NCBI RefSeq assembly: GCF_900167415.1
Contig: NZ_FUWU01000002.1
Span: 1-64,000, forward strand
From: Fibrobacter intestinalis
GTDB taxonomy: Bacteria; Fibrobacterota; Fibrobacteria; Fibrobacterales; Fibrobacteraceae
DNA length: 64,000 nucleotides
Direction of reading: 5' to 3'
Shown: in pieces, positions 1 through 64,000 of the stretch
Numbering within the stretch: position 1 is the stretch's first letter
Layout of the letters: each line of letters starts with the position of its first letter
Made by a program: the position numbers and the translations under genes
Notes under the pieces: generated by a model
What the model saw: the letters and a program-made list of their open reading frames with translations, nothing else
Databases searched by the model: none
What the model was told of the DNA's origin: nothing

Positions 1-18
1 CCTCGCAGTCTGCGAGAA

Positions 19-102
19 GAAATTTTCCTTGTGAAAAAGAAATTCCTGTATTGAAAAAAAAGAGTTCCACTTTGCGAAAAAGATGTTCACACTTTGAAAA
101 AA
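19..102. repeat. Four imperfect ~21-bp A-tract repeats
   Basis: Four loosely related units of 20, 23, 20 and 21 bp run head to tail, each opening with GA..TTC and closing with an A-tract (tracts at about 34-38, 54-61, 77-81 and 97-102). The A-tract spacing of 20-23 bp is close to two helical turns, which is what intrinsically curved DNA needs. The array ends just upstream of a likely promoter for the lipoprotein gene that follows. A short hairpin (CTCGC/GCGAG, 2-16) precedes it. A role as a curved upstream promoter element is inference; it could also be the degraded end of a neighbour lying outside the window. Confidence 0.5.
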
Positions 103-109
103 TTTTTAA

Positions 110-141
110 TTGAGAGTATTTGGTGGAAGATCGTATATAAT
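110..141 (+). promoter_or_regulatory. Candidate sigma-70 promoter for lipoprotein gene
   Basis: TTGAGA at 110-115 and TATATAAT at 134-141 form plausible -35 and -10 elements (18-20 bp spacing depending on the -10 register). A leader of roughly 60 nt would reach the ATG at 207. Confidence 0.5.
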
Positions 142-206
142 TCCCATTATTTTTTTATCAAAATGAATATCATGTGTCGCATGAAACAATGATGGAGAAA
201 AACAAT

Positions 207-1907
207 ATGTTGAATATGTACAATGTATTAAATCCTTTATCAAGAACTTTTTTTGCTTGCGCGGCGTGTTTTGCCGTGTTTGGTTGCGGAGGAGATTCTA
301 GTAGTAGCTCCGCGACCTCGCCTCAAGAAGACGTTTGCTCCGTTTCCAAGACGGCAAATTCGGTCACGGTTAAAACATTTGTCAATGGAGCCTCTTCCAC
401 AACGATTTATATGTTTGACGCCAATGGCAATATGGTATCCATCACGACTGTTAATGATTTTTCTGCTATGAACGATGATGTGACTGCGAAGGCGGTCTGC
501 GACGCCAACGGTTCCGTGGAAGGTTTTGAAGCGAGCTATGAAGGTGGGGAATGCACGGTGGTCCAAACGATTGGTCTGGCCGGTTCTTTGGAAAGCATTT
601 ATGAGGCGCAGAATGCCATTTGTGATGCGGAGAACGAGGGAGTCAAATTGTCCAGCAGTTCCGTTGGCGATTCCCCTATAGAAAGCAGCAGCTCTTCTTT
701 GCCGACGGATGTTGCCAAGCTTTCTGATTTGAAGGAGATTGATTGCGATAATAATATTCTTGGGTATCGGATTTTTGTTACAACTGAAAATTTGGACTAT
801 ATTTGTGCATCCTATAAAGCTACGAGCGGGACTTATACCACTTGGTATCCGGTAATTGACGATATTAAAAATGCTCCAAAATGTACCGAAGAATTGATAT
901 TATCTGGGGAAAAGTCGTCTTATTATGCGGAAAAAGATAATTCAATTTATGGTTGCGTGTTGGATATTAAGGATCCGTATGATTTTAGCAGTGCAGAATA
1001 TGTTTGGAAAATCAGCGGTGTTGCAGAAACCGACAATGGCAAAGTTTCTTCGTCCTCTGTAAATTCTGGTGCCGGAGTTTCTTCGAGTTCCTCTATAAAT
1101 TCTGAATCAGGCATCTCTTCTTCTGCAAATTCTGGAATTGTCGTTTCTTCAAGTTCTTCTCTTGCCTCCTCTTCGGCTTCCACGGAAAAGGTGGTGACTT
1201 TTAAAGATGGCATTATTTGGGAACCTTCTTATGCATCTCGGGTTCGGACGTTTTTCAATACGGTAGATGAATACAATTTCTTGGATAGCAATAAAGTGAC
1301 CGGAGATAGTTCCGGTTGGTGGTTCAAGTATTTGGATTCCGGGGATGGCGGCGCATCTACCGCAATCGGCGTTTTCTCTTCCTCCAATTTGGATTTGTCC
1401 ATTACGCTGAAATATACCGGCTGGCATCTCGAATATGATGGAGAGTATTATTATAACGCTCCGGATCCGTATCCTTACGCTGGTTTTGGATTTAATTGGT
1501 CGCCCGATGGAGAAGGTGCGAGCGTGGATCTTTCGGACTGGACCGGGATTTGTATTACTTATCAATCCAGCAAGTCTTTTGAAATAGCCTTCCCTGCGAT
1601 TGGTGACGGAGATTTTGCGTACTATTATCCCGCTGTTTCTAGTTCTACTCCTAAGACCATCGATATTCCTTTCTCTAGCTTAACCCGTTCCAAGTATGCG
1701 ACAACATCTTTGACTAGATCTAGCGCATTAACGAAAGTTACGGCGATGCACATCAAGTACACGAATGACGAAACAAAAGTGAACTGCAGTTATCAATATT
1801 ATACACCGAGCGAATGCGGTTCGATTTATAATTCCTATTCCAATTCCATCCAGATTTATCGGATTGGAAAGTATGGTACTTGCAAAGATTCTGGAACGAT
1901 TCTTTAA
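207..1907 (+). CDS. Secreted lipoprotein with serine-block linkers
   Basis: Predicted outer-membrane or surface lipoprotein of 566 residues. The ATG at 207 is chosen over an in-frame ATG at 174 because GGAG at 194-197 sits 9 bp before it. The N-terminus has a hydrophobic stretch ending in a lipobox VFGC (Cys27), followed by a serine run. Further poly-Ser linkers at about 148-165 and 280-325 divide the protein into an N-terminal module, a small Cys-containing middle module and a C-terminal region of about 230 residues. Poly-Ser linkers are typical of secreted Fibrobacter proteins. The C-terminal region is rich in Trp, Tyr, Gly and Asp and resembles a carbohydrate-binding beta-sandwich (CBM11/CIA30-like), but no catalytic motif was recognised. 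Binding to plant polysaccharide is a guess from that resemblance. Confidence 0.8.
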   Translation: MLNMYNVLNPLSRTFFACAACFAVFGCGGDSSSSSATSPQEDVCSVSKTANSVTVKTFVNGASSTTIYMFDANGNMVSITTVNDFSAMNDDVTAKAVCDANGSVEGFEASYEGGECTVVQTIGLAGSLESIYEAQNAICDAENEGVKLSSSSVGDSPIESSSSSLPTDVAKLSDLKEIDCDNNILGYRIFVTTENLDYICASYKATSGTYTTWYPVIDDIKNAPKCTEELILSGEKSSYYAEKDNSIYGCVLDIKDPYDFSSAEYVWKISGVAETDNGKVSSSSVNSGAGVSSSSSINSESGISSSANSGIVVSSSSSLASSSASTEKVVTFKDGIIWEPSYASRVRTFFNTVDEYNFLDSNKVTGDSSGWWFKYLDSGDGGASTAIGVFSSSNLDLSITLKYTGWHLEYDGEYYYNAPDPYPYAGFGFNWSPDGEGASVDLSDWTGICITYQSSKSFEIAFPAIGDGDFAYYYPAVSSSTPKTIDIPFSSLTRSKYATTSLTRSSALTKVTAMHIKYTNDETKVNCSYQYYTPSECGSIYNSYSNSIQIYRIGKYGTCKDSGTIL

Positions 1908-1931
1908 AGACTCCTAAAAATCAAGAATGCT

Positions 1932-1963
1932 ATCCGGACCTATTCGGTTCGGATTTTCTTTTT
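1932..1963 (+). terminator. Rho-independent terminator of lipoprotein gene
   Basis: ATCCGGACC (1932-1940) pairs with GGTTCGGAT (1946-1954) around a 5-nt loop and is followed by a T-rich tract. Confidence 0.8.
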
Positions 1964-1983
1964 GCTTTTTTCTTGAGCGAACA

Positions 1984-2012
1984 TTTACAGCTTCAAAGAA
2001 TTTTGCTAAATT
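1984..2012 (+). promoter_or_regulatory. Promoter of tRNA-Glu
   Basis: TTTACA (1984-1989), a 17-bp spacer, and TAAATT (2007-2012) lie 14 bp upstream of the mature tRNA 5' end, the usual arrangement for a tRNA promoter. Confidence 0.6.
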
Positions 2013-2026
2013 GTTTCTGCTTTTTT

Positions 2027-2099
2027 GGCATGTTCGTCTAGTGGTCCAGGACGCTGGCCTCTCACGCCGGTAACAAGGGTTCGAGTCCCTTACATGCTA
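2027..2099 (+). tRNA. tRNA-Glu (anticodon CTC)
   Basis: A full cloverleaf is visible. The acceptor stem GGCATGT pairs with ACATGCT (first pair G-U). The anticodon stem CTGGC/GCCGG encloses loop CTCTCAC with anticodon CTC. The T-arm is AAGGG/CCCTT with loop TTCGAGT. The discriminator base is A at 2099 and no CCA is encoded, so the tail must be added enzymatically. Confidence 0.95.
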
Positions 2100-2112
2100 T
2101 TTTGATTTAGAA

Positions 2113-2139
2113 AATCCTGTTTCCCGACAGGATTTTTTT
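2113..2139 (+). terminator. Terminator of tRNA-Glu
   Basis: AATCCTGT (2113-2120) and ACAGGATT (2127-2134) form an 8-bp stem with loop TTCCCG, followed by a T tract. Confidence 0.9.
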
Positions 2140-2278
2140 GCAGGCTAGTTTTGAGGGAATGCGTCGCTTGAATTGGACATTTGTAATGTTATCTTTATCA
2201 CATCACAAAACATTTTGGGGTTTTGCTCGGGCGCAATATAAACTATATATGAGGCACTAACTTTAACAAGGAATCATT

Positions 2279-3037
2279 ATGTCTTTAATGAAAAGATCTA
2301 TCGCTGAAGCGATTGGCACTCTTTGGCTTGTTCTTGGCGGTTGCGGTGCGGCCGTTCTTGCTTGTGGCGTTCCGAATACGGGAATCGGCTATGTCGGCGT
2401 TTCGCTGGCGTTTGGTCTTACCGTTCTCACGATGGCATTTGCCATTGGACACATCTCCGGTTGCCACTTGAATCCGGCGGTGACTCTCGGACTTGTTGCT
2501 GGCGGACGTTTCCCCGGTAAAGAGGCTCCGGCTTATATTGTGGCGCAGGTCATCGGTGGCATTGTCGCTGCGGCGATTCTTTTCGGCATTGCCTGTCCGG
2601 ATGTGAGCGCGGGCATTGGAGCGTTTGCGACAAACGGCTGGTCCGACGCTTTGAACGCTCAAGGTCTGAATGCCTTTGGCGGAAAGGCTTTTGGAATGGG
2701 AACGGCTTTTGCGACGGAAGTCGTTATGACGGCGATTTTCCTGTTTGTCATCATGGGTGCGACCGACAGTCGCGCGCCGGCAGGATTCGCCCCGATTGCT
2801 ATCGGGCTTTGCTTGACGTTGATTCACCTTATTAGCATCCCGGTGACGAACACTTCTGTGAACCCGGCTCGTTCGACGGCGGTTGCGGTTTTTGTTGGCG
2901 GCGTTGCCATCAAGCAGCTTTGGCTCTTCTGGGTTGCTCCGATTCTCGGCGGCGTTCTCGGTGGTCTGATTTATAAGTTCCTCAATTGCAACAAGTGTTG
3001 CTGCAAAGAAGGTGCTTGCTGCAAAAAAGAAGCGTAG
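2279..3037 (+). CDS. aqpZ: Aquaporin Z with cysteine-rich C-terminal tail
   Basis: Major intrinsic protein family water channel of the inner membrane, 252 residues. Both pore motifs are present: NPA at 65-67 in GCHLNPAV, and a second in [10 protein letters not shown] near 195. The body closely follows E. coli AqpZ in order and wording, including GGCGAAVLA near the N-terminus. The start is ATG 2279 with AAGGA at 2268-2272. A possible promoter is TTTGCT (2222-2227), 16 bp, TATATA (2244-2249). The gene is single, with its own terminator. What is odd is the tail: after the last membrane helix the final 16 or so residues carry six cysteines (C.., CCC, CC) among lysines, which E. coli AqpZ (231 residues) lacks. 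The tail faces the cytoplasm if topology is standard; metal or redox sensing is a possible but untested role. Confidence 0.95.
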
Positions 3038-3060
3038 TTTTTTTGACTTTTCAGAAACAA

Positions 3061-3086
3061 AACGTCGGCAATTGTCGGCGTTTTTT
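3061..3086 (+). terminator. Terminator of aqpZ
   Basis: AACGTCGGC and GTCGGCGTT pair (with two G-U pairs in RNA) around AATT and are followed by a T run. The stem starts about 23 bp after the stop codon. Confidence 0.75.
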
Positions 3087-3143
3087 AGTTGAAAGAAAAT
3101 GAATTTGCAGAACAGGATCTTCTATTTCGGAGCTTTTTAAGCA

Positions 3144-3688
3144 AAAAAAGACCGGATAAACCGGTCTTTTATGGAGCTAAGGGATGGTGCGCTATTCGCG
3201 CCTCCCTTCGGGACGCAACACTTTGCGTTGCGCTCGTCACGCGTTCCCCTAGGTCGCGCGTTCCGTCGAACTCCAAAATCCCATGTCAGGAGTTCTCATC
3301 TCCTTGAAAAGCAAAAAAAGACCGGATAAAACCGGTCTTTTATGGAGCTAAGGGATGGTGCGCTATCCGCGCCTCCCTTCGGGACGCAACACTTTGCGTT
3401 GCGCTCGTCACGCGCTTCCCTAGGTCGCGCGTTCCGTCGAACTCCAAAATCCCATGTCAGGAGTTCTCATCTCCTTGAGATGTAAAAAAAAAAGACCGGA
3501 TAAACCGGTCTTTTATGGAGCTAATGCGATGGTGCGCTCTTCGCGCCTCCCTTCGGGACGCAACACTTTGCGTTGCGCTCGTCACGCGCTTCCCTAGGTC
3601 GCGCGTTCCGTCGAACTCCAAAATCCCATGTCAGGAGTTCTCATCTCCTTGAAATGTAAAAAAAAAGACCGGATAAACCGGTCTTTTA
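3144..3688. repeat. Tandem ~170-bp satellite copying tRNA-Ala 3' end and terminator
   Basis: Three near-identical units, then a fourth start that runs into the real tRNA-Ala. The terminator core ACCGG recurs at 3151, 3321, 3495 and 3668 (periods 170, 174, 173). Each unit holds, in order on the plus strand: an A run; the hairpin AAGACCGG-ATAAA-CCGGTCTT; TATGGAGCTAA (the tRNA-Ala 3' acceptor sequence plus its downstream flank, minus-strand sense); a GC-rich segment with several hairpins; and AGGAG-TTCTCAT-CTCCT, which mimics a tRNA T-arm (5-bp stem, 7-nt loop) in plus-strand sense. No protein coding is supported. This region explains the 650-bp gap between aqpZ and the tRNA. Confidence 0.9.
3658..3687 (-). 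terminator. Terminator of tRNA-Ala
   Basis: On the minus strand AAGACCGG (3685-3678) and CCGGTCTT (3672-3665) form an 8-bp stem followed by a U run. It begins a few bases after the tRNA 3' end. The same hairpin recurs in each upstream satellite unit. Confidence 0.85.
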
Positions 3689-3762
3689 TGGAGCTAAGGA
3701 GATTCGAACTCCTGACCCCAACGCTGCCAGCGTTGTGCTCTACCAAACTGAGCTATAACCCC
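3689..3762 (-). tRNA. tRNA-Ala (anticodon GGC)
   Basis: Read on the minus strand, acceptor GGGGTTA pairs with TAGCTCC and contains the G3-U70 pair that identifies tRNA-Ala. The anticodon stem CAACG/CGTTG encloses CTGGCAG, anticodon GGC. The T-arm is AGGAG/CTCCT with loop TTCGAAT. The discriminator is A and no CCA is encoded. Several satellite units lie immediately downstream of its 3' end. Confidence 0.95.
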
Positions 3763-3776
3763 GTTCAAGTGTCCCA

Positions 3777-3805
3777 AATTGAGAAAAAAAAACTCCCCCT
3801 GTCAA
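3777..3805 (-). promoter_or_regulatory. Candidate promoter of tRNA-Ala inside a terminator
   Basis: On the minus strand a perfect -35 TTGACA (3805-3800), a 17-bp spacer and a weak -10 TCAATT (3782-3777) precede the tRNA 5' end by 14 bp. The -35 hexamer coincides with the loop region of the terminator hairpin of the upstream isomerase gene. Confidence 0.5.
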
Positions 3806-3812
3806 GGGGGAA
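3784..3812 (-). terminator. Terminator of the peptidyl-prolyl isomerase gene
   Basis: On the minus strand TCCCCCT and AGGGGGA pair around a 4-nt loop and are followed by nine U residues, 25 bp after the stop codon. Confidence 0.85.
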
Positions 3813-3836
3813 GTCGATTATTTTTTGAAAATGTGA

Positions 3837-4385
3837 TTAGGGAGCGGTTTCAATCGTCACTTTTTCAATAATCACGTCTTCGTAGGGGCGGTCGTTTCTG
3901 TCGGTGCGCGCTTCGGCGATCTTGTCCAGAACGTCGAAACCTTCAAAAAGCTGTCCGAATACGGAATAGCCTTCTGCGGGGCCGCCGTTTGCCGGGTGAT
4001 CCAAAAAATGGGTTCCTTCTGCCGGGTGGACGATAAAGAACTGGCTACCGATGGAATGGGGCATCATCGTTTTGGCCCAGCTCAATGCGCCGCGGACGTG
4101 GGAAAGTCTGGAATCGTATTTGTCGCCGATGGTTGATCCTGGACCTTTGGCCGCATGGCCGCCTGTGCCGTTCTTGCGGTTGAAATCACCGCCTTGAATC
4201 ATAAATCCTTTGATGATGCGATGGAACGGTGCTCCGTCGTATTTGCCCTGCTTGGCGAGTTCCACAAAGTTGGTGGCGCTTTCGCCGACGATTTCCGGGA
4301 ACAGCCGTGCGCGCATTTCTCCCTGGTTTGTCTGGATGATGGCGATGGTTTCGCCGCTTTGTGGCAGGTCTAGCTGATTGAACAT
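3837..4385 (-). CDS. Cyclophilin-type peptidyl-prolyl cis-trans isomerase
   Basis: Cytoplasmic cyclophilin of 182 residues that would speed proline isomerisation during folding. Family motifs are clear: FHRIIKGFMIQGGDF, GSQFFIVH, a Gly-rich HAAKGPGSTIGDKYDS segment and FGQLFEGFDVLDKI. No signal peptide is present. ATG 4385 is chosen because GGAG lies 9 bp upstream; an in-frame TTG at 4400 overlaps that ribosome site. It stands alone, divergent from pyrR with 81 bp between the starts, and ends in its own terminator. Exact PpiA/PpiB assignment is not attempted. Confidence 0.92.
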   Translation of the reverse strand: MFNQLDLPQSGETIAIIQTNQGEMRARLFPEIVGESATNFVELAKQGKYDGAPFHRIIKGFMIQGGDFNRKNGTGGHAAKGPGSTIGDKYDSRLSHVRGALSWAKTMMPHSIGSQFFIVHPAEGTHFLDHPANGGPAEGYSVFGQLFEGFDVLDKIAEARTDRNDRPYEDVIIEKVTIETAP

Positions 4386-4466
4386 ATTTGGAATCTCCAA
4401 TTGAGTTTTGTCTTGGGATAAAAACTACATTTTCTTTTTGGAAAGAACATCAAAAAGGAGACCGTA

Positions 4467-5030
4467 GTGAAAGATACTTGCAAACGGATCCGCCAGCTCC
4501 TGGATGCCCAGTCGATGGAAACGGCTTTGGACCGAATGGCTTCGTCCGTTTCGGAAATGATTCCCGCTAAAGACAATGTCCTGGTTCTTGGTATGGCGAG
4601 TCGAGGAATTCCCTTGGCAAAAAAATTGGCAAAGCGCCTTTCGGAGCGTTATAAAGTGGAAATTCCCTGCGGCAGTTTGGACGCCACCTTTTATCGGGAT
4701 GATTTTCATTATCGCAAGCCGCTGGCTGTTACGGAAATGCGCATTACGGAGATGCCGTCATCCGTAGAGGGCAAAACGGTGATTCTGGTCGATGATGTCC
4801 TTTATACAGGACGCTCGGCTCGGGCTGCCATTCAGGCGATTCTCGATATGGGACGTCCGGCATCCATCCGTTTTTGCGTGCTTGTCGATCGCGGGCATAG
4901 GGAGTTGCCGATTGCAGCCGACGTCATCGGAGTTTCGGTGAAAACTCTGGCGAATGAAGAAGTTCGGGTTTGTGTCGAACCGCTGGATTCGGAAACGGCG
5001 GTGTACTTAGTTCAAGTGGAGAATGTATGA
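4467..5030 (+). CDS. pyrR: PyrR: pyrimidine regulator / uracil phosphoribosyltransferase
   Basis: PyrR family protein of 187 residues. The PRPP-binding loop VILVDDVLYTGRSARAA lies at 105-121, and the SLDATFYRDD segment near 70-79 is typical of PyrR. The start is GTG 4467 with AAGGAG about 8 bp upstream. Its TGA overlaps the ATG of pyrB (ATGA), so the two are translationally coupled. In Bacillus PyrR binds pyr mRNA to cause attenuation, and it also makes UMP from uracil. Here the region upstream leaves under about 40 nt of leader if the weak promoter near 4401-4431 is used, too short for the usual binding loop plus antiterminator and terminator. Its regulatory target is therefore open. Confidence 0.93.
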   Translation: MKDTCKRIRQLLDAQSMETALDRMASSVSEMIPAKDNVLVLGMASRGIPLAKKLAKRLSERYKVEIPCGSLDATFYRDDFHYRKPLAVTEMRITEMPSSVEGKTVILVDDVLYTGRSARAAIQAILDMGRPASIRFCVLVDRGHRELPIAADVIGVSVKTLANEEVRVCVEPLDSETAVYLVQVENV

Positions 5031-5965
5031 CCTCTTCTCTTTCTATCCGTCATCTTTTAGGGCTTCAAGGCGTCAGCGAAAAAGACATTCGCGCGATTTT
5101 GGATACCGCCGTCGAATTTCGGCAACTGCTGGAACGTCCGGTAAAAAAAGTGCCCTCTCTTCGGGGCGTGACCATCGTGAATCTGTTTTTTGAAAACAGT
5201 ACTCGGACGCGGACAAGCTTTGAACTGGCGGAAAAACGCCTTTCTGCGGACATCGTGAATTTTTCGAGTTCCAATTCCAGCGTCAAAAAAGGCGAGACGT
5301 TGCTGGACACCCTCAAAAATATCGAATCCATGAAAATCGATGTCGTTGTCGTTCGGCACAAGGGTACGGGAGTTCCCAAATTTTTGGCGGATCACACGAA
5401 AGCGATTGTGCTGAATGCTGGCGATGGCGCTCATGAACACCCGACTCAGGCTCTTCTGGATATGTTTACGGTGGAGCAGAAGTTGGGAACGCTCAAGGGA
5501 AAACGCATTGCGATCGTTGGCGATATTCGTCACAGCCGCGTTGCCCGGTCGGATTCCTGGGGCATGACGACGTTGGGAGCTTCGGTCACTCTTTGCGGAC
5601 CCAGCACTCTTCTTCCTCGGTATCGGGCGGATTTCCCGCAAGTGAATTGGGAAACCGATGTAAAAAAAGCCGTTGCCGGAGCCGACGCCATTATCGCTTT
5701 GCGTTTGCAAAAGGAACGGATGGAAGATTCCCTTCTTCCCAGTATGCGGGAATATCGCAATTATTTCGGCGTTACAGAAGAAGTTTTGGAACAAGCGAAA
5801 TCCTCTGCGCTTATCATGCATCCCGGACCTATCAATCGGGGGGTGGAATTGGATTCCGAAGTTGCGGATGGAGAGCACTCTGTAATTTTGGAACAGGTGA
5901 CAAACGGCGTTGCCGTTCGGATGTCGGCACTTTATCTCCTGTCGGGAGGCCATGCTAATGAATAA
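5027..5965 (+). CDS. pyrB: Aspartate carbamoyltransferase catalytic subunit
   Basis: Catalyses carbamoyl phosphate plus aspartate to carbamoyl aspartate in pyrimidine synthesis; 312 residues. The carbamoyl-phosphate site FENSTRTRTSFE is at 55-66 and HEHPTQALLDMFT at 136-148. Later motifs are VGDIRHSRVARS and MHPGPINRGVE. ATG 5027 overlaps the pyrR stop. It lacks the N-terminal extension seen in Pseudomonas PyrB but sits in the same pyrR-pyrB-pyrC' order. No pyrI regulatory gene is adjacent. The downstream inactive dihydroorotase-like protein probably forms part of the holoenzyme, by analogy with Pseudomonas. Confidence 0.96.
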   Translation: MTSSLSIRHLLGLQGVSEKDIRAILDTAVEFRQLLERPVKKVPSLRGVTIVNLFFENSTRTRTSFELAEKRLSADIVNFSSSNSSVKKGETLLDTLKNIESMKIDVVVVRHKGTGVPKFLADHTKAIVLNAGDGAHEHPTQALLDMFTVEQKLGTLKGKRIAIVGDIRHSRVARSDSWGMTTLGASVTLCGPSTLLPRYRADFPQVNWETDVKKAVAGADAIIALRLQKERMEDSLLPSMREYRNYFGVTEEVLEQAKSSALIMHPGPINRGVELDSEVADGEHSVILEQVTNGVAVRMSALYLLSGGHANE

Positions 5966-7199
5966 TGTGATTTTGAAAAACGTGCGTCCCTTTGTGGACG
6001 GAGCCTTTGCCGATGTTACAACGGTTTGCTTGGTGAATGGCGTGTGGGCGGATTCCGCTCCCGAAGGCACTCCCGAAATCGAAGGCAACGGCGCGCTTCT
6101 GCTTCCGGCGTTATTCGCTCTGGGATTGGATTTTCAGGAACCTGCCCGTGATGATATTTACACTTATCGGGACGGTTTTCGGGCGATGCGCCGCGGCGGT
6201 TTTTATGGTGGGCTTTACGAAAGCGCGGCGAATCCGATTGACGGAATCCAGCGTCTGGTCGCCGAAAAAGCGGCTCTGGACGGCTCCGGATTTGACATGC
6301 GCATCCTCGGTGCGATAAGCCAGGGATATGAAGCGAAAGCCCTTGCCGAAATGCGGGAACTTGCCGATGGTGGCGTTGTGGGATTTGGCGATGGCAACAG
6401 GGCTTTTGGAACGATGCGTTTCTTGCGCCTTTGCTTGGAATACGGCGCGATGACGGGAAAACGCTTTTTCTTTTTGCCTTACGACTATTCGCTTGCGCAC
6501 GGCGGTTTTGTGAATGAAGGCAATTTCTCGGATATGATCGGGATGAAAGGCGTTCCCGAGCAGGCGGAGACCATTCCGCTGTTTTCCCTCTTGGAAATGT
6601 CCCGCTGGCTGGGCGTTCCGTTGCATATTAAACAGGTGACGTCCCGTTCTGCGCTCGATTTGATTCGGCGCTATCGAGATTTGGGTGTGGACGTTACTTG
6701 CGATGTGAATCTTCTGCATCTTCTGTTTTGCGACGAGGATTTGCTTTCGCTCCAGACGAGTTTGAACCTGCATCCGCCGGTGCGTTCGTCCGCTGACCGA
6801 GACGCCTTATGGAGTGGGCTTGCCGACGGTTCCATCTCGGCCATCAGCATCAATCACTTTCCTGTACACAGGGAAGACAAGGAAGTCAATTTTGAAGCGG
6901 CGATTCCCGGAGCGGTTTCTTTGGAAGTGGCTCTCCCCGCTATTTGGAAGCTCTTGTCGGAGCGCGTGGGCAAAGCTCGTGCCGTAGAGCTGCTTTCGCA
7001 AAAGCCCGCAGAAATCGCTTGTGCATCCAAAGTGGAACTTGCTCCGGGAAAGCGGGCTGACGCGGTTTTGTTCGATCCGTCGGGCGAAACGGAAGTTTCT
7101 TCGAAAACTTTTGCGGGTGGCGTAGAAAATTCTCCGTTCCTCGGGCAAAAACTTTCGGGAAAAATTATCGGTTCCTATATTGCGGGTCTCTGGGGGTAG
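5958..7199 (+). CDS. pyrC': Non-catalytic dihydroorotase homologue (PyrC')
   Basis: Amidohydrolase-fold protein of 413 residues related to class I dihydroorotase. ATG 5958 is chosen with GGGAGG at 5943-5948; it overlaps the end of pyrB. The catalytic HxH after strand 1 is replaced (GLDFQEP at 56-62 where the active form has HxHxREP). The usual His of the HVS motif reads LHIKQVTS, the PHH motif reads NLLHL, and the TDHAPH aspartate motif reads INHFPVH. The carboxylated-Lys region has no obvious Lys (GGVVGFGDGN). It therefore cannot be a standard zinc dihydroorotase. In Pseudomonas, a dead PyrC' encoded after pyrB is required to assemble active ATCase; that structural role is the best inference here. 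An active dihydroorotase must lie elsewhere. Confidence 0.88.
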   Translation: MNNVILKNVRPFVDGAFADVTTVCLVNGVWADSAPEGTPEIEGNGALLLPALFALGLDFQEPARDDIYTYRDGFRAMRRGGFYGGLYESAANPIDGIQRLVAEKAALDGSGFDMRILGAISQGYEAKALAEMRELADGGVVGFGDGNRAFGTMRFLRLCLEYGAMTGKRFFFLPYDYSLAHGGFVNEGNFSDMIGMKGVPEQAETIPLFSLLEMSRWLGVPLHIKQVTSRSALDLIRRYRDLGVDVTCDVNLLHLLFCDEDLLSLQTSLNLHPPVRSSADRDALWSGLADGSISAISINHFPVHREDKEVNFEAAIPGAVSLEVALPAIWKLLSERVGKARAVELLSQKPAEIACASKVELAPGKRADAVLFDPSGETEVSSKTFAGGVENSPFLGQKLSGKIIGSYIAGLWG

Positions 7200-7202
7200 G
7201 CT

Positions 7203-8204
7203 TTGCCGTTTGTCCCGATGGAAATTCTCGGATGGATTTTTCTGGTGGCGACCTTGTTTTTAATCTTGGTCGTTCTGGTAGAAATCAGCCGCAGCAATCA
7301 CCGCCGGGAAGTTGGCAAAATGTTTGCCACCGAAGCTTTTGAAAAAAAATCCGACTTGTTGGGTTTGAATAGCGAAGAGCGGATGATGCTGGAACGTCTG
7401 GTTCGGCAATCCGATTTTTCGAACAAGGACGCCGTTCTCAATTCGCCCATTCTTTTTGAAGAGGCCGTCGATTTCGTATATAAATTAAACCGAGGGGCGG
7501 AAAACATCTCGCCTGGCGATAGAGACTTGATTTCGAAGCTGCGTTCCAAGTTGGGACATTTGGATTCTGCGGGAAAGTATTCCTACACTTCGACGCGGCA
7601 ATTTGCCGTAGGTAAAGATGTTTCTCTGGTTCTGTTGGAAAACGGCCGGGAGCATTCTGTGCATACGCAAATCAATTGTTTGAATGAAGTCTATTGGGGC
7701 GTTCGCGCAGCCGATGTCTCTTCGGAAATTCCCGTGGGCAAAAAAATTGTCGTTCGGCTGAATATTCCTGGAGAGGCGGTTTACCAGACCAAAGTGCGGG
7801 TGCTCGGCGTAAATCGAGATTCACTTCTTTTGGAGCATTCCATCTATTTGCACAAAGAGCAGCTCCGTCGCTGGATTCGACAGTCGGTTTTTTTCCCAGT
7901 TCACGTGGAATATGACGGGGCGACGCAGGAGGGCTTTTTAGTCGATCTTTCGGCGGGCGGTATTCTTTTGTCACTTCCCGTAGCCATTCCGGAAAAGGCC
8001 CTGGTGCGTATCCGTTTTGCTTTGCCGGGTTTTGGGGAAGAGAATCTTCAAATCCGGATATTGCGTCAGCTTCATAACGGGATTCCCAACGAAAAAAACG
8101 GACGCGTGGACCATAGTGCTTCGTTTATCGGTGAATTTGGAGAAACGCAGGAACGGGTTTTGCAGTATATTTTTAAGGTCAGAAGAACTCAAAATCGGGG
8201 TTGA
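7203..8204 (+). CDS. Membrane-anchored PilZ-domain protein (c-di-GMP receptor)
   Basis: 333 residues starting at TTG 7203, three bases after pyrC', with GGGGG about 7 bp upstream; ATG 7218 is an alternative without a visible ribosome site. A single hydrophobic helix spans about residues 10-28. A middle region resembles the YcgR-type N-terminal barrel. The C-terminal PilZ domain has the arginine motif RRWIRQS near 221-227 and DLSAGG near 246-251, the two signatures that bind cyclic di-GMP. It lies between the pyr genes and the pilus alignment genes, so a link to type IV pili or surface behaviour is plausible but inferred. Confidence 0.8.
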   Translation: MPFVPMEILGWIFLVATLFLILVVLVEISRSNHRREVGKMFATEAFEKKSDLLGLNSEERMMLERLVRQSDFSNKDAVLNSPILFEEAVDFVYKLNRGAENISPGDRDLISKLRSKLGHLDSAGKYSYTSTRQFAVGKDVSLVLLENGREHSVHTQINCLNEVYWGVRAADVSSEIPVGKKIVVRLNIPGEAVYQTKVRVLGVNRDSLLLEHSIYLHKEQLRRWIRQSVFFPVHVEYDGATQEGFLVDLSAGGILLSLPVAIPEKALVRIRFALPGFGEENLQIRILRQLHNGIPNEKNGRVDHSASFIGEFGETQERVLQYIFKVRRTQNRG

Positions 8205-8214
8205 TTTTTAACCG

Positions 8215-8400
8215 CCTCTAAAAATTCATTTTCAAAAAATCGTTCCTGGCTCCCTTCGATTAGTTCGGCAAGCTCACTAACCAAAACTCAAGGATCGCCC
8301 TTCGGCTGGCTCAGGGACCGGTTGCTGAACTATGGTTGGTGTGCTTCGACTGGCTCAGCAACCGCTTGTCGATCCATTTCACCAAAGTCACTTTTAGAGG
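8215..8400. repeat. Dispersed element with 9-bp inverted ends and three internal core repeats
   Basis: CCTCTAAAA (8215-8223) and TTTTAGAGG (8392-8400) are perfect inverted repeats bounding 186 bp. Inside are three diverged copies of a core of the form CCTTCG...GGCTCAG..ACC (about 8253-8283, 8298-8319, 8343-8363). The core belongs to a widespread intergenic repeat type whose translation often reads VPEPVEG. Related copies occur at 53143 and 63041 in this window. No coding capacity is supported; this accounts for the gap before pilM. Confidence 0.7.
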
Positions 8401-8461
8401 TGGCCTTTTGAAAAAGATGCCTCTAAGTCGTTGTTTTTTCAAGCAGTTATGAAAATTTCTA

Positions 8462-8490
8462 TTGACATTCTAGATTTGGAAAAGTAGAAT
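8462..8490 (+). promoter_or_regulatory. Sigma-70 promoter of the pilMNOPQ operon
   Basis: A perfect -35 TTGACA (8462-8467), exactly 17 bp, and TAGAAT (8485-8490). The predicted transcript starts near 8497, leaving about 28 nt before the pilM start. Confidence 0.8.
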
Positions 8491-8524
8491 TGTATAGACC
8501 CCATTTTTGGGTAGAGGTTTTACT

Positions 8525-9613
8525 TTGGCATTAGATCTTATCGCTAAAATCCGTGGCGAACGTCAAACGATAGGCGTTGACATCGGCCACTACAGTATCA
8601 AAACCGTCTGTGTTCATCACAAGCGCAAGAATTATTGCGTCTTGGCGATGGACATGGAACCGACGCCGGAAGGCGCTTTTGTGGATAATGAAATTCAGGA
8701 TGAAGCGAAAATTCGGGAAGCGTTAATTCGTTTGATGACTCGGAACTTCCCGGAAATGTCCAAAGACGATTTGGTCGCTTCCATTGGTTGGACCGCTGGG
8801 GTTCTTGCGGACAAGAGTGTTGCGAAAGTGCCCAAGAATGGAAACGAAGATGCGATTGTCGTGCAAACTGCCCAGGCCAAACCGCCTTTTGATGATCAGG
8901 ACATCATGCTGGATTATCAGGTGATGGAACGGGGGGAGAAAGGGGAAATCAAATCGCTGGTCGTTGCGGCGAAGAATAAAATTCTGGCGGATTATTCCAA
9001 GCTGTTTTCGTCGGCTGGCTATAAGTTGACGGCTATCGACGTGGATGTTTTTTGCATTGCGAATGCCTATGTAGCGACGACTCCAGAAGATCGTCTGGCA
9101 GAAACAGTCGCCTTGCTGGATATCGGCGAGAAAAAATCCACGTTGACATTTCTCCACAAAGGGGAATTCCACTCTGTCCGAACCTTGACCGCCGGATCGG
9201 TAAATTCAGTCGTCGCAACGCTTTCCCGTCATTTGGGAATCGATGCTGCAACGTGCCATGAAATGTTCGAAAAGAACGATTTAACAATGGTCAAAGACCG
9301 CTCTGTCGCAGAAGTGGAATCCGCGCTCCAGTTAGCGTTTGAAGAATTGGTCAATTCTGTAGAGTTTGGAATCCGCTATTTTTCCAGCAGCGAATCGGGT
9401 GAAAAGCCTGTCCGGCTTTTGCTGTGCGGCGGCGGAGCCAATTTACCCGGCATTTGCGAGTTCTTGAAACAAAAATTGTCTTTGGACTGCTGCATATTGA
9501 ATCCGTTCATGAATATGGAATTTGATCCGGCCGCTGTGGGGGAATCGGGATTGTCTGTCGCTTTGGCCAGTATCTATACTCCCGCGTTGGGACTTGCATT
9601 GAGGAAGTTTTAA
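8525..9613 (+). CDS. pilM: PilM, actin-like pilus alignment protein
   Basis: Cytoplasmic actin-fold ATPase of the type IV pilus / secretin alignment complex, 362 residues. TTG 8525 is chosen because AGAGG (8513-8517) lies 7 bp upstream; the frame is also open to TTG 8507. Nucleotide-binding motifs: IGVDIGHYSIK near the N-terminus, ALLDIGEKKSTLTF at about 198-211, LLLCGGGANLPG at about 305-316. It would bind the N-terminal tail of PilN on the inner face of the membrane. Its stop overlaps the pilN start (TAATG). Confidence 0.92.
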   Translation: MALDLIAKIRGERQTIGVDIGHYSIKTVCVHHKRKNYCVLAMDMEPTPEGAFVDNEIQDEAKIREALIRLMTRNFPEMSKDDLVASIGWTAGVLADKSVAKVPKNGNEDAIVVQTAQAKPPFDDQDIMLDYQVMERGEKGEIKSLVVAAKNKILADYSKLFSSAGYKLTAIDVDVFCIANAYVATTPEDRLAETVALLDIGEKKSTLTFLHKGEFHSVRTLTAGSVNSVVATLSRHLGIDAATCHEMFEKNDLTMVKDRSVAEVESALQLAFEELVNSVEFGIRYFSSSESGEKPVRLLLCGGGANLPGICEFLKQKLSLDCCILNPFMNMEFDPAAVGESGLSVALASIYTPALGLALRKF

Positions 9614-10224
9614 TGGCTGCCAAGGGAAAACAGAAACGGCTTTGCGTAGAAATTAACCTTCTGCCGGTTGAAGACCGGAAAATGAAGGTGGATCTTTCGT
9701 GGATAGTTGATAGGCGTGTCGTATGGCCGACAATAGCGTTGTTGGTGGCGCTGGTCAGCGTGTTTATGTTCCAGACGTATATTGCGGAAACGACGCAATC
9801 TTTGCAGAGCCAATTGGACTCTACCCGCGCGGAAGTGGAAAAGCAACGTCCGATTTTGGATAAGATCACCGCTCTGGATTCTAAACTTCAAGTGATTGCG
9901 CAAAAAAACAATGGATTGAAATCCATTCAGGTCAGCAAAAAACGCTGGGTGATTTTGTTTGAAAACATTTCTTCCATGATGCCGCCCAATATGTGGCTGG
10001 TTTCGCTGAATCAGATTTCCCCGCTGGATATGGAACTTCGGGGAATGACGTATGACTTTTCGGAAGTCGCGGAATATATGGTGAAATTGGAAAAGCAAGT
10101 GAGCATCAATTCCGTAACTCTTGTCGATATTGCGACAACGAAAATCGATGGAGAAGAAGCCTATAGCTTTGTCATCAAAGCCGAAATTAAGGCCGACCTC
10201 GGTTTAGAGGGAGGGGCAAAATAA
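9613..10224 (+). CDS. pilN: PilN, inner-membrane alignment protein
   Basis: 203 residues. The N-terminal segment contains the PilM-binding motif INLLP (residues about 14-18), followed by a single transmembrane helix at about 35-53 and a periplasmic coiled coil and ferredoxin-like domain. It starts at ATG 9613, overlapping the pilM stop, and its TAA overlaps the next start. Family knowledge: PilN pairs with PilO and links cytoplasmic PilM to the lipoprotein PilP and the secretin. Confidence 0.9.
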   Translation: MAAKGKQKRLCVEINLLPVEDRKMKVDLSWIVDRRVVWPTIALLVALVSVFMFQTYIAETTQSLQSQLDSTRAEVEKQRPILDKITALDSKLQVIAQKNNGLKSIQVSKKRWVILFENISSMMPPNMWLVSLNQISPLDMELRGMTYDFSEVAEYMVKLEKQVSINSVTLVDIATTKIDGEEAYSFVIKAEIKADLGLEGGAK

Positions 10225-10823
10225 TGCAATCCATCAATTGGAAAGACAAAAAGACAATATATGCGGTGGTCGTTGCGCTGATGATTCTTGCCTGCGGTTA
10301 TTTTGTTTACACTTATATGTGGGAACCGTTTACCCTGGAACAGCAGCGTCTGGAAGGCGAACTCAAAAAGGCGGAAGCGGAACTTTCAAAAATCAATGTG
10401 CAGCGCGGACGTGTTGCCAAATTGGAAGCCGATTTGGTGGCCGCAGAAAATGAATTTGTCCGATTAAAGGAAATGTTCCCGGAAGATGAAAAAGTACCAC
10501 TGCGCTTGCAGGACCTCTATGCGGTTTTGCGCAGCGCCGGCGTCCAGATTCAAAAGTTCAGCCCGAGTGGGAAAACTGAAAAGGAATTTTTCGTAGAACA
10601 TCGCTATTCGGTAACAGTCAATTCGGGTTATCATATGCTGGGTTATCTGTTTGCGGAAATTGCCAATTTCAATTACCCGACGGCGATTAACGATTTGAAA
10701 ATCAGCCGTTACTCTGGAATCAAGCAAGAAATTGAAAAGGCGGAATCGCACGGCTGGACTCCGATTACCATTTCGGTTTCATTCAATTTGACCACCTATA
10801 CATCTAAGAAGGTTGCCCAATGA
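10224..10823 (+). CDS. pilO: PilO, inner-membrane alignment protein
   Basis: 199 residues: a short cytoplasmic end, one transmembrane helix at about 13-30, a charged coiled coil at about 35-75, then a periplasmic domain. Order, size and topology match PilO, which forms heterodimers with PilN. Start and stop both overlap neighbours (TAATG and ATGA), so the set is translationally coupled. Confidence 0.9.
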   Translation: MQSINWKDKKTIYAVVVALMILACGYFVYTYMWEPFTLEQQRLEGELKKAEAELSKINVQRGRVAKLEADLVAAENEFVRLKEMFPEDEKVPLRLQDLYAVLRSAGVQIQKFSPSGKTEKEFFVEHRYSVTVNSGYHMLGYLFAEIANFNYPTAINDLKISRYSGIKQEIEKAESHGWTPITISVSFNLTTYTSKKVAQ

Positions 10824-12781
10824 AAATGTTGATGCTCCTTCTCTCGTTTTTGACGGTTTCTGCGTTTGCGGCAGAAATCAAGAGCGTGGACTATTCTTGC
10901 GGCGCAAAGGATTGTTCGCTTTCTTTCCAGTTTGCTTCGGCGAAAAACCTGCCGGATTTTTTCCAAAAGTACGATGCCAAAAAACAAACTCTTGTTGTTG
11001 GATTTTCGGACACCAGGGTGTTTTCGGGCGAAGTTTCGCTTCCCGTGAGCACTTCGGCAGAAGGGATTCGCAGCGTCCGCGTGTTTACCGACAATTCTTT
11101 TAAAGTGCCTCTGTTGCAATTTGAATTTGCCGTCGGTTCGGCGATTCGCAGCGATAAAAACCCGGTCAGTTTGTCCAAGGGAAAAATTTTTGTCATTTCT
11201 CTTCCCAAAACAAAGGAAGCTTCCTGGTCGTTGAAAAAATTGGCGGCTCAGGCTAAAAAGGATTCCGTGAACTTGAATGCGGAAAAGGCAAAATTATCGG
11301 AAAAAGACAAAAAGCAGAAAGCTGATAGTCTGAAGCAAGTTAAATCGGACAGCGTCGCCGCCGCGAAAAAGGCCAAAGCCGACAGCGTGAAGCAGGCGAA
11401 AGAAGCGGCATTGAAAGCACAAAAGGCGAAGCAGGACAGCCTTGCTGCAGCGAAAAAGGCCAAAGCCGACAGCGCGAAGCAGGCGAAAGAAGCGGCATTG
11501 AAAGCGCAAAAGGCGAAGCAGGACAGCCTTGCTGCAGCGAAAAAGGCCAAAGCCGACAGCGCGAAGCAGGCGAAAGAAGCGGCATTGAAAGCGCAAAAGG
11601 CGAAGCAGGACAGCCTTGCTGCAGCGAAAAAGGCCAAAGCCGACAGCATCAAGCAAGCTCGTTTGGATAGTATTCAGGAAGTCAAGGAATTGGCAAATAA
11701 AAAGGTGGTTTCCGCATTGATTGAAGGCGTCCGGGAAATGACCGGCATCCAAGGCGAAGGAATTGAACAGTTCCGCATCACCACGCAGGAAGAAATCCAG
11801 CTTTCGATGGTCAAAGGACCGGATAAATTTTCGATTGTCTATGTTTCTGTTCCTGGCCCTAAAAAAACGCCGCTATTCAATGTGACGGCGAGCAATATCG
11901 TCAAGTCGGTCACTTGGGTTTCATCGGGGCTTCGCATCCAGTTGCAAAAAAATGTGCATCCGATGATTCTCGTTTACAAGGGTTCTTTGATTTTCCAAAT
12001 TTCCAGCGCCAGCAAACTCGCCGGCTTTGTGTGCTACCAGGCAAAACCGGAAGGCGTCTATGTTCGTAAATGGGTAAATCCTTCTCAAAAAACGGAATCT
12101 TTTGCGGAATTTTCCAAAGAGATGGACACGGAGAAAAAGAAAATTGTCAGCGTCGCTCAATCGTTTGGACTTCGTCCCGTTTCTCGCAATTTGATTGTCG
12201 TTGCCGAATCGGCTCCCTTCCTCGCGACTCCCGAAGAAAATGCCCAGATTCTGGAAACGCTGGAGTTTGGTGCCCGCTTGGAAGATATCGAATTGAATGG
12301 ACTCTATCATAAGGTGCGCCTCGGTTCTAAGGTCGGCTACATCAATCGTCGGGCGGTTTCTTTCCCAGATGAACTTTCCGCAGTCCAGTCCGAGCGTTTG
12401 AAGCAGATGGCGATGGAGCAGGGCGGAACGCTGGATTCCAACTCGGTGCGTTTTGACCATCCTATTGAAGAACGGGTTTCTTATAGTTCGTTTGGCCGCC
12501 GGGATCCTTTTGTGGAAATCAAAGGCCTGATGGAAGAGGGCATCAACATCGATCAGGTGGAGCTTGTCGGCATCATCTGGGAATCGGATATTCCGATGGC
12601 GATTCTTGTGGATGCCAAAAATCCGAATGTCTCTTACACGGTCAAAGAAGGAGACCGCATTTTGAACGGCAAGGTTTTGAAAATCACGCAGACCGATGTG
12701 CTGTTTTTATTGCAAGAATTTGGGGTAAGTCGTAGATATTCCATGAGCCTGCCCGATCAATATGGGAGTAATGCCAAATGA
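10820..12781 (+). CDS. pilP: PilP-like protein fused to AMIN-like, Lys/Ala-repeat and SH3 regions
   Basis: 653 residues, far longer than ordinary PilP (about 170-180). Order: signal peptide 1-17 (cleavage after AFA); a beta-rich region of about 100 residues resembling an AMIN domain; a highly charged Lys/Ala helix at about 140-295 built on perfect 29-residue repeats; a second beta-rich, possibly AMIN-like region; an SH3b-like segment at about 455-515; and a PilP domain at about 555-650 (RRDPFVEIKGLM, VELVGIIWE, VKEGDRILNGKVLKI). No lipobox is visible, whereas most PilP proteins are lipoproteins. It lies between pilO and pilQ with 4-bp overlaps on both sides, which supports a PilP role. The long helix could span the periplasm; SH3b and AMIN regions could bind peptidoglycan. 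These roles are inferred. Confidence 0.85.
   Translation: MKMLMLLLSFLTVSAFAAEIKSVDYSCGAKDCSLSFQFASAKNLPDFFQKYDAKKQTLVVGFSDTRVFSGEVSLPVSTSAEGIRSVRVFTDNSFKVPLLQFEFAVGSAIRSDKNPVSLSKGKIFVISLPKTKEASWSLKKLAAQAKKDSVNLNAEKAKLSEKDKKQKADSLKQVKSDSVAAAKKAKADSVKQAKEAALKAQKAKQDSLAAAKKAKADSAKQAKEAALKAQKAKQDSLAAAKKAKADSAKQAKEAALKAQKAKQDSLAAAKKAKADSIKQARLDSIQEVKELANKKVVSALIEGVREMTGIQGEGIEQFRITTQEEIQLSMVKGPDKFSIVYVSVPGPKKTPLFNVTASNIVKSVTWVSSGLRIQLQKNVHPMILVYKGSLIFQISSASKLAGFVCYQAKPEGVYVRKWVNPSQKTESFAEFSKEMDTEKKKIVSVAQSFGLRPVSRNLIVVAESAPFLATPEENAQILETLEFGARLEDIELNGLYHKVRLGSKVGYINRRAVSFPDELSAVQSERLKQMAMEQGGTLDSNSVRFDHPIEERVSYSSFGRRDPFVEIKGLMEEGINIDQVELVGIIWESDIPMAILVDAKNPNVSYTVKEGDRILNGKVLKITQTDVLFLLQEFGVSRRYSMSLPDQYGSNAK
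11363..11647 (+). repeat. Perfect-period 87-bp tandem repeat inside pilP
   Basis: The phrase AAAGCCGACAGC recurs at 11375, 11462, 11549 and 11636, an exact 87-bp period giving three full 29-residue units plus a partial one. Units 2 and 3 are almost identical at the DNA level, implying recent expansion. The encoded unit is Lys/Ala/Gln-rich (KADSAKQAKEAALKAQKAKQ...), predicted helix or coiled coil. Confidence 0.95.
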
Positions 12782-14280
12782 ATAAGATCGCTCGTTTTTC
12801 ACTGATTGCCTTGTTGGTGTTCAGCCTTGTTTCCGCCTTTGCGCAGGAATCCGCGCCAAACAACAAGCTATACGATTTCAAATTCGTCGATATGAATTTT
12901 GCGACGGCGTTCCATTCCATTTCGGCGACTTCGGGAATAGACATTGTGCTCGCTCCCGATGTTTCCGGAAAAATCACTCGCCTTCAAGTCACAAAGAAGT
13001 CTTGGCAAGACGTGCTGAAATTGATTTGCGACACGTATGATTTGACATGGACAATCGAAGACAACTACATCTACGTGCAGCGTTCCTCAGCCTATCAAGA
13101 AAAGCAGAAGAAAATTGCGGACAAATTGCTTGCCGAAGAAAACAATGCGCCGCTGGTACGTAAAAATTTCCAGATTGAGCACGCCAAAGCCGACGAACTG
13201 GTGAAAGTCTTGGAAACGATGAAAACGAATCGCGGAAAAATTACAACCGTGGAACGCACGAATTCGATTATTGTTTACGACACGGAAAAAAGCATTTCGC
13301 AAATGGAAAACGCTTTGGAAGAATTGGATGTGGAAACCCTGCAAATCATGATTACGGCTAAATTGGTGGTCGTGTCCAGCGATTTGGCGCGAGAACTCGG
13401 CGTGGACTGGACCGCGAAAATGGGAACGACCGCTTTGACTCCGGGAACTGCCGGAACGCCGACAGGAAACGTGGCGGGAGCTTCTCGCACGAGTATGGCT
13501 GTCAATTCTTTCCCCAAAAACGGTATCTCGCCGAGCGTTTCCAATGCTACGACCGCTATTTCGGCGAGTGTGCTAGATAACAATGTACAAGTCGCCATTG
13601 CGAATATCCTTTCGGATGCTTCGACCGAAGTGCTTGCAACCCCGCAGATTTCGACACTGGATAATGTAGAAGCGCAGATTTTTATGGGCGACGAGATTTC
13701 GATTCGGGTGATTGACGATGACGGCGAATCTTCGACCAAAATGGTGGAAACCGGCATCAAGCTGGTCGTCACTCCGCACGTGTCGGGGGACAATCGGATT
13801 ATGCTCGATTTGCATCCGCAGAACAACTCTTATCGTTACGATGATATGGGACAGGTCGTAATCAGTAAGCAGGAAGCGGAAACCAAGGTGGTCGTCGGCG
13901 ACGGGGAAACTGTGGTTATCGGCGGCCTTACTCGGAACGAACATCAGGAAACCGAATCCGGGATTCCGTTCTTGATGGACATTCCGGTTCTTGGCAACCT
14001 TTTCAAATACACGCAGAAGAAAGTGACCAAGAACGACCTTGTCATTTTTGTAACGCCACGGATTGTCCATAATCATGTCGGCAAATTCCCGCTTTCAGAA
14101 CCGCCCAAAACCAAAGTGGTTCCAGCTGTTGAAGCGGAAAAGGCGAATGCTCCGGTTGTTCAGAAAGCGCAGCCCAAGGCTGTCGAGAAGGCTTCGGCGG
14201 ATTCTTCTGCGGAAGCGGATGCTGTTTCTGGCGAAGACTCTGCGGAAAATGAAAACTCGTCGGAAGAAGGCTGGGAATAG
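12778..14280 (+). CDS. pilQ: PilQ-type secretin
   Basis: Outer-membrane secretin channel of 500 residues. Signal peptide 1-22; an N0/STN-like domain at about 33-105 (VDMNFATAFHSISATSGIDIVLAPDV); an N1-type domain; and the secretin core at about 285-440 with the signature VVIGGLTRNEHQETESG followed by IPFLMDIPVLGNLFK. The C-terminal tail is Ala/Glu/Ser-rich and probably disordered. It lacks the N-terminal AMIN domains that many PilQ proteins carry; AMIN-like sequence seems to sit on the upstream PilP fusion instead. ATG 12778 overlaps the pilP stop. Confidence 0.92.
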   Translation: MNKIARFSLIALLVFSLVSAFAQESAPNNKLYDFKFVDMNFATAFHSISATSGIDIVLAPDVSGKITRLQVTKKSWQDVLKLICDTYDLTWTIEDNYIYVQRSSAYQEKQKKIADKLLAEENNAPLVRKNFQIEHAKADELVKVLETMKTNRGKITTVERTNSIIVYDTEKSISQMENALEELDVETLQIMITAKLVVVSSDLARELGVDWTAKMGTTALTPGTAGTPTGNVAGASRTSMAVNSFPKNGISPSVSNATTAISASVLDNNVQVAIANILSDASTEVLATPQISTLDNVEAQIFMGDEISIRVIDDDGESSTKMVETGIKLVVTPHVSGDNRIMLDLHPQNNSYRYDDMGQVVISKQEAETKVVVGDGETVVIGGLTRNEHQETESGIPFLMDIPVLGNLFKYTQKKVTKNDLVIFVTPRIVHNHVGKFPLSEPPKTKVVPAVEAEKANAPVVQKAQPKAVEKASADSSAEADAVSGEDSAENENSSEEGWE

Positions 14281-14301
14281 CCTTTCGCGAAAGATTTGCC
14301 C

Positions 14302-14685
14302 ATGCTTAATCCATTAAAGAATGTCGTGGTCATCGGCGACCGAATCCTTATCAAACCCATCGAATCGTCCAATAAGACGGGAAGCGGGCTTTACCTGCCT
14401 CCCAGCGTCAAGGAACACGACAGCGTTCATACGGGGCTTGTCGTGCGGGTAGGGCCGGGCTATCCGATTCCGGCGAGCCATGACGTCGATGAGCTTTTCC
14501 GCAGCGATTCCAGCGATGTGAATTACGTGCCGCTTCAAGTCAAAGAAGGCGATGAAGCTCTTTACCTGCACGCCAACAGCCATGAAATCGAAATTGACGG
14601 AGAACACTACGTCATCATTTCGCAAAACGCCGTGCTGATGGTCATGCGCCCTGAAGTGCCGTCCGATATCGAAAGTATTGAATAA
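14302..14685 (+). CDS. GroES-like co-chaperonin
   Basis: 127 residues of the Cpn10/GroES fold: VIGDRILIKPIE at the N-terminus, a mobile-loop segment NKTGSGLYLPP, and a C-terminal ISQNAVLMVM like the GroES end. It is about 30 residues longer than GroES because of an insert between the mobile loop and the VKEGDEALYL strand (about residues 50-75). It follows pilQ by 21 bp without a clear ribosome site, and no groEL is adjacent. It is probably a divergent paralogue rather than the housekeeping GroES, but that cannot be decided here. TTG 14296 is an alternative start. Confidence 0.75.
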   Translation: MLNPLKNVVVIGDRILIKPIESSNKTGSGLYLPPSVKEHDSVHTGLVVRVGPGYPIPASHDVDELFRSDSSDVNYVPLQVKEGDEALYLHANSHEIEIDGEHYVIISQNAVLMVMRPEVPSDIESIE

Positions 14686-14697
14686 AAGCGCTTAGCT

Positions 14698-14944
14698 GGG
14701 TGGGGAAGGCCTTCCCCTCGCTCGCGCTACGCTGCTCACTACCCCTTCGCCTAGGGGTGTCCCCCTAAAACCCCGTTTGGGCAGGAACGCAATGCGTTCC
14801 TTGCATGAGGGATGGTGACCCGGACGGGCGGAGACGCGCGAGCGCGGCTCCGTTGCTCTTGGCGGCTGTAGCTCTGCGTTCTTGTTGCGCTTGCCGCCTA
14901 GAGCAATACAGCCCGGCCCGCCGAAGGCGGGGCATGCCCAGTTG
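14698..14944. repeat. GC-rich hairpin cluster, non-coding
   Basis: The 339 bp between the GroES-like gene and uvrA hold no supportable gene. They contain a series of palindromes: GGGGAAGGCCTTCCCC (14702-14717, perfect), AGGGG-TGT-CCCCCT (14753-14766), GGAACGCA-A-TGCGTTCC (14784-14800), CCCGGACGGG, and GCCCGCC-GAA-GGCGGGGC near 14918-14935. Base composition is much more GC-rich than the flanks. It shares a style, and short words such as AGGGATGGTG, with the tRNA-Ala satellite unit. It could be an interspersed repeat or a structured RNA. Confidence 0.6.
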
Positions 14945-14989
14945 TTTATAGAATTTTTGGCACTTGAGGAAAATGAGGACTTGCGTTTT

Positions 14990-15018
14990 TTGAAAACTGC
15001 ACAAACGTTTACTATATT
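14990..15018 (+). promoter_or_regulatory. uvrA promoter giving a leaderless transcript
   Basis: TTGAAA (14990-14995), exactly 17 bp, TATATT (15013-15018). A start site 6-7 bp downstream falls on the uvrA ATG at 15025, and no ribosome-binding sequence precedes that ATG. Confidence 0.6.
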
Positions 15019-15024
15019 TGGTGC

Positions 15025-18000
15025 ATGACACGTTCTATTGTTGTTCGAGATGCTTGCGAGCATAATTTAAGGCATGTTGATGTGACGATTCCCCGGGACG
15101 CGATTGTCGTGGTGACGGGGGTTTCCGGGTCGGGCAAGTCGAGTCTGGCTTTTGATACGGTTTTTGAAGAAGGCCAGCGGCGTTATGTGGATTCGCTGTC
15201 GGCGTATGCGCGGCAATTTATCGGCGTGATGAAGCGGCCTGATGTGCAGTCGGTGACGGGGATTTCTCCGACGATTTCGATTGACCAGAAAACGGTGAAT
15301 CGCAATCCGCGTTCGACGGTGGGGACGACGGTCGAGATTTTGGATTTTTTGCGTTTGCTTTTTGCTCGGCTCGGTGTGCCGCACTGTCCGCGTTGCGGGA
15401 AAATGATTCAGGCCCAAACGGTGGATCAAATTGTGGACGGATTGTATGCGGAATGCGCAGGCCGCCAGATGACGATTTTAGGGCCGATTGTGCAGGAACG
15501 CAAAGGCGAGTATCGCAAGGAGCTTGCGGATTTGGCGGAAAAAGGATTCGGCAGAGTTCGCGTGGATGGCGAAATTTTTCGCACAAATGAAGTCCCGCTT
15601 TTGGTGCGTTACGAAAAGCACACGATTGAAGTGGTCGTCGATAGGCTGGCCATTGAAAATCGGAATGTGTCCCGGATTCGGGAAGATTTGGAAACCGCGC
15701 TGCGTTTGACGGAAGGCAAGCGGGTCGCATTCCTTTTCGAGGACGGGGAATATCGCTTGCAGGGAACGGAACTCGCGTGCGTGGATTGCGGCATTTCGAT
15801 TCCAGAGCAGGAACCGCGTCTGTTTTCTTTTAACGATACCCACGGGCAATGCCCGCACTGCAAGGGACTTGGACGGGATTATGTTTTTGCGCCGGAATTG
15901 ATGGTTCCCGACGAGTCGCTTTCCATTCATGGCGGTGCATTGAAATGCCAAAAATCCGATGGAAAAATCATCTTTACGGATTTCGGTTGGCGGGAATTGG
16001 GAAAGCTTGCCAAAGCGGAAGGCTTTTCGTTGGATACGCCGTGGAAGGATTTGCCCGCACGGGCGAAGAATGCCGTGTTTTATGGTAGCGAAAAGGCTGG
16101 GCTGGAAGGAATTGTCCCGCAGATGCAGGCGCTTTGGGAACGCTGGCATATTGCCCATTTTCGCAAGTTCATGCACGAAAGCGATTGCCCTGTCTGTCAC
16201 GGGACGAGGCTTTCTCCGGTGGCGAATGCGGTGACTTTTCGGGATTTGTCTATCGATCAGATGTGTCAAATGCCCGTTGAAAAATTGGAAGCGTTTTTCC
16301 GGGAGTTAAAACTTTCGCCCAAGGAAGAGCGGATTGGTCACGAGCTTTTCAAGGAAATTCGCAATCGGCTGAATTTTTTGGTGAGCGTCGGGCTAGGCTA
16401 CTTGACGCTGGCACGTGGGGCAAGGACTCTTTCTGGCGGCGAGGCGCAGCGAATCCGGCTGGCGAGTGCCGTGGGCGCGGGATTGCAGGGCGTGCTTTAT
16501 GTTTTGGATGAACCGAGCATCGGTTTGCACGCTCGGGACAATGAAATGCTCCTGGGCATTTTGGAACGCTTGCGTTCGCAGGGAAATAGCCTGCTGGTCG
16601 TGGAACATGACGAAGAGACGATGCGTTATGCGGACTATGTAATCGATGTAGGTCCCGAAGCCGGAGTAAACGGTGGACGGGTCGTCGCGGCGGGCACCGT
16701 AGAAGATTTGGAACGGAATCCAGAGTCTCTGACGGGCAAATATCTTTCGGGAAAATGCCAAATAGAAATTCCTCAGGAACGCAAACCGGTTACGGAGCGA
16801 ACGCACTTTTTGGAAATTTTTGGCGCGGCGGAAAATAATTTGAAACACGTCGATGTGCGTATTCCTCTGGATGGCACGTTTACGGTTGTAACGGGGGTTT
16901 CGGGCTCGGGAAAAAGTTCCTTGGTCGATTCGATTTTGAAAAAGGAATTGGCGCGGATTTTTTACGGAGCGACGGATGCCCCTGGAAAGTTTGAAAGCAT
17001 CGCTGGGACGGAATTTATCGATAAGGTGATTGAAATCGACCAGACGCCGATTGGCAGGACGCCCCGATCGAACCCGGCGACTTATACGGGAATTTTTGAT
17101 GACATCCGCGATTTATTTGCGAAGCTTCCCGAAAGCAAAGTGCGGGGTTATACCAAAAGCCGTTTTAGTTTTAATGTCTCTGGCGGGCGTTGCGAATGTT
17201 GCGAAGGGGCGGGAGTCAAAATCGTTCAGATGCAGATTCTTCCCGATGTCGCCGTCCCATGCGACGTGTGCGGTGGCAAGCGTTTTAACGAATCGACTTT
17301 GGAAGTGCACTATAAAGGAAAGACGATTACCGATGTGTTGGAAATGTCGGTGGACGAGGCTTGCGAATTTTTCGCGGACTTGCCGAAGATTGCGGAACCG
17401 ATTAAAGTTCTTCAGGAGGTCGGGCTTGGCTATTTGAAACTGGGACAGCCTTCGACGACTCTTTCTGGCGGCGAGGCGCAGCGGGTGAAAATCGCAACGG
17501 AATTGCGCAGGCCGGGAACAGGAAAAACGCTGTATCTTTTGGATGAACCGACGACGGGTTTGCATTTTGAAGATATCCGCCGATTGCTGGATTGCCTGAA
17601 ACGTTTACGGAAGCTGGGCAACAGCATGCTGATTATCGAGCACAACATGGATGTCATTAAGTGTGCGGATTGGCTCATCGATTTAGGCCCGGATGCGGGC
17701 GAGCGTGGCGGTCAAATTGTCGCTGTGGGCACGCCGGAAGACGTGGCGAAAAATACGGATTCGATAACGGGAAAGTTTTTGGCGAAAGTCCTTTTCCAGA
17801 AAACGGAAACGGCAAAGGCTGTCACTCGTCAAAAAGAAGATTCGCAAAATTTGGATATTCGGATTGCCGGTGCCCGAAAACATAATTTGAAAAATTTTTC
17901 CGTGACCATTCCGCGACACCAGCTCACCGTTATTTCGGGAGTTTCGGGTTCGGGAAAATCGAGCTTGGCTTTCCACACTCTTTTCGCCGAAGGCCAGCGG

Positions 18001-20316
18001 CGCTTTGTGGAAACCTTGAGCACTTATGCCCGGCGCTTTTTGGGGCGTTTGGACAGAGGGAGCGTGGATTACATTCAAGGGCTTTCTCCGGCGATTGCCA
18101 TCGATCAGGGATGCGCTTCCAAAAGTCCAAGGAGCACCGTTGCCACGCTGACGGAAATCTACGATTATTTTCGCATTCTTTGGGCAAGAATTGGCGACTC
18201 CCACTGCCCGCATTGCGGACGCGCTTTGGAATTTTCTCCGGTGTCTGCAATCATGGAAGAGTTTTTTTCCAAGGCCAAAAAGAAAACGGTAACGATTTTT
18301 GCTCCGATTTTTATCGCGGGTTCCCGTGGCGAATGGATGGCCTCGGATGCGCAAAAAGTGCCCCTGTTGTCGAGCAGATTGCAGGAACTCGGTTATCGCA
18401 AGCTTTGGATAGATGGGAAGGAAAAGGATTTGCCGTTAAAAGCATTGCCTTCAAAAGTACGCGAGGTTTATGCGATTGTGGATCGGGTTCCTGTTTCGGA
18501 AGCGAACGCCCCGAGATTAAACGAGGCATTGGAACGGGCGTATCACGATGGCATGAATGTTTTGGGATTCCGGATCGATTCGGGAAAGCTCGTTTTGAAA
18601 TCCCTTTTTCCCGGCTGCCCGCATTGCCATTATTATTTGAAACAGGAGTTTGATCCGAAGCAGTTCAGTTTCAATACGCATTGGGGTGCTTGCGAGACCT
18701 GCTCCGGACTTGGCGTTCTTTCTTCGGGGAAAGTTTGCCCGGATTGCCATGGAGAACGCTTGAAACCCGAAATTCTGGCGGTGACTGTCGGCGAAAAAAA
18801 TATCAGCCAGGCTTCAGCGCTGGGTATTCATGAAGCGCGGGAATGGTTTGCTAAACTCCGGTTGGACAAAAATCGTGAAAAAGTCGCGCGTCCGCTGCTG
18901 CGAGAAATTCTGGGCCGGCTTGCCTTTTTGGAAAATGTGGGACTTGGCTACTTGAACTTGAATCGGGCGGGAGACACTCTTTCTGGCGGTGAATCGCAGC
19001 GGATTCGCTTGGCGAGTCAGATTGGCAGCGGCTTGGAAGGCGTCATGTATGTGCTGGACGAACCGACTGTCGGTTTGCATCAGAGCGACACGAAAAAACT
19101 TTTGGATTCGTTGTATAAATTACGGGATCTGGGAAATACGCTGATTGTTGTCGAACATGATTTGGAAATGATTCGCGGGGCGGATCACTTGATTGATATG
19201 GGGCCGCAGGCGGGTGAATTTGGCGGTGAAGTGGTCGCCGAAGGTTCTCCAAAAGAACTTTCGAAAAAAAGTGCGCTCAAAAAATTTCCGCAAAGCGAAA
19301 CGGTCAAGTATCTGAGCGGAAAAGTGCCAATGTCCAATCCGCCGCTTTCACCGTTGTCCGCAGATGCCGCTTTTTTGGAATTTCGGAATTTGCAAGCTCA
19401 CAACCTCAAAAATATCTCGGTGCGTTTCCCCGAAAATCGGATTTCCGTGGTCTGCGGGGTTTCAGGATCGGGAAAAAGTTCCCTTGTCCTAGACGAGGTC
19501 TTGCCGCTTATGCAGGCTGCGTTCGGTCGAGGTGAACGCCGTCGTGCAGCGCGCAGTCGGGCGAGTTTTCCGGATTCCATTAAAGAGGTGCTGGCGGTGG
19601 ATCAGAGCCCGATTTCGGGAACGCCCCGTTCGACGCCGGCGAGCTTTACGGATGTGCTGAACCCGATTCGCGACCTGTTTGCGAAAATGGAAATGTCCAA
19701 GATGAAAGGGTTCAAGTCGAACCGTTTCAGTTACAATTGCGGTGCCGGTCGATGCGAAGCGTGTGAAGGTCGAGGGCTGATTTCGGTGGAAATGCACTTC
19801 TTGTCGGATGTCTGGGAAGTTTGCGATGTCTGCCACGGCAAGCGCTATAATCAAGAAACCCTGGCTGTGGAATTCAAAGGCAAGAATATCGCCGACGTGC
19901 TGGATATGCGAATCGATGAAGCCTGCGAATTTTTCAAGGATGTTCCGAAGATAGTCAAGAAGTTGCAAGTCCTTTTGGATGTTGGTCTCGGGTATTTGCG
20001 ATTGGGGCAATCGGTGACGACTCTTTCGGGCGGCGAAGCGCAACGGATGAAATTGGCGGCGGAACTTTCCCGCGGCAATGGAAAAAAAGGTGTGCTCTAT
20101 CTTTTGGACGAACCCACGACGGGCTTGCATTTGAAGGATATCCAGATTCTGTGGAATTTGCTGCGGCGTCTTTCGGCTCGAGGAAATACGATAGTCGTCA
20201 TCGAACACCATCCGGATATCATTCGCCTTTCGGATTGGGTCGTGGAACTGGGACCTTCGGGCGGCAAAGACGGCGGCTTTGTGACTTATATGGGGAGTTC
20301 GGCGGACAAAACCTGA
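15025..20316 (+). CDS. uvrA: Double-length UvrA excinuclease subunit
   Basis: 1763 residues, nearly twice the usual ~940. It is a head-to-tail fusion of two UvrA units, about 1-940 and 945-1763. Four Walker A loops GVSGSGKSS occur near residues 32, 623, 971 and 1477. Each half has ABC signatures (LSGGEAQRIR or LSGGESQRIR; LSGGEAQRVK or LSGGEAQRMK) and Walker B DEP motifs. Zinc-finger pairs are CPHCKGLG, CPVCHG and CECCEGAG...CDVCGGK in half one; CPHCHYYL...CETCSGLG and CEACEGRG...CDVCHGK in half two. UvrA acts as a dimer that finds DNA damage and loads UvrB; a tandem fusion would be an intramolecular dimer. Chlamydia also has a double-length UvrA. The second half is shorter and more divergent (for example GQRRFVETLSTYARRF). 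A separate normal uvrA may exist elsewhere. Confidence 0.95.
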   Translation: MTRSIVVRDACEHNLRHVDVTIPRDAIVVVTGVSGSGKSSLAFDTVFEEGQRRYVDSLSAYARQFIGVMKRPDVQSVTGISPTISIDQKTVNRNPRSTVGTTVEILDFLRLLFARLGVPHCPRCGKMIQAQTVDQIVDGLYAECAGRQMTILGPIVQERKGEYRKELADLAEKGFGRVRVDGEIFRTNEVPLLVRYEKHTIEVVVDRLAIENRNVSRIREDLETALRLTEGKRVAFLFEDGEYRLQGTELACVDCGISIPEQEPRLFSFNDTHGQCPHCKGLGRDYVFAPELMVPDESLSIHGGALKCQKSDGKIIFTDFGWRELGKLAKAEGFSLDTPWKDLPARAKNAVFYGSEKAGLEGIVPQMQALWERWHIAHFRKFMHESDCPVCHGTRLSPVANAVTFRDLSIDQMCQMPVEKLEAFFRELKLSPKEERIGHELFKEIRNRLNFLVSVGLGYLTLARGARTLSGGEAQRIRLASAVGAGLQGVLYVLDEPSIGLHARDNEMLLGILERLRSQGNSLLVVEHDEETMRYADYVIDVGPEAGVNGGRVVAAGTVEDLERNPESLTGKYLSGKCQIEIPQERKPVTERTHFLEIFGAAENNLKHVDVRIPLDGTFTVVTGVSGSGKSSLVDSILKKELARIFYGATDAPGKFESIAGTEFIDKVIEIDQTPIGRTPRSNPATYTGIFDDIRDLFAKLPESKVRGYTKSRFSFNVSGGRCECCEGAGVKIVQMQILPDVAVPCDVCGGKRFNESTLEVHYKGKTITDVLEMSVDEACEFFADLPKIAEPIKVLQEVGLGYLKLGQPSTTLSGGEAQRVKIATELRRPGTGKTLYLLDEPTTGLHFEDIRRLLDCLKRLRKLGNSMLIIEHNMDVIKCADWLIDLGPDAGERGGQIVAVGTPEDVAKNTDSITGKFLAKVLFQKTETAKAVTRQKEDSQNLDIRIAGARKHNLKNFSVTIPRHQLTVISGVSGSGKSSLAFHTLFAEGQRRFVETLSTYARRFLGRLDRGSVDYIQGLSPAIAIDQGCASKSPRSTVATLTEIYDYFRILWARIGDSHCPHCGRALEFSPVSAIMEEFFSKAKKKTVTIFAPIFIAGSRGEWMASDAQKVPLLSSRLQELGYRKLWIDGKEKDLPLKALPSKVREVYAIVDRVPVSEANAPRLNEALERAYHDGMNVLGFRIDSGKLVLKSLFPGCPHCHYYLKQEFDPKQFSFNTHWGACETCSGLGVLSSGKVCPDCHGERLKPEILAVTVGEKNISQASALGIHEAREWFAKLRLDKNREKVARPLLREILGRLAFLENVGLGYLNLNRAGDTLSGGESQRIRLASQIGSGLEGVMYVLDEPTVGLHQSDTKKLLDSLYKLRDLGNTLIVVEHDLEMIRGADHLIDMGPQAGEFGGEVVAEGSPKELSKKSALKKFPQSETVKYLSGKVPMSNPPLSPLSADAAFLEFRNLQAHNLKNISVRFPENRISVVCGVSGSGKSSLVLDEVLPLMQAAFGRGERRRAARSRASFPDSIKEVLAVDQSPISGTPRSTPASFTDVLNPIRDLFAKMEMSKMKGFKSNRFSYNCGAGRCEACEGRGLISVEMHFLSDVWEVCDVCHGKRYNQETLAVEFKGKNIADVLDMRIDEACEFFKDVPKIVKKLQVLLDVGLGYLRLGQSVTTLSGGEAQRMKLAAELSRGNGKKGVLYLLDEPTTGLHLKDIQILWNLLRRLSARGNTIVVIEHHPDIIRLSDWVVELGPSGGKDGGFVTYMGSSADKT

Positions 20317-20377
20317 ATGATGTTCTCCTTTTGATTTGAATTTACTTAAATTAAGCATCAGGTCTATTGGAGAATCT

Positions 20378-22480
20378 ATGCACTTAAAAATTTGGCTGGC
20401 GGCTTTTGTTTTTGCAACTCTGTCTTATGGCGGCGGACTTCACGATTATCGGTTTTCGGTTCCTAACGAACAGTTTCAAACGAATGTGAAAATCCTCAAT
20501 GCCGAAAACATGTGTGTGGAGTCGGAAAAAGATTCTTCGCACATCTATGCGGAAAAATTCCGGTTTCCCCTGAACAAAGGCAAATTTTATCTGCGCTCCA
20601 AAGCGAAAGGAAATCAATACGGCTGGTATTCGGGGGGCATTAAATCGGAGTGCTATAAAAAATTGCACGCCTTCAATCTGCAGGAAAATCATTTGACTGC
20701 TTTGGAAGCGGTGCATTTGCGCTTTTATTCTTCCATGTCGAGCCGTCCATTCCAAGATGAATCGGAAATTTACTTTGACAAAAAGTATCTGTATTCTTCC
20801 CGCGTTCCCAATCTTTATTTTATGAAAAACGGGAAATGGCAAAAGTTGATACCGGCCGCTCTGACGGGAGTCGTCGTTGTAGATTCCTTGCCCGAAGGAT
20901 CTTTTATTTTGATGGATTCGGAAAAATGGAAGACGCCGTTGACGATTGCTCCGGTGGATACGGGCTTGTTTTATACGACGGTTTTTGTTCCCGGTTACTA
21001 TCCCTATACGGCGGGTTTGCGGGTGTCTAGCGGAAAGACTTCGCATTTGAAAACCGCCTTGATTCCCTTGGACACTCTTGTCTATCGCATTGAATCCGAA
21101 GTGACGCTGGAACGCATCCAGTTTGCGCAAAATTTGGAAGAGACGGAAGCTCTTTACGATCGTTTTATTGCCGATTTGGAAGCGGCGAAAATCGACAGGG
21201 GCGTTGCTCCGTTTGATTCGATTTACCCAAGGGCAAAGAGACCGCCTCCTGGAATGGATTCGGCGAATGTGCAATATATTGCCTATCTAAAGACGTATCA
21301 AGGCGTTCGTTCGCGTGCTCAGGCGCAGTGGCTTTCGGGCAGATTGTCGTCGATCTTGCAAATCAATAACGCTTTGCTGGCTCGTTTGGATTTTTTTCAA
21401 AAGGATACGCTCCGTTTGAATGCCGACTTAAAATCCATCGACTGGAATGATTCCGCTTTTACGTTTCGCCTTGGGGATTCTACAGGTCGAATTGATGTGG
21501 CTTTCACAGGAAAGCTACAGCCGGAAATGGATGTTCCGGCAAGCGTTTTTGCCGCAGAAGCGCAGGAACCGGGGCGCGCCCTTTTTACGCTGACTCTGCA
21601 AAATAAGCCGCTGTGGAAATACGAGGGTTCCAAAGTCAAGACTCGGCATCATTATCGCTTTACGCAGTTGAATGTTTCCTATCGAGGCAGAGTCTATACA
21701 GGTTCGGGCGAATTTATTTTGCCGCAGGATATTCAAAGGGAGCCGGAAGTGCAGGAATGGCTGCATCCGTTGCCCAAAGATACGCTGATTCCTCCAGTTC
21801 CTGAGGCTTCGGACGATACCTCTGCCGCCATCCGCGATTCGTTGGAAGAAAATGTGAGTCGAGCGGTCGCCTATATCGATTCCGGGACTTTCCGCTATAA
21901 GAACAAAATTGTTCGCATGAGTCCTTTCCGCATTCGAAAAACGGAAGTAACGGTGGGCGAATATCGGCAAGTCATGAAGGATTCGACGACGAAATTCACG
22001 TTTGCAGATAGCCTGATGCCTGCGCACAATGTAAATTGGGACAATGCCCGGAAATTCTGCTTGGCTGTTGGCGGCGATTTGCCGACCGAATCCCAATGGG
22101 AATTTGCCGCCCGTGCGGGAACGAACGAGGGGTATATCTGGCGCAATCGAAATGGCGCACTGCCTTTTGAATACGCGGTTTACCGAGCGGATGCTCCGAA
22201 GCGGGTCGCTTCCGCCAAGCCCAATGCCTGGGGACTCTACGATGTTTCCGGCAATGTGGCGGAGTGGACGCTGGATTCCTATTCCTGGTTTTCGTTTTAT
22301 GTAGAAAGCGAGAATCCGACGGGTTCTTTCTTTGGCGACTCCCGCGTTTTCAAAGGCGGTTCCTGGAAAAGTCGTTCCGACGATGAGCTGGATTTGACGG
22401 ATCGGGACGACGAAGATCCTAGATATTGGTCCAATGCGCTGGGATTCCGGTGCGTATTTCCTTTCGAGGAGAAAAAATGA
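20378..22480 (+). CDS. Exported protein with C-terminal FGE-sulfatase fold
   Basis: 700 residues with a signal peptide (MHLKIWLAAFVFATLSYGG). ATG 20378 has TTGGAGA 6 bp upstream. The N-terminal ~500 residues are not recognised; they include a PEGA-like stretch (FILMDSEKWKTPLTIAPVDTG ... VPGYYPYTAGLRV) at about 180-230 and a charged region near 240-300. The C-terminal domain, about 515-698, is a formylglycine-generating-enzyme/SUMF1-like fold: FRIRKTEVTVGEY, PTESQWEFAARAG, GLYDVSGNVAEWTLD, FKGGSWKS and LGFRCV. The catalytic Cys pair of true FGE is not evident, so it is more likely a binding or structural member. Its stop overlaps the next gene, suggesting a functional pair. Confidence 0.8.
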   Translation: MHLKIWLAAFVFATLSYGGGLHDYRFSVPNEQFQTNVKILNAENMCVESEKDSSHIYAEKFRFPLNKGKFYLRSKAKGNQYGWYSGGIKSECYKKLHAFNLQENHLTALEAVHLRFYSSMSSRPFQDESEIYFDKKYLYSSRVPNLYFMKNGKWQKLIPAALTGVVVVDSLPEGSFILMDSEKWKTPLTIAPVDTGLFYTTVFVPGYYPYTAGLRVSSGKTSHLKTALIPLDTLVYRIESEVTLERIQFAQNLEETEALYDRFIADLEAAKIDRGVAPFDSIYPRAKRPPPGMDSANVQYIAYLKTYQGVRSRAQAQWLSGRLSSILQINNALLARLDFFQKDTLRLNADLKSIDWNDSAFTFRLGDSTGRIDVAFTGKLQPEMDVPASVFAAEAQEPGRALFTLTLQNKPLWKYEGSKVKTRHHYRFTQLNVSYRGRVYTGSGEFILPQDIQREPEVQEWLHPLPKDTLIPPVPEASDDTSAAIRDSLEENVSRAVAYIDSGTFRYKNKIVRMSPFRIRKTEVTVGEYRQVMKDSTTKFTFADSLMPAHNVNWDNARKFCLAVGGDLPTESQWEFAARAGTNEGYIWRNRNGALPFEYAVYRADAPKRVASAKPNAWGLYDVSGNVAEWTLDSYSWFSFYVESENPTGSFFGDSRVFKGGSWKSRSDDELDLTDRDDEDPRYWSNALGFRCVFPFEEKK

Positions 22481-23016
22481 AACGCGATCTGAAACTCTTT
22501 CAAAAACTCTGTTCCTTTCCCTTTTTGCTGATTTTTGTGGCTTTTCTGTTTCCGCTGGTGAATGTCTCCTGTTCCGAAAAAGCCATCATGCCCGAAGTTC
22601 TCGCGTCCCCCAATGTCTATGAATTGGCTTTTCCCAACAATATGGAATCCCTTTTAGAAAAGGACGTGGCCGAAAATATGGCGGATATGAAGAACAATGC
22701 CCAATTGAAAGAATTTTTGTTTCAGGATGTTCAAACGACTCCGGCAGTTCTTCCGATTATTTTTGCCGTGGCATTAGGGGCGATCTTCGCTTTCTTTACG
22801 CCTGCGGGTTCGTTGGCGATGGCTTTGGCTTCTTTTGTTTCCCTGTGGGTTTTCATTTATAATTTAGGACTGTCTTTGCAAAGGCAGCATTTGACGCTGG
22901 AACCCGCTGTCGGAGCGTATTGCATTTCCTTTCTTTTGGCGATTGCCATCGCTATGAATTTGACGGTCTTGATCAAGGGTCGTCGTCAAAAGAAAGACGA
23001 AACTTTGCCGAAATAA
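22477..23016 (+). CDS. Small multi-pass membrane protein, function unknown
   Basis: 179 residues starting at ATG 22477, overlapping the upstream stop (ATGA). One hydrophobic helix lies at about 14-32, a soluble loop of about 55 residues follows (including SCSEK, reminiscent of but not a convincing lipobox), then three more helices at about 92-112, 115-135 and 150-170, and a basic tail. No family was recognised. Coupling suggests it acts with the FGE-fold protein at the inner membrane. Confidence 0.7.
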   Translation: MKRDLKLFQKLCSFPFLLIFVAFLFPLVNVSCSEKAIMPEVLASPNVYELAFPNNMESLLEKDVAENMADMKNNAQLKEFLFQDVQTTPAVLPIIFAVALGAIFAFFTPAGSLAMALASFVSLWVFIYNLGLSLQRQHLTLEPAVGAYCISFLLAIAIAMNLTVLIKGRRQKKDETLPK

Positions 23017-23053
23017 AATTTCAATTTGTCATTCATTTTTTCAAGGATAACGC

Positions 23054-24733
23054 ATGGCTGAAAAATTTGTATTCTACATGAACCGCATGACCAAAACGTA
23101 TGCGCCGGGCAAAACGATTCTCAAGGATATTTCGCTCAGTTTTTACTATGGTGCAAAAATCGGAATTATCGGAACGAATGGCAGCGGTAAATCGACCTTG
23201 CTTCGCATTATGGCGGGAATCGACAAAGAGTTCCAAGGAGAAGCTTGGATTGAACCGGGGCGCACGGCGGGCTATTTGCCGCAGGAACCGCAGCTGGATG
23301 CGAATTTGACGGTTAAAGAAAACGTGATGCAGGCTGTTGCCAAGAAACATGCGATTTTGGACCGTTACAATGAAATCTCGATGAAGTTCGCCGAACCGAT
23401 GGACGACGACGAGATGAATAAATTGATGGAAGAGCAGGGCAAACTGCAGGACGTCATCGATGCGGAAGACTTGTGGAATCTGGAGCGGAAAATTGAAATC
23501 GCGATGGATGCGCTGAACTGCCCGCCGGGGGACTGGGGCGTCGCCAATTTGAGCGGCGGGGAAAAACGCCGGGTCGCTCTTTGTCGCTTGCTTTTGGAAG
23601 AGCCCGACTTGCTTTTGCTCGACGAACCGACGAACCACTTGGATGCGGAATCCGTCGCCTGGCTGGAACGGCATTTGCGTGAATACAAAGGCTCGGTGAT
23701 TCTGGTGACTCACGACCGTTACTTCCTTGACAATGTGACCGGCTGGATTCTGGAGCTGGATCGCGGGCGTGGCATTCCTTGGCAGGGAAATTATGCGGAA
23801 TGGCTGGATCAAAAGCTGGAACGGATGAAGAACGAAGAAAAGGGCGAATCGGATAGGCAGAAACGCCTTGCGCGTGAACAGGAATGGGTAAAGCAAAGCC
23901 CGAAAGCGCGTCAGGCGAAGAACAAGGCCCGTTTGAAAGCTTATGAAGATTTGCTGGCGGAAGATTCCCAGGAGCAAATCAAGGTGGCGCAGATTTACAT
24001 TCCGAATGGCAAGCGTTTGGGCAATGTCGTTATTCAGGCGGAGAATTTGCGCAAGGCCTATAACGATAAACTTTTGTTCGACAATCTGTCGTTCACGTTG
24101 CCGCGTTCTGGAATTGTGGGAATTATCGGGCCGAACGGTGCCGGTAAAACGACTCTTTTCAAAATGATTACGGGTCAGGAAACTCCCGATGCGGGAACGA
24201 TTAAAATCGGCGATACGGTCGAAATGATTACGATGGAACAGGGACGGGAAAGTCTGGATGATTCGAAAACGGTTTTTGAAACGATTTCCGGCGGCAAGGA
24301 AGAAATTTTGTTGGGCGAACGCAAAATGAATGCGCGCGCCTACTGCGGACTTTTCAATTTTACCGGTTCGGATCAGCAGAAAAAACTCTCCGTCCTTTCT
24401 GGTGGCGAAAGGAATCGGGTGCTGATGGCGAAAAATTTGCAACGTCCAGGCAATCTGCTTTTCCTCGATGAACCGACCAATGATTTGGACATCGAAACCT
24501 TGCAGGCTTTGGAACAGGCGATTCTGCGCTTTGCGGGCTGTGCCGTTATCATTTCGCACGACCGCTGGTTTTTGGATCGTGTGGCGACGCACATTCTCGC
24601 TTACGAAGGCGATTCAAAGGTCGTCTGGTTTGAAGGCAACTGGAGCGAATACGAAGCGGATTACAGAAAGCGGATGGGCGACGATGCCGACACGCCGAAG
24701 CGGTTCAAATACAAGACCTTGACGCGGGAATAA
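23054..24733 (+). CDS. ettA: EttA, ABC-F translational throttle ATPase
   Basis: 559 residues, no membrane segments, two ABC ATPase domains: Walker A GTNGSGKST, signature LSGGEKRRVAL and Walker B LLLLDEPTNHLD in the first; GPNGAGKTT, LSGGERNRVLMAK and LFLDEPTNDLD in the second. The start MAEKFVFYMNRMTKTY, the linker rich in Lys/Glu (ERMKNEEKGESDRQKR) and the overall length fit EttA, which binds the ribosomal E site and gates translation according to ATP/ADP level. AAGGA precedes ATG 23054. It stands as a single gene. Confidence 0.93.
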   Translation: MAEKFVFYMNRMTKTYAPGKTILKDISLSFYYGAKIGIIGTNGSGKSTLLRIMAGIDKEFQGEAWIEPGRTAGYLPQEPQLDANLTVKENVMQAVAKKHAILDRYNEISMKFAEPMDDDEMNKLMEEQGKLQDVIDAEDLWNLERKIEIAMDALNCPPGDWGVANLSGGEKRRVALCRLLLEEPDLLLLDEPTNHLDAESVAWLERHLREYKGSVILVTHDRYFLDNVTGWILELDRGRGIPWQGNYAEWLDQKLERMKNEEKGESDRQKRLAREQEWVKQSPKARQAKNKARLKAYEDLLAEDSQEQIKVAQIYIPNGKRLGNVVIQAENLRKAYNDKLLFDNLSFTLPRSGIVGIIGPNGAGKTTLFKMITGQETPDAGTIKIGDTVEMITMEQGRESLDDSKTVFETISGGKEEILLGERKMNARAYCGLFNFTGSDQQKKLSVLSGGERNRVLMAKNLQRPGNLLFLDEPTNDLDIETLQALEQAILRFAGCAVIISHDRWFLDRVATHILAYEGDSKVVWFEGNWSEYEADYRKRMGDDADTPKRFKYKTLTRE

Positions 24734-24818
24734 TTTTTTAAACGGCGAAAAGTTCAAAACAGTCACGGGCTGCTTGGCAATTGTCGAGCGCCCGTTTGTT
24801 TACAGGAACAAAATTTTT

Positions 24819-26480
24819 ATGCAAAAATCCGAAGCACTGGAATATTGGAAAAAAATCGTCTGCTATGAAATTTACCCGAGCAGTTTTCAGGATGCAAACG
24901 GAGACGGCTTTGGCGATTTGAAAGGAATTGCGAACCGTCTGGATTATCTGGAATCGCTGGGCGTCGGCTGCATTTGGATGACGCCTGTCTATGCGTCTCC
25001 CATGCGGGACAACGGCTATGACGTTTCGGATTTTTATAAAATCAACCCGCAGTATGGAACGATGGAAGATATGGATGAACTCTTGGCGAAAGCGCGGGAG
25101 CATCATATCGTCGTGATGATGGACTTGGTGTTCAATCACGTTTCCAAAGAGCATCCTTGGTTTTTGGAATCCCAAAAAAGCAGGGACAATTCCAAAAGCG
25201 ACTGGTTTATTTGGAAAGATCCCAAGCCGGATGGTTCGCCTCCCAATAATTGGCGCGGAATTTTCGGCGGCTCGGCGTGGACTTGGAATGCCCCACGCGG
25301 GCAATATTATTTGCATACCTTTGGCGACTTTCAGCCCGATTTGAACTGGGAAAATCCGGAAGTGCGAAAGGCTCTTTACGATATCGCCAATTTTTGGATT
25401 GGGAAGGGAGTGGGAGCTTTTCGGATTGACGCCATCGTTTACATCAAAAAGCCGAAGGATTTTGCGGATGGCAAGCCCGATGCTTCGGACGGCATGGTGC
25501 TGATTCACGACATGACAGCAAATACGGACGGCATTCTGGACTTTTTGCGGGAATTTAAAACGAATGTCTGGAAAAATAAAAACGTGTTTACGGTTGCGGA
25601 AGCGAATGGGATTCGCCCGGAAGAGTTGAAAAATTGGGTTGGCGAGAACGGCGTTTTTGACATGCTGTTTGAATTTAATCATTTGCAAGGCGGCGATATT
25701 TGGTTTAAAGCGAAGAAACTTTCAATGCTGGATATCAAAATGGCAATTGTTCGCAGCCAGATGGCAACGGCAGAAAACGGCTGGTATCCGATTTTTTGGG
25801 AAAATCACGATAAACCGAGATCCATCAGCGCGAACTTTTCGAATGCGGCAGATCCCGTGCTGGCGGGGAAAGCGCTTTTGACTCTTTTGTTGACTTTGCG
25901 TGGAACGCCATTTGTCTATCAGGGCGAAGAAATCGGCATGACAAATGTGAATTGGGATTCCATCGATGCGTATAATGAATTGAATTCCCGCAGCCAGTAT
26001 GAACTGGCGCGCCGAGAAGGTTTTGGTGCAGACGAGGCTATCCGTTTTGTGCAGGCGTTTAGTCGTGACAATGCCAGAACGCCCATGCAGTGGAACTCTT
26101 CAGCAAATGCCGGTTTTACTTGTGGAAAGCCTTGGTTGGCTTTGAATGAAAATTATCCGCAGATCAATGTGCAAAAAGAAGAAGGGGATCCCGAATCGGT
26201 TTTGGCCTGGTTCCGCAGGTTGTCCAAATTTCGAGAGAAAAGCGAAGTGCTTTTGAATGGCGATTTTCAAATTCTCCTTGCGGATGACGAACGGATTTTT
26301 GCATACAAACGCACTTTCCGGGGGAAATCGCTAACGATACTGGTGAATTTTTCGGAAGCGGACGCTTTTTACGACAAAAGCTTGCTGGGCGATGCAACGC
26401 TTCTTTTTTCCAATTACGGCGATGCCAAAAAATCGCATTTGCGTCCTCTGGAAGCAAATATATTTTCTGCGGACGGCTGA
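24819..26480 (+). CDS. GH13 alpha-glucosidase (oligo-1,6-glucosidase type)
   Basis: 553 residues, no signal peptide, so cytoplasmic. It begins with the (beta/alpha)8 barrel motif IVCYEIYPSSFQDANGDGFGDL and continues with MMDLVFNHVS, GAFRIDA (nucleophile Asp near 203), VAEAN (acid/base Glu near 261) and FWENHDKPR (His-Asp near 330). This order matches GH13 enzymes that remove glucose from short alpha-glucans, isomaltose or trehalose-6-phosphate; the exact substrate cannot be read. ATG 24819 is preferred, with AGGA 12 bp upstream; the frame extends upstream without a convincing start. It likely serves breakdown of storage glycogen or imported maltodextrin. Confidence 0.9.
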   Translation: MQKSEALEYWKKIVCYEIYPSSFQDANGDGFGDLKGIANRLDYLESLGVGCIWMTPVYASPMRDNGYDVSDFYKINPQYGTMEDMDELLAKAREHHIVVMMDLVFNHVSKEHPWFLESQKSRDNSKSDWFIWKDPKPDGSPPNNWRGIFGGSAWTWNAPRGQYYLHTFGDFQPDLNWENPEVRKALYDIANFWIGKGVGAFRIDAIVYIKKPKDFADGKPDASDGMVLIHDMTANTDGILDFLREFKTNVWKNKNVFTVAEANGIRPEELKNWVGENGVFDMLFEFNHLQGGDIWFKAKKLSMLDIKMAIVRSQMATAENGWYPIFWENHDKPRSISANFSNAADPVLAGKALLTLLLTLRGTPFVYQGEEIGMTNVNWDSIDAYNELNSRSQYELARREGFGADEAIRFVQAFSRDNARTPMQWNSSANAGFTCGKPWLALNENYPQINVQKEEGDPESVLAWFRRLSKFREKSEVLLNGDFQILLADDERIFAYKRTFRGKSLTILVNFSEADAFYDKSLLGDATLLFSNYGDAKKSHLRPLEANIFSADG

Positions 26481-26483
26481 TTT

Positions 26484-26519
26484 CGACAACCCGAATTTTT
26501 GAATTTTCGGTTTTTGTCG
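26484..26519. terminator. Bidirectional terminator between convergent genes
   Basis: CGACAA (26484-26489) pairs with TTGTCG (26514-26519), and inside it CCGAA (26491-26495) pairs with TTCGG (26506-26510). T-rich and A-rich stretches flank the stem. It lies between the GH13 gene and the Omp85 gene, which converge. Confidence 0.55.
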
Positions 26520-26526
26520 CCGGCTA

Positions 26527-28443
26527 TTAAAATGCCTGAGAAAGGTCGAAATTGATTCGTTGGAAAGCGAAGGATTCCGGGTTCCAGTCGTTGAAATCTT
26601 TTTTGAACGTATAATCCAGACGGATGGTCAGGAATTGCCATTTGTAGCGAATGCCCGTGCCGAATGCCGCTTGAGATCTTCCTTTGTAAACGCCGGATTC
26701 CTTGTCGCTGACGTAAGCCCAATCGTAAAATTCGACGAGCTGCCAGTTTTTGGACCACTCGAATGGGGAATTGATGCGAAGTTCCGCATTGGCGCGAACG
26801 TATTGTGGAGTCAGACCCGTGTTGATGATTTCTTCGCCTTCTTCATCGATGCTGGTGTAGCTGGGATAAATGCTGCGAAAACGGTAGCCGCGGACGGTTC
26901 GCGATCCGCCTTGATAAAAAATGCGGGCGTCGTCTTCCATCGCTTTGTCGAAGAATTTGCCGTAGCTGACGCTGAATGCCGAAAGAAACGGACCGAATAG
27001 AGGCAAGTAACCGATTCCTGTGATTTCTCCGTATGTATAAGGGTTCCCTTCCATTTTGGGGTCGCGGATGTTCCCCGTAAAGTTTGCCCCCATGCCGAGT
27101 TTTGGCAAAGCGCGTACGCCTTTTGTCGGGTTGAAGTAATCGTCGGTGAAATCGAAAGAGAGTGCTGTTTCGCCTTTGATTTTGAAAAGTCGAAGATCGT
27201 TTTTTTGAACAAATCGCGTGTCCAAAGTCGCTCGGAATCGGATGCTTCGGGCGAGTCCAAAAGTCAGGTCTCCCCGGTTGATGATTTCGTAGCGTTCTTC
27301 TAGGCTGTCCGGATATGCTGGCGGTGATGTTTTTTCGTGGTTGAAACTGATATGGTCGTCAAAACGGATGGCGGTCGGAATAAAGCTGAAACGGGTGCCG
27401 AATAAAAGTGGATTGGCGTAGCCCAATGTCAGTTCCTGCTTGTTCTGGGCAACAAGAATGCTGGCGGATCCTTCGTGAAAATGCCCGCCCAGATTTTTGT
27501 GCTTTACCATGGCGGAGGCCCCGAATCCGTAAACCTCTTCAAAGAACACCGAGTAACGTGCTTCTCCGGGAATCCTTTCGACTGCGCTGAATCGAATGTC
27601 GGAAAGGCTGTCGCTGCGGGGGGCGTCCTCTAAATGGATTTGGGAAAAAATCTGCGTGGATAGTAATTTGTTTCGGAACGAAGTGTAGGTTTTCCCGTTG
27701 ATGACTTCGCCTTTGGGAATGCGCCAAAGCCGGTTGAGCCAAGCCGTGTCGGAAAGTCCCTGCCTGTCGGTGGTATCCAGGTTTGCAATGCGGGCGGGTT
27801 TTTGTGTGCTGCTGGTAAAATCTCCCATGCGGACTTTTGTGCCGGGTTCCACATAGATTTCCACGTTTACCTGGTGATGAAGAGTGTCCAAAAATTCCAG
27901 ATAGTCCGCCCGGACATGAAGATAACCGTTTTCGCGATAAAGAACTTGGATTTGCAAGACGTCATCGGCAACAACAGAAGGGTCGTAATGGGCGCCAGTC
28001 CGGAATTTCAAACCTTTCAGCGCAACGCTATCCGCAAAGGAATCTCGGTCGATTTTGATTTCATTAAATGTGTAGCGTTCGCCTTCTTGAATGAGAAAAC
28101 GGTACAGGGTGTAAGGAACGGAATCCTGCTCGTCGGTTTGATTTCGCAAGACTTCCAATTTGGTTGTAAAACTAAAGTAGCCGGCGGAAAAATACAGGAG
28201 TTCCAAATTGGTTCTTGCCACCTGCATCAAAAAGTCCTGGCGAATCGTATCGACAATGCCAAACTCTTCGGGAATATCCAGTTCCACGGCGAGTTGCTCG
28301 TCGGCATAAAGCTCGTTGCCGATAAAGGAAACTTTCCACGCATTTTTAGGAGGATTCTGAACGGAGGAATCCGCAGGAATCTCTTTTGCTAAAACCATTC
28401 CGGTCAAAAAAACAAGAGCGAGAAACAGTTTTTGCAACATCAT
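26527..28443 (-). CDS. TamA/BamA-like Omp85 outer-membrane protein
   Basis: 638 residues. The start is the ATG at 28443, which overlaps the stop of the upstream gene (ATGA) and follows AAGGA. Signal peptide about 1-18; POTRA-like repeats at about 30-260 (GERYTFNEIKIDRDS and similar); then a 16-strand-type barrel with the Omp85 motif region GGSRTVRGYRFRSI and a terminal Phe (DLSQAF). With the very large TamB-like gene immediately upstream this is best read as a TamA-like subunit that helps insert outer-membrane proteins or move lipids. BamA proper is less likely given the partner and only a few POTRA-like repeats. Confidence 0.88.
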   Translation of the reverse strand: MMLQKLFLALVFLTGMVLAKEIPADSSVQNPPKNAWKVSFIGNELYADEQLAVELDIPEEFGIVDTIRQDFLMQVARTNLELLYFSAGYFSFTTKLEVLRNQTDEQDSVPYTLYRFLIQEGERYTFNEIKIDRDSFADSVALKGLKFRTGAHYDPSVVADDVLQIQVLYRENGYLHVRADYLEFLDTLHHQVNVEIYVEPGTKVRMGDFTSSTQKPARIANLDTTDRQGLSDTAWLNRLWRIPKGEVINGKTYTSFRNKLLSTQIFSQIHLEDAPRSDSLSDIRFSAVERIPGEARYSVFFEEVYGFGASAMVKHKNLGGHFHEGSASILVAQNKQELTLGYANPLLFGTRFSFIPTAIRFDDHISFNHEKTSPPAYPDSLEERYEIINRGDLTFGLARSIRFRATLDTRFVQKNDLRLFKIKGETALSFDFTDDYFNPTKGVRALPKLGMGANFTGNIRDPKMEGNPYTYGEITGIGYLPLFGPFLSAFSVSYGKFFDKAMEDDARIFYQGGSRTVRGYRFRSIYPSYTSIDEEGEEIINTGLTPQYVRANAELRINSPFEWSKNWQLVEFYDWAYVSDKESGVYKGRSQAAFGTGIRYKWQFLTIRLDYTFKKDFNDWNPESFAFQRINFDLSQAF

Positions 28444-31400
28444 TTCTTTTCCTTGTTTTCTGCGCATTTCCCCAGCCCAAAGAAGCAGGGAGACCAGAAT
28501 GTGTAGCTGTAATTAAAACCGATGTTTTTTTCCAAACGGCTTTCGTCTTCGGTGGTCGTCGTGATGTAATTCTTTTGGACAAGGCTAGCGCCAAAGTCCA
28601 GTTGCGGATTGTAGTGCTCCGGATTGTTTGTTTTGTCGGCTTCGGAAAAGGCGGGAATGATGTATGTGATGCCGGCTTCCAAAGCGCGATCGTAAGTCGG
28701 CGTTTCGCTCTGATCCTGCTTGTATCCAAAAATCAGGCTCAAGTCCTTGACCCAGCGATCTAGGGAAATGGGAATCGTCAAGTAGCTGGAATCTTTTTCC
28801 GAAAGGGCTTCGTCATCGAAGAATTTCAATTTCATGTCGATATCGCCAACGTATTCTCCGCCGAGGGTTTTGTTTGCTGTCGAAGAGAGAACGCTGCCGA
28901 TCAGTTTTCCCGCCACTTTGTTCTTGTCAATGGAAGAGTTTTCGCCTTCGGAAATGCAGCCCAAAAGAACGCTGTAGTAAAGGGAAGCAGGAGAGTCGTC
29001 GGTGTTGCAGTTGGCGCTGGGCATCGGCTTGGGCGCAATCAGGGTGCCGAGAATGTCCAAGTGGACAGGGCAAGTTTCGTTGTCGTCGCGGTTGTTGCTG
29101 GTTTGGCAATAAGGCAACTCTTGAACGCTGGAAATGTTAATCGTTCCGCGCTTCCAGGGAACGTCCTGAAAAGAGATGGCGAAAGATTCCAAATTGAATC
29201 GGAAAAGGTCTTTAAGACCGATGGAGCCGTTTCCGGAATTGTTGATGTCTCCGCGGAAAAGCGGATGGTCTGAATTGCCGAGGATCCAAAGATCGACGGT
29301 AAGGGGAAATGAAGCCAGGTTGGTCAAGATGGCGACGGTATCTCGCTGCGAATCGCTGATGTGAACGGAAATGTTGAGAGGTCTGGATTTTGCTGCCGTT
29401 TTTTTGACGGGAGGCTTTGTTCTTCGGATTTTGGTAAAAAAGCTGGACAGGGTCGCCGAAATTTTGCTGATACTGCCGAAACCCAGATCCACCGAAAAAG
29501 TATTCTTGTAAACGGCTCTGTTCAAACGGATATTACCCTCCAAAGTCGGGTTTGCAAAGCTCCCGTTTTCCGCATGGGGCAAATGGAGAGTGGCGTTCCC
29601 GTGAGCTAGGGCATCGGCTTCTCCCCATTCGGGCTTATTTAATTTATATGTAACGCTGTCCAGTTGAAGAGCCAATTTAAATTCCCTGTCGTCGTCTTCT
29701 AGAGTGCCGCGGACGCTGTTGAGTTGAATCCGGTGAATTTGATTCCACAGGATGGAAAATTTATCGGTTCCCAATTGGACGTTTTGCAGCTTTTTGTTTT
29801 TTAAATCATAGGAGGCTTCCGCCTGGATAAATTCCCCTTTGTTGTTGGTGAGTTTCGCCGTTGGAATGTGGAATACGCCGTTTTCAAACGTTCCGGAAAA
29901 TGAAACCGGCAAAATGGGAAATCCGCGTTTGGTATCGATGGCGGTGGAGTCCGAATGAAAGGAGAGACGCAGGCTGTCGATAAAGGAATGAAGGTCTCCC
30001 GAAGCGTCGGCCTTGAAGTCGGTATAGACAATTTCCCCCATTCCTTGCGGCAAGAACCAGGAGCCGGAAACCTGCGCATTTCCTTTCCAACGATAGGTGG
30101 AGTCGAGAGTTCCGTCCAGCCAAGCGGTCCCGCCAACGGGAGTCATAAAATAAGCGAACAGATGGCGATGGGGTTCCAAAAGCCCATTGATGTCGATTTG
30201 CAGATCTCCGTTCCACGCTTGATTGCCCGCTTTGACTTTTCCCGAAATCTGCATTTTTTCTTTTTCGGCAAAGACGTTCAATTTGGAAATGGAAAAAAAT
30301 TCGGGATCGACATCTTTGAGGGCGAGGTCGCTGAAGGCGAGCGAACCTTGGATTCCAGAACCTTTTCTAAAAGAAACGTTTCCGCTAAAGACCCCTGTAG
30401 AAAGCGGGGAACCTTTGTAGGCTTCCAGCAAAAGCGGAATATCGAATTTTTCCGTAGAAGCCCATGCTTCTATGATCTGCATGTCGTCAAAAAAATTGGC
30501 AGTGCTGTCGAAATGCAGCAGGGAAAGTCCTTCCATTAAAATGGAGTTGGTTTTGGTTGAAATGATGGCGGAATCCAGCGAAAGCGAATCTATTGTATTG
30601 TGGATTTTAAAGTGCCCGCGCAATGGAATCTGGAGGATTTCCGTTTCCACTTCGGCGTCAAGGTTTCCGTTCCAATCCGAAAAATTTTGGGCGAATGTCG
30701 CTGTCACAATGCCGTCGAATCCGCGCAAGAGGGAAGAATCGGCAAAAGGAATGGTCGAAAGGCGAACCCGGTGCGCTTCGCTCTTCAAGTCTAAATCAAA
30801 ATCGATAAACGCTTTGGCGAATCCGCTGTCGGATTGGTGCACTTCCCACGAGGTATGCGGAATGGAATCGTGCCATTTGACATCTCCCGTAAAAGAGAAT
30901 TTTTCCTTTGGCGTTCTTATATGGCCGTTTACAAAGTCGATGCCGTTTTTGTTTAGAACAAGAGTTGTAAACAGGGAATCCGCAGTCATATTGTAGGCGT
31001 ATTCGACCGGAGCGATAGAAACGTCTGCGCGCATGGTGCCGTTCTGAAAATTTCCTTTTACTTGGGGACGGGAACCCAATCGCAAATGCTTGCCGCTCCA
31101 TCTTGTCGCCCAAGCCTCGTTTGGGGAAATGTCTCCGGTAAAATCGATGTTGAATTTTTTGTTTTTGGCGAGTCCGGAAATGTCGGCTTTCACTTCGGAA
31201 CCGGATTCTGTTTTGACGACCGCTTTTAAAGAGTTGGCAGAAGACTTGGTCGCGTGGACGGTACAGTTCAGCGGCTGGAATCGGGGGCCGAATCGGGACT
31301 CGATGCCGGAAATTTTGATGTCGGCGGATCCCATCAGATTCTTATCGACTTTTCCTTGCAGGGCGATGATTTGCCCCGGTTTCTTCCCGCTCAATTTCCC

Positions 31401-32303
31401 GTTGATTTGAAAAACCATTTTTTCGTTGCTCTGGAGGTTCAGGTCGAGAGCCAAGGCGGGCAATGGCCAAAGCGCACCAAGATTCGTTTGGATTCGGGCG
31501 TTGTAAGAAAATTTCTTTTTTTCGATGTCCGCATTGTATGCGGTATGGAGCCGAATATTTTTGATGGAAATTTGCTTGGGAATTCTGTTTGGAACCAGCA
31601 ATGCGGGATTTTGGATTTGAGCGTCCGCAGTTCCGGAAATACGCGTAGGCGCATTTCTTGGACAGTGGAGTGCCAAAGACAAAGTGTCGTTGTCCTCTGT
31701 CTGGATTTTGACATTTGCCGAAAGAAAATCCCCTTGCCAGGAGGCGTCCAATGTTCCCGATGTTTTTCTTTCGATGAATTTCCCTTGGGCGTTTTGAAAG
31801 GAAAGACGGGCTTCTTTTTCGTTCAGGGATTGGATTTCAAAGGAGTCGGCGGACCAGTTTCCCATATTTTTTACCGAAACCTGCAAGTGGGATATGCGGG
31901 TTTGGACGTTCAGTGGAATGCGAAAATCCGGAATCTGCACCGTCATTTTTGAAGAGTCGCTTTGGGGGAGCTTTTCCGGATCGATTTCCATGCGGACCGT
32001 ATCGGTTTGGATCCGGATAAAGTCCTCGCCGGGAGAGAGCAGCAGGTGCGCATTTAAATCGGGATTTTGGAGAACGACGTCAAACCCTGCTCCTTTGACT
32101 GCGATGGAATCCCAGCGGTGCGAAAGAAATCCTTGTGACGAATGCCCCTGAAAATGCACTTCGACACTCCCGTATGTGTGGGAGGTATTCAGGTAATTGT
32201 TCAAAAAACGATAACCCAACCAGACTAAAGCCACAAGGCAGCCTACGAACACGGCGAAGATACCGATGGCAACAGCGGGTTTTAACCGTCTCACAGGTTG
32301 CAA
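28440..32303 (-). CDS. TamB-like inner-membrane translocation/assembly protein
   Basis: 1287 residues. An N-terminal signal anchor (AVAIGIFAVFVGCLVALVWLG) is followed by a very long periplasmic beta-strand-rich region of the AsmA/TamB kind and a C-terminal DUF490-like region (VDLWILGNSDHPLFRGDINNSGNGSIGL onward). Such proteins form a hydrophobic beta-taco groove bridging the inner membrane to a TamA-like Omp85 protein. The start is uncertain: TTG 32303 or GTG 32294, neither with a ribosome site; a minus-strand TATATT at 32307-32302 would put the transcript start almost on GTG 32294. It is divergent from the next cassette with 30-40 bp between starts. Confidence 0.85.
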   Translation of the reverse strand: MQPVRRLKPAVAIGIFAVFVGCLVALVWLGYRFLNNYLNTSHTYGSVEVHFQGHSSQGFLSHRWDSIAVKGAGFDVVLQNPDLNAHLLLSPGEDFIRIQTDTVRMEIDPEKLPQSDSSKMTVQIPDFRIPLNVQTRISHLQVSVKNMGNWSADSFEIQSLNEKEARLSFQNAQGKFIERKTSGTLDASWQGDFLSANVKIQTEDNDTLSLALHCPRNAPTRISGTADAQIQNPALLVPNRIPKQISIKNIRLHTAYNADIEKKKFSYNARIQTNLGALWPLPALALDLNLQSNEKMVFQINGKLSGKKPGQIIALQGKVDKNLMGSADIKISGIESRFGPRFQPLNCTVHATKSSANSLKAVVKTESGSEVKADISGLAKNKKFNIDFTGDISPNEAWATRWSGKHLRLGSRPQVKGNFQNGTMRADVSIAPVEYAYNMTADSLFTTLVLNKNGIDFVNGHIRTPKEKFSFTGDVKWHDSIPHTSWEVHQSDSGFAKAFIDFDLDLKSEAHRVRLSTIPFADSSLLRGFDGIVTATFAQNFSDWNGNLDAEVETEILQIPLRGHFKIHNTIDSLSLDSAIISTKTNSILMEGLSLLHFDSTANFFDDMQIIEAWASTEKFDIPLLLEAYKGSPLSTGVFSGNVSFRKGSGIQGSLAFSDLALKDVDPEFFSISKLNVFAEKEKMQISGKVKAGNQAWNGDLQIDINGLLEPHRHLFAYFMTPVGGTAWLDGTLDSTYRWKGNAQVSGSWFLPQGMGEIVYTDFKADASGDLHSFIDSLRLSFHSDSTAIDTKRGFPILPVSFSGTFENGVFHIPTAKLTNNKGEFIQAEASYDLKNKKLQNVQLGTDKFSILWNQIHRIQLNSVRGTLEDDDREFKLALQLDSVTYKLNKPEWGEADALAHGNATLHLPHAENGSFANPTLEGNIRLNRAVYKNTFSVDLGFGSISKISATLSSFFTKIRRTKPPVKKTAAKSRPLNISVHISDSQRDTVAILTNLASFPLTVDLWILGNSDHPLFRGDINNSGNGSIGLKDLFRFNLESFAISFQDVPWKRGTINISSVQELPYCQTSNNRDDNETCPVHLDILGTLIAPKPMPSANCNTDDSPASLYYSVLLGCISEGENSSIDKNKVAGKLIGSVLSSTANKTLGGEYVGDIDMKLKFFDDEALSEKDSSYLTIPISLDRWVKDLSLIFGYKQDQSETPTYDRALEAGITYIIPAFSEADKTNNPEHYNPQLDFGASLVQKNYITTTTEDESRLEKNIGFNYSYTFWSPCFFGLGKCAENKEKK

Positions 32304-32333
32304 TATAGCTAGAAATCTATATATATTGGAGGC

Positions 32334-32564
32334 ATGGTTGAAATTCGTTCCATCCGTTTGGAAATTTCTGCGGACGAGGATTTTGCTCCCGTTTTGGAAA
32401 ATTCCGTTGCTGATTTTGCGAGCTCGCTGGATTTAGGCGAACCGTCTTTGGCGCGCATGAAAGAAGATTGTTATCGGCTTTTCAAAAAGAATGCAGACCG
32501 GGAAAGCGTGCAGTTGAACTTCTGCTTTGACGAAAAAGGGCGGACAGGTGTTTTCTCCGTATGA
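32334..32564 (+). CDS. Small protein, possible truncated anti-sigma kinase-fold domain
   Basis: 76 residues starting at ATG 32334 with TTGGAGG just upstream; its stop overlaps the next gene (ATGA). The pattern IRLEISADEDFAPVLENSVADFASSLDLGEPSLARMKEDCYRLF resembles the first half of an RsbW-type HATPase domain, ending at FKKNADRESVQLNFCF where the N-box should lie, but without the Glu-Asn ATP-binding pair or the Gly boxes. It may be a non-catalytic partner for the STAS proteins that follow. Function is inferred from context only. Confidence 0.65.
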   Translation: MVEIRSIRLEISADEDFAPVLENSVADFASSLDLGEPSLARMKEDCYRLFKKNADRESVQLNFCFDEKGRTGVFSV

Positions 32565-33346
32565 GTCCGATTCAAATCCAAAATCTCGATGAAGAACCCG
32601 AAGTATTCGTGCTGAAGTTGCAGGGCGATATTGGGTTGGACTTGGTTCCGCAGATGACCGCCGCCATGGATCGCCATTTTGCAGCGGGAGCTTTACATTG
32701 GGCGGTGGATCTTTCGGATGTGTCTTTTTTGGGTTCGCCGGCTGTTGGGGCGATTATGGGCCTTCGTTCCCGGGTTATTCGTCAGCAGGGCAGCGTTTCG
32801 CTTTTTTCCGCCCATGCGGAGTTGAAAGAAAAACTGAATTTGATGGGCGTCGATTTGGCAATTCCGGCGTTTAAAGATTGGCATAGTTTTTTGGAATATT
32901 TTCGCTGGGAATATCGCGGGGCGTCAAAATTTGTCGATTTGACATTGCCGGCGAAAGCCTGCATGGTGCCTCCGATGCGCCGCTTTATCGGCGGGCTTTT
33001 GTTGAGCAAGGGCTACGGGGAAAAGGACGTTTTTGTGATGGAATCCCTTGCCGATGAACTGGCAAATAATGCTATAGAACATGGGAAACCGCCCAACGGC
33101 ATATTTCAGATGCATTTAAAGTTTGACAAGAAAAAAATGGAATTGAAGGTTGCCAACGATTGCGCGCCTCTTTCCGACGAAGCGCAGCGGGAGCTGGTTG
33201 AAAAATATGAACATCCGAAAATGACTCCGGGATCTTTGCGCGGTCGAGGAATCGTCCTTGTCAAAAAATTATCGAACCAGATGTCTTATTCTGTAAAACC
33301 GCAGCGGGTTGAAGTTGCGGTTGTTAGAATGCGAGAGGAAAAATGA
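32561..33346 (+). CDS. STAS-HATPase fusion (anti-sigma antagonist plus RsbW-like kinase)
   Basis: 261 residues. Residues 1-105 are a STAS domain (VFVLKLQGDIGLDLVPQM, DLSDVSFLGSPAVGAIMGL; the Ser of LGSPAVG is at the phosphorylation position). Residues about 120-258 form a GHKL ATPase of the RsbW class with N-box ESLADELANNAIEHGKP and G-box GSLRGRGIVLVKKL. Usually these are separate proteins that switch partners to free a sigma factor. Fusing kinase and antagonist in one chain is uncommon. Its ATG and stop both overlap neighbours. No sigma factor or PP2C phosphatase gene is nearby. Confidence 0.85.
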   Translation: MSPIQIQNLDEEPEVFVLKLQGDIGLDLVPQMTAAMDRHFAAGALHWAVDLSDVSFLGSPAVGAIMGLRSRVIRQQGSVSLFSAHAELKEKLNLMGVDLAIPAFKDWHSFLEYFRWEYRGASKFVDLTLPAKACMVPPMRRFIGGLLLSKGYGEKDVFVMESLADELANNAIEHGKPPNGIFQMHLKFDKKKMELKVANDCAPLSDEAQRELVEKYEHPKMTPGSLRGRGIVLVKKLSNQMSYSVKPQRVEVAVVRMREEK

Positions 33347-33702
33347 ACGAAAATCCAGAAATTTTAACCATCGAACAGATTGAAAATTATCCGGCGGCTC
33401 GTCTTTTGCGATTTGTCGGCGACTTGGATTCCACCAATGCCGAGGCAACATCGAATCGGATTCTCGCCCTGCTGAACGATAATGTGAAAACGCTGGTCGC
33501 CGATTTTGCCAAGTTGCGCTATATCAACAGTACGGGACTTGGTGCCCTCCTTTTTGTCAATAAGAAGGTAAAAGAAATCGGCGGCGTTTTTAAAGTGGCG
33601 AATGGAAATGAAAACGTTTTGGAAATCATTGAAATCATCGGTGCCGACCAACTGCTCGAAATCTATGCTTCTTTAGAAGACGCATTGCGGACGTTGAATT
33701 AG
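33343..33702 (+). CDS. STAS-domain anti-anti-sigma factor
   Basis: 119 residues, single STAS domain of the SpoIIAA/RsbV type: LLRFVGDLDSTNAEA and the phosphorylation site RYINSTGLGALLF (Ser63). ATG 33343 overlaps the stop of the STAS-HATPase gene. It is the likely substrate of the kinase domain encoded just upstream. The released target (sigma factor, cyclase or other) is unknown. Confidence 0.9.
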   Translation: MNENPEILTIEQIENYPAARLLRFVGDLDSTNAEATSNRILALLNDNVKTLVADFAKLRYINSTGLGALLFVNKKVKEIGGVFKVANGNENVLEIIEIIGADQLLEIYASLEDALRTLN

Positions 33703-33727
33703 GATTTTATTTGCAAGGAAAACCGAA

Positions 33728-35773
33728 ATGAAAAAAATTGTAGCTTTCCCGATAATCGTTCTTCTTGGCGTTTTTTGGGGCTGTTTGGATAAACAGGGAG
33801 AAGACAAGCTCGTTGCCAAAGTGGGCGCGGAAAATATTTATGCTTCCGATGTGGATTTTTTAAAGAGGATCCAGCCAAAGCCCTATGCGACTCCGGGACA
33901 AGAAAAAGCGGCCTTGGAAAATATCATCGAATCCTTGGTGATTTTTCAGGAGACCAAGCAGCTAATCGGTGAAGACTCCGTCATTGAAAATCGGATTCGC
34001 GATTTGGAAGACCGTTTTTGGGCGCAGGCTTACGGCGATTTTTTCCTCACACAAAATTTGGGATTTTCTGATGAACGTTTGCAGGATTTTTTTCAAAAAA
34101 ATCGAAAAATCTTCTTGGCGGATTCCTGTAAATCCGTGGACAATTGTCGGGAACGAGTCGCCAAGGCTCTTTTGATTTCGGAAAACGCGGATTCTTTAAA
34201 ACGGTATGTGAAGAAACAGCTTTTGGATGCTCAATCTGCCAAAGTGGAACTGGCTTATGTGGAAGCGTCGGATTCGTCTTCAGTTCGTAAAGCGGAAGAG
34301 GATTTGCGTGCCCAAAAAATTTCTCTGGAGCAGATTCCGGGATTAAAGCGCGAAGAATTTTTGTCTAAAGCTCCCCGAGGCATTTTGGCCATTGATTCGG
34401 TTTACCATTTGCTTTTCGGCAAGGATTCGCTGGCTGTCGGGGAAATCCGTTTTGTGCGCGGTCCCCAGAGTTTTGTCGCGTTCAAAGTGCTGTTGCGCCG
34501 CGCACCGCGCGATCTTCCCGAAGATAAACAGGATTCCATTTTGCAGGCAAATTTTGCTTCGGACTGGGCTGCGTTTCTGGTGAGCAAAAATGACAGCGTT
34601 CTCGAAAGCAAGTATCGTCTCCGTTACGAGCCAATCATTACTTCGGAAATTCGCAAATACTATGAAGTACACAAGGATTCTTTTGGCGACTCTCCCATCG
34701 ACAGCGTTGCCCGGCAGATTGAAAATACGCTGTTCAAAAATGCCGAAGTCGAGCTGGATTCGGATTATGTTTTAGCGACTGTTGGAGGAAAACCGCTGGT
34801 TTTGGAAAAGGATATCCAAAAGTTGAAACTGGAAATGCCCGAGAGATTCCGTATCCAGTATCCTCGCCGTCGTTGCGTAATGATGCTTGCCGGTTGGAAA
34901 ATGAAAGCGCTGGCAGCTAAGGAACAGGGATTGGATAATGACGGTTTGGTTCGGCGGATTCGCGAGTCTGTGCGACGTTCTTTTTACCGCAATGCGTTTG
35001 CGGGAAGGCTTGCGGAATTGGGCTTTTTCGCTTCGGAAGCGACGATGCGTTCTATTTATGAACGGATTGGGACGCGGCTGTATCCGAACCGGGATTTCGC
35101 ATCGATTCGCGGCGAGCTGGGTATTTTTGCGCAAACCCATGACCGGGAGTTCCTGTATGAATACTATCTGCTCTATCCGAATTCGGAAGTGACGGATCTG
35201 GACTCCATCAAGTTGGCGGTGTTTCCTCAGAAAACGACCATTTTTTCCAGGAACTGGTTTGAAAACTATCGCCGGGATCTCTATAAAAAATATCCGGTCC
35301 AAATTGAAGACCCGGCATATTTGCCGCGGGCGGATCTTTTCTCTACGCAGAATTTGATGCTGATTGCGGATTCCATGTACCAGAATCAAAATCTGGTCGG
35401 CGCTTATATTACGTGGAAACGCATCATGTCGCTCTCGTCGTCGGACGATTCCCTGTTCGCTCGTGCGGCTTACGAGCTTGCGGAACTGGATTTGGAACGG
35501 GAAAAATACAAGGAAGCGGATGCGGAATTTGCCGCATATCTGCGGCTTTGGCCGCAATCGGCTTTGGCGGAAAAATCCCTGTTCAGCCGGGCGTTCCTGT
35601 TGCACGAATATCTCAAAAACGACTCTCTGGCTCTTCCGCTCTTTTTGCAGTTCCAGCAAAAATACCCGAAAAGCGAGATGATTGAATCCGTGAATTGGCT
35701 TGTCAAGGATATTCAGAGCGGCGGAAAGCTTGGCGAGGAACTTTTGCAGAAGATTTCCGAACAGGAAGAATAG
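33728..35773 (+). CDS. SurA/PpiD-like periplasmic lipoprotein
   Basis: 681 residues, with AAGGAAAAC upstream of ATG 33728. A signal peptide ends in a lipobox FWGC (Cys19). Residues about 28-150 resemble the SurA N-terminal chaperone domain (VAKVGAENIYASDVDFLKRI, ALENIIESLVIFQET). Two or more later segments resemble parvulin-associated repeats (GEIRFVRGPQSFVAFKVLLRRAPRD) but conserved PpiC residues are not clear, so isomerase activity is doubtful. The last ~150 residues look like TPR helices (YKEADAEFAAYLRLWP, SLALPLFLQFQQKYPKSE). A role in outer-membrane protein folding is inferred. Confidence 0.75.
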   Translation: MKKIVAFPIIVLLGVFWGCLDKQGEDKLVAKVGAENIYASDVDFLKRIQPKPYATPGQEKAALENIIESLVIFQETKQLIGEDSVIENRIRDLEDRFWAQAYGDFFLTQNLGFSDERLQDFFQKNRKIFLADSCKSVDNCRERVAKALLISENADSLKRYVKKQLLDAQSAKVELAYVEASDSSSVRKAEEDLRAQKISLEQIPGLKREEFLSKAPRGILAIDSVYHLLFGKDSLAVGEIRFVRGPQSFVAFKVLLRRAPRDLPEDKQDSILQANFASDWAAFLVSKNDSVLESKYRLRYEPIITSEIRKYYEVHKDSFGDSPIDSVARQIENTLFKNAEVELDSDYVLATVGGKPLVLEKDIQKLKLEMPERFRIQYPRRRCVMMLAGWKMKALAAKEQGLDNDGLVRRIRESVRRSFYRNAFAGRLAELGFFASEATMRSIYERIGTRLYPNRDFASIRGELGIFAQTHDREFLYEYYLLYPNSEVTDLDSIKLAVFPQKTTIFSRNWFENYRRDLYKKYPVQIEDPAYLPRADLFSTQNLMLIADSMYQNQNLVGAYITWKRIMSLSSSDDSLFARAAYELAELDLEREKYKEADAEFAAYLRLWPQSALAEKSLFSRAFLLHEYLKNDSLALPLFLQFQQKYPKSEMIESVNWLVKDIQSGGKLGEELLQKISEQEE

Positions 35774-35813
35774 ATTTTATATATTTGCATCACTATTTCA
35801 AGGCGGTAATTCT

Positions 35814-36269
35814 ATGGAAATGACATTTGCTATGATCAAACCCAACGGCGTCAAGTCGGGGCTTATCGGTCGAATTTTGGATCGCTATACCGGAGCGCGT
35901 CTGGCGGTTGTGGGGCTCAAATTGCACCAGATGACTTCGGAAGAGGCGCGGGGCTTTTATGCGGAACACGTGAACAAAACGTTTTTCCCGGAACTCGAAG
36001 AATACATGACAAAGGGACCTTCGGTGATGATTGCCCTTGCCGGTGAAAATGCGATTGCCGCCGTACGGGCGATTAATGGAGCTACAAATCCGGAAAAAGC
36101 CGAACCGGGAACCCTGCGTTACGATTTTGCTCCGTCGATGACGGAAAACGTCGTTCACAGTTCCGACAGCCCGGCCAGTGCGGAACGCGAAGTGGCTTTC
36201 TGGTTCAAAAAAGAAGAACTTTATGATTACGCCGCAGCCTCTCAAAAGGCTTGCAAGGTTCTCGGTTAA
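35814..36269 (+). CDS. ndk: Nucleoside diphosphate kinase
   Basis: Transfers the gamma phosphate between NTPs and NDPs through a phospho-histidine; 151 residues, slightly longer than the usual ~143. The catalytic motif NVVHSSDSP places the active His at 115. Other family features are TFAMIKPNGV at the start and GATNPEKAEPGTLRYDF before the catalytic loop. ATG 35814 follows AAGGCGG. It precedes frdC by 36 bp and may be co-transcribed with it. Confidence 0.96.
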   Translation: MEMTFAMIKPNGVKSGLIGRILDRYTGARLAVVGLKLHQMTSEEARGFYAEHVNKTFFPELEEYMTKGPSVMIALAGENAIAAVRAINGATNPEKAEPGTLRYDFAPSMTENVVHSSDSPASAEREVAFWFKKEELYDYAAASQKACKVLG

Positions 36270-36305
36270 GTTTTCGTTAAACACAATTAAGGAGACAAAA
36301 ACCTC

Positions 36306-37154
36306 ATGCAATGGATAATCAAATATCTGACTTCCTCCATTGGTAAGAAGCAGATTATGGGTTGCTCGGGTGCTGCGATTGCGCTCTTCGTTTTAGGGCA
36401 CATGATCGGTAACTTGCAACTGATCAATTTAGATCAGGCGGCGGCGCAGGCGCATTACAATGCCTACACGCAGCTTCTCACGGGAATGAAGCCTATCATC
36501 TACTTTGTAGAAATCGGGCTCATCGCGATTTTCTTCATCCATATTTTCCTTGCTATCAAACTTAAAATGGAAAACCGCAAGGCTCGCGGTCCCGAATCCT
36601 ATGAAGTGAATGCGCGCAAGGGCAAGAAGACTTTTGCGAGCTTTACCATGATTTGGTCGGGTCTTATCATTCTCGGCTTTGCCATTCAGCATTTGATGAC
36701 TCTCAAGTTCGGAGCGCATTATCTGTATGAAAATGAAGCCGGGCTCGTGATTCGCGATATGTGGCTCACCACTATCGATATGTTCGCCAATCCTCTTTGG
36801 ACGGTTTTCTATCTGGTTGCCATGTTTGTTATCGGCATGCATTTGTTCCATGCGATTTCTTCGGCGTTCCAGACTTTGGGCATCGCTCACCAGAAGTGGA
36901 CGCCGATTATCGATTTTATCGGAATGGTTTACAGTGTCGTCGTGGCTTTGGGATTTGCTTTTGAAGCCGGCTTCAGCTGCTACATTGCCCACCAGCCGGG
37001 GACGGAAGCACTCCGCAATGCGGCCCACCAGAATCAAAATGTTCTGGAACAGAAAAAACAGGCTCAGGAAGAAGCGGCGAAGGCCAAGAAGGTCTCCTTT
37101 GCTGTTTCCGCTGATGAATTTCAAGTTTCTTACATCGTAGAAGGAGATCGCTAA
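36306..37154 (+). CDS. frdC: Succinate dehydrogenase/fumarate reductase cytochrome b subunit
   Basis: 282 residues, five predicted membrane helices, membrane anchor that binds heme b and quinone (type B, single large anchor as in Bacteroidetes and Wolinella). Candidate heme-ligand His residues occur in [20 protein letters not shown] and GMHLFHA. AAGGAG lies about 11 bp before ATG 36306. The C-terminal ~45 residues form a charged Gln/Glu/Lys/Ala-rich extension ([15 protein letters not shown]) likely helical and cytoplasmic. Heads the operon frdC-A-B. In an anaerobic succinate producer it would run mainly as fumarate reductase; the sdh/frd direction is inference. Confidence 0.93.
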
Positions 37155-37155
37155 G

Positions 37156-39069
37156 ATGAAACTGGATGCTCATATTCCTGGTGGAAATATCTCCGAAAAG
37201 TGGACTCGCCATAAATTTGAACTTAAACTGGTGAACCCCACGAACAAGCGTAAATTCAAGGTGATTGTGGTGGGAACCGGTCTTGCCGGCGCAAGCGCTG
37301 CCGCTTCTCTCGGAGAACTCGGCTACAATGTTCTGGCTTTCTGCTATCAGGATTCTCCGCGTCGTGCCCACTCGATTGCCGCTCAGGGCGGTATCAATGC
37401 GGCGAAGAATTACACGAACGATGGCGACTCCGTTTACCGTCTGTTCTATGATACGGTAAAAGGCGGCGATTTCCGTGCTCGTGAAGCGAACGTGCACCGC
37501 CTTGCCGAAAACTCCAATTTGATTATCGACCAGTGCGTGGCGCAGGGCGTTCCTTTTGGACGTGACTACGGTGGACTTCTGGCTAACCGTTCTTTTGGCG
37601 GAACCCAGGTTTCCCGCACGTTCTATGCTCGTGGACAGACCGGACAGCAGCTTCTTCTCGGCGCTTATCAAGCTCTGATGCGTCAGGTGGCGAAGGGTTC
37701 TGTCAAGATTTTCCCTCGTCGCGATATGCAGGACCTGGTCGTCATCGACGGCAAGGCTCGCGGGATCGTGGTTCGCAATCTGGTGACGGGAGCTTTGGAA
37801 AGCTACGAAGCGGATGCGGTCTGCTTGGCGACTGGCGGCTACGGCAACGTGTTCTATCTTTCGACGAATGCGAAGGGCTGCAATGTCAGCCCGGCTTGGC
37901 AGGCTTATAAGAAAGGTGCGCTCTTTGCGAATCCCTGCTACACACAGATTCACCCGACTTGCATTCCGGTGACGGGCGATCACCAGTCCAAGCTGACTTT
38001 GATGAGCGAATCCCTCCGTAATGATGGACGTATCTGGGTGCCGAAAAAAGTCGGCGATACCCGTCCGGCAAATGAAATTCCGGAAAGCGAGCGCTATTAC
38101 TATTTGGAAGAACGCTATCCGTCTTTTGGAAACCTGGTCCCGCGTGATGTGGCTTCCCGCAATGCGAAGATGGTCTGCGACAAGGGCATGGGTGTCGGTG
38201 CGACGAAACGTGCCGTTTATCTGGACTTTGCCGATGCCATCAAGCGTATGGGTGTCGCAGGCGTTTCCGCCAAATACGGCAACCTGTTCCAGATGTATGA
38301 AAAAATCACCGACGAAGATCCGTACAAGGTTCCGATGCGCATCTATCCGGCTTCCCATTATACGATGGGCGGCCTCTGGGTGGACTACAACCTGATGAGT
38401 ACGATTCCGGGCTGCTTTGTCTTGGGCGAAGCGAACTTCTCGGACCACGGTGCGAACCGCTTGGGCGCATCCGCTTTGATGCAGGGACTTTCCGATGGCT
38501 ACTTTGTCATTCCTTATACCATCGGCGGTTACTTTGCGGGAACCAAGCTCGACAAGGTCAGCGCTTCTGATCCGGCTTTCAAGGAAGCGGAAAAGAATGC
38601 GATGGAACGCCTGAACAAGATTCTGAACATTCATGGAAAGAAGAACGTTTCCGAAATCCATCGCGAATTGGGTCAGGTCATGTGGGATTATGTCGGGATG
38701 GGCCGTAACAAGGAAGGCTTGGAAAAAGCGCTGGAACGCATTCCGGAAATCCGGGCGGAATTCTGGGAAAATGCCAACGTGCTCGGTGCCGAAGGCGATT
38801 TCAACCAGAATCTGGAAAATGCCAACCATGTCGCGGACTTCCTGGAATTTGCCGAACTTCTCGCTCGCGATGCTTTGCACCGTGAAGAATCCTGCGGCGG
38901 ACACTTCCGTGAAGAACACCAGACCGCAGAAGGCGAAGCCATGCGCGACGACGAAAACTTCTGCTATGTCGGCGCCTGGGAATACAAGGGCGATGGCCAG
39001 ATTCCGGAACTTTCCAAGGAACCACTCACATTTGATAATGTTCACCTCGTGACGCGGAGTTATAAGTAA
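37156..39069 (+). CDS. frdA: Fumarate reductase/succinate dehydrogenase flavoprotein subunit
   Basis: 637 residues. FAD-binding fold [22 protein letters not shown] at about 36-57; the His that carries covalent FAD is in [16 protein letters not shown]; the active-site region reads [10 protein letters not shown] and the C-terminal capping motif [18 protein letters not shown]. It interconverts succinate and fumarate on the inner face of the membrane, passing electrons to FrdB. It follows frdC after 1 bp and overlaps frdB by 1 bp. Confidence 0.97.
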
Positions 39070-39848
39070 TGAGCGATAATATGCATCTGACTCTCAAAAT
39101 CTGGCGTCAGAAGAACGCCAATACAAAAGGTCAATTTGAAACGGTAAAAATTGACGGCATTTCTCCGGATATGTCTTTCCTTGAAATGCTTGACATCGTA
39201 AACGACCGGGAAATGAAACAGGGCAAGGAAGGCTTTGCTTTTGACCACGATTGCCGTGAAGGTATTTGCGGAATGTGCTCCCTGGTCATCAACGGTATGC
39301 CGCACGGTCCCGATCATGCCATTACAACTTGCCAGCTTCATATGCGCAAGTTCAAGGATGGCGATACGATCGTCATCGAACCGTGGCGCGCTTCGGCATT
39401 CCCGGTCATCAAGGACTGTGTCGTGAACCGTTCCGCTTTTGACCGCATTATTCAGGCTGGCGGTTATGTCAGCGTGAATACCGGTGCGGCTCCGGAAGCG
39501 GCGTCTCTCCCGGTTCCCAAGGATAAGGCGGATCGCGCATTTGATGCGGCTGCCTGCATTGGCTGCGGAGCTTGCGTTGCCGCTTGCAAAAACTCTTCGG
39601 CAATGCTCTTTGTCGCAGCAAAGGTCAGCCATCTTTCCTACTTGCCGCAGGGCAAGGTCGAAGCGAAAAAACGCGTTCTCGCCATGGTCGCCCAGATGGA
39701 CAAGGAAGGCTTTGGCAACTGCACGAACCTTTACGAATGCCAGGCGGCCTGCCCGAAGGGTATTACCGTGGATTACATCGCCAAGATGAACCGCGAATAT
39801 CTCGGAGCGACCGTTTCGTATGCCGAAAAGGTTTACGGAAAGGACTGA
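39069..39848 (+). CDS. frdB: Fumarate reductase/succinate dehydrogenase iron-sulfur subunit
   Basis: 259 residues. Plant-type [2Fe-2S] ligands in [11 protein letters not shown] plus a downstream Cys in TTCQLH; [4Fe-4S] and [3Fe-4S] ligands in [13 protein letters not shown] and [15 protein letters not shown]. Carries electrons between the flavin and the membrane quinone site. ATG 39069 overlaps the frdA stop, with GGAG 8 bp upstream. A strong terminator follows. Confidence 0.97.
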
Positions 39849-39869
39849 TCGTTAAAAGGATTCGATATT

Positions 39870-39895
39870 CGCCCCGCCTGATGGCGGGGCGTTTT
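39870..39895 (+). terminator. Terminator of the frd operon
   Basis: CGCCCCGCC (39870-39878) and GGCGGGGCG (39883-39891) form a 9-bp stem with loop TGAT, followed by TTTT. Confidence 0.9.
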
Positions 39896-39923
39896 GTATG
39901 GCGGGGAAGAAGGCTTGACGTAC

Positions 39924-39949
39924 AAAAAATGCCCGCCTTGGGGCGGGCA
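39924..39949 (-). terminator. Terminator of the first duplicated lipoprotein gene
   Basis: On the minus strand TGCCCGCC and GGCGGGCA pair around a 4-nt loop, followed by a U run. The same hairpin with the same flanks occurs at about 41226-41251 after the paralogue. Confidence 0.88.
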
Positions 39950-39969
39950 CTCGTATTCATAACGAAAGG

Positions 39970-41094
39970 CTACTCGGAAATTTTTGAAACCGCATTCCAG
40001 AATTTCCGTTTCGCCTCCCGCATTTTTTGCCGCCGGGCATCTTCTGCCGATTTTTTATAGAAAACGGATTCGTCGGAGGGTGCATATCCCATCGCGTTGT
40101 GGACGCATTGGGAAAATGGATTGGCATAATTCGTACTGTTTATATAGATGAAACTGACGTATTTAATTTTATCACCCTGATCGTTATAGCCTAAATTGAA
40201 TCCAAAATAATCTTCATTTTCTGCACTACAATAGGGTTCAATCAAATCATTGTCAAAATTGCTATCGTAATCGATGTCGTAAAATTCACAAGTGGTTCCG
40301 TCGATGGTTACATCCATGGAGACATTTGTCCTATACAAATCAACTTCCCAGTTTTTGACAGAGATATCCACAGTTTTCCCGTTCAGTACAAAATTTGCTG
40401 AATTTTTCTTCCAGGAGTTTTTTTGAATGCCCAGCTCTTGAACGGTGCTTTCAACTTTTGCAGAAACGTCTAAAAGGTAGTTTTTCGAGCTATATCCTAT
40501 ATTGCATTGGTCATCAGTGTCATTCAAACATTCCAAAAGTTGAACCATCGTTTTCGTTTTAGTGAAATCGCCATCGGCTTGGGGGTATTGGCTGTTAAGG
40601 CGGACGCTGAACTTGAATACGGAATTGTCCTTGGATATATGAAGGGTTCTATTCACTAAAAGAAAGGATTCGTATTTATCATCGTCACACTTCATTTCTC
40701 CTTCATAACTGTAATAGCAATTCGCTTCTTGCCAATCGCCTTCGATAACGCCGGCTTTGCCTCCGACAAAAATCAGACTGCTTTCGTAAGAGAACTCTTC
40801 GTCCCAATTGTCGTAATTAAAGAAAACTAGGGTGTCTCCGAAAAAGCGATACTTGATGAGGTTAAAAGGTTTTATTTTTTGTATCGAGTAAGAATCCTCG
40901 TCTTTTGCACAGTAAGAATTCATGTCCTCGTCAAACAAAATGGTTGAATCCTCTTCATTGATGATGAGCTTCGTTTCCAGATTTATCCCGTCGCTCAAAG
41001 ACGGCGAAGTGCTCGAAGAGTCGTCGGAGCAGGCGGTGAATGAAAGCGAAAGGGCGGCAGCCGCCAGACCCATTTTGACAAAAGAAATTTTCAT
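39970..41094 (-). CDS. Lipoprotein of unknown function, duplicated copy 1
   Basis: 374 residues. ATG 41094 follows an ideal AGGAGG, and the signal peptide ends in a lipobox at Cys22 (SFTACSDDSSSTSPS) with a serine-rich linker. The mature part is Asp/Tyr/Asn-rich with paired cysteines (SYCAKDEDSYS, EANCYYSYEGEMKCDD, CEFYDIDYD, YCSAENEDYF, FSQCVHNAMG). The C-terminus is basic (DARRQKMREAKRKFWNAVSKISE). No known family was recognised. The terminator, 3' end and most of the body are repeated in the next minus-strand gene upstream, so this locus arose by tandem duplication. Confidence 0.82.
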   Translation of the reverse strand: MKISFVKMGLAAAALSLSFTACSDDSSSTSPSLSDGINLETKLIINEEDSTILFDEDMNSYCAKDEDSYSIQKIKPFNLIKYRFFGDTLVFFNYDNWDEEFSYESSLIFVGGKAGVIEGDWQEANCYYSYEGEMKCDDDKYESFLLVNRTLHISKDNSVFKFSVRLNSQYPQADGDFTKTKTMVQLLECLNDTDDQCNIGYSSKNYLLDVSAKVESTVQELGIQKNSWKKNSANFVLNGKTVDISVKNWEVDLYRTNVSMDVTIDGTTCEFYDIDYDSNFDNDLIEPYCSAENEDYFGFNLGYNDQGDKIKYVSFIYINSTNYANPFSQCVHNAMGYAPSDESVFYKKSAEDARRQKMREAKRKFWNAVSKISE

Positions 41095-41225
41095 AGTTCC
41101 TCCTTTTTGTATTTGAAACTTGGCGAAAAAAGTAGAATAAAAAGGGAAGTGTGACAAGGAATTTAATGGTCAATGGCTGCTGCATTCGCTATGGAAGCCG
41201 ACTTGACAAGCGCGAAACACAAAAA

Positions 41226-41251
41226 ATGCCCGCCTTGGGGCGGGCACTCGT
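41226..41251 (-). terminator. Terminator of the second duplicated copy
   Basis: TGCCCGCC/GGCGGGCA hairpin with a U run on the minus strand, identical to the one at 39924-39949, showing that the duplication included the terminator. Confidence 0.85.
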
Positions 41252-41266
41252 ATTCAAAACGAAAAG

Positions 41267-42241
41267 TTACTCGGAAATCCTTGAAACCGCGTTCCAGAAT
41301 TTCCATTTCGCATCCCGCATTTTTTGCCGCCGGGAATCCTCTGCCGATTTTTTATAGAAAACGGATTCGTCGGAGGGCGAATTTTCTATTGCACTATGGA
41401 CACATTGAGTGAAATCGTTGCCATTATACTTTTCATACTCATAAACCAATTCAACTGTGTTTCCTTTGGCATTCGTGACGGTGGTGTAGTCAAAATAATC
41501 TTCATTTTCTGCACGGCAATAAGGAACAACAGCATCATCTTCAAAATCCACATCGTAAAATTCGCAACTAGTGCCGTTTATAGACACGGTTAGCGCAATA
41601 TCGTGAGTGTAATAGGATCTTTCAAATTTATTGACAACGATATCCACGGTTTTCCCGTTCAGCACGAAATTCGCCGCATTTTTCTTCCAGGAGTTTTTCT
41701 GGATTTCGAGTCCTTGGACAGCGGCTTCTATTTCTTCCGAAACATCTAAAAAATAATCTTCCTCATATCCTTGAATGCAGGTGTAATTACCGTCTAAGCA
41801 TTCTAAAAGCTGGAGCATGGCCGGTGTTTTTATAAAATCGCCTTTGGCCTGCGGGATATTGTCGCTATAGCGGAAATTGGATTGGATGGTCGCAGAGCTT
41901 TTCGAAATACGGAGAGTCATGTCCTGGATAAGATAGTCATCTTCGTCGTCGCAATCCATTTCTCCATCATAGCCGTCATAGGAGCAATTTATCGATTGCC
42001 AAGTACCGTAAAGCGAACCGGCTTTGCCTCCGACGAGAACCGGATAGCCTTCCAAAGAAATTTCGTCGTCCTCTTCGTCATATTCAAAGAAGATCAGAGT
42101 GTCGCCGAAAAAACGATATTTGAATATGTCCGGAGAAATTTGTATTTTGTCTATCGAATAGGAATCCCCGTTCTTGACGCAATAGTCTTGGCTTGTATAG
42201 TTGAATGTAATCGTTGATGCCTTGGCGCGGGCTATCGCCAA
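41267..42241 (-). pseudogene. 5'-truncated paralogue of the neighbouring lipoprotein
   Basis: An uninterrupted 324-codon frame whose residues from about 12 on align with residues about 50-374 of the downstream lipoprotein (YRFFGDTLIFFEYD versus YRFFGDTLVFFNYD; IQKNSWKKNAANFVLNGKTVDI; SDESVFYKKSAEDSRRQKMR). The signal peptide, lipobox and serine linker are missing. The frame opens only from a TTG at 42241 with no ribosome site, preceded by unrelated sequence. Because the body has no stop codons, the loss of the 5' end is either recent or the protein is still made from another start. Export by the lipoprotein route is not possible as it stands. Confidence 0.65.
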
Positions 42242-42383
42242 TCTGGCCGACCACGAAAATCTCGACGATTTCTCGTGGAATTGATTTTTGCTGACAACAG
42301 GAAACGACTTTGAATCCGAAATGGGGAATCTGTGCGGCCATTGGGTGCAGATTTTCTACTTTAAAAGAAAAAAGAGATTGAAA

Positions 42384-43163
42384 ATGAAAAATTGGAAATG
42401 TTTTCCCGCGATTTTCTGCGTACTTGCGCTTGTCTCCGGAGCTTTTTCGGCTCCCAATGACGACGAAGATATTCGGATTGTAAAAGTCAATGACAGCAAT
42501 TTTGAACAGGAGATTTTGCAATCCGACAAGCCGACGATTTTGGAATTTTCTTCGACCAGTTGCCCGCCTTGCCTCATCATGATTCCCACGCTGATAAGCA
42601 TCGCCAAGAATTATCCGGATATCAAGGTGGCGTCTGTGGGAATCGACGAACCTGGCATTGAAAAAATCAAGAACACGTTCCCTATTCAGGCTTTTCCCAC
42701 ATTTTACTTTATTAAAAACGGGCAGATTGTCCATCGGGCTATCGGTGCCATCAAGGAAGAGGAAATGCTCGCGGCTCTGCAATACACGCCGAAAAAAGAA
42801 GCCAAAAAGAAACAGGCGAAGAAAAAATCGTCGAAAAAGAGAAATCTTTCGTGCTCGGTGAATGGACAGTTTAACGGTTTGAAAAATCACGTGACGATTT
42901 CGTTTGTATTTGGCAAAGAGGAAATTGAAAACGTGGATATTGTGACGGATGTTTTTGTGCCGCCCGAGTTGGAATCGCATCGCGAAGAAATGATGGCGAA
43001 AATTCGCGCCAGCGGAAAAGGGGACGTGTCGCCGACGTTGACGGGTTTTCAAATGCACACGGGAAACGACAGCCGTTTTATGAAAGCGATGGACATGAAA
43101 CGCACTTCCACTTACGGAGAGATGAAAGCGGGGCTGGAATTGCAAGGATTTTCTTGCAAATGA
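42384..43163 (+). CDS. Exported thioredoxin-like protein
   Basis: 259 residues. Signal peptide 1-22 (CVLALVSGAFSA). A thioredoxin fold at about 30-145 with active site CPPC (Cys60, Cys63), then cis-Pro region IQAFPTFYFIKNG. A Lys-rich linker (KKEAKKKQAKKKSSKK) leads to a C-terminal domain of about 105 residues that begins with CSV and ends with FSCK, so it may be closed by a disulfide; that domain was not recognised. ATG 42384 has only a weak upstream purine stretch; an upstream in-frame ATG at 42288 would bury the signal peptide and is rejected. Likely a periplasmic disulfide reductase or isomerase. Confidence 0.82.
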   Translation: MKNWKCFPAIFCVLALVSGAFSAPNDDEDIRIVKVNDSNFEQEILQSDKPTILEFSSTSCPPCLIMIPTLISIAKNYPDIKVASVGIDEPGIEKIKNTFPIQAFPTFYFIKNGQIVHRAIGAIKEEEMLAALQYTPKKEAKKKQAKKKSSKKRNLSCSVNGQFNGLKNHVTISFVFGKEEIENVDIVTDVFVPPELESHREEMMAKIRASGKGDVSPTLTGFQMHTGNDSRFMKAMDMKRTSTYGEMKAGLELQGFSCK

Positions 43164-43240
43164 TGGCGAGGATAGACGCTTCTCGTCAAGAGGAAGACGG
43201 CTGAAGGGCGGCTTTGAATTGCCGTTTTGCTAAACGAAAA

Positions 43241-43268
43241 ATCCCGGACAGGATGTCCGGGATTTTTG
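43241..43268. terminator. Bidirectional terminator
   Basis: ATCCCGGAC (43241-43249) and GTCCGGGAT (43255-43263) form a 9-bp stem with an A run before and a T run after, serving the convergent thioredoxin-like and TIGR02147 genes. Confidence 0.88.
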
Positions 43269-43286
43269 TGGTTTTGGATTAAAGAG

Positions 43287-44138
43287 TCAGCATTTCCCGC
43301 CAATGGGAAAGAGCAGCAGTTGCAACTGGTAAACTTTGTCGGCGTTTTCGTCTTCGTCAGCGATTTGGGCGATTTCTTTGCGGAAAGCGCTCATCCGTTC
43401 GACAATTTTTTCGTACCCGCTTTGGGAAATGCCGAGAGTGAGGCTGGAGCAGTTTCGGGTGTTGGGCGGATCCCTGTCGATGGATTCTGCGCCAAGAGCC
43501 AGACAGCGTTGGTGAAATCCGCGAAGGGCGAGTCGAGACGTGCGGTCGCCTGTGGTGATGTCTTTATTGACGAGCGCGTAGGAACCGTCCGCTTTTTTTT
43601 CAATCAGGTCGCATTTTTCCAAAAGTTGAACGGATTCTTTTGCTTCTTCTACGGAAATCGCCGGATGGACGGACTTGGCCAGTTCGGCGAAATTCCCATG
43701 GAATCCAAACATGCCGATAAGAGAACGGACGACTAGGTGACGCCAGTGCGAATAGACCTGAAATTGATAAAAGGCTAGCTGATGCTGGCCGGCTGTAAAT
43801 CGGACGATTTTTAATTCGGCTTGCATTTTCTGAAACCATTGATTTTTTTCATCCATGGTTTCTGCTTGATTGAACCAGACGAGCGCTTCAAAAAAGGCGG
43901 ATTCCCGTTTTCCAAAATGAAGCCCGGAGGAAATTTTCTGAATGCTCTGTGCGGAAAGGTTTTTGCTACCCTGCATCACCCGACTGATGAAATCTTTGGC
44001 CTTGAACCCGATTTTGTCGGAGAATGCGCGCAGAGAAAAAGCGGGATTGTTGTTTTTTTTCGACTGGTAATAGTCGCGCAAAAATTCCCTGTAGTCCAGG
44101 TATTCAAAAATTTTGCGTTCTGTTTTTTTCTCTGCCAT
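43287..44138 (-). CDS. TIGR02147 family protein
   Basis: 283 residues. The N-terminus KIFEYLDYREFLRDYYQSKK and the following SLRAFSDKIGFKAKDFISRVMQGSKNLS are characteristic of the TIGR02147/DUF4423 family, found in many paralogous copies in Fibrobacter. The second segment has the look of a helix-turn-helix DNA-binding domain; the remainder resembles a helical sensor domain. A transcriptional role is suspected but unproven for the family. No ribosome site precedes ATG 44138; a minus-strand TACATT 6 bp upstream of the ATG could give a leaderless mRNA. Confidence 0.9.
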   Translation of the reverse strand: MAEKKTERKIFEYLDYREFLRDYYQSKKNNNPAFSLRAFSDKIGFKAKDFISRVMQGSKNLSAQSIQKISSGLHFGKRESAFFEALVWFNQAETMDEKNQWFQKMQAELKIVRFTAGQHQLAFYQFQVYSHWRHLVVRSLIGMFGFHGNFAELAKSVHPAISVEEAKESVQLLEKCDLIEKKADGSYALVNKDITTGDRTSRLALRGFHQRCLALGAESIDRDPPNTRNCSSLTLGISQSGYEKIVERMSAFRKEIAQIADEDENADKVYQLQLLLFPIGGKC

Positions 44139-44186
44139 GTTCAGAATGTAGATAAATCAAAAGATGGAAGCCGCTTTTGCGCACTT

Positions 44187-45758
44187 TTAGTGTTGTCTAG
44201 AAACAACGGGAAAATGAAGGATGTTTTCATGGGAAAGAGGAAATTTTTTCAGGAGATCGCTGGAATGGCAGCCGTTTTCAGCTGGAATATCCGAGATGCG
44301 GGTCACGGCTGCGTTCTTGATTTCAAAAATGCCTTGGTTTTCAGGGAAGATTTCGTCTTTGGGGCAAATTCTTCCCGAAAATTCTCGATGTTGCTCGGCG
44401 AATTTTTGCAGGTAGGCAGGAACGTCGAGAATGCGGCAGATGCCGAAGTTGGCGTCTTCGCTGCCGAAATCAAAACCGTCTTCGGTCATAAATGTCAAGG
44501 GCGTTGGCTGATTTTCGCTGAAACCGAAATCGGTTTGCCATGCTTTGAAGTCTTTGTTGTCTTGGATGGTCCAGACTGCCAGACAGCCGTTGTTGCGGGC
44601 GCTTTCCAGAGCCGAAAGAATCAGCTTTTTGGCGAATCCTCGCTTTTGAAATTCCATGTTCGTCGCCAGTCCGTAGATGTAGCCTACTTTTCCCCACGAA
44701 CTTTGAAATTCCAATAAATGCAGCATCGAGGCGAGCGAATTCCCTTCATACAAAGTCTTTCGCGATGAAGGATTGGAGTACGGATAAATGAAAGTCGCCA
44801 GAAATTCGTTGGAATCTTCGGGAAACGCCGTTTGCCAGAGCCGCCAGATTTTGGCTTCTTCGGAATCTTTGGAAAAGGCAAAAAACTCTTCGGAAATTTT
44901 GTCGGGGTAATAGGAAAGTTTGGACTTACGCAGTGAAGGAAGCCCCATGTCTTCTTCACGATTGATGTATTGGATTTCTTCGGGAAGGTTTTGTGCGGTA
45001 AGCTGGTTGATTTTGGCGTAGGCACCTTCGTAACGGGCATCCGCTTTTTCGGCGTGTACACAAAAAGTGTTGCCGTTGATTTGGGAACCGTAGGAGAAAG
45101 CGATGGGATTGTCGTTTTCTTTTAAAATAACTCCGAAGAGTTGGAGTGCATCGTAATGCTCGATGGAAAGCCGAATCATTTCCTTTTCTTGCAGGATGGT
45201 CGTCGTGATTTTTTCCTGGGATTCTATCCATCGATTTAAAAGGGCGTATAAAGACTCTCTGTCTTTTGCTGTATCGATAATGTGCCAGGTGGCGTTCGGG
45301 TGCTGCTTGTCGAATTGCGTGATGTGGTTTCGTTTGGAATGCAGTTTTCTCCCGCGGAGAAAGGCGAGCTTTTCGCGGCTATACAGATAGTTGCCAAAGC
45401 TGCGGTCTTTGTAAAAGTAGAGGGCGCGGGATTCGGGAAAGTCTTGAATTGCTTGGACAAAGCTTTCGGAGAGCGAGAAGAATCGGACGGGTTGATTTTC
45501 TTGAGCGGCGTCTTGAAAGATGAATGCAAGGACTTCTTGTCGATTTCCGTTTCCAAGTGGCTCCAGATACGCCCATTTTTCGGAACCGGCGATGTGAAAT
45601 CGGATGACGAGAAATCCGCTTTCTTCGCACCAGACGGTTTTGTAGAATTTTGCCCACGCGTAAAGGTTGGCGAAAGCGTAATCGCAGCATTGCTTGTTGG
45701 CAGCTTTTAGGTATTTTTCGAAAATGGATTTGTGGTGGATTTCAATAGATTGAAACAT
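44187..45758 (-). CDS. DUF2156-GNAT fusion protein
   Basis: 523 residues. Residues about 1-300 match DUF2156, a double-GNAT-like fold related to the lysyl-phosphatidylglycerol synthase C-terminal domain (YAFANLYAWAKFYKTVW, KRNHITQFDKQHP, INREEDMGLPSLRKSKLSYYP). Residues about 305-440 form a GNAT acetyltransferase with the acetyl-CoA motif YGLATNMEFQKRGFAKKLI. The last ~90 residues are unassigned. These two parts are more often separate genes. Substrate unknown. It lies between the TIGR02147 gene and the terminator of the next gene, so it may have its own promoter. Confidence 0.82.
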   Translation of the reverse strand: MFQSIEIHHKSIFEKYLKAANKQCCDYAFANLYAWAKFYKTVWCEESGFLVIRFHIAGSEKWAYLEPLGNGNRQEVLAFIFQDAAQENQPVRFFSLSESFVQAIQDFPESRALYFYKDRSFGNYLYSREKLAFLRGRKLHSKRNHITQFDKQHPNATWHIIDTAKDRESLYALLNRWIESQEKITTTILQEKEMIRLSIEHYDALQLFGVILKENDNPIAFSYGSQINGNTFCVHAEKADARYEGAYAKINQLTAQNLPEEIQYINREEDMGLPSLRKSKLSYYPDKISEEFFAFSKDSEEAKIWRLWQTAFPEDSNEFLATFIYPYSNPSSRKTLYEGNSLASMLHLLEFQSSWGKVGYIYGLATNMEFQKRGFAKKLILSALESARNNGCLAVWTIQDNKDFKAWQTDFGFSENQPTPLTFMTEDGFDFGSEDANFGICRILDVPAYLQKFAEQHREFSGRICPKDEIFPENQGIFEIKNAAVTRISDIPAENGCHSSDLLKKFPLSHENILHFPVVSRQH

Positions 45759-45772
45759 ATCGTTAAAAAGAA

Positions 45773-45795
45773 AAGCTTTCGTATGGCGAAAGCTT
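45773..45795 (-). terminator. Terminator of the barrel-TPR gene
   Basis: On the minus strand AAGCTTTCG and CGAAAGCTT form a 9-bp stem with a 5-nt loop, followed by a T-rich tract. Confidence 0.8.
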
Positions 45796-45802
45796 CATCA
45801 AA

Positions 45803-47338
45803 TCATTTTTTTCTTTTCTTGGAATTTTTCTTTTTGGACTTGGAAGATTTGGATTTTTTGGATTTGGAAACCTTGGGTGCAGGCGGCTTCTCTTCTTGAA
45901 CTTGAGCCGGTTCTTCCGGTTCGGTTACAGAGGGCTGCTGAAGTTCTTGCAGGGCGCGATTCGCTTCTTGGACAAATCGACCGTCCGGGAAACGCTTCAG
46001 GTAAATCTGGTAGTCTTTGACGCTGTTGCTTTCTTGAACCAGCCGGAAGATGCACTCTTCCGCTTCGTTGCGGAATTGTCCCTGGGGGAAGTTGGCGAGA
46101 TAGTCCAGATAAGCCTTGAAGTTGTTGGCCTCCTGCGCCTTTTTGAAAATCTGGTAGTCGCCGATGATTTGCAATTTGGCTTCGACTTCTTTTCGGTAGG
46201 CGGAGTTGGGATAGTATTGCAGGAACATCTCCATCATTTCGGGATCGTTGGATGCCATGACCTGCTTGAAACGGGAATCTTCTTGAGAGACTTGGTATTC
46301 TTTAAGTTGAACCTTGTTGGAATCCAGCGTGCTGTAAAGCTGTTCCTTGGTGGCGAGGTCTTCCGGGTGGCAGAAGGCCAAGTAGCTTTCCAGAACGTCG
46401 TTGAATTGCGCCTTGGTGTATTTTTCGCTCATGTCCGGCAACTGGCCGTCTTCGAGGAAGAATCGGTAGTCGCGTTCAATCGCCATGCAGTCCCAGTCGG
46501 AAAGGGTGTCCTTGACTTCGGAATTATTGCGGAGCTGGGCGTCCCGGTCGCGGAGGGCAAAGCGCATTTTGCGATCCCGCCGGCTTTCCCTGCCAAATTC
46601 CAGGGAAATTTCCAAGGCGATGCGCACGGGGAGCTTCGTTTCGATTTTTGAGAAGGTCACGCCGGAATAGGCACCGGGAATGGACAGGTCTTCGGAAGAG
46701 CTTTTGAAATCCGGAGTCGCTTTGATGTCTTCCAAAGTGCTGAACGCTTTTTTAGCGTGCAACCCAATCTTGAGGTCGCCGTCCTTGAAAATTTCGACCA
46801 GACGGTATTCCAGCCCGCCTTCCACAAAGTAGCTCAGTGCCGTTTCGGAATGCGTCTTGGTCGTCGCGGTCTGCTTGTCTTCAAAACGGATGTACTGGAG
46901 CCCGATTCCCCCTAAAATGCGCAGGTCGAGATTGCCGACCAGATTGACGGAAAATCCCGCAAGTCCCGCCGGATTGAACGACATGAAAGAAAGCTCGTTT
47001 CCGCTGCCGGATTGTTCGGCGTCGTTGTACTCGTAGTCGGCTCCCGAAGAAATGCTGCCGAACTGGAACTCCCCGAATTGGGCACCCAGCCAGATGGTAA
47101 AAGGAACGTCGGCTTTAAAGAGCGGAGTGAAAATCGGGTTGAAAAGGAATCCGACGGACATCGGAACGGTGTACACTTCTTCGTCGATTTTTTCGGTGAG
47201 GTATTGCCCTTCGCCTTCGAAGCTGATGGGTGTATAAGGTTCAACCTGGAAAAATGTCTGGGTATGCCAATTCGAACGTTCGAAGTCAGCGCCAAAGGCA
47301 AGGCTTGCAGCAAGGAGGGGGAGTAAAATTTTACGCAT
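45803..47338 (-). CDS. Outer-membrane barrel plus TPR-like envelope protein, unknown function
   Basis: 511 residues. Signal peptide about 1-16 (LLAASLAFGA). Residues about 20-260 alternate hydrophobic and polar residues with many aromatic and glycine positions, as in a small outer-membrane beta-barrel. Residues about 330-465 contain TPR-like repeats (MFLQYYPNSAYRKEVEAKLQ, YLDYLANFPQGQFRNEAEECI, YLKRFPDGRFVQEANRALQ). The tail is Pro/Glu then extremely Lys/Ser-rich (SKSKKSKSSKSKKK). No family recognised. A ribosome site is not visible; the gene follows the five-gene envelope operon on the same strand after 115 bp and may be linked to it. Confidence 0.72.
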   Translation of the reverse strand: MRKILLPLLAASLAFGADFERSNWHTQTFFQVEPYTPISFEGEGQYLTEKIDEEVYTVPMSVGFLFNPIFTPLFKADVPFTIWLGAQFGEFQFGSISSGADYEYNDAEQSGSGNELSFMSFNPAGLAGFSVNLVGNLDLRILGGIGLQYIRFEDKQTATTKTHSETALSYFVEGGLEYRLVEIFKDGDLKIGLHAKKAFSTLEDIKATPDFKSSSEDLSIPGAYSGVTFSKIETKLPVRIALEISLEFGRESRRDRKMRFALRDRDAQLRNNSEVKDTLSDWDCMAIERDYRFFLEDGQLPDMSEKYTKAQFNDVLESYLAFCHPEDLATKEQLYSTLDSNKVQLKEYQVSQEDSRFKQVMASNDPEMMEMFLQYYPNSAYRKEVEAKLQIIGDYQIFKKAQEANNFKAYLDYLANFPQGQFRNEAEECIFRLVQESNSVKDYQIYLKRFPDGRFVQEANRALQELQQPSVTEPEEPAQVQEEKPPAPKVSKSKKSKSSKSKKKNSKKRKK

Positions 47339-47453
47339 CGACTATAATTTACTTTCTTGGAGCGCAATCGTTTTTCGGAAAAAAGGAAAAGGAGCGAAAA
47401 AAAGTGCTTATTGGGAGCGTCATGCCCGAGTATTTTTTCCCGCATCCGCTTTT

Positions 47454-48962
47454 TTAGAAAGTGAGAAGGATGCCCGTCGCCAAAAGTCCGCCCGCCGCGA
47501 TGAGGAAGCCGGTTCCCAGATAGCGCTCTTTTTTGGAACGGTCCGCATAGCGGTGGTTTTCGCGGACAAGCTTTTGAAAATTCTCGCCCTGCCCGGAACT
47601 CGGCAGGGAAAGTTCGTCTTTGATGTCGCGGGCCTTGTCCCTGTCCTTGTGGGAAAGGTAGAGCAAAATTCCCCCGGCGACAGCTGGAGCCAAGGAAACG
47701 CCCAAGGAGACTTTTCCCCAGAAAATGCGCTTTTGAATTTGCTGAAAGACCCGTTGGTTTTCAACATCCTGCGGCGATTGCAGGGAATCCAGGCGGACTT
47801 CGACAACGGTTCTGCTGGTGGCGTTTACCCGGAACTGGACGATGGAATCGCGAAAGCCCTCTTTCCATAAATGGAGACTTGCGGGCCCCGGCGTCTGCGT
47901 TGTCAGGATTTTTGGGCTTTTCCCGATAGGACGGCTGTGGGGAGTCAGATCGTCTGCTTCAAAAATCTGCGCACCGGCGGGAATCGTGCGAATTTCGACT
48001 TCGGGCTGGACGCGCTTCAACTGCAAATTGACCTTGGCCGTATCGCCGGGAATCGGACGGATGGTCGCCTTGTTGGCCCAAAGGGCGTGTTCCATTTCCC
48101 AGTAGGCTTCCAATTCGATTTTTCCCGTGTCCAATGTGGCGAAGGAACACGGAGTTTGACAGATGACTTCTTCGCCTTTACGGGACAGGTTGGCCCCCTC
48201 GGGATCCGTAACGACTTGGATAAAGCTCTTGGTGGATTTTTCCCTTTCGGGTTCTTGGTAGTTGCCATTCGCCTTTTGAATCCAATGCATAAAGCGGTTG
48301 TCCGAAAGCAATTCGGTAGTTGCTTTTTTGGCGGAAATGGTCAGCTTTTCTGTTTTCTGCGATTGAGTGGCAAAATGAAAGCGGTGCAAAAGAAGGTCCA
48401 GACTGTCCTGGTGTTTTGAAGGCAGCACTTCAAGACTCCAGATGGAGTGGGCGTTTGGGGCTTCTTGGATAATGCACGGCGAGTCGTGGCAATGGGGGAA
48501 ATCCTGTGCGGTGACGCAGATGGGATGTTCGCCGAGTTCGCGCAGGGTTTGCATTTCTAAATCTTGCAGGCGAATGGCCAGGAGGGAATCAATCGGGCGG
48601 CGGATGGCAGGAAAAACGAGGGCTTTCCCGGTGAAGTCCGTTTGCGGCTGCGGTTCGGTTTCTGGCAAATTGCCCGTGGCGGAATCCAGAACGGACTGCG
48701 AAAGGTTTTCCAGCAGGGAATCGGGCAAAGGATTTCCATTGGAATCGAGCAGACTTTCTATTCGGTTTTTTAAAATTTTGACCACGGTGAAGGTGTCGGC
48801 GATGAATCCGCCAAAGAAAACCGTATCGCTGGAAATTTGGAGGAGCTCTGCATTTTGGGTGGCGCCAGAAACGAGTTTGATGGAAACGGGAATGCCTCGC
48901 TGGGAAGCTTCGGCGAAAAGAACGGAAAATGCTAGGGAAAGAATGATGAAAGTCTTCTTCAT
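47454..48962 (-). CDS. PEGA-domain membrane protein (operon gene 5)
   Basis: 502 residues. Signal peptide about 1-18; N-terminal beta-rich segment (IPVSIKLVSGATQNAELLQISSDTVFFGG) likely sensing or binding; middle unassigned; two PEGA-type repeats at about 245-315 (FIQVVTDPEGANLSRKGEEVICQTPC) and 325-400 (VEIRTIPAGAQIFEADDL); then two C-terminal hydrophobic helices (VSLGVSLAPAVAGGILLYL and YLGTGFLIAAGGLLATGILL) flanking a soluble loop. PEGA domains are often found in surface-layer or cell-wall-associated proteins. It shares its C-terminal layout with the gene just upstream (operon gene 4). Confidence 0.75.
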   Translation of the reverse strand: MKKTFIILSLAFSVLFAEASQRGIPVSIKLVSGATQNAELLQISSDTVFFGGFIADTFTVVKILKNRIESLLDSNGNPLPDSLLENLSQSVLDSATGNLPETEPQPQTDFTGKALVFPAIRRPIDSLLAIRLQDLEMQTLRELGEHPICVTAQDFPHCHDSPCIIQEAPNAHSIWSLEVLPSKHQDSLDLLLHRFHFATQSQKTEKLTISAKKATTELLSDNRFMHWIQKANGNYQEPEREKSTKSFIQVVTDPEGANLSRKGEEVICQTPCSFATLDTGKIELEAYWEMEHALWANKATIRPIPGDTAKVNLQLKRVQPEVEIRTIPAGAQIFEADDLTPHSRPIGKSPKILTTQTPGPASLHLWKEGFRDSIVQFRVNATSRTVVEVRLDSLQSPQDVENQRVFQQIQKRIFWGKVSLGVSLAPAVAGGILLYLSHKDRDKARDIKDELSLPSSGQGENFQKLVRENHRYADRSKKERYLGTGFLIAAGGLLATGILLTF

Positions 48963-48971
48963 CGTCTGCTC

Positions 48972-49592
48972 CTAAAAATAAAACACGGCTGCTGCCGCAA
49001 AAAGGACTGCGCTGATGCCTAGAGAAACAAAAGAAGCTGTCCGAAAATGCTTTCCGCTTTGTTTCTCGTTATGAAAATCCCGCTGGAAATTTTTGAAATT
49101 TTCGCTTTCATGGATAATGCTTTTTTCCATTTTGTCCCTCGCGTCTTCCGCCTCTCGAAATTTCATTTCGGCAATTCCGGCAAAAGCTCCCGACAGGGCG
49201 AGCGGAACAAATCCCGAATAGAAAAGGACTTTTCCAATGCGCCTGTTTTCCCTTTTGGCGATGATGGCGTTCTGCCATTCCAGCTTGTCTAAATCCGATT
49301 CTTCTTGAAGCTCTATCCAGACAAAATTTTTACCGGGATAGCGGAGATGAATGTCAATGGTGGTGTCTGCATAGCCTGGCTTAAAAAAGGTGACTTGCAC
49401 AATGGAATCTTCGGCGGAAAGGTTCAGCGAATCCGGAGTAACGGCTTGTGCTTTGGATACAAATGAATCGGGGCGTTTGCCGGTATAGACTTCGGCACCT
49501 GCGGGCCATGTGGAAATGCGCAAGGATTTTTGAGGGGCTTCTCCAAAAATCGGCACGCATAAAAGAATGAAAGAAATCAAAAGGACTTTCAC
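48972..49592 (-). CDS. Short PEGA-domain membrane protein (operon gene 4)
   Basis: 206 residues from GTG 49592, which overlaps the upstream stop (TTGTGA) and follows GGAGG. Signal peptide about 1-17; one PEGA-type domain at about 22-95 (LRISTWPAGAEVYTGKRP, VTFFKPGYADTTIDIHL); then two hydrophobic helices near 120-138 and 188-205 separated by a charged helical loop. It has the same last-domain order as its downstream neighbour, so the two are probably diverged paralogues. Role unknown. Confidence 0.75.
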   Translation of the reverse strand: MKVLLISFILLCVPIFGEAPQKSLRISTWPAGAEVYTGKRPDSFVSKAQAVTPDSLNLSAEDSIVQVTFFKPGYADTTIDIHLRYPGKNFVWIELQEESDLDKLEWQNAIIAKRENRRIGKVLFYSGFVPLALSGAFAGIAEMKFREAEDARDKMEKSIIHESENFKNFQRDFHNEKQSGKHFRTASFVSLGISAVLFAAAAVFYF

Positions 49593-50941
49593 AATTCCTC
49601 CGGATTGAAGGGACCCGAAAGGAACAGGGAGTCGCCAAGGGATTCGATTTTCCAGAGAATCGGCACGGAAAGATTGCCCGCATAATCGCGAAGAGAAATG
49701 AAAAGGTCGCACTCGTTGTCACACGTGGGGAAAATTTGAAGGACATCCTTTCGGATGGTGCGGCTGAGGGTGTCGCCGGAAAGCTGAACCAGAATGGATT
49801 TAGAAGAAACTCCGGAGCCAGCGTCAAAAAGGGAAAAGACGAGGGAATCCGATTTGGCAATGCGTCTGAGGATGGGAGCGCAGATGGGCGGAATGGTATC
49901 GAGCAGAGTCAGCGTATCCAGAATGTTGTATGTAGATGGGGAAATCGCAAAAGATTTTTGAACGGGAGAGTATTCCCAAAGCAGGGAATCGAAAACCGTA
50001 ATTTGCAAATTCCCTTCAATGGAAATATCTGAAAATTGAATCGTGGAGGGATTTTGAGAAAATGTGTGAATCGCAATCGTGTCGCCGTTTTCTTTTTGCA
50101 AAATGGCTTTGCCTGCGGGAGATTGTCCCGGGGACAAAGAGCGGTAACGAACGGGAACAAGAATGTGAGAAAATTCGGTTCCGACAAGAGCGGTGTAAAA
50201 GGTCTGGATTTCAGAAGTGTCGGCATCGAAAGTGTAATCCGAATCGGGAACTTTAGCGACGACTCCCCAGAAAAAAGCGAAGGACGTGTCTGCGAGGTAA
50301 TTGGAATCGCCTACAAAAAATGGGCCTTTGATTTGGTAAGTTCCGTTGCAGGGAATGCTGTCGTAAGGAAAATCCCAAAGCGCATTTTTTTCCATGGACA
50401 AATAGAGGGAACATTGTACATTTTGCCAAGAGGCAACGCCGTCGGTTTTTACTTCAAAAATCATTCCGCTGGAATCCAGAGCGTTGAATTGGTTAAACCC
50501 GTTGACCGGGGATATCGGAGAAACCGAAATCGGAGTGGTTACATACAAAGTCAGCGTATCGGAAAGGGTATCGTCAAAATAATCAATTGTTTGGAGAATC
50601 ACAGGAAAGACGCCCGTGTCGGGAAATGCATAAGAAAGAGACGATGTGATATAGGATTTGTCTTCGATTCGCCAGATGAAATTTTTGACATAGTCCGAAG
50701 TGTAGTCGTTGGGTACGCGGGAACCGTTGATTTGAATCTCGGCGATGAAACGCCCGGAAGTGCCTTGGAGTGTTTCTATTTCTCGGAGGTTCGCAAAATC
50801 CTGATAGGAGCTGCCGTAATAGGAAGAAGGAACAAAACAGATGGACGAAATGAGTTTTGGAATGTTGTCTTCATCGACGCGGGGCGCGTTTTCACAGCTC
50901 CAGCAGCAGAGTAAAATCAAGAATCCGCAAATTTTTTTCAT
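49589..50941 (-). CDS. Lipoprotein with Ig/FN3-like domains (operon gene 3)
   Basis: 450 residues. Lipobox near residue 16 (CCWSCENAP). The mature part is Ser/Thr/Asp-rich with repeated beta-sandwich features, for example FPDTGVFPVILQTIDYFDDTLSDTLTLYV (PKD-like) and SVSPISPVNGFNQFNALDSSGMIFEV (FN3-like). A final module repeats the IPPICAPI...VFSLFDAGSGVSSKSILVQL theme seen also in its upstream neighbour. ATG 50941 overlaps that neighbour's stop by 4 bp. Likely an outer-membrane-anchored scaffold; function unknown. Confidence 0.75.
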   Translation of the reverse strand: MKKICGFLILLCCWSCENAPRVDEDNIPKLISSICFVPSSYYGSSYQDFANLREIETLQGTSGRFIAEIQINGSRVPNDYTSDYVKNFIWRIEDKSYITSSLSYAFPDTGVFPVILQTIDYFDDTLSDTLTLYVTTPISVSPISPVNGFNQFNALDSSGMIFEVKTDGVASWQNVQCSLYLSMEKNALWDFPYDSIPCNGTYQIKGPFFVGDSNYLADTSFAFFWGVVAKVPDSDYTFDADTSEIQTFYTALVGTEFSHILVPVRYRSLSPGQSPAGKAILQKENGDTIAIHTFSQNPSTIQFSDISIEGNLQITVFDSLLWEYSPVQKSFAISPSTYNILDTLTLLDTIPPICAPILRRIAKSDSLVFSLFDAGSGVSSKSILVQLSGDTLSRTIRKDVLQIFPTCDNECDLFISLRDYAGNLSVPILWKIESLGDSLFLSGPFNPEEL

Positions 50942-52467
50942 CCGGAAATTCCATTGACATAAAGGGTGAATGCATTTTCAAAACGGGCACCGCTTTCGTA
51001 GAGAATGACGACTCGGATTCTATTGGCGGGCTTTTTGAATAAAGTCCCAGAGAATTTTTTCTGTGCAAAATCGGATTCGGCAGAAGCTTCCCCGTCCCAA
51101 GAACCGTCTTCGTCAATGTCCCAGAAAAAACGTTTGGGTTGAAGGTGGGGACAGCGATTGGCAATAGGAATGACGATGGAAGAATCTTTTTCTATCAGCG
51201 TATCGCCAAGGCTTTGAACGCAGGATCTATCTGGAGAAATATAAAGGTCGTTCTGGGAAAAATTGCCGGCGCGATCTTTGGCGGAAATCGTGAGAGGGTG
51301 CCAGATAAAGGAAGGCGAAAGTTCTGCGGTAAAAAGACGAAGCGTGTCGTTTTTCAATTCCCACGTTTCGTAAGGCGTTCCGTCGATAACAACATCGATA
51401 TTTTCAGAAGGAATGTGAAAACCCGATTCTACAAAGAAGAATAGGAGAGTGTCTGCAAAAGGCAATGAATCGTTCATACATTTTTCGCAGAGCAGAATGG
51501 GCGAGACGGTATCCCGAATGGAAATGTTGTCTATCTGGGTGATTTTTTGGGCTTGAATAGAAAAGGGAATGGTGTCGCTCGTGTAATCGGCATAGGTTTG
51601 ATTTTTGAAAAAAATGCGATAGGGACCGGGCTCGAGATTTTGTAGGCTGAATTGGTTCTGGTTTTTTTGAACGGTGAAATTTGAAATTTCCGAATGCGTG
51701 GAATCCCAAAGAGTAAAGGAAATGGAGTCGCCGATTTCGGGTAAAGGGAGGATCAGAGAAAAGAATGCGCTTCCGGTTTGGGAGTTGACGGAGTCGGCTG
51801 TCCAAAAGGCCGCTCGAATCGTATCGTTTGCATCCATGCCAAAATCGTCACGAGCGGAAACTTGCCAAACACAACGCTCCAGCGGCGGCAATTTTTTTTG
51901 CCAAATGAATTGGGCGGACTTCAAAAGAGTGTCGGCGAACAATTGATTTCCGCATTCTAAACGAAAAGAATAATAGGTTGTCGCTAAAGAATTTTCGTTG
52001 GTGAAATTCCAGGCAAAGGAAATGGCGGAATCAAAAGGAAGATTTTGGCTGTTGTTTTGCGGGACGATTCTTGTGGCGTGCAGAACGGGCTCAGGAGCTG
52101 TCCAAAAGATGACGCTGTCGGTCAGCGTGTCGGAGAATCGATCCAAGAGCAGGAAACGGGCGATATGTTTTCCGGGCTCTGGAATGTTTGTGCGGTAGGA
52201 AAATTCAGACCGGATTTCTCCGGAATCGATTTGCCAGTAAAATTGATGGATGCGAATGGAACGGGAAGGCTCGATAATGGCCAAAAAGATAACGCTGTCG
52301 GAGGGAAGCAGGGTGTCCGTTTTCAGCCGGTTTTTGGAAGAATCCCCGAGATGCGTCAAGTAGGCTTGGACAGAAACCGTTTCGGCATCGGTCGGTTCAA
52401 AATAAACGCTGTCTTCGGAGCAGGCGGCAAGGAAGAGGGCCGCAAGAAAAAAAACGATGAATTTCAT
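50938..52467 (-). CDS. Lipoprotein with Ig/FN3-like domains (operon gene 2)
   Basis: 509 residues. Signal peptide with lipobox LAACSED (Cys16). Consecutive beta-sandwich-like modules: a PKD-like part (HQFYWQIDSGEIRSEFSYRTNIPEPGKHIARFLLLD), an FN3-like part (ATRIVPQNNSQNLPFDSAISFAWNFTNE), a module containing the IRDTVSPILLCEKCMNDS segment, and a terminal segment (FFWDIDEDGSWDGE) with a DxDxDG motif that might bind calcium. Four-base overlaps join it to both neighbours. Family not recognised. Confidence 0.75.
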   Translation of the reverse strand: MKFIVFFLAALFLAACSEDSVYFEPTDAETVSVQAYLTHLGDSSKNRLKTDTLLPSDSVIFLAIIEPSRSIRIHQFYWQIDSGEIRSEFSYRTNIPEPGKHIARFLLLDRFSDTLTDSVIFWTAPEPVLHATRIVPQNNSQNLPFDSAISFAWNFTNENSLATTYYSFRLECGNQLFADTLLKSAQFIWQKKLPPLERCVWQVSARDDFGMDANDTIRAAFWTADSVNSQTGSAFFSLILPLPEIGDSISFTLWDSTHSEISNFTVQKNQNQFSLQNLEPGPYRIFFKNQTYADYTSDTIPFSIQAQKITQIDNISIRDTVSPILLCEKCMNDSLPFADTLLFFFVESGFHIPSENIDVVIDGTPYETWELKNDTLRLFTAELSPSFIWHPLTISAKDRAGNFSQNDLYISPDRSCVQSLGDTLIEKDSSIVIPIANRCPHLQPKRFFWDIDEDGSWDGEASAESDFAQKKFSGTLFKKPANRIRVVILYESGARFENAFTLYVNGISG

Positions 52468-53114
52468 TCTTCCTCCACGACAAAAAAGCGGATGGTTTCC
52501 GAGGAATCCCGAAGGCCGTAGCCATCTTGAACAAAGACGCGGAAAGTATGGCTGCCCGCAGAAAATCCGGATTGGTATATTCGGGTCAGCGTGCCGACAG
52601 AAAAACGGGCGGAGTCCAATTCAAGAGTGAAAAAGAGAGAATCGTTTTGGTCGGGATCGGTTGCGGAATAGGCAAAAAGAAAAGCAGTTGTCACGTTTCC
52701 GCGGAGAGTGTCGCCGTTTGCGGGAATTGTCTTCGTGCTGATTTGGGGAGCGGTGTCAAAAACAAAGGAAAGGGGAAATGAAAGCGAGTTCCCGTAAGAA
52801 TCCTGAGCGACAAGGGTGTCGGGAACGCGGCTCGTATCCGTTTTGAATTGAGCGTTGCTGGCGAGGATTTTCCCGTTCGCTTTCCAAGAAAAGTGCAGAC
52901 TGTCTTCCAAGTAGGCGGGGGAGATTTTGGCTATGACGGAGAAGGAATCGTTCGGCGAAGCCTGTAATGTGGTTTTGCAAGGGGAACTGTTTTGAATGAG
53001 GCAAGCGGAAAGGGTGGGCGATTCCATCGATAAGACCGGCGAGTCCGGGACTTCTAAACACGCAAATAGAATCCCGCAGAACAGAAAAAGAAATATGAGC
53101 CGATCCAGAAACAT
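52464..53114 (-). CDS. Lipoprotein with PKD/Ig-like repeats (operon gene 1)
   Basis: 216 residues from ATG 53114, with AGGA close upstream. Lipobox LFACLEV (Cys19). Two beta-sandwich-like modules follow, the second with KTIPANGDTLRGNVTTAFLFAYSATDPDQNDSLFFTLELD and a closing FRVFVQDGYGLRDSSETIRFFVV. It has the same style as operon genes 2 and 3 but is shorter. First gene of a five-gene coupled operon. A farther upstream in-frame start would hide the signal peptide. Confidence 0.75.
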   Translation of the reverse strand: MFLDRLIFLFLFCGILFACLEVPDSPVLSMESPTLSACLIQNSSPCKTTLQASPNDSFSVIAKISPAYLEDSLHFSWKANGKILASNAQFKTDTSRVPDTLVAQDSYGNSLSFPLSFVFDTAPQISTKTIPANGDTLRGNVTTAFLFAYSATDPDQNDSLFFTLELDSARFSVGTLTRIYQSGFSAGSHTFRVFVQDGYGLRDSSETIRFFVVEEE

Positions 53115-53142
53115 ATTCCTAAAATAAATAATCAAAGCGGTT

Positions 53143-53351
53143 TCTAAAAATGTATTTTCAAAAATCGTAGTAGGCAAGCGGCTTGGGGCTAGTGAAAAGT
53201 TGGGAACTTATATACAAAACTCCACCCGATTTACTTGGTTGGTGTGCTTCGACAGGCGGTTCCTGAGTTTATCGAAGGGCAGGGACCAGTTAAGAGTTGA
53301 GAGTTGGGAGTTGGAACTGAGAATTAAGAACTAAGAACTGATAACTGAAAA
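53143..53351. repeat. Dispersed repeat plus heptanucleotide array
   Basis: The 250 bp between the envelope operon and nth hold no gene. TCTAAAAATG (53143) followed by TATTTTCAAAAATCG matches the left end of the element at 8215. A core repeat of the form CCTGAG..TATCGAAGG lies near 53262-53278. From 53288 to about 53351 a run of nine heptamers follows: four of the AGTTnnG type and then about five of the ACTnAnA type. No matching right end TTTTTAGA was found for this copy. Confidence 0.65.
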
Positions 53352-53364
53352 TGATTCCTAACCA

Positions 53365-53994
53365 CTAGTCTTTGCGGTATTCGATTCGGCTGCAAATCGG
53401 GCATTTTTCAGGAATGTGCCCCCGGGCGGGGCAATAGGATCTGCCGAAATAAATCATTTGCAGATGCCGCCGGTTCCATTCATCTTTGGGAAAAAGTTTT
53501 TTCAAATCGGCTTCTGTTTTTTGGACGGATGAACCGTCAGAAAGTTTCCAGCGGTTGGCGAGTCGATGGATGTGGGTATCTACGGGAAAGGCGGGAACGC
53601 CGAATGCTTGGCTCATGATGACGCTGGCCGTTTTATGGCCGACTCCGGGAAGGCTTTCTAAATCTTCAAAAGTGCGGGGGACTTCGCCGTCAAAACGCTC
53701 CAGAAGCATTTGTGACAACGCTTTGATGTGTTTGCTTTTTGCAGGAGCAAGTCCGCAAGGGCGGATGATTTCTTCGATTTTTTCTGTCGGGATTTGCGCC
53801 ATTTTTTGAGGGGTGTCTGCCAGAGCGAACAAGGTCGGCGAAATCGCATTGACTTTTTTATCGGTGCATTGCGCGCTCAAAAGAACAGCGATCAGAAAAG
53901 TAAATGTGTTGGAAAAGTTCAAGGGGATGGCAGGCTCGGGATAGAGCTCATCCAAGATGTTTCCGATGAATTTGGCGCGTTCCTTTCGAGTCAT
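53365..53994 (-). CDS. nth: Endonuclease III, DNA glycosylase/AP lyase
   Basis: 209 residues. Base-excision repair enzyme for oxidised pyrimidines. Helix-hairpin-helix LPGVGHKTA at 115-123 with catalytic Lys121 and Asp139 (PVDTHIHR), matching E. coli Lys120 and Asp138. ATG 53994 overlaps the cysE stop (ATGA). Odd point: the C-terminal iron-sulfur loop has Cys188, Cys198 and Cys201 but Arg (207) where the fourth Cys should be, and the first spacing is 9 rather than 6. The [4Fe-4S] cluster may be altered or absent. Confidence 0.93.
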   Translation of the reverse strand: MTRKERAKFIGNILDELYPEPAIPLNFSNTFTFLIAVLLSAQCTDKKVNAISPTLFALADTPQKMAQIPTEKIEEIIRPCGLAPAKSKHIKALSQMLLERFDGEVPRTFEDLESLPGVGHKTASVIMSQAFGVPAFPVDTHIHRLANRWKLSDGSSVQKTEADLKKLFPKDEWNRRHLQMIYFGRSYCPARGHIPEKCPICSRIEYRKD

Positions 53995-54821
53995 TTGGCG
54001 GCGGTTTGTTTGCTGGAAAAATCGCGGGTAAAGTCCTGCTTCATTTCGAGGCTGGGCAGTGCGCAATCCGGATGTCCTATTTTAATGGCGGGAACTCCGG
54101 CAACGGTTACATGGGGAGGCACATCGTTGAGGACGACGGCACCGGCTCCGATTTTTGCGCCTTTACCGATATGGATATTGCCAAGAAGCTGCGCATGGGC
54201 TCCAATCATCACGCCATCGCTCACTTTCGGGTGCCTGTTTCCGGAGTCCTTTCCGGTTCCGCCCAGAGTGACGCCGTGTAAAATGGAGACGTCGTTTCCG
54301 ATGCGGGCGGTTTCACCGATAACCAGATTGGTGGCGTGGTCCAAAAGAATGCCCCGTCCGATTTTTGCTGCCGGATGAATATCGACGGCGAATTTCTGGC
54401 TAATCAGGCTTTGCAACATTTCCGCCAAAAAGAAGCGGTTGTTTTTCCAAAAGACGTGTGCAATGCGATAGGCTTGCAACGCTTGGTATCCTTTGAAAAA
54501 AAGGAGTGGCTCCAGCATGGACTTGCAAGCGGGATCTCGATTGAGAGTGGCTTGCAAATCGGCTGCGGAATCTTCGGCGAGGGAAGGATTTTCCTGGTAG
54601 GCGCGAATAAAGAGAATTTCCAGTTGGGAGCGGCTGAGGAAAGAGCTGGCGAGTTTACGCGAAAGACCGACGGCGAGGATTTCCGAAAATGAGCTGCGAA
54701 AAACGATCTGCTCGTCGAGAACGGATTTGAGCAGCGGTTCCGAGGAGGAAAGCGCAAGCGCTTCTTTTACCAGGGCGGAAAAGATTTCTTTGGAAATTTC
54801 TTTAGAAGTTTCTTTGGGCAT
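53991..54821 (-). CDS. cysE: Serine O-acetyltransferase
   Basis: Makes O-acetylserine from serine and acetyl-CoA for cysteine synthesis; 276 residues. N-terminal helical domain (about 1-140), then a left-handed beta-helix of hexapeptide repeats (IHPAAKIGRGILLDHATNLVIGETARIGNDVSILHGVTLGG...), with the active-site Asp-His region LLDHAT and ILHGVTLGG. ATG 54821 has GGAG 8 bp upstream. The start is unusually Lys/Glu/Ser-rich (KETSKEISKEI). It is coupled to nth downstream. Confidence 0.94.
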   Translation of the reverse strand: MPKETSKEISKEIFSALVKEALALSSSEPLLKSVLDEQIVFRSSFSEILAVGLSRKLASSFLSRSQLEILFIRAYQENPSLAEDSAADLQATLNRDPACKSMLEPLLFFKGYQALQAYRIAHVFWKNNRFFLAEMLQSLISQKFAVDIHPAAKIGRGILLDHATNLVIGETARIGNDVSILHGVTLGGTGKDSGNRHPKVSDGVMIGAHAQLLGNIHIGKGAKIGAGAVVLNDVPPHVTVAGVPAIKIGHPDCALPSLEMKQDFTRDFSSKQTAAK

Positions 54822-54836
54822 CGATCGTCTCCTGCC

Positions 54837-55208
54837 TTAAAATGCGGGCGGATTAAATTTAGAAAAAGCCGAAAAGAATCCGTTGCTTCCCAATTTTTTC
54901 AAGACTTCCAAAGCTTTGTTCGATGGAATCTGCGGAATCAGCTCGACGATTTTTGGCGGCAAGGGCTTTTTCAGTTGAAATTCTTTGGGAATGGAATCAT
55001 TGCGGGAAAGCTGCCAAAGAATGGCGAGCTTCTGTAAAAAATCTCCCCAAGGAAAAGCGTCTCGTTCCGAGAAATGGATTTCTGCCGGGAGAATGCTGTC
55101 GCGGGCTTCGGCGATGGCGACGTCGGGGTAGCCCATTCGAACGAGGGTCATCTGGCGAGGGATATTGTTTGTCGCAGCCTGTGGCGGAATTTGTAAAATC
55201 AGTTCCAT
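54837..55208 (-). CDS. Hypothetical protein, 123 residues
   Basis: ATG 55208 lies 20 bp after the amidase gene and the stop is 15 bp before cysE, so it fits a four-gene operon. It starts MELILQIPPQ and contains no signal peptide or membrane helix; Pro and Leu are frequent. No family recognised and no clear ribosome site. The reading frame is also open upstream into the amidase gene, but that part is antisense-frame noise. Real by position and codon pattern, function unknown. Confidence 0.6.
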   Translation of the reverse strand: MELILQIPPQAATNNIPRQMTLVRMGYPDVAIAEARDSILPAEIHFSERDAFPWGDFLQKLAILWQLSRNDSIPKEFQLKKPLPPKIVELIPQIPSNKALEVLKKLGSNGFFSAFSKFNPPAF

Positions 55209-55227
55209 AAAATATCGGGTGGTGGTT

Positions 55228-55989
55228 TTAAATTTCGGGAAGGGGCAGCGGAAATGCTTGGCGAGCGCAGAGGACGTCGTTTGCCGAGAGTTCCACGGAA
55301 AAAATTTTTTCTTCGTGGTTGGCGACGAGAAGTTCGTTGCCGTTCGGATCAAAAGCGCAGCTGCTCGCGAATGCGCTCCCGGCTCTAGCGCAAGCGAGAA
55401 CAAAGCATTGGTTTTCAATAGCTCTTGCCCGTAACAGCGTTTTGAAATGCGTGTCGCGGCTCTGCGGCCATTCCGCTTGGACAATGAAAAGAGAGGCGCC
55501 CGCTTTGCGGGCTTTCCGAAAATCTTCTGGAAATCGCAGGTCAAAGCAGATAAAGGGGAATGCGCAAAATCCTTCCCAAAAAAAGGAATCGCTTTCTGTT
55601 CCCGGCGCAAAAAGAGTGGCTTCGTCAGCAAAAGGATGGTGCTTACGGTAAATGGCGAGCGGATTTTCTCCCGTGGCTGCAAAGGCGGCAGTCCAATTTC
55701 GAAAACGGAAATCGCTTTGCGAAAAATTCTCGATTCCCCCGCCTAACACGGTACATTGTGTTTCTTTTGCCAAGTCCTGTAAAAAGCGAAAAGTCGGAAA
55801 TTCGGGCGAGACGTTTTCCGCTAGTTCTTGGGAGGGACGAGTCAAAAAGCCCGTGGCGAACATTTCCGGAAAGACGAGAAGGCTTCCCGGTCGGGGAGCT
55901 TCTTTTGAAATCAGGGAACGGGCGTGTTCAAAAGTTCGCTGTTTGCCGTTTCTGTCGGGTTGCATTTGGATGAGGTATGCGGTTGCCAT
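55228..55989 (-). CDS. Carbon-nitrogen hydrolase (nitrilase superfamily, omega-amidase-like)
   Basis: 253 residues, cytoplasmic. The catalytic triad is visible: Glu42 (VFPEMFATGF), Lys116 (YRKHHPF) and Cys148 (FICFDLRFPE). The pattern around Cys fits omega-amidase/YafV-like enzymes that hydrolyse 2-oxoglutaramate or similar amides. First gene of a minus-strand set amidase, 123-aa protein, cysE, nth; divergent from the TonB-type receptor with 40 bp between starts. Confidence 0.88.
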   Translation of the reverse strand: MATAYLIQMQPDRNGKQRTFEHARSLISKEAPRPGSLLVFPEMFATGFLTRPSQELAENVSPEFPTFRFLQDLAKETQCTVLGGGIENFSQSDFRFRNWTAAFAATGENPLAIYRKHHPFADEATLFAPGTESDSFFWEGFCAFPFICFDLRFPEDFRKARKAGASLFIVQAEWPQSRDTHFKTLLRARAIENQCFVLACARAGSAFASSCAFDPNGNELLVANHEEKIFSVELSANDVLCARQAFPLPLPEI

Positions 55990-56029
55990 TTTTCTTAAGG
56001 TAGAAATTTTATATTTTGGGCAATACGCT

Positions 56030-58387
56030 ATGCTGAAACGAATTTTACCCTTTTTTGTTTTGCTCCTGTCCGCTGGGGTTTTTGCTGCCCCGACGCAGAT
56101 AATTGGAACGGTTTTGGAATCTGAAACGGATCATCCCTTGTCCTCGGTCTCTATTTTGTATGAATCGGGGCGTTCTTTGGGGGAAACCGATGGGAGAGGA
56201 CGCTTTGAATTGACGGCGGATTCTCGTCATGCCAAGCTGATTTTTGCCAAGGACGGCTTTGACACGTTGCACGTTTCGCTGGACGATTTTGCCGATTTGC
56301 TGGATATTGTTGTCGTGATGCACACCAATGTGCGGAATTTGGGGGAAAGCACGGTTATTGGCGGCGGCACCAAGGCGGAGTGGCAGGAGCCTTCGCATAT
56401 TTCGGTGGAGCAGCTCGAAGATGTTTCGGGAATGCGTTTTGACATTGCGGAACTTCTGGGCTCTGTCGAGGGTATTTCCGGGCAAAAGGATTTTTCGAGC
56501 GATTTCTTTTACGACGGCTCCCGGGCGGATGAAGTCGGCTATCACCTGGGGCGTTTGCGTATTCCCAATATGCGCCATCTGGATATCGGTTTTCCGGGGA
56601 ATCTTTCGGTCATCAACCCGCATCTGCTCAGTTCCATTGCCGTTTACGATAATTACGGAGAAGGACCTGTGGGGCAAGGCCTTGCCACTTCCGTCGATTA
56701 TATTCCGGAGACCCTTTCAGGCGAAGATTTTGTCTTTGGCGTTTCGGCGGGGACGACCATGCGCGAAATCACCGTGGGCGGGCCGTTCCTTTTTTGGGAT
56801 TCGTTCCGTTTCAGTTTCCGCTGGCTGGACGGGGAAATGCTCAAGAACATGGGCGAAAAGTTTTTCACGGAATTTCGGAAGCGGGATTCAAACTGCGATG
56901 AATGCTCCACAGAAGGTTCGGATTCTTTCGACTTGACTTCTTTCGATCTGTTTGCCCAGCTGGCCGGGCACGATTCGCTGGAAAATCGCTGGATGGTGAA
57001 TAGCATTTACAGCCGCGACGAATATGTGGTTCGGCAAGATACGACGACGGCTTTGGAAACTTCAAACAGCGTGGATATTGTCCGTGGACAGCGCACTTAC
57101 GGCGTTCTGGGACTGGAATACCAGTCGCGTTTTGGCACCAGCTTCCATGCGGGTGTCGTGCGGGAAGAGGCGTCCGACACACTCCGGGATACGACCGGAT
57201 TTCGGAAAGATGCTCTGGCGGAAAACGCTGCGTTTATCGACGGTTATGAACAGGACAAGACGACTTTCACTTTGGGCGCGGACAAGCCTTTTCCCGGCAG
57301 CCTTTGGGGGGCGAAACTTTCTGGGGCGTTGCTTTACGAGCACCACATTGTGACGCGGAAATGGCCCGATTTTTCCAAGACGCAGAAAACGGAAGTCCAG
57401 GCGAATGTCCTTTCGGGAACCAGCCGGATGACGTGGACGACCAATGCCCAAAAAACGATTTTTGCTTTTGGCGCGGTCGCCGATTTTGACGGTAACGGCT
57501 CTCCGATGGTTTCTTTGGATTTCGACAGAAATCTCTCTGCGGGAACGCCGGGAATCGCTGCGGGAGAAGGATTCCGGATTTTTGGAAATGCCGCTTGGCG
57601 TGGAGACTGGCGTGAAAAATGGAACGACGGAGAACTTGAAAGCGGCATTGTAACCGGTTCTTCGGCAAAATTGGGGGTGGGCTTTTCGCAAAAACGCATT
57701 AGCCTAAGCGCTCATGGATTTGGTCGTTACTACTTGAATCCGGAGTTGCCGGTGCCTTTGGCGTATGCGCACTACCGGGAACTTTCCGAAGCGGACTACG
57801 CTTGGGTGCTGGGAGCTGCCGCCAAGTTGGAAGCGCGCACATTGCACCATTTTGCGCTGGGGCTGAATGCGACGACGGTTTACGGTGAATACGCTTTGGA
57901 CGACGGACGATCCCTTCCTTGGGAAGCGAATTCCCGTTTAGACATGGCGACTTCGGTTCGCTACTATCCACGCAAGGATTCTTTGATTTCGGTCATTCTC
58001 ACTCATCATGTCGGCTGGCATCGTCCGCTGTATTATTATAAGGTAAAGCCTTCAAATTCCGCGACCCAGACCCTAGGCACTCGGGAAATCCACGACTACA
58101 ATGAATTTGCGGATTTGTTCCGGACGGACGTTCGGGTCAATCTGGATTTGCCCGGACACATTTTCTTTTTCCGAAAAGTCCGTTTTTATGTGGAAGCGGA
58201 CAATGTGTTTTCGGCGTTGGATTCGGGCTCGTTTAAATTTCTGGGTTCCGACAATTACCGGGAGCGTTCGCAGGTCACACGGGATAAGGATGGCAGAACT
58301 TCAAACGGCTACGATGTGATTCCCTTTATGGCGAAAGGAATGGGGCTTTATTTGCAATTCGGAGTCGAGGCGAACTTTGCCATTTAG
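56030..58387 (+). CDS. TonB-dependent receptor-like outer-membrane protein
   Basis: 785 residues. Signal peptide about 1-19 (FVLLLSAGVFAAP); a CarboxypepD-regulatory-like domain at about 22-100 (GTVLESETDHPLSSVSILYE, GETDGRGRFELTA); a plug-like region at about 110-225 (DIAELLGSVEGISG, LLSSIAVYDNYGEGPVGQGLATSVDYIPE); then a long barrel with aromatic-rich strands. A distinct TonB box was not found. No ribosome site precedes ATG 56030; TATATT at 56010-56015 would give a leader of only about 8 nt. Ligand unknown; the coupled dipeptidase downstream hints at cell-wall peptides, but that is a guess. Confidence 0.8.
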   Translation: MLKRILPFFVLLLSAGVFAAPTQIIGTVLESETDHPLSSVSILYESGRSLGETDGRGRFELTADSRHAKLIFAKDGFDTLHVSLDDFADLLDIVVVMHTNVRNLGESTVIGGGTKAEWQEPSHISVEQLEDVSGMRFDIAELLGSVEGISGQKDFSSDFFYDGSRADEVGYHLGRLRIPNMRHLDIGFPGNLSVINPHLLSSIAVYDNYGEGPVGQGLATSVDYIPETLSGEDFVFGVSAGTTMREITVGGPFLFWDSFRFSFRWLDGEMLKNMGEKFFTEFRKRDSNCDECSTEGSDSFDLTSFDLFAQLAGHDSLENRWMVNSIYSRDEYVVRQDTTTALETSNSVDIVRGQRTYGVLGLEYQSRFGTSFHAGVVREEASDTLRDTTGFRKDALAENAAFIDGYEQDKTTFTLGADKPFPGSLWGAKLSGALLYEHHIVTRKWPDFSKTQKTEVQANVLSGTSRMTWTTNAQKTIFAFGAVADFDGNGSPMVSLDFDRNLSAGTPGIAAGEGFRIFGNAAWRGDWREKWNDGELESGIVTGSSAKLGVGFSQKRISLSAHGFGRYYLNPELPVPLAYAHYRELSEADYAWVLGAAAKLEARTLHHFALGLNATTVYGEYALDDGRSLPWEANSRLDMATSVRYYPRKDSLISVILTHHVGWHRPLYYYKVKPSNSATQTLGTREIHDYNEFADLFRTDVRVNLDLPGHIFFFRKVRFYVEADNVFSALDSGSFKFLGSDNYRERSQVTRDKDGRTSNGYDVIPFMAKGMGLYLQFGVEANFAI

Positions 58388-59099
58388 CCGTTCGCTCTGG
58401 CTCTTGCTGCTTTCTTTGTTTGCCGTTTCTTCGGCAAAAGAAAAAGTGTTTGAACCGCGCCGCCCGGAAAAACCGCTCCGCTTTTGTGGGGAATATGCGA
58501 AATGGGAAAACTATGTGAAAGGGGACTCCTCCTATGTGGACTTGTCCGCATTTCCGGTTCGTTTGGATTTGCGCTATGCGACATTTCACAATATCTCCGG
58601 GCATGATTTGTATTGCGGGGCGGAACGGGCGTATTTAAAGTCGATGGCTGCAGAAAAACTTCGCAAGGCCATTGGCCTGTTGCAAAAAGAACATCCCGAA
58701 TTGCGGTTTGTCATTTTCGATGCCGCACGTCCGGTTTATGCGCAGGCGCAGCTTCGAAAAGTTGTTGCGGGAACGCCATTCTCCGACTATGTTTCCAATC
58801 CGGTGCGGGGAAGCGTCCATAATTTTGGTCTGGCGTTGGATTTGACCCTTGCCGATTCGAGCGGAACCCTTTTGGATATGGGAACGGATTTTGATTCCTT
58901 TGAAGATCGGGCGGGAGAACGAGGGGAGGCTGCGGCACTCCAAAAGGGAACTTTGACGGCGGCGCAGGTGGAAAACCGCAAAATTTTACGCCGGATAATG
59001 AAAAAAGCGGGATTCATCCCGCTGCCTTCCGAGTGGTGGCATTTCAATGCCATCCCCTCTAAAACGATTCGGGCAACTGGCGAATTGCCGCCCTTTTAA
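58377..59099 (+). CDS. VanX/DdpX-family D-alanyl-D-alanine dipeptidase
   Basis: 240 residues from TTG 58377, which lies inside the end of the receptor gene, with GAGG 6 bp upstream. Signal peptide 1-20, so exported, unlike cytoplasmic VanX. Zinc ligands His148, Asp155 (SVHNFGLALD) and His222 with catalytic Glu219 (EWWHF) have the family spacing; Arg118 (DAARP) fits the transition-state Arg. It hydrolyses D-Ala-D-Ala or related wall peptides. Periplasmic placement suggests turnover of peptidoglycan fragments rather than vancomycin resistance; no vanH or vanA is nearby. Its 3' end overlaps the convergent Sua5-family gene by 41 bp. Confidence 0.88.
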   Translation: MPFSRSLWLLLLSLFAVSSAKEKVFEPRRPEKPLRFCGEYAKWENYVKGDSSYVDLSAFPVRLDLRYATFHNISGHDLYCGAERAYLKSMAAEKLRKAIGLLQKEHPELRFVIFDAARPVYAQAQLRKVVAGTPFSDYVSNPVRGSVHNFGLALDLTLADSSGTLLDMGTDFDSFEDRAGERGEAAALQKGTLTAAQVENRKILRRIMKKAGFIPLPSEWWHFNAIPSKTIRATGELPPF

Positions 59100-60030
59100 G
59101 CCTGTCGTTGCAGGCGATTCCCACGCCTTCGTTTGGAATGGGATCCACCAGAATCAAGCGGTTTTCCGCTTTGTCCAGCAGACGCATAAACGCATAAAGA
59201 TTCGCGGCGGCTTCTTTTACATCTCCGGATTCCGAAAGATTTAAAGTCGGGGGGATTGCCGACGTTTGATGCCCGAACGCAATGCGTACGGTGCCGCTTG
59301 GAAGTTTGGCATTCTGAGGAAGCTCTCCGTAAAAGAGGGGAACTTGCGGACGGTAATGGCGGTCGATCATTCCGGGGGCGAGCATCGGGCCTTTCGGATT
59401 GGATTTGGATTCTCGAATCGAAACGCTGCCGGTGACTTTCTGAATCATTTCGGGAGTAATTCCGCCGGGTCGTAGGATGACGGGAGTTTTTTCCGTAAAG
59501 GCGACAATGGTGCTTTCGACTCCGACTCCGCATGGTCCGCCATCAACAATGCCGTCAATGAGTTCGCCGAGTTGTTCCGCCACGTGTTCTGCCGAAGTGG
59601 GACTGACGTGCTGAAATAAATTGGCGCTGGGAGCTGCGAGCGGGACTTTTGCCAGCCGGATGATTTGCTGGGCAATGGGGTGGCTGGGAAAGCGTACGGC
59701 AACAGTGGGAAGTCCGCTGGTCGCCAGATCCGGAATCCGCTCCGTTTTGGGCAGCACGAGGGTCAAGGGTCCCGGCCAATAGGCTTCTGCCAGTTTTTTT
59801 GCCATCTCGGGGATTTCGGACGCCACGTTGGAAAGTTCTTCCAGCGCGGCGATATGCACAATCAGCGGATCAAAATGCGGACGCTTTTTGGCTTCAAAAA
59901 TTTTGGCAAGGGCTTTTGCATCGTAAGCGTTTCCCGCAAGTCCGTAAACGGTTTCCGTCGGGATTGCCACAATGCCGCCGTTTTGCAAAATGCGAGCGGC
60001 GGCTTCGGGAGTTGTCCAAGGAGGATACAT
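59059..60030 (-). CDS. Threonylcarbamoyl-AMP synthase (Sua5/YwlC family)
   Basis: Makes the threonylcarbamoyl-AMP intermediate for t6A37 on tRNAs; 323 residues, the two-domain Sua5 type rather than short TsaC. Motifs: GGIVAIPTETVYGLAGNA, KRPHFDPLIVHI, WPGPLTLVLPK, VPLAAPSANLFQHVSPT, GVGVESTIVAF and ILRPGGITPE in the catalytic domain; a C-terminal Sua5 domain ends in CNDRLKRAA. ATG 60030 immediately follows the DUF349 stop. The last 41 bp overlap the convergent dipeptidase gene. Confidence 0.93.
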   Translation of the reverse strand: MYPPWTTPEAAARILQNGGIVAIPTETVYGLAGNAYDAKALAKIFEAKKRPHFDPLIVHIAALEELSNVASEIPEMAKKLAEAYWPGPLTLVLPKTERIPDLATSGLPTVAVRFPSHPIAQQIIRLAKVPLAAPSANLFQHVSPTSAEHVAEQLGELIDGIVDGGPCGVGVESTIVAFTEKTPVILRPGGITPEMIQKVTGSVSIRESKSNPKGPMLAPGMIDRHYRPQVPLFYGELPQNAKLPSGTVRIAFGHQTSAIPPTLNLSESGDVKEAAANLYAFMRLLDKAENRLILVDPIPNEGVGIACNDRLKRAAIRQLPESF

Positions 60031-60031
60031 T

Positions 60032-62917
60032 TTAGCCTTCGGAATTTTGAGGTTCTTCCTGTGGCTTCTCGTTTTGGCTGTTTCCGAAAATGGTGTCGCA
60101 GGCGCTATTGAATCGCTTCCAGATTTTGTCGGAATCTTTGCGCGGTACCGCTCCGATTTCCCGCCAATGTTTGCGCAGTTGTTTGACTTCGTTTTGCGCA
60201 TCCCGGCGGTTTTCGTCGTTCAAATTTTCTACAAGGCGTTCTGCTTCTTCGCAAAGGCGGATTTTATTTTGCAGGTTGTTTTCGCGCGCTTGTTCCTGAA
60301 TATCCAGCTGGTCGCGGCGGCGGTTGAAAAAGTCGTCGCAAACGCTGCGGAATCGGGCGTACAGTTCTTGTTCTTCGACTCCGCAACGAGGCAAAGTGCT
60401 CCATTCGTTCTGTAGATTTTTGACGACTTCCGCACTCTGATTTGAACCGGCCGAGTCGAGAAGTTCAGAAATGGTTGTCACCATGGATTCTTTTTTCTGT
60501 TTGGCTTCTTCGACTGCCTTTTTGAATTCCGGATCGATTTCGGCGCGCTTTGCCGCATACCGGTTCAGAATTTCCCCGTAACGGTTTCGGACTTCTTCCA
60601 CCTTGTCTTTAGGAACCATGCCGATGGCTTTCCATTCTTCGGCAGCATCGGCAAAGGCTTTTGCCGTTTCTGGATTTTCGGGATTGCCGTCTAGCGATTC
60701 CAGCTTTGCACAGAGGGCTTCTTTGGCTTCCAGATTTTTGATTTTGACGGCATCCATTTCTTCAAAGTGGGAACGCTTGCGGTTAAAGAACTGGTCGCAG
60801 GCCGAACGGAAACGGTTCCAGATTTCTTCGGACTTGGAGCGGGGAACCGGACCGATTTTTTTCCAGGCTTCTTGCAGGTCTCGGAATTCTTTGGACACGG
60901 CATTCCAGTCGGAAGATTCCGAAAGGGCTTCGGCCCGTTCGCAAAGGGCGGATTTCTTTTGGAAATTGTCTTCACGGAGAACGTCTTCCTGTTTGACAAA
61001 TTCCTTGTGCTTGGCAAAGAAGGCGTTTTCCGCTGCGCGGAAACGGTCCCAAATCGGCTGGACGTTGTCTTTGGGGACCAAGCCGATGGCTTTCCACTTT
61101 TCCTGCAATTCCTGCATGACTTTGTATTTGTCGCGCCAATTATTGGCGTCGTCTTCGGAAGCGAGGGCTTCGACCTGCGCACAAATTTCTTCCTTCTCGG
61201 TGAGATTCTTTTGACGCTCTTCTTCCTGCTCTTTCAAGATGGGTTCGCACTTGGCCATGATTTCTTCAAAAAGGGTGCGGAACTTTTCGCGGAATTCGGT
61301 TAGTCTGGCAGAAGAAACCGGGCCGACGCTTCTCCACAGGTTGGTGAAGTGGCGAAGTTTTAAAAGCATCTCTTTGCTGGGTTCTTCTTTGGCGAGAGCG
61401 ACGATGCTGTCTAAAATGGATTCTCGGTCGTGTTCATTGTGCCAAGCTTCCCATTCCTGCATTTCTTTGAAGCGGGAAGTGGCTTCCTGATATTTTTGCC
61501 AGCTTTCTTTATAACGGAATTTATTTTCGCCGACGATTTCTTTCCAGCGTTTATAGGTGTCGCGAAGTTTCTGGGAAATTTCTTTGAAGTTGCCGTTCTC
61601 GTCGATTTGCTGAATTTCTTCGATGATGGCTTGGAGCTTTTCCGAATTTTCCTTGAAAATTTTTTCGTCGGCTTCCCGCTGTGCTTGGAATTTTTCGGCA
61701 AGTTTGCTGCGGAGGGCGTTGTAGGCTTGCAAATTCGGATCGTCGCCTTCTGCCGCCGGCTGTTCTTCCCAAGAGCGAATCAGGGCTTTTATTTTGTGCT
61801 CCGCGGATTTGGATGTGTCGTCCGCTTCAGCCAGAAGTTTGAGCTGGGCGAGAATTTCTTCGCGGTTTGTCGATATTTCCGCTTTTTCGGCTTCTTGATC
61901 GGTGAATTGTTTGAAACGCGCCACGGACATTTTGAAAAGCCCGGCAATGGCGTTTTCGGCATTTTCGTTCAATTCCTGGAATTTGGCGATGAGCGCTTCG
62001 ATTTTTTCCTTATTGGCCTGGACGTTTTCTTCAATCAGCCTGTCCATTTCGGAAATGGTGTTCTCGAGCTGCTTTTGCTTCTCGCTTTTGGCTTCGGATT
62101 CCGCCTTTGCCTTGTCGATTCGGGCTTGTTCTTCGTCCCGGCGCTTGTGGTAGCTTTCGATGACGCGGTTCAAATCGGCTTCGGCAGGTCCCATTCCCAG
62201 TTCTTTTGCGGTTTCAAGAAGTTTGTCAAAAGCGGGCTTGTTCGTCATGAAATCTTTGGCGTCGGCAAGCCGCTGCGCCTGCTGGATGATGGCGTCCCGT
62301 TTTTGGAAAAGGAGAACCGTGTCGTTTTTTTCGGAATCTTTTTCAGAATTCTGTTTGCTGCGGAGAAGTTCTCCCGCTTTTTGGCGCACCGTGGTGTGTC
62401 TGGAATTTTGAAAAATGTTCTGGAGCATATTGCTGCGAACCACGCCTTCCAGTGCGGCCATCGCGACGTTTTCTTTGGCGTCCTTGAGCGCGACAAATTC
62501 CAGGGCGCTCTGGCGTGTCGATTCCCGAACCATCGCCAGTCGCAGTTCCGAATTGGGCATGGATTTCAGCAGGTCGTCGGCAAAGCGCGTATTGGCGATT
62601 TCAGAAACGAGTCCCAGTTCAAATGGGGTTGCGGCTTCGCGGAAATTTTTAAGATGGTCGGCGATTCTTTCGAGAAGGCGGTTCTTGGCGTCTCGCTTGT
62701 TCGATTCGTCCGTTTCGGCACTGGCGATTTTTTGCAGGACTTCTATACTGTTCAATTTGCGAATGGCGATGCCGCGGATTTCGTTGCTTTGATCGTTTTG
62801 CGCAACGTTTTCAATGGCACCTTGGTCGGCGTTTGCTTTCAAACGGATTACGGCGTTTTTACGGACGTCCGCATTTGAGTGTTGCCATTCAGGCTTAAAG
62901 AAATTGAAAAATCCCAT
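60032..62917 (-). CDS. Long DUF349-repeat protein
   Basis: 961 residues, cytoplasmic, almost all helical. The first ~200 residues look HEAT-like (NADVRKNAVIRLKANADQGAIENVA, LLERIADHL). From about 270 on there is a coiled coil, then about six DUF349 repeats built on EEWKAIGMVPKDK.EEVRNRYG-type phrases (LQEKWKAIGLVPKDNVQPIWDRF, LQEAWKKIGPVPRSKSEEIWNRF, LRKHWREIGAVPRKDSDKIWKRF). GGAG lies 7 bp before ATG 62917. Function of the family is not established; long DUF349 proteins are common in Bacteroidetes-type lineages. Confidence 0.88.
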   Translation of the reverse strand: MGFFNFFKPEWQHSNADVRKNAVIRLKANADQGAIENVAQNDQSNEIRGIAIRKLNSIEVLQKIASAETDESNKRDAKNRLLERIADHLKNFREAATPFELGLVSEIANTRFADDLLKSMPNSELRLAMVRESTRQSALEFVALKDAKENVAMAALEGVVRSNMLQNIFQNSRHTTVRQKAGELLRSKQNSEKDSEKNDTVLLFQKRDAIIQQAQRLADAKDFMTNKPAFDKLLETAKELGMGPAEADLNRVIESYHKRRDEEQARIDKAKAESEAKSEKQKQLENTISEMDRLIEENVQANKEKIEALIAKFQELNENAENAIAGLFKMSVARFKQFTDQEAEKAEISTNREEILAQLKLLAEADDTSKSAEHKIKALIRSWEEQPAAEGDDPNLQAYNALRSKLAEKFQAQREADEKIFKENSEKLQAIIEEIQQIDENGNFKEISQKLRDTYKRWKEIVGENKFRYKESWQKYQEATSRFKEMQEWEAWHNEHDRESILDSIVALAKEEPSKEMLLKLRHFTNLWRSVGPVSSARLTEFREKFRTLFEEIMAKCEPILKEQEEERQKNLTEKEEICAQVEALASEDDANNWRDKYKVMQELQEKWKAIGLVPKDNVQPIWDRFRAAENAFFAKHKEFVKQEDVLREDNFQKKSALCERAEALSESSDWNAVSKEFRDLQEAWKKIGPVPRSKSEEIWNRFRSACDQFFNRKRSHFEEMDAVKIKNLEAKEALCAKLESLDGNPENPETAKAFADAAEEWKAIGMVPKDKVEEVRNRYGEILNRYAAKRAEIDPEFKKAVEEAKQKKESMVTTISELLDSAGSNQSAEVVKNLQNEWSTLPRCGVEEQELYARFRSVCDDFFNRRRDQLDIQEQARENNLQNKIRLCEEAERLVENLNDENRRDAQNEVKQLRKHWREIGAVPRKDSDKIWKRFNSACDTIFGNSQNEKPQEEPQNSEG

Positions 62918-63040
62918 AGAAGTTCTCCAAAAGCGATATGTGTTTTTTTTTACGCGGTTTAGCTAGCTCTAATCTAAATAAAAGCCGAAGATAAATGCAA
63001 ATGAAAATGGAAAAAATACCGCTGAAACGTCGATGCTGCT

Positions 63041-63183
63041 TCTAAAAATGGCTTTGGTGCAGTGGTACCTGTCCCTGAGTCTGTCGAAGGCTGGAAACCG
63101 GCTCCGTGGATAGTTGAATACTTCGGAGAGGAAAGCGGGAAGATCGTCCGCATCACGTCATGGCGAGGAAATGGATTTTTAGA
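63041..63183. repeat. Dispersed element, third copy, before priA
   Basis: TCTAAAAAT (63041-63049) and ATTTTTAGA (63175-63183) are inverted ends. Inside, GTCCCTGAG...GTCGAAGG (63071-63090) is the same core type as at 8298, and ACGTCATGGCGAGG near 63156-63169 resembles another widespread intergenic repeat. The 294 bp between the DUF349 gene and priA contain this element and otherwise nothing recognised. Confidence 0.6.
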
Positions 63184-63211
63184 GGTGACCGCAAAAACTA
63201 TTTTTAAAAGG

Positions 63212-64000
63212 ATGGCGAAGCGCATTCACAAAACAAATCCTCCGGAATCCATTTTTAAGGAATATCCCAGCGGCGATTTTTCTGCTTATTGTGAAGTTTA
63301 CGTCCCGCAGTCCCCGATGATTTTTACCTATGCCGTTCCGACTTCCGTGCAGGTTCGGCGGGGGAGCGTTGTGTGGATCCAGCTGGGAAAACGGAAGCCC
63401 TCGCTCGCGGTGGTTTCCCAAGTGACGGCAGAGAAGCCCGCTTTTCCCAAAATCAAACAGGCTTTTCCGCATGAGTCGGGTTACGCTTTTGGTGAACGCT
63501 ATATGGAAAAGCTCGATTGGGTTTCCCGGTATTATATGGCGACGCCCATGCAATCGCTGAATGTTTTTTTGCCCAAGGATTTCGGCAATTATCTGGATGC
63601 CCTGTTGCAGGCGGAAAACGAAAAGAAGAGCGAAGAGGAAAATGAAAGAGGAGAAGCTTCGTCGGGAGAAAGGGAATCGGAACCGCCTTTGACGCTGGAA
63701 CAGCAGTCGGCGTTGGAAGCTCTTGCAAAAATGCTCGATGGTACGGGATTTCGTGGGGCGTTGCTGCATGGCGTTACGGGAAGCGGTAAAACTCGGGTTT
63801 ATATGGAACTTGCCAAGCGGGCTTTGACTCTCGGGAAAAAAATTCTCGTGCTTGTGCCGGAAATCGGTCTTGCTCCGCAAATCGCTGAAAGGTTTTCCAA
63901 GAGCCTCGGTTTTGAAGTGCCATTGATACACTCCGCATTGTCCGCGCCGATAAAACGGAAGTCCTGGCTCTCCATTTTGTCGGGTAGGGCGACGATCGTG
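63212..64000 (+). CDS. priA: Primosomal protein N' (PriA helicase), 5' part only
   Basis: The frame runs off the window; about 263 residues are visible of a protein normally ~730-800 long. The N-terminal DNA-binding domain is seen as YCEVYVPQSPMIFTYAVP...GSVVWIQLGKRK, then an acidic linker (ENEKKSEEENERGEASS), then helicase motif I LLHGVTGSGKT and Ia KILVLVPEIGLAPQ. PriA restarts stalled replication forks. ATG 63212 directly abuts AAAAGG, a poor spacing; GTG 63185 in the same frame is an alternative. The frame stays open upstream through the repeat to about 63026, which I treat as chance. Confidence 0.93.
   Translation, partial: MAKRIHKTNPPESIFKEYPSGDFSAYCEVYVPQSPMIFTYAVPTSVQVRRGSVVWIQLGKRKPSLAVVSQVTAEKPAFPKIKQAFPHESGYAFGERYMEKLDWVSRYYMATPMQSLNVFLPKDFGNYLDALLQAENEKKSEEENERGEASSGERESEPPLTLEQQSALEALAKMLDGTGFRGALLHGVTGSGKTRVYMELAKRALTLGKKILVLVPEIGLAPQIAERFSKSLGFEVPLIHSALSAPIKRKSWLSILSGRATIV

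Follow-up and report, generated by a model that had tools for sequence, protein, structure and literature searches.

Introduction

Known since 1978, tRNA-linked repeats (TLRs) are to our knowledge still without an agreed function. At the tyrT locus of Escherichia coli (RtT, rttR), a 178-bp repeat is present in 3.1 copies, and every copy closes with the final 19 bases of tRNA-Tyr. E. coli has 22 tRNA-linked repeats at ten loci; RrA, RrB and RrF are transcribed by terminator read-through, processed and bound by Hfq and CsrA; beyond this, no function has been assigned to the repeats (PMC8144298). For the rRNA-linked TLRs, conservation has been reported in Enterobacteriales (PMC8144298), and Pasteurellaceae have been reported to contain RtT homologues (PMC4986893).

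Here, we analyzed an array behind tRNA-Ala(GGC) in a 64-kb stretch of Fibrobacter intestinalis DNA, referred to as the window. It shares with the E. coli tyrT TLRs about 3.1 tandem copies, a period of about 175 bp, a position directly behind a tRNA, a copy of the tRNA 3' end at the end of each unit and a fold of helices P1 and P2 followed by hairpins. The motif order GATGAGAA...TTCGAC...CCCGAAGGG is common to the tyrT and window units, and the tyrT units (GATGAGAAG...GGTTCGAC...CCCGAAGGG) keep the order of the window plan.

Results

Array layout behind tRNA-Ala(GGC)

A repeat scan of the window revealed a tandem array at 3143-3699 with a period of 171, 3.2 copies and 94% matches. The array lies directly 3' of tRNA-Ala(GGC) and contains three units, one of 171 and two of 173 bp. 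In the tRNA sense they are located at 3686-3514, 3513-3341 and 3340-3170, followed by a fourth terminator (3170-3146). Pairwise identity between units was 94-97%. The features were as follows.

3689..3762, minus strand: tRNA-Ala(GGC), host gene of the array (ARAGORN; Rfam tRNA, 64 bits)
3663..3687, minus strand: intrinsic terminator of tRNA-Ala, copy 1 (terminator scan, repeats)
3519..3654, minus strand: TLR-like RNA element, tRNA-proximal unit, P1 weakened (R1 E=1.1e-3, R2 E=1.9e-7, fold)
3514..3522, minus strand: tRNA 3' end copy TTAGCTCCA, closing the proximal unit (sequence)
3490..3514, minus strand: terminator copy 2 (terminator scan)
3345..3480, minus strand: TLR-like RNA element, middle unit (R1 E=5.3e-5, R2 E=1.6e-8, MFE z=-4.0)
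3341..3351, minus strand: tRNA 3' end copy CCTTAGCTCCA, middle unit (sequence)
3316..3341, minus strand: terminator copy 3 (terminator scan)
3174..3309, minus strand: TLR-like RNA element, distal unit (R1 E=1.2e-4, R2 E=4e-8)
3170..3180, minus strand: tRNA 3' end copy CCTTAGCTCCA, distal unit (sequence)
3146..3170, minus strand: terminator copy 4, array end (terminator scan)

In the tRNA sense, each unit runs from the terminator through AAGGAGATGAGAACTCC..., GGAGTTCGAC and a GC-rich core to the last 9-11 bases of the tRNA. The exact copy of the tRNA end is 9 nt in the tRNA-proximal unit and 11 nt in the middle and distal units, and the tRNA's own terminator comes next in all three. These results bore out a sequence-only reading of the locus, which had described three units of ~170 bp repeating the tRNA 3' end and terminator. 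The terminator scan detected four terminator-like sites of the array repeat on the tRNA strand, and the site scan detected no promoter-like site in the array region. The further suggestion, that single units may give rise to RNAs with a tRNA tail and a terminator of their own, was upheld as a possibility.

No other copy of the unit was found at the DNA level in the 3.29-Mb genome, and an exact search of the genome contigs with a 34-bp core gave no match. An assembly artefact, considered in the sequence-only reading, is unlikely because the units are not identical, the contig is 126 kb long and, at the same tRNA, other species have arrays of their own. Elsewhere in the window, a tandem repeat at 11347-11647 (period 87 bp, or 29 codons; 3.5 copies) possibly represents in-frame repeats of an Ala/Lys-rich protein.

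A conserved fold on the tRNA strand

On the tRNA strand, each unit was predicted to form a structured RNA of ~136 nt with a closing helix P1 that includes the copied tRNA 3' end, a tandem-GA-flanked P2 and further hairpins including CCCGAAGGG. Model-free MFE folding of the window units gave P1, P2, the CCCGAAGGG hairpin and further hairpins, with z=-4.0 for the middle unit. Covariance models were constructed from 12 (R1) and 123 (R2) elements, all from outside Fibrobacterota; the model set includes Rfam-called RtT loci of Pantoea, Serratia, Escherichia, Kluyvera and Nitrococcus. On the 64-kb window, R2 detected exactly the three array units (E 1.6e-8, 4e-8 and 1.9e-7) and R1 the same three (E 5e-5 to 1e-3), scores that were helped by ~23 preselected positions, as the database pattern was partly built from Fibrobacteraceae units. 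R1 also recovered the E. coli tyrT TLRs (E 1e-13 to 1e-11), none of which was among its members.

The covariation score was 0.385 compared to 0.134 for shuffled controls in a MAFFT alignment that was not fitted to structure. In the structure-fitted alignments, the scores were 0.469 against 0.122 outside the phylum and 0.496 against 0.137 in the Fibrobacteraceae set, and on all three alignments covariation was far above both the shuffled and the slid controls. Compensatory changes, both between phyla and inside Fibrobacteraceae, thus preserve the multi-helix fold on the tRNA strand. The 5' strand of P1 formed 7.6 of 9 pairs with its own copied tRNA end and 6.1 with swapped ends. In two window units P1 was retained, but bulged following a change of the tRNA-end copy, and the proximal unit had lost most of P1. 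In Fibrobacteraceae the sense fold was 3.8 kcal/mol more stable, compared to 1.1-1.7 in shuffles, and outside Fibrobacterota the strand bias was not above shuffles. Counts of G-U versus A-C gave a weak strand signal only, with noisy values for P1 and the outer P5 pair.

The sequence-only reading had placed a T-arm mimic in the opposite sense at the start of each unit. The segment AGGAG-ATGAGAA-CTCCT is present, but all five pairs can form in just 17% of the Fibrobacteraceae elements and 38% of the others. A better reading takes this segment for the 5' strands of helices P1 and P2, which pair with the copied tRNA end and with GGAGTTC, respectively.

Distribution across bacteria

A search pattern was drawn from the motifs shared by the Fibrobacteraceae and E. 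coli units. At least 117 stretches of the database matched, against ~2 expected from an estimate based on base composition. The matches listed came from Gamma-, Beta- and Deltaproteobacteria, Paenibacillus, Chlamydiae, Verrucomicrobia, Auribacterota and Fibrobacter. Most of them were located at most 90 nt behind a tRNA (Ser, Arg, Lys, Pro, Gln, Glu, Tyr, Phe or Met), or were tandem copies there, and in most a copy of the same tRNA's 3' end then followed. The core could have proved widespread without any tRNA association; the opposite was seen, as 96 of the 123 model matches outside the phylum and 56 of the 58 in Fibrobacteraceae outside the window sat behind a tRNA, either as the first copy or as a tandem one.

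TLR-like elements were also observed far beyond the described TLR groups, in Bdellovibrionales (L198), Chlamydiae (L171, L249), Auribacterota (L235, L247) and Paenibacillus (L146, L166, L181, L184, L206). The Paenibacillus elements are at tRNA-Arg(TCT), and their 3' side looks shorter.

Distribution within Fibrobacteraceae

R2 matches were found in 64 of 111 Fibrobacteraceae genomes, which is a lower bound because this family-wide scan lost the window's own units at its initial filter. The matches were mostly behind tRNA-Pro, -Ser and -Gly, and the loci that were fetched lay behind tRNA-Pro(CGG), Ser(CGA), Gly(CCC), Arg(CCG) and Ala(GGC), with copy numbers ranging from 1 to 6. Synteny around tRNA-Ala is conserved in the genus, and the array is absent from the other five genus genomes. 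When the unit was searched as DNA in six genus genomes, only terminator-like matches were obtained outside its own genome. Decayed remnants with GAGAACTCCTGG lay directly behind the tRNA-Ala terminator in G005 (L010), G002 (L011) and G004 (L012), and nothing of the array was found at tRNA-Ala in G001 and G003. The array locus is therefore not essential, since genus mates hold only remnants or nothing.

Arrays or units of the same plan were present behind tRNA-Ala(GGC) in another genus (G020) and in genus g2 (G085-G088). Their cores differ in sequence from those of the window, and the order GATGAGAAC - GGAGTTCG - CCCG(A/T)AGGG hairpins - tRNA 3' end - terminator is kept; the G020 unit is without the GATGA part. 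The motif GAACTCCTGACATGGG was also searched in the 111 genomes, and its matches beyond the own-genome and G020 units were rejected as unrelated sequence without an adjacent tRNA copy.

The Fibrobacter tRNAs other than tRNA-Ala that bear TLRs (L301-L320) mostly have anticodons starting with C (CGG, CGA, CCC, CCG), which read NNG codons. One locus (L319, G125:C38:76900-78100) holds six tandem elements in 1.2 kb. The host genome contains a second, divergent TLR-like element at a contig start (L300, G000:C77:94-259; R3 E=1.3e-6). The sequence ahead of it resembles the end of another unit plus terminator, and L300 is likely a broken array behind an unassembled tRNA.

CsrA, Hfq and GGA hairpins

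CsrA was not found in the host genome (99.95% complete; positive controls detected) or in any tested genome of g1, g2, g4, g8 and g10, and was found in tested genomes of g6, g7 and g11; this search covered 36 genomes, and the status of most g2 genomes and of G034 was taken from genus mates. Hfq was not found in the host genome or in any of 20 family genomes, with E. coli and other controls detected. Two or more GGA-loop hairpins occurred in 20 of 21 elements of CsrA-positive genera and in 2 of 82 of CsrA-negative genera (shuffled sequences, 4.9%; non-Fibrobacterota elements, 42/123), and at least one in 21/21 and 25/82, respectively; this genus-level correlation is a lead and not proof, because the genera are few, the g6 elements are not tRNA-linked and the E. 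coli tyrT elements are without such loops although E. coli has CsrA. The GGA sites are of the classic type (GGCACAGGAUGUGCC). Among the window units, the middle unit has GGA in its loops and the other two have no GGA hairpin. These results point to CsrA binding as one of the uses of the TLR scaffold, and as one that cannot apply in this host.

Elements resembling the TLR core, with two CsrA-type hairpins, several per genome and no tRNA found nearby, were observed in G010, G019 and G034 (L321-L325, L327-L332, L335-L337). They may form a scattered family of CsrA-binding RNAs in a single Fibrobacteraceae genus.

Origin of the units

Median core identity was 0.93 between tandem copies, 0.76 between elements at the same tRNA in different genomes and 0.66 between different tRNAs of one genome, against a background of 0.61. 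The cores thus follow the tRNA locus and not the genome, which argues for vertical descent with local tandem duplication. Neither copies elsewhere in the genome nor cores common to the loci of one genome, as expected of a mobile element, were found, except for the divergent G000:C77 element and one case in G015.

Discussion

The array very probably consists of three tandem structured-RNA genes of the TLR/RtT type, presumably expressed by read-through, multiplied by recombination and serving a role other than CsrA binding in this host. RNA polymerase leaking through the tRNA-Ala terminator would transcribe one or more units. Because each unit ends in its own terminator, expression would fall off stepwise, following tRNA (growth-rate) transcription. 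The tRNA-like 3' tail would close the fold and probably provide a tRNA-type site for 3' trimming, and recombination between the repeats of tRNA end plus terminator may have multiplied and homogenised the copies. The hairpins of relatives that have CsrA resemble CsrA decoys. The present host, in which neither CsrA nor Hfq was found, has mostly lost the decoy sites and retains the scaffold, so that the RNA most likely acts with another partner.

The sequence-only reading had proposed serial insertion of a minimal element as one origin. tRNA 3' ends are common integration sites, the family is found behind many different tRNAs, and the Ser- and Arg-linked cores of G015 are 82% alike, as would suit a mobile element that targets tRNA 3' ends in the manner of integrase or REP-type elements. 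However, no DNA-level copy of the unit was found elsewhere in the genome, the host's own terminator is present in the tandem copies, which are nearly identical, and core identity tracks the tRNA locus; serial insertion is therefore unsupported and very unlikely. A functionless array might also have arisen if the tRNA 3' end, the terminator and a hairpin-rich spacer had been duplicated in tandem and kept by slippage and gene conversion, and the homogenised units within arrays, the lack of an array in genus mates and the copy numbers of 1 to 6 agree with it. Such a neutral origin is nevertheless unlikely, as neutral satellite DNA would not be expected to show compensatory base-pair changes, which are seen both between phyla and inside the family, or to keep one fold at many tRNAs.

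We also considered whether the hairpins act as DNA, in the form of cruciforms or single-strand palindromes like REP/BIME sequences, and regard this as quite improbable. Orientation is fixed relative to the tRNA with the terminators on the tRNA strand, Fibrobacteraceae show the sense-strand bias, and E. coli RrA/B/F are transcribed and processed (PMC8144298). These observations stand against the low G-U content and near-perfect Watson-Crick stems, a sense strand no more stable outside Fibrobacterota than shuffles predict, and the rtT-like segments reported inside BIMEs (PMC2965389). It is extremely improbable that the units are sponge RNAs binding CsrA and Hfq in this host, as proposed for RrA/B/F, which do bind both proteins (PMC8144298). 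The GGA in the loops of the middle unit would agree with such a role, but two of the three units have no GGA hairpin, and the host of such an RNA should encode CsrA and Hfq, neither of which was found in this nearly complete (99.95%) genome; the sponge reading would require a CsrA or Hfq that escaped recognition.

The same covarying fold in Fibrobacterota, with matches in Paenibacillus, Chlamydiae, Verrucomicrobia and Auribacterota, indicates a widespread RNA family that reaches far beyond the relatives of E. coli, and a deep alignment of TLR-type RNAs is now supplied. The presence of the elements in hosts with no detectable CsrA or Hfq speaks against these proteins as the general explanation of TLRs, and the correlation of CsrA with paired GGA hairpins within one family makes the CsrA-decoy idea directly testable. 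We tentatively propose that TLRs may be a wide bacterial RNA family whose members bear CsrA-decoy hairpins in hosts with CsrA and shed them upon loss of CsrA; in those Fibrobacteraceae that have neither CsrA nor Hfq, the scaffold might have outlived its protein partner and serve another tRNA-coupled function.

Comparison with known systems

No tested Fibrobacteraceae unit, window units included, reached the gathering threshold of Rfam RtT (RF00391), nor did the tested elements of Verrucomicrobia, Chlamydiae, Paenibacillus and the deltaproteobacteria; the model scores enteric and some other gammaproteobacterial loci. Sub-threshold Rfam matches to sroD and asX2 were without support and are not RtT.

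The window array differs from E. coli tyrT in its tRNA (Ala, not Tyr), in the intrinsic terminator within every unit, in a core without DNA-level match, in a host where neither CsrA nor Hfq was found and in a tRNA-end copy of 9-11 nt instead of 19. Copies of 18-19 nt are stated for the E. coli TLR members, and longer copies such as AATCTCCTTAGCTCCA occur in related arrays; we take that length to be particular to the E. coli set and claim membership for the window units in the wider TLR family only. RrA, RrB and RrF of the E. coli rRNA operons are unlike the window units in being linked to 5S rRNA, present once per operon and bound by CsrA and Hfq. CsrB/RsmY-type CsrA sponges have GGA hairpins like those of the TLR-like elements in CsrA-positive Fibrobacteraceae genera, whereas in the window units these are largely missing and the host has no detected CsrA. 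As in TLRs, the window units lie directly downstream of a tRNA gene on the same strand, end in an exact copy of the upstream tRNA 3' end followed by its terminator, and have the conserved fold of P1 with the tRNA end, tandem-GA-flanked P2 and hairpins with CCCGAAGGG, as indicated by covariation and by R1 and R2, from which they were held out. The window locus is a distant member of the TLR/RtT type that Rfam misses.
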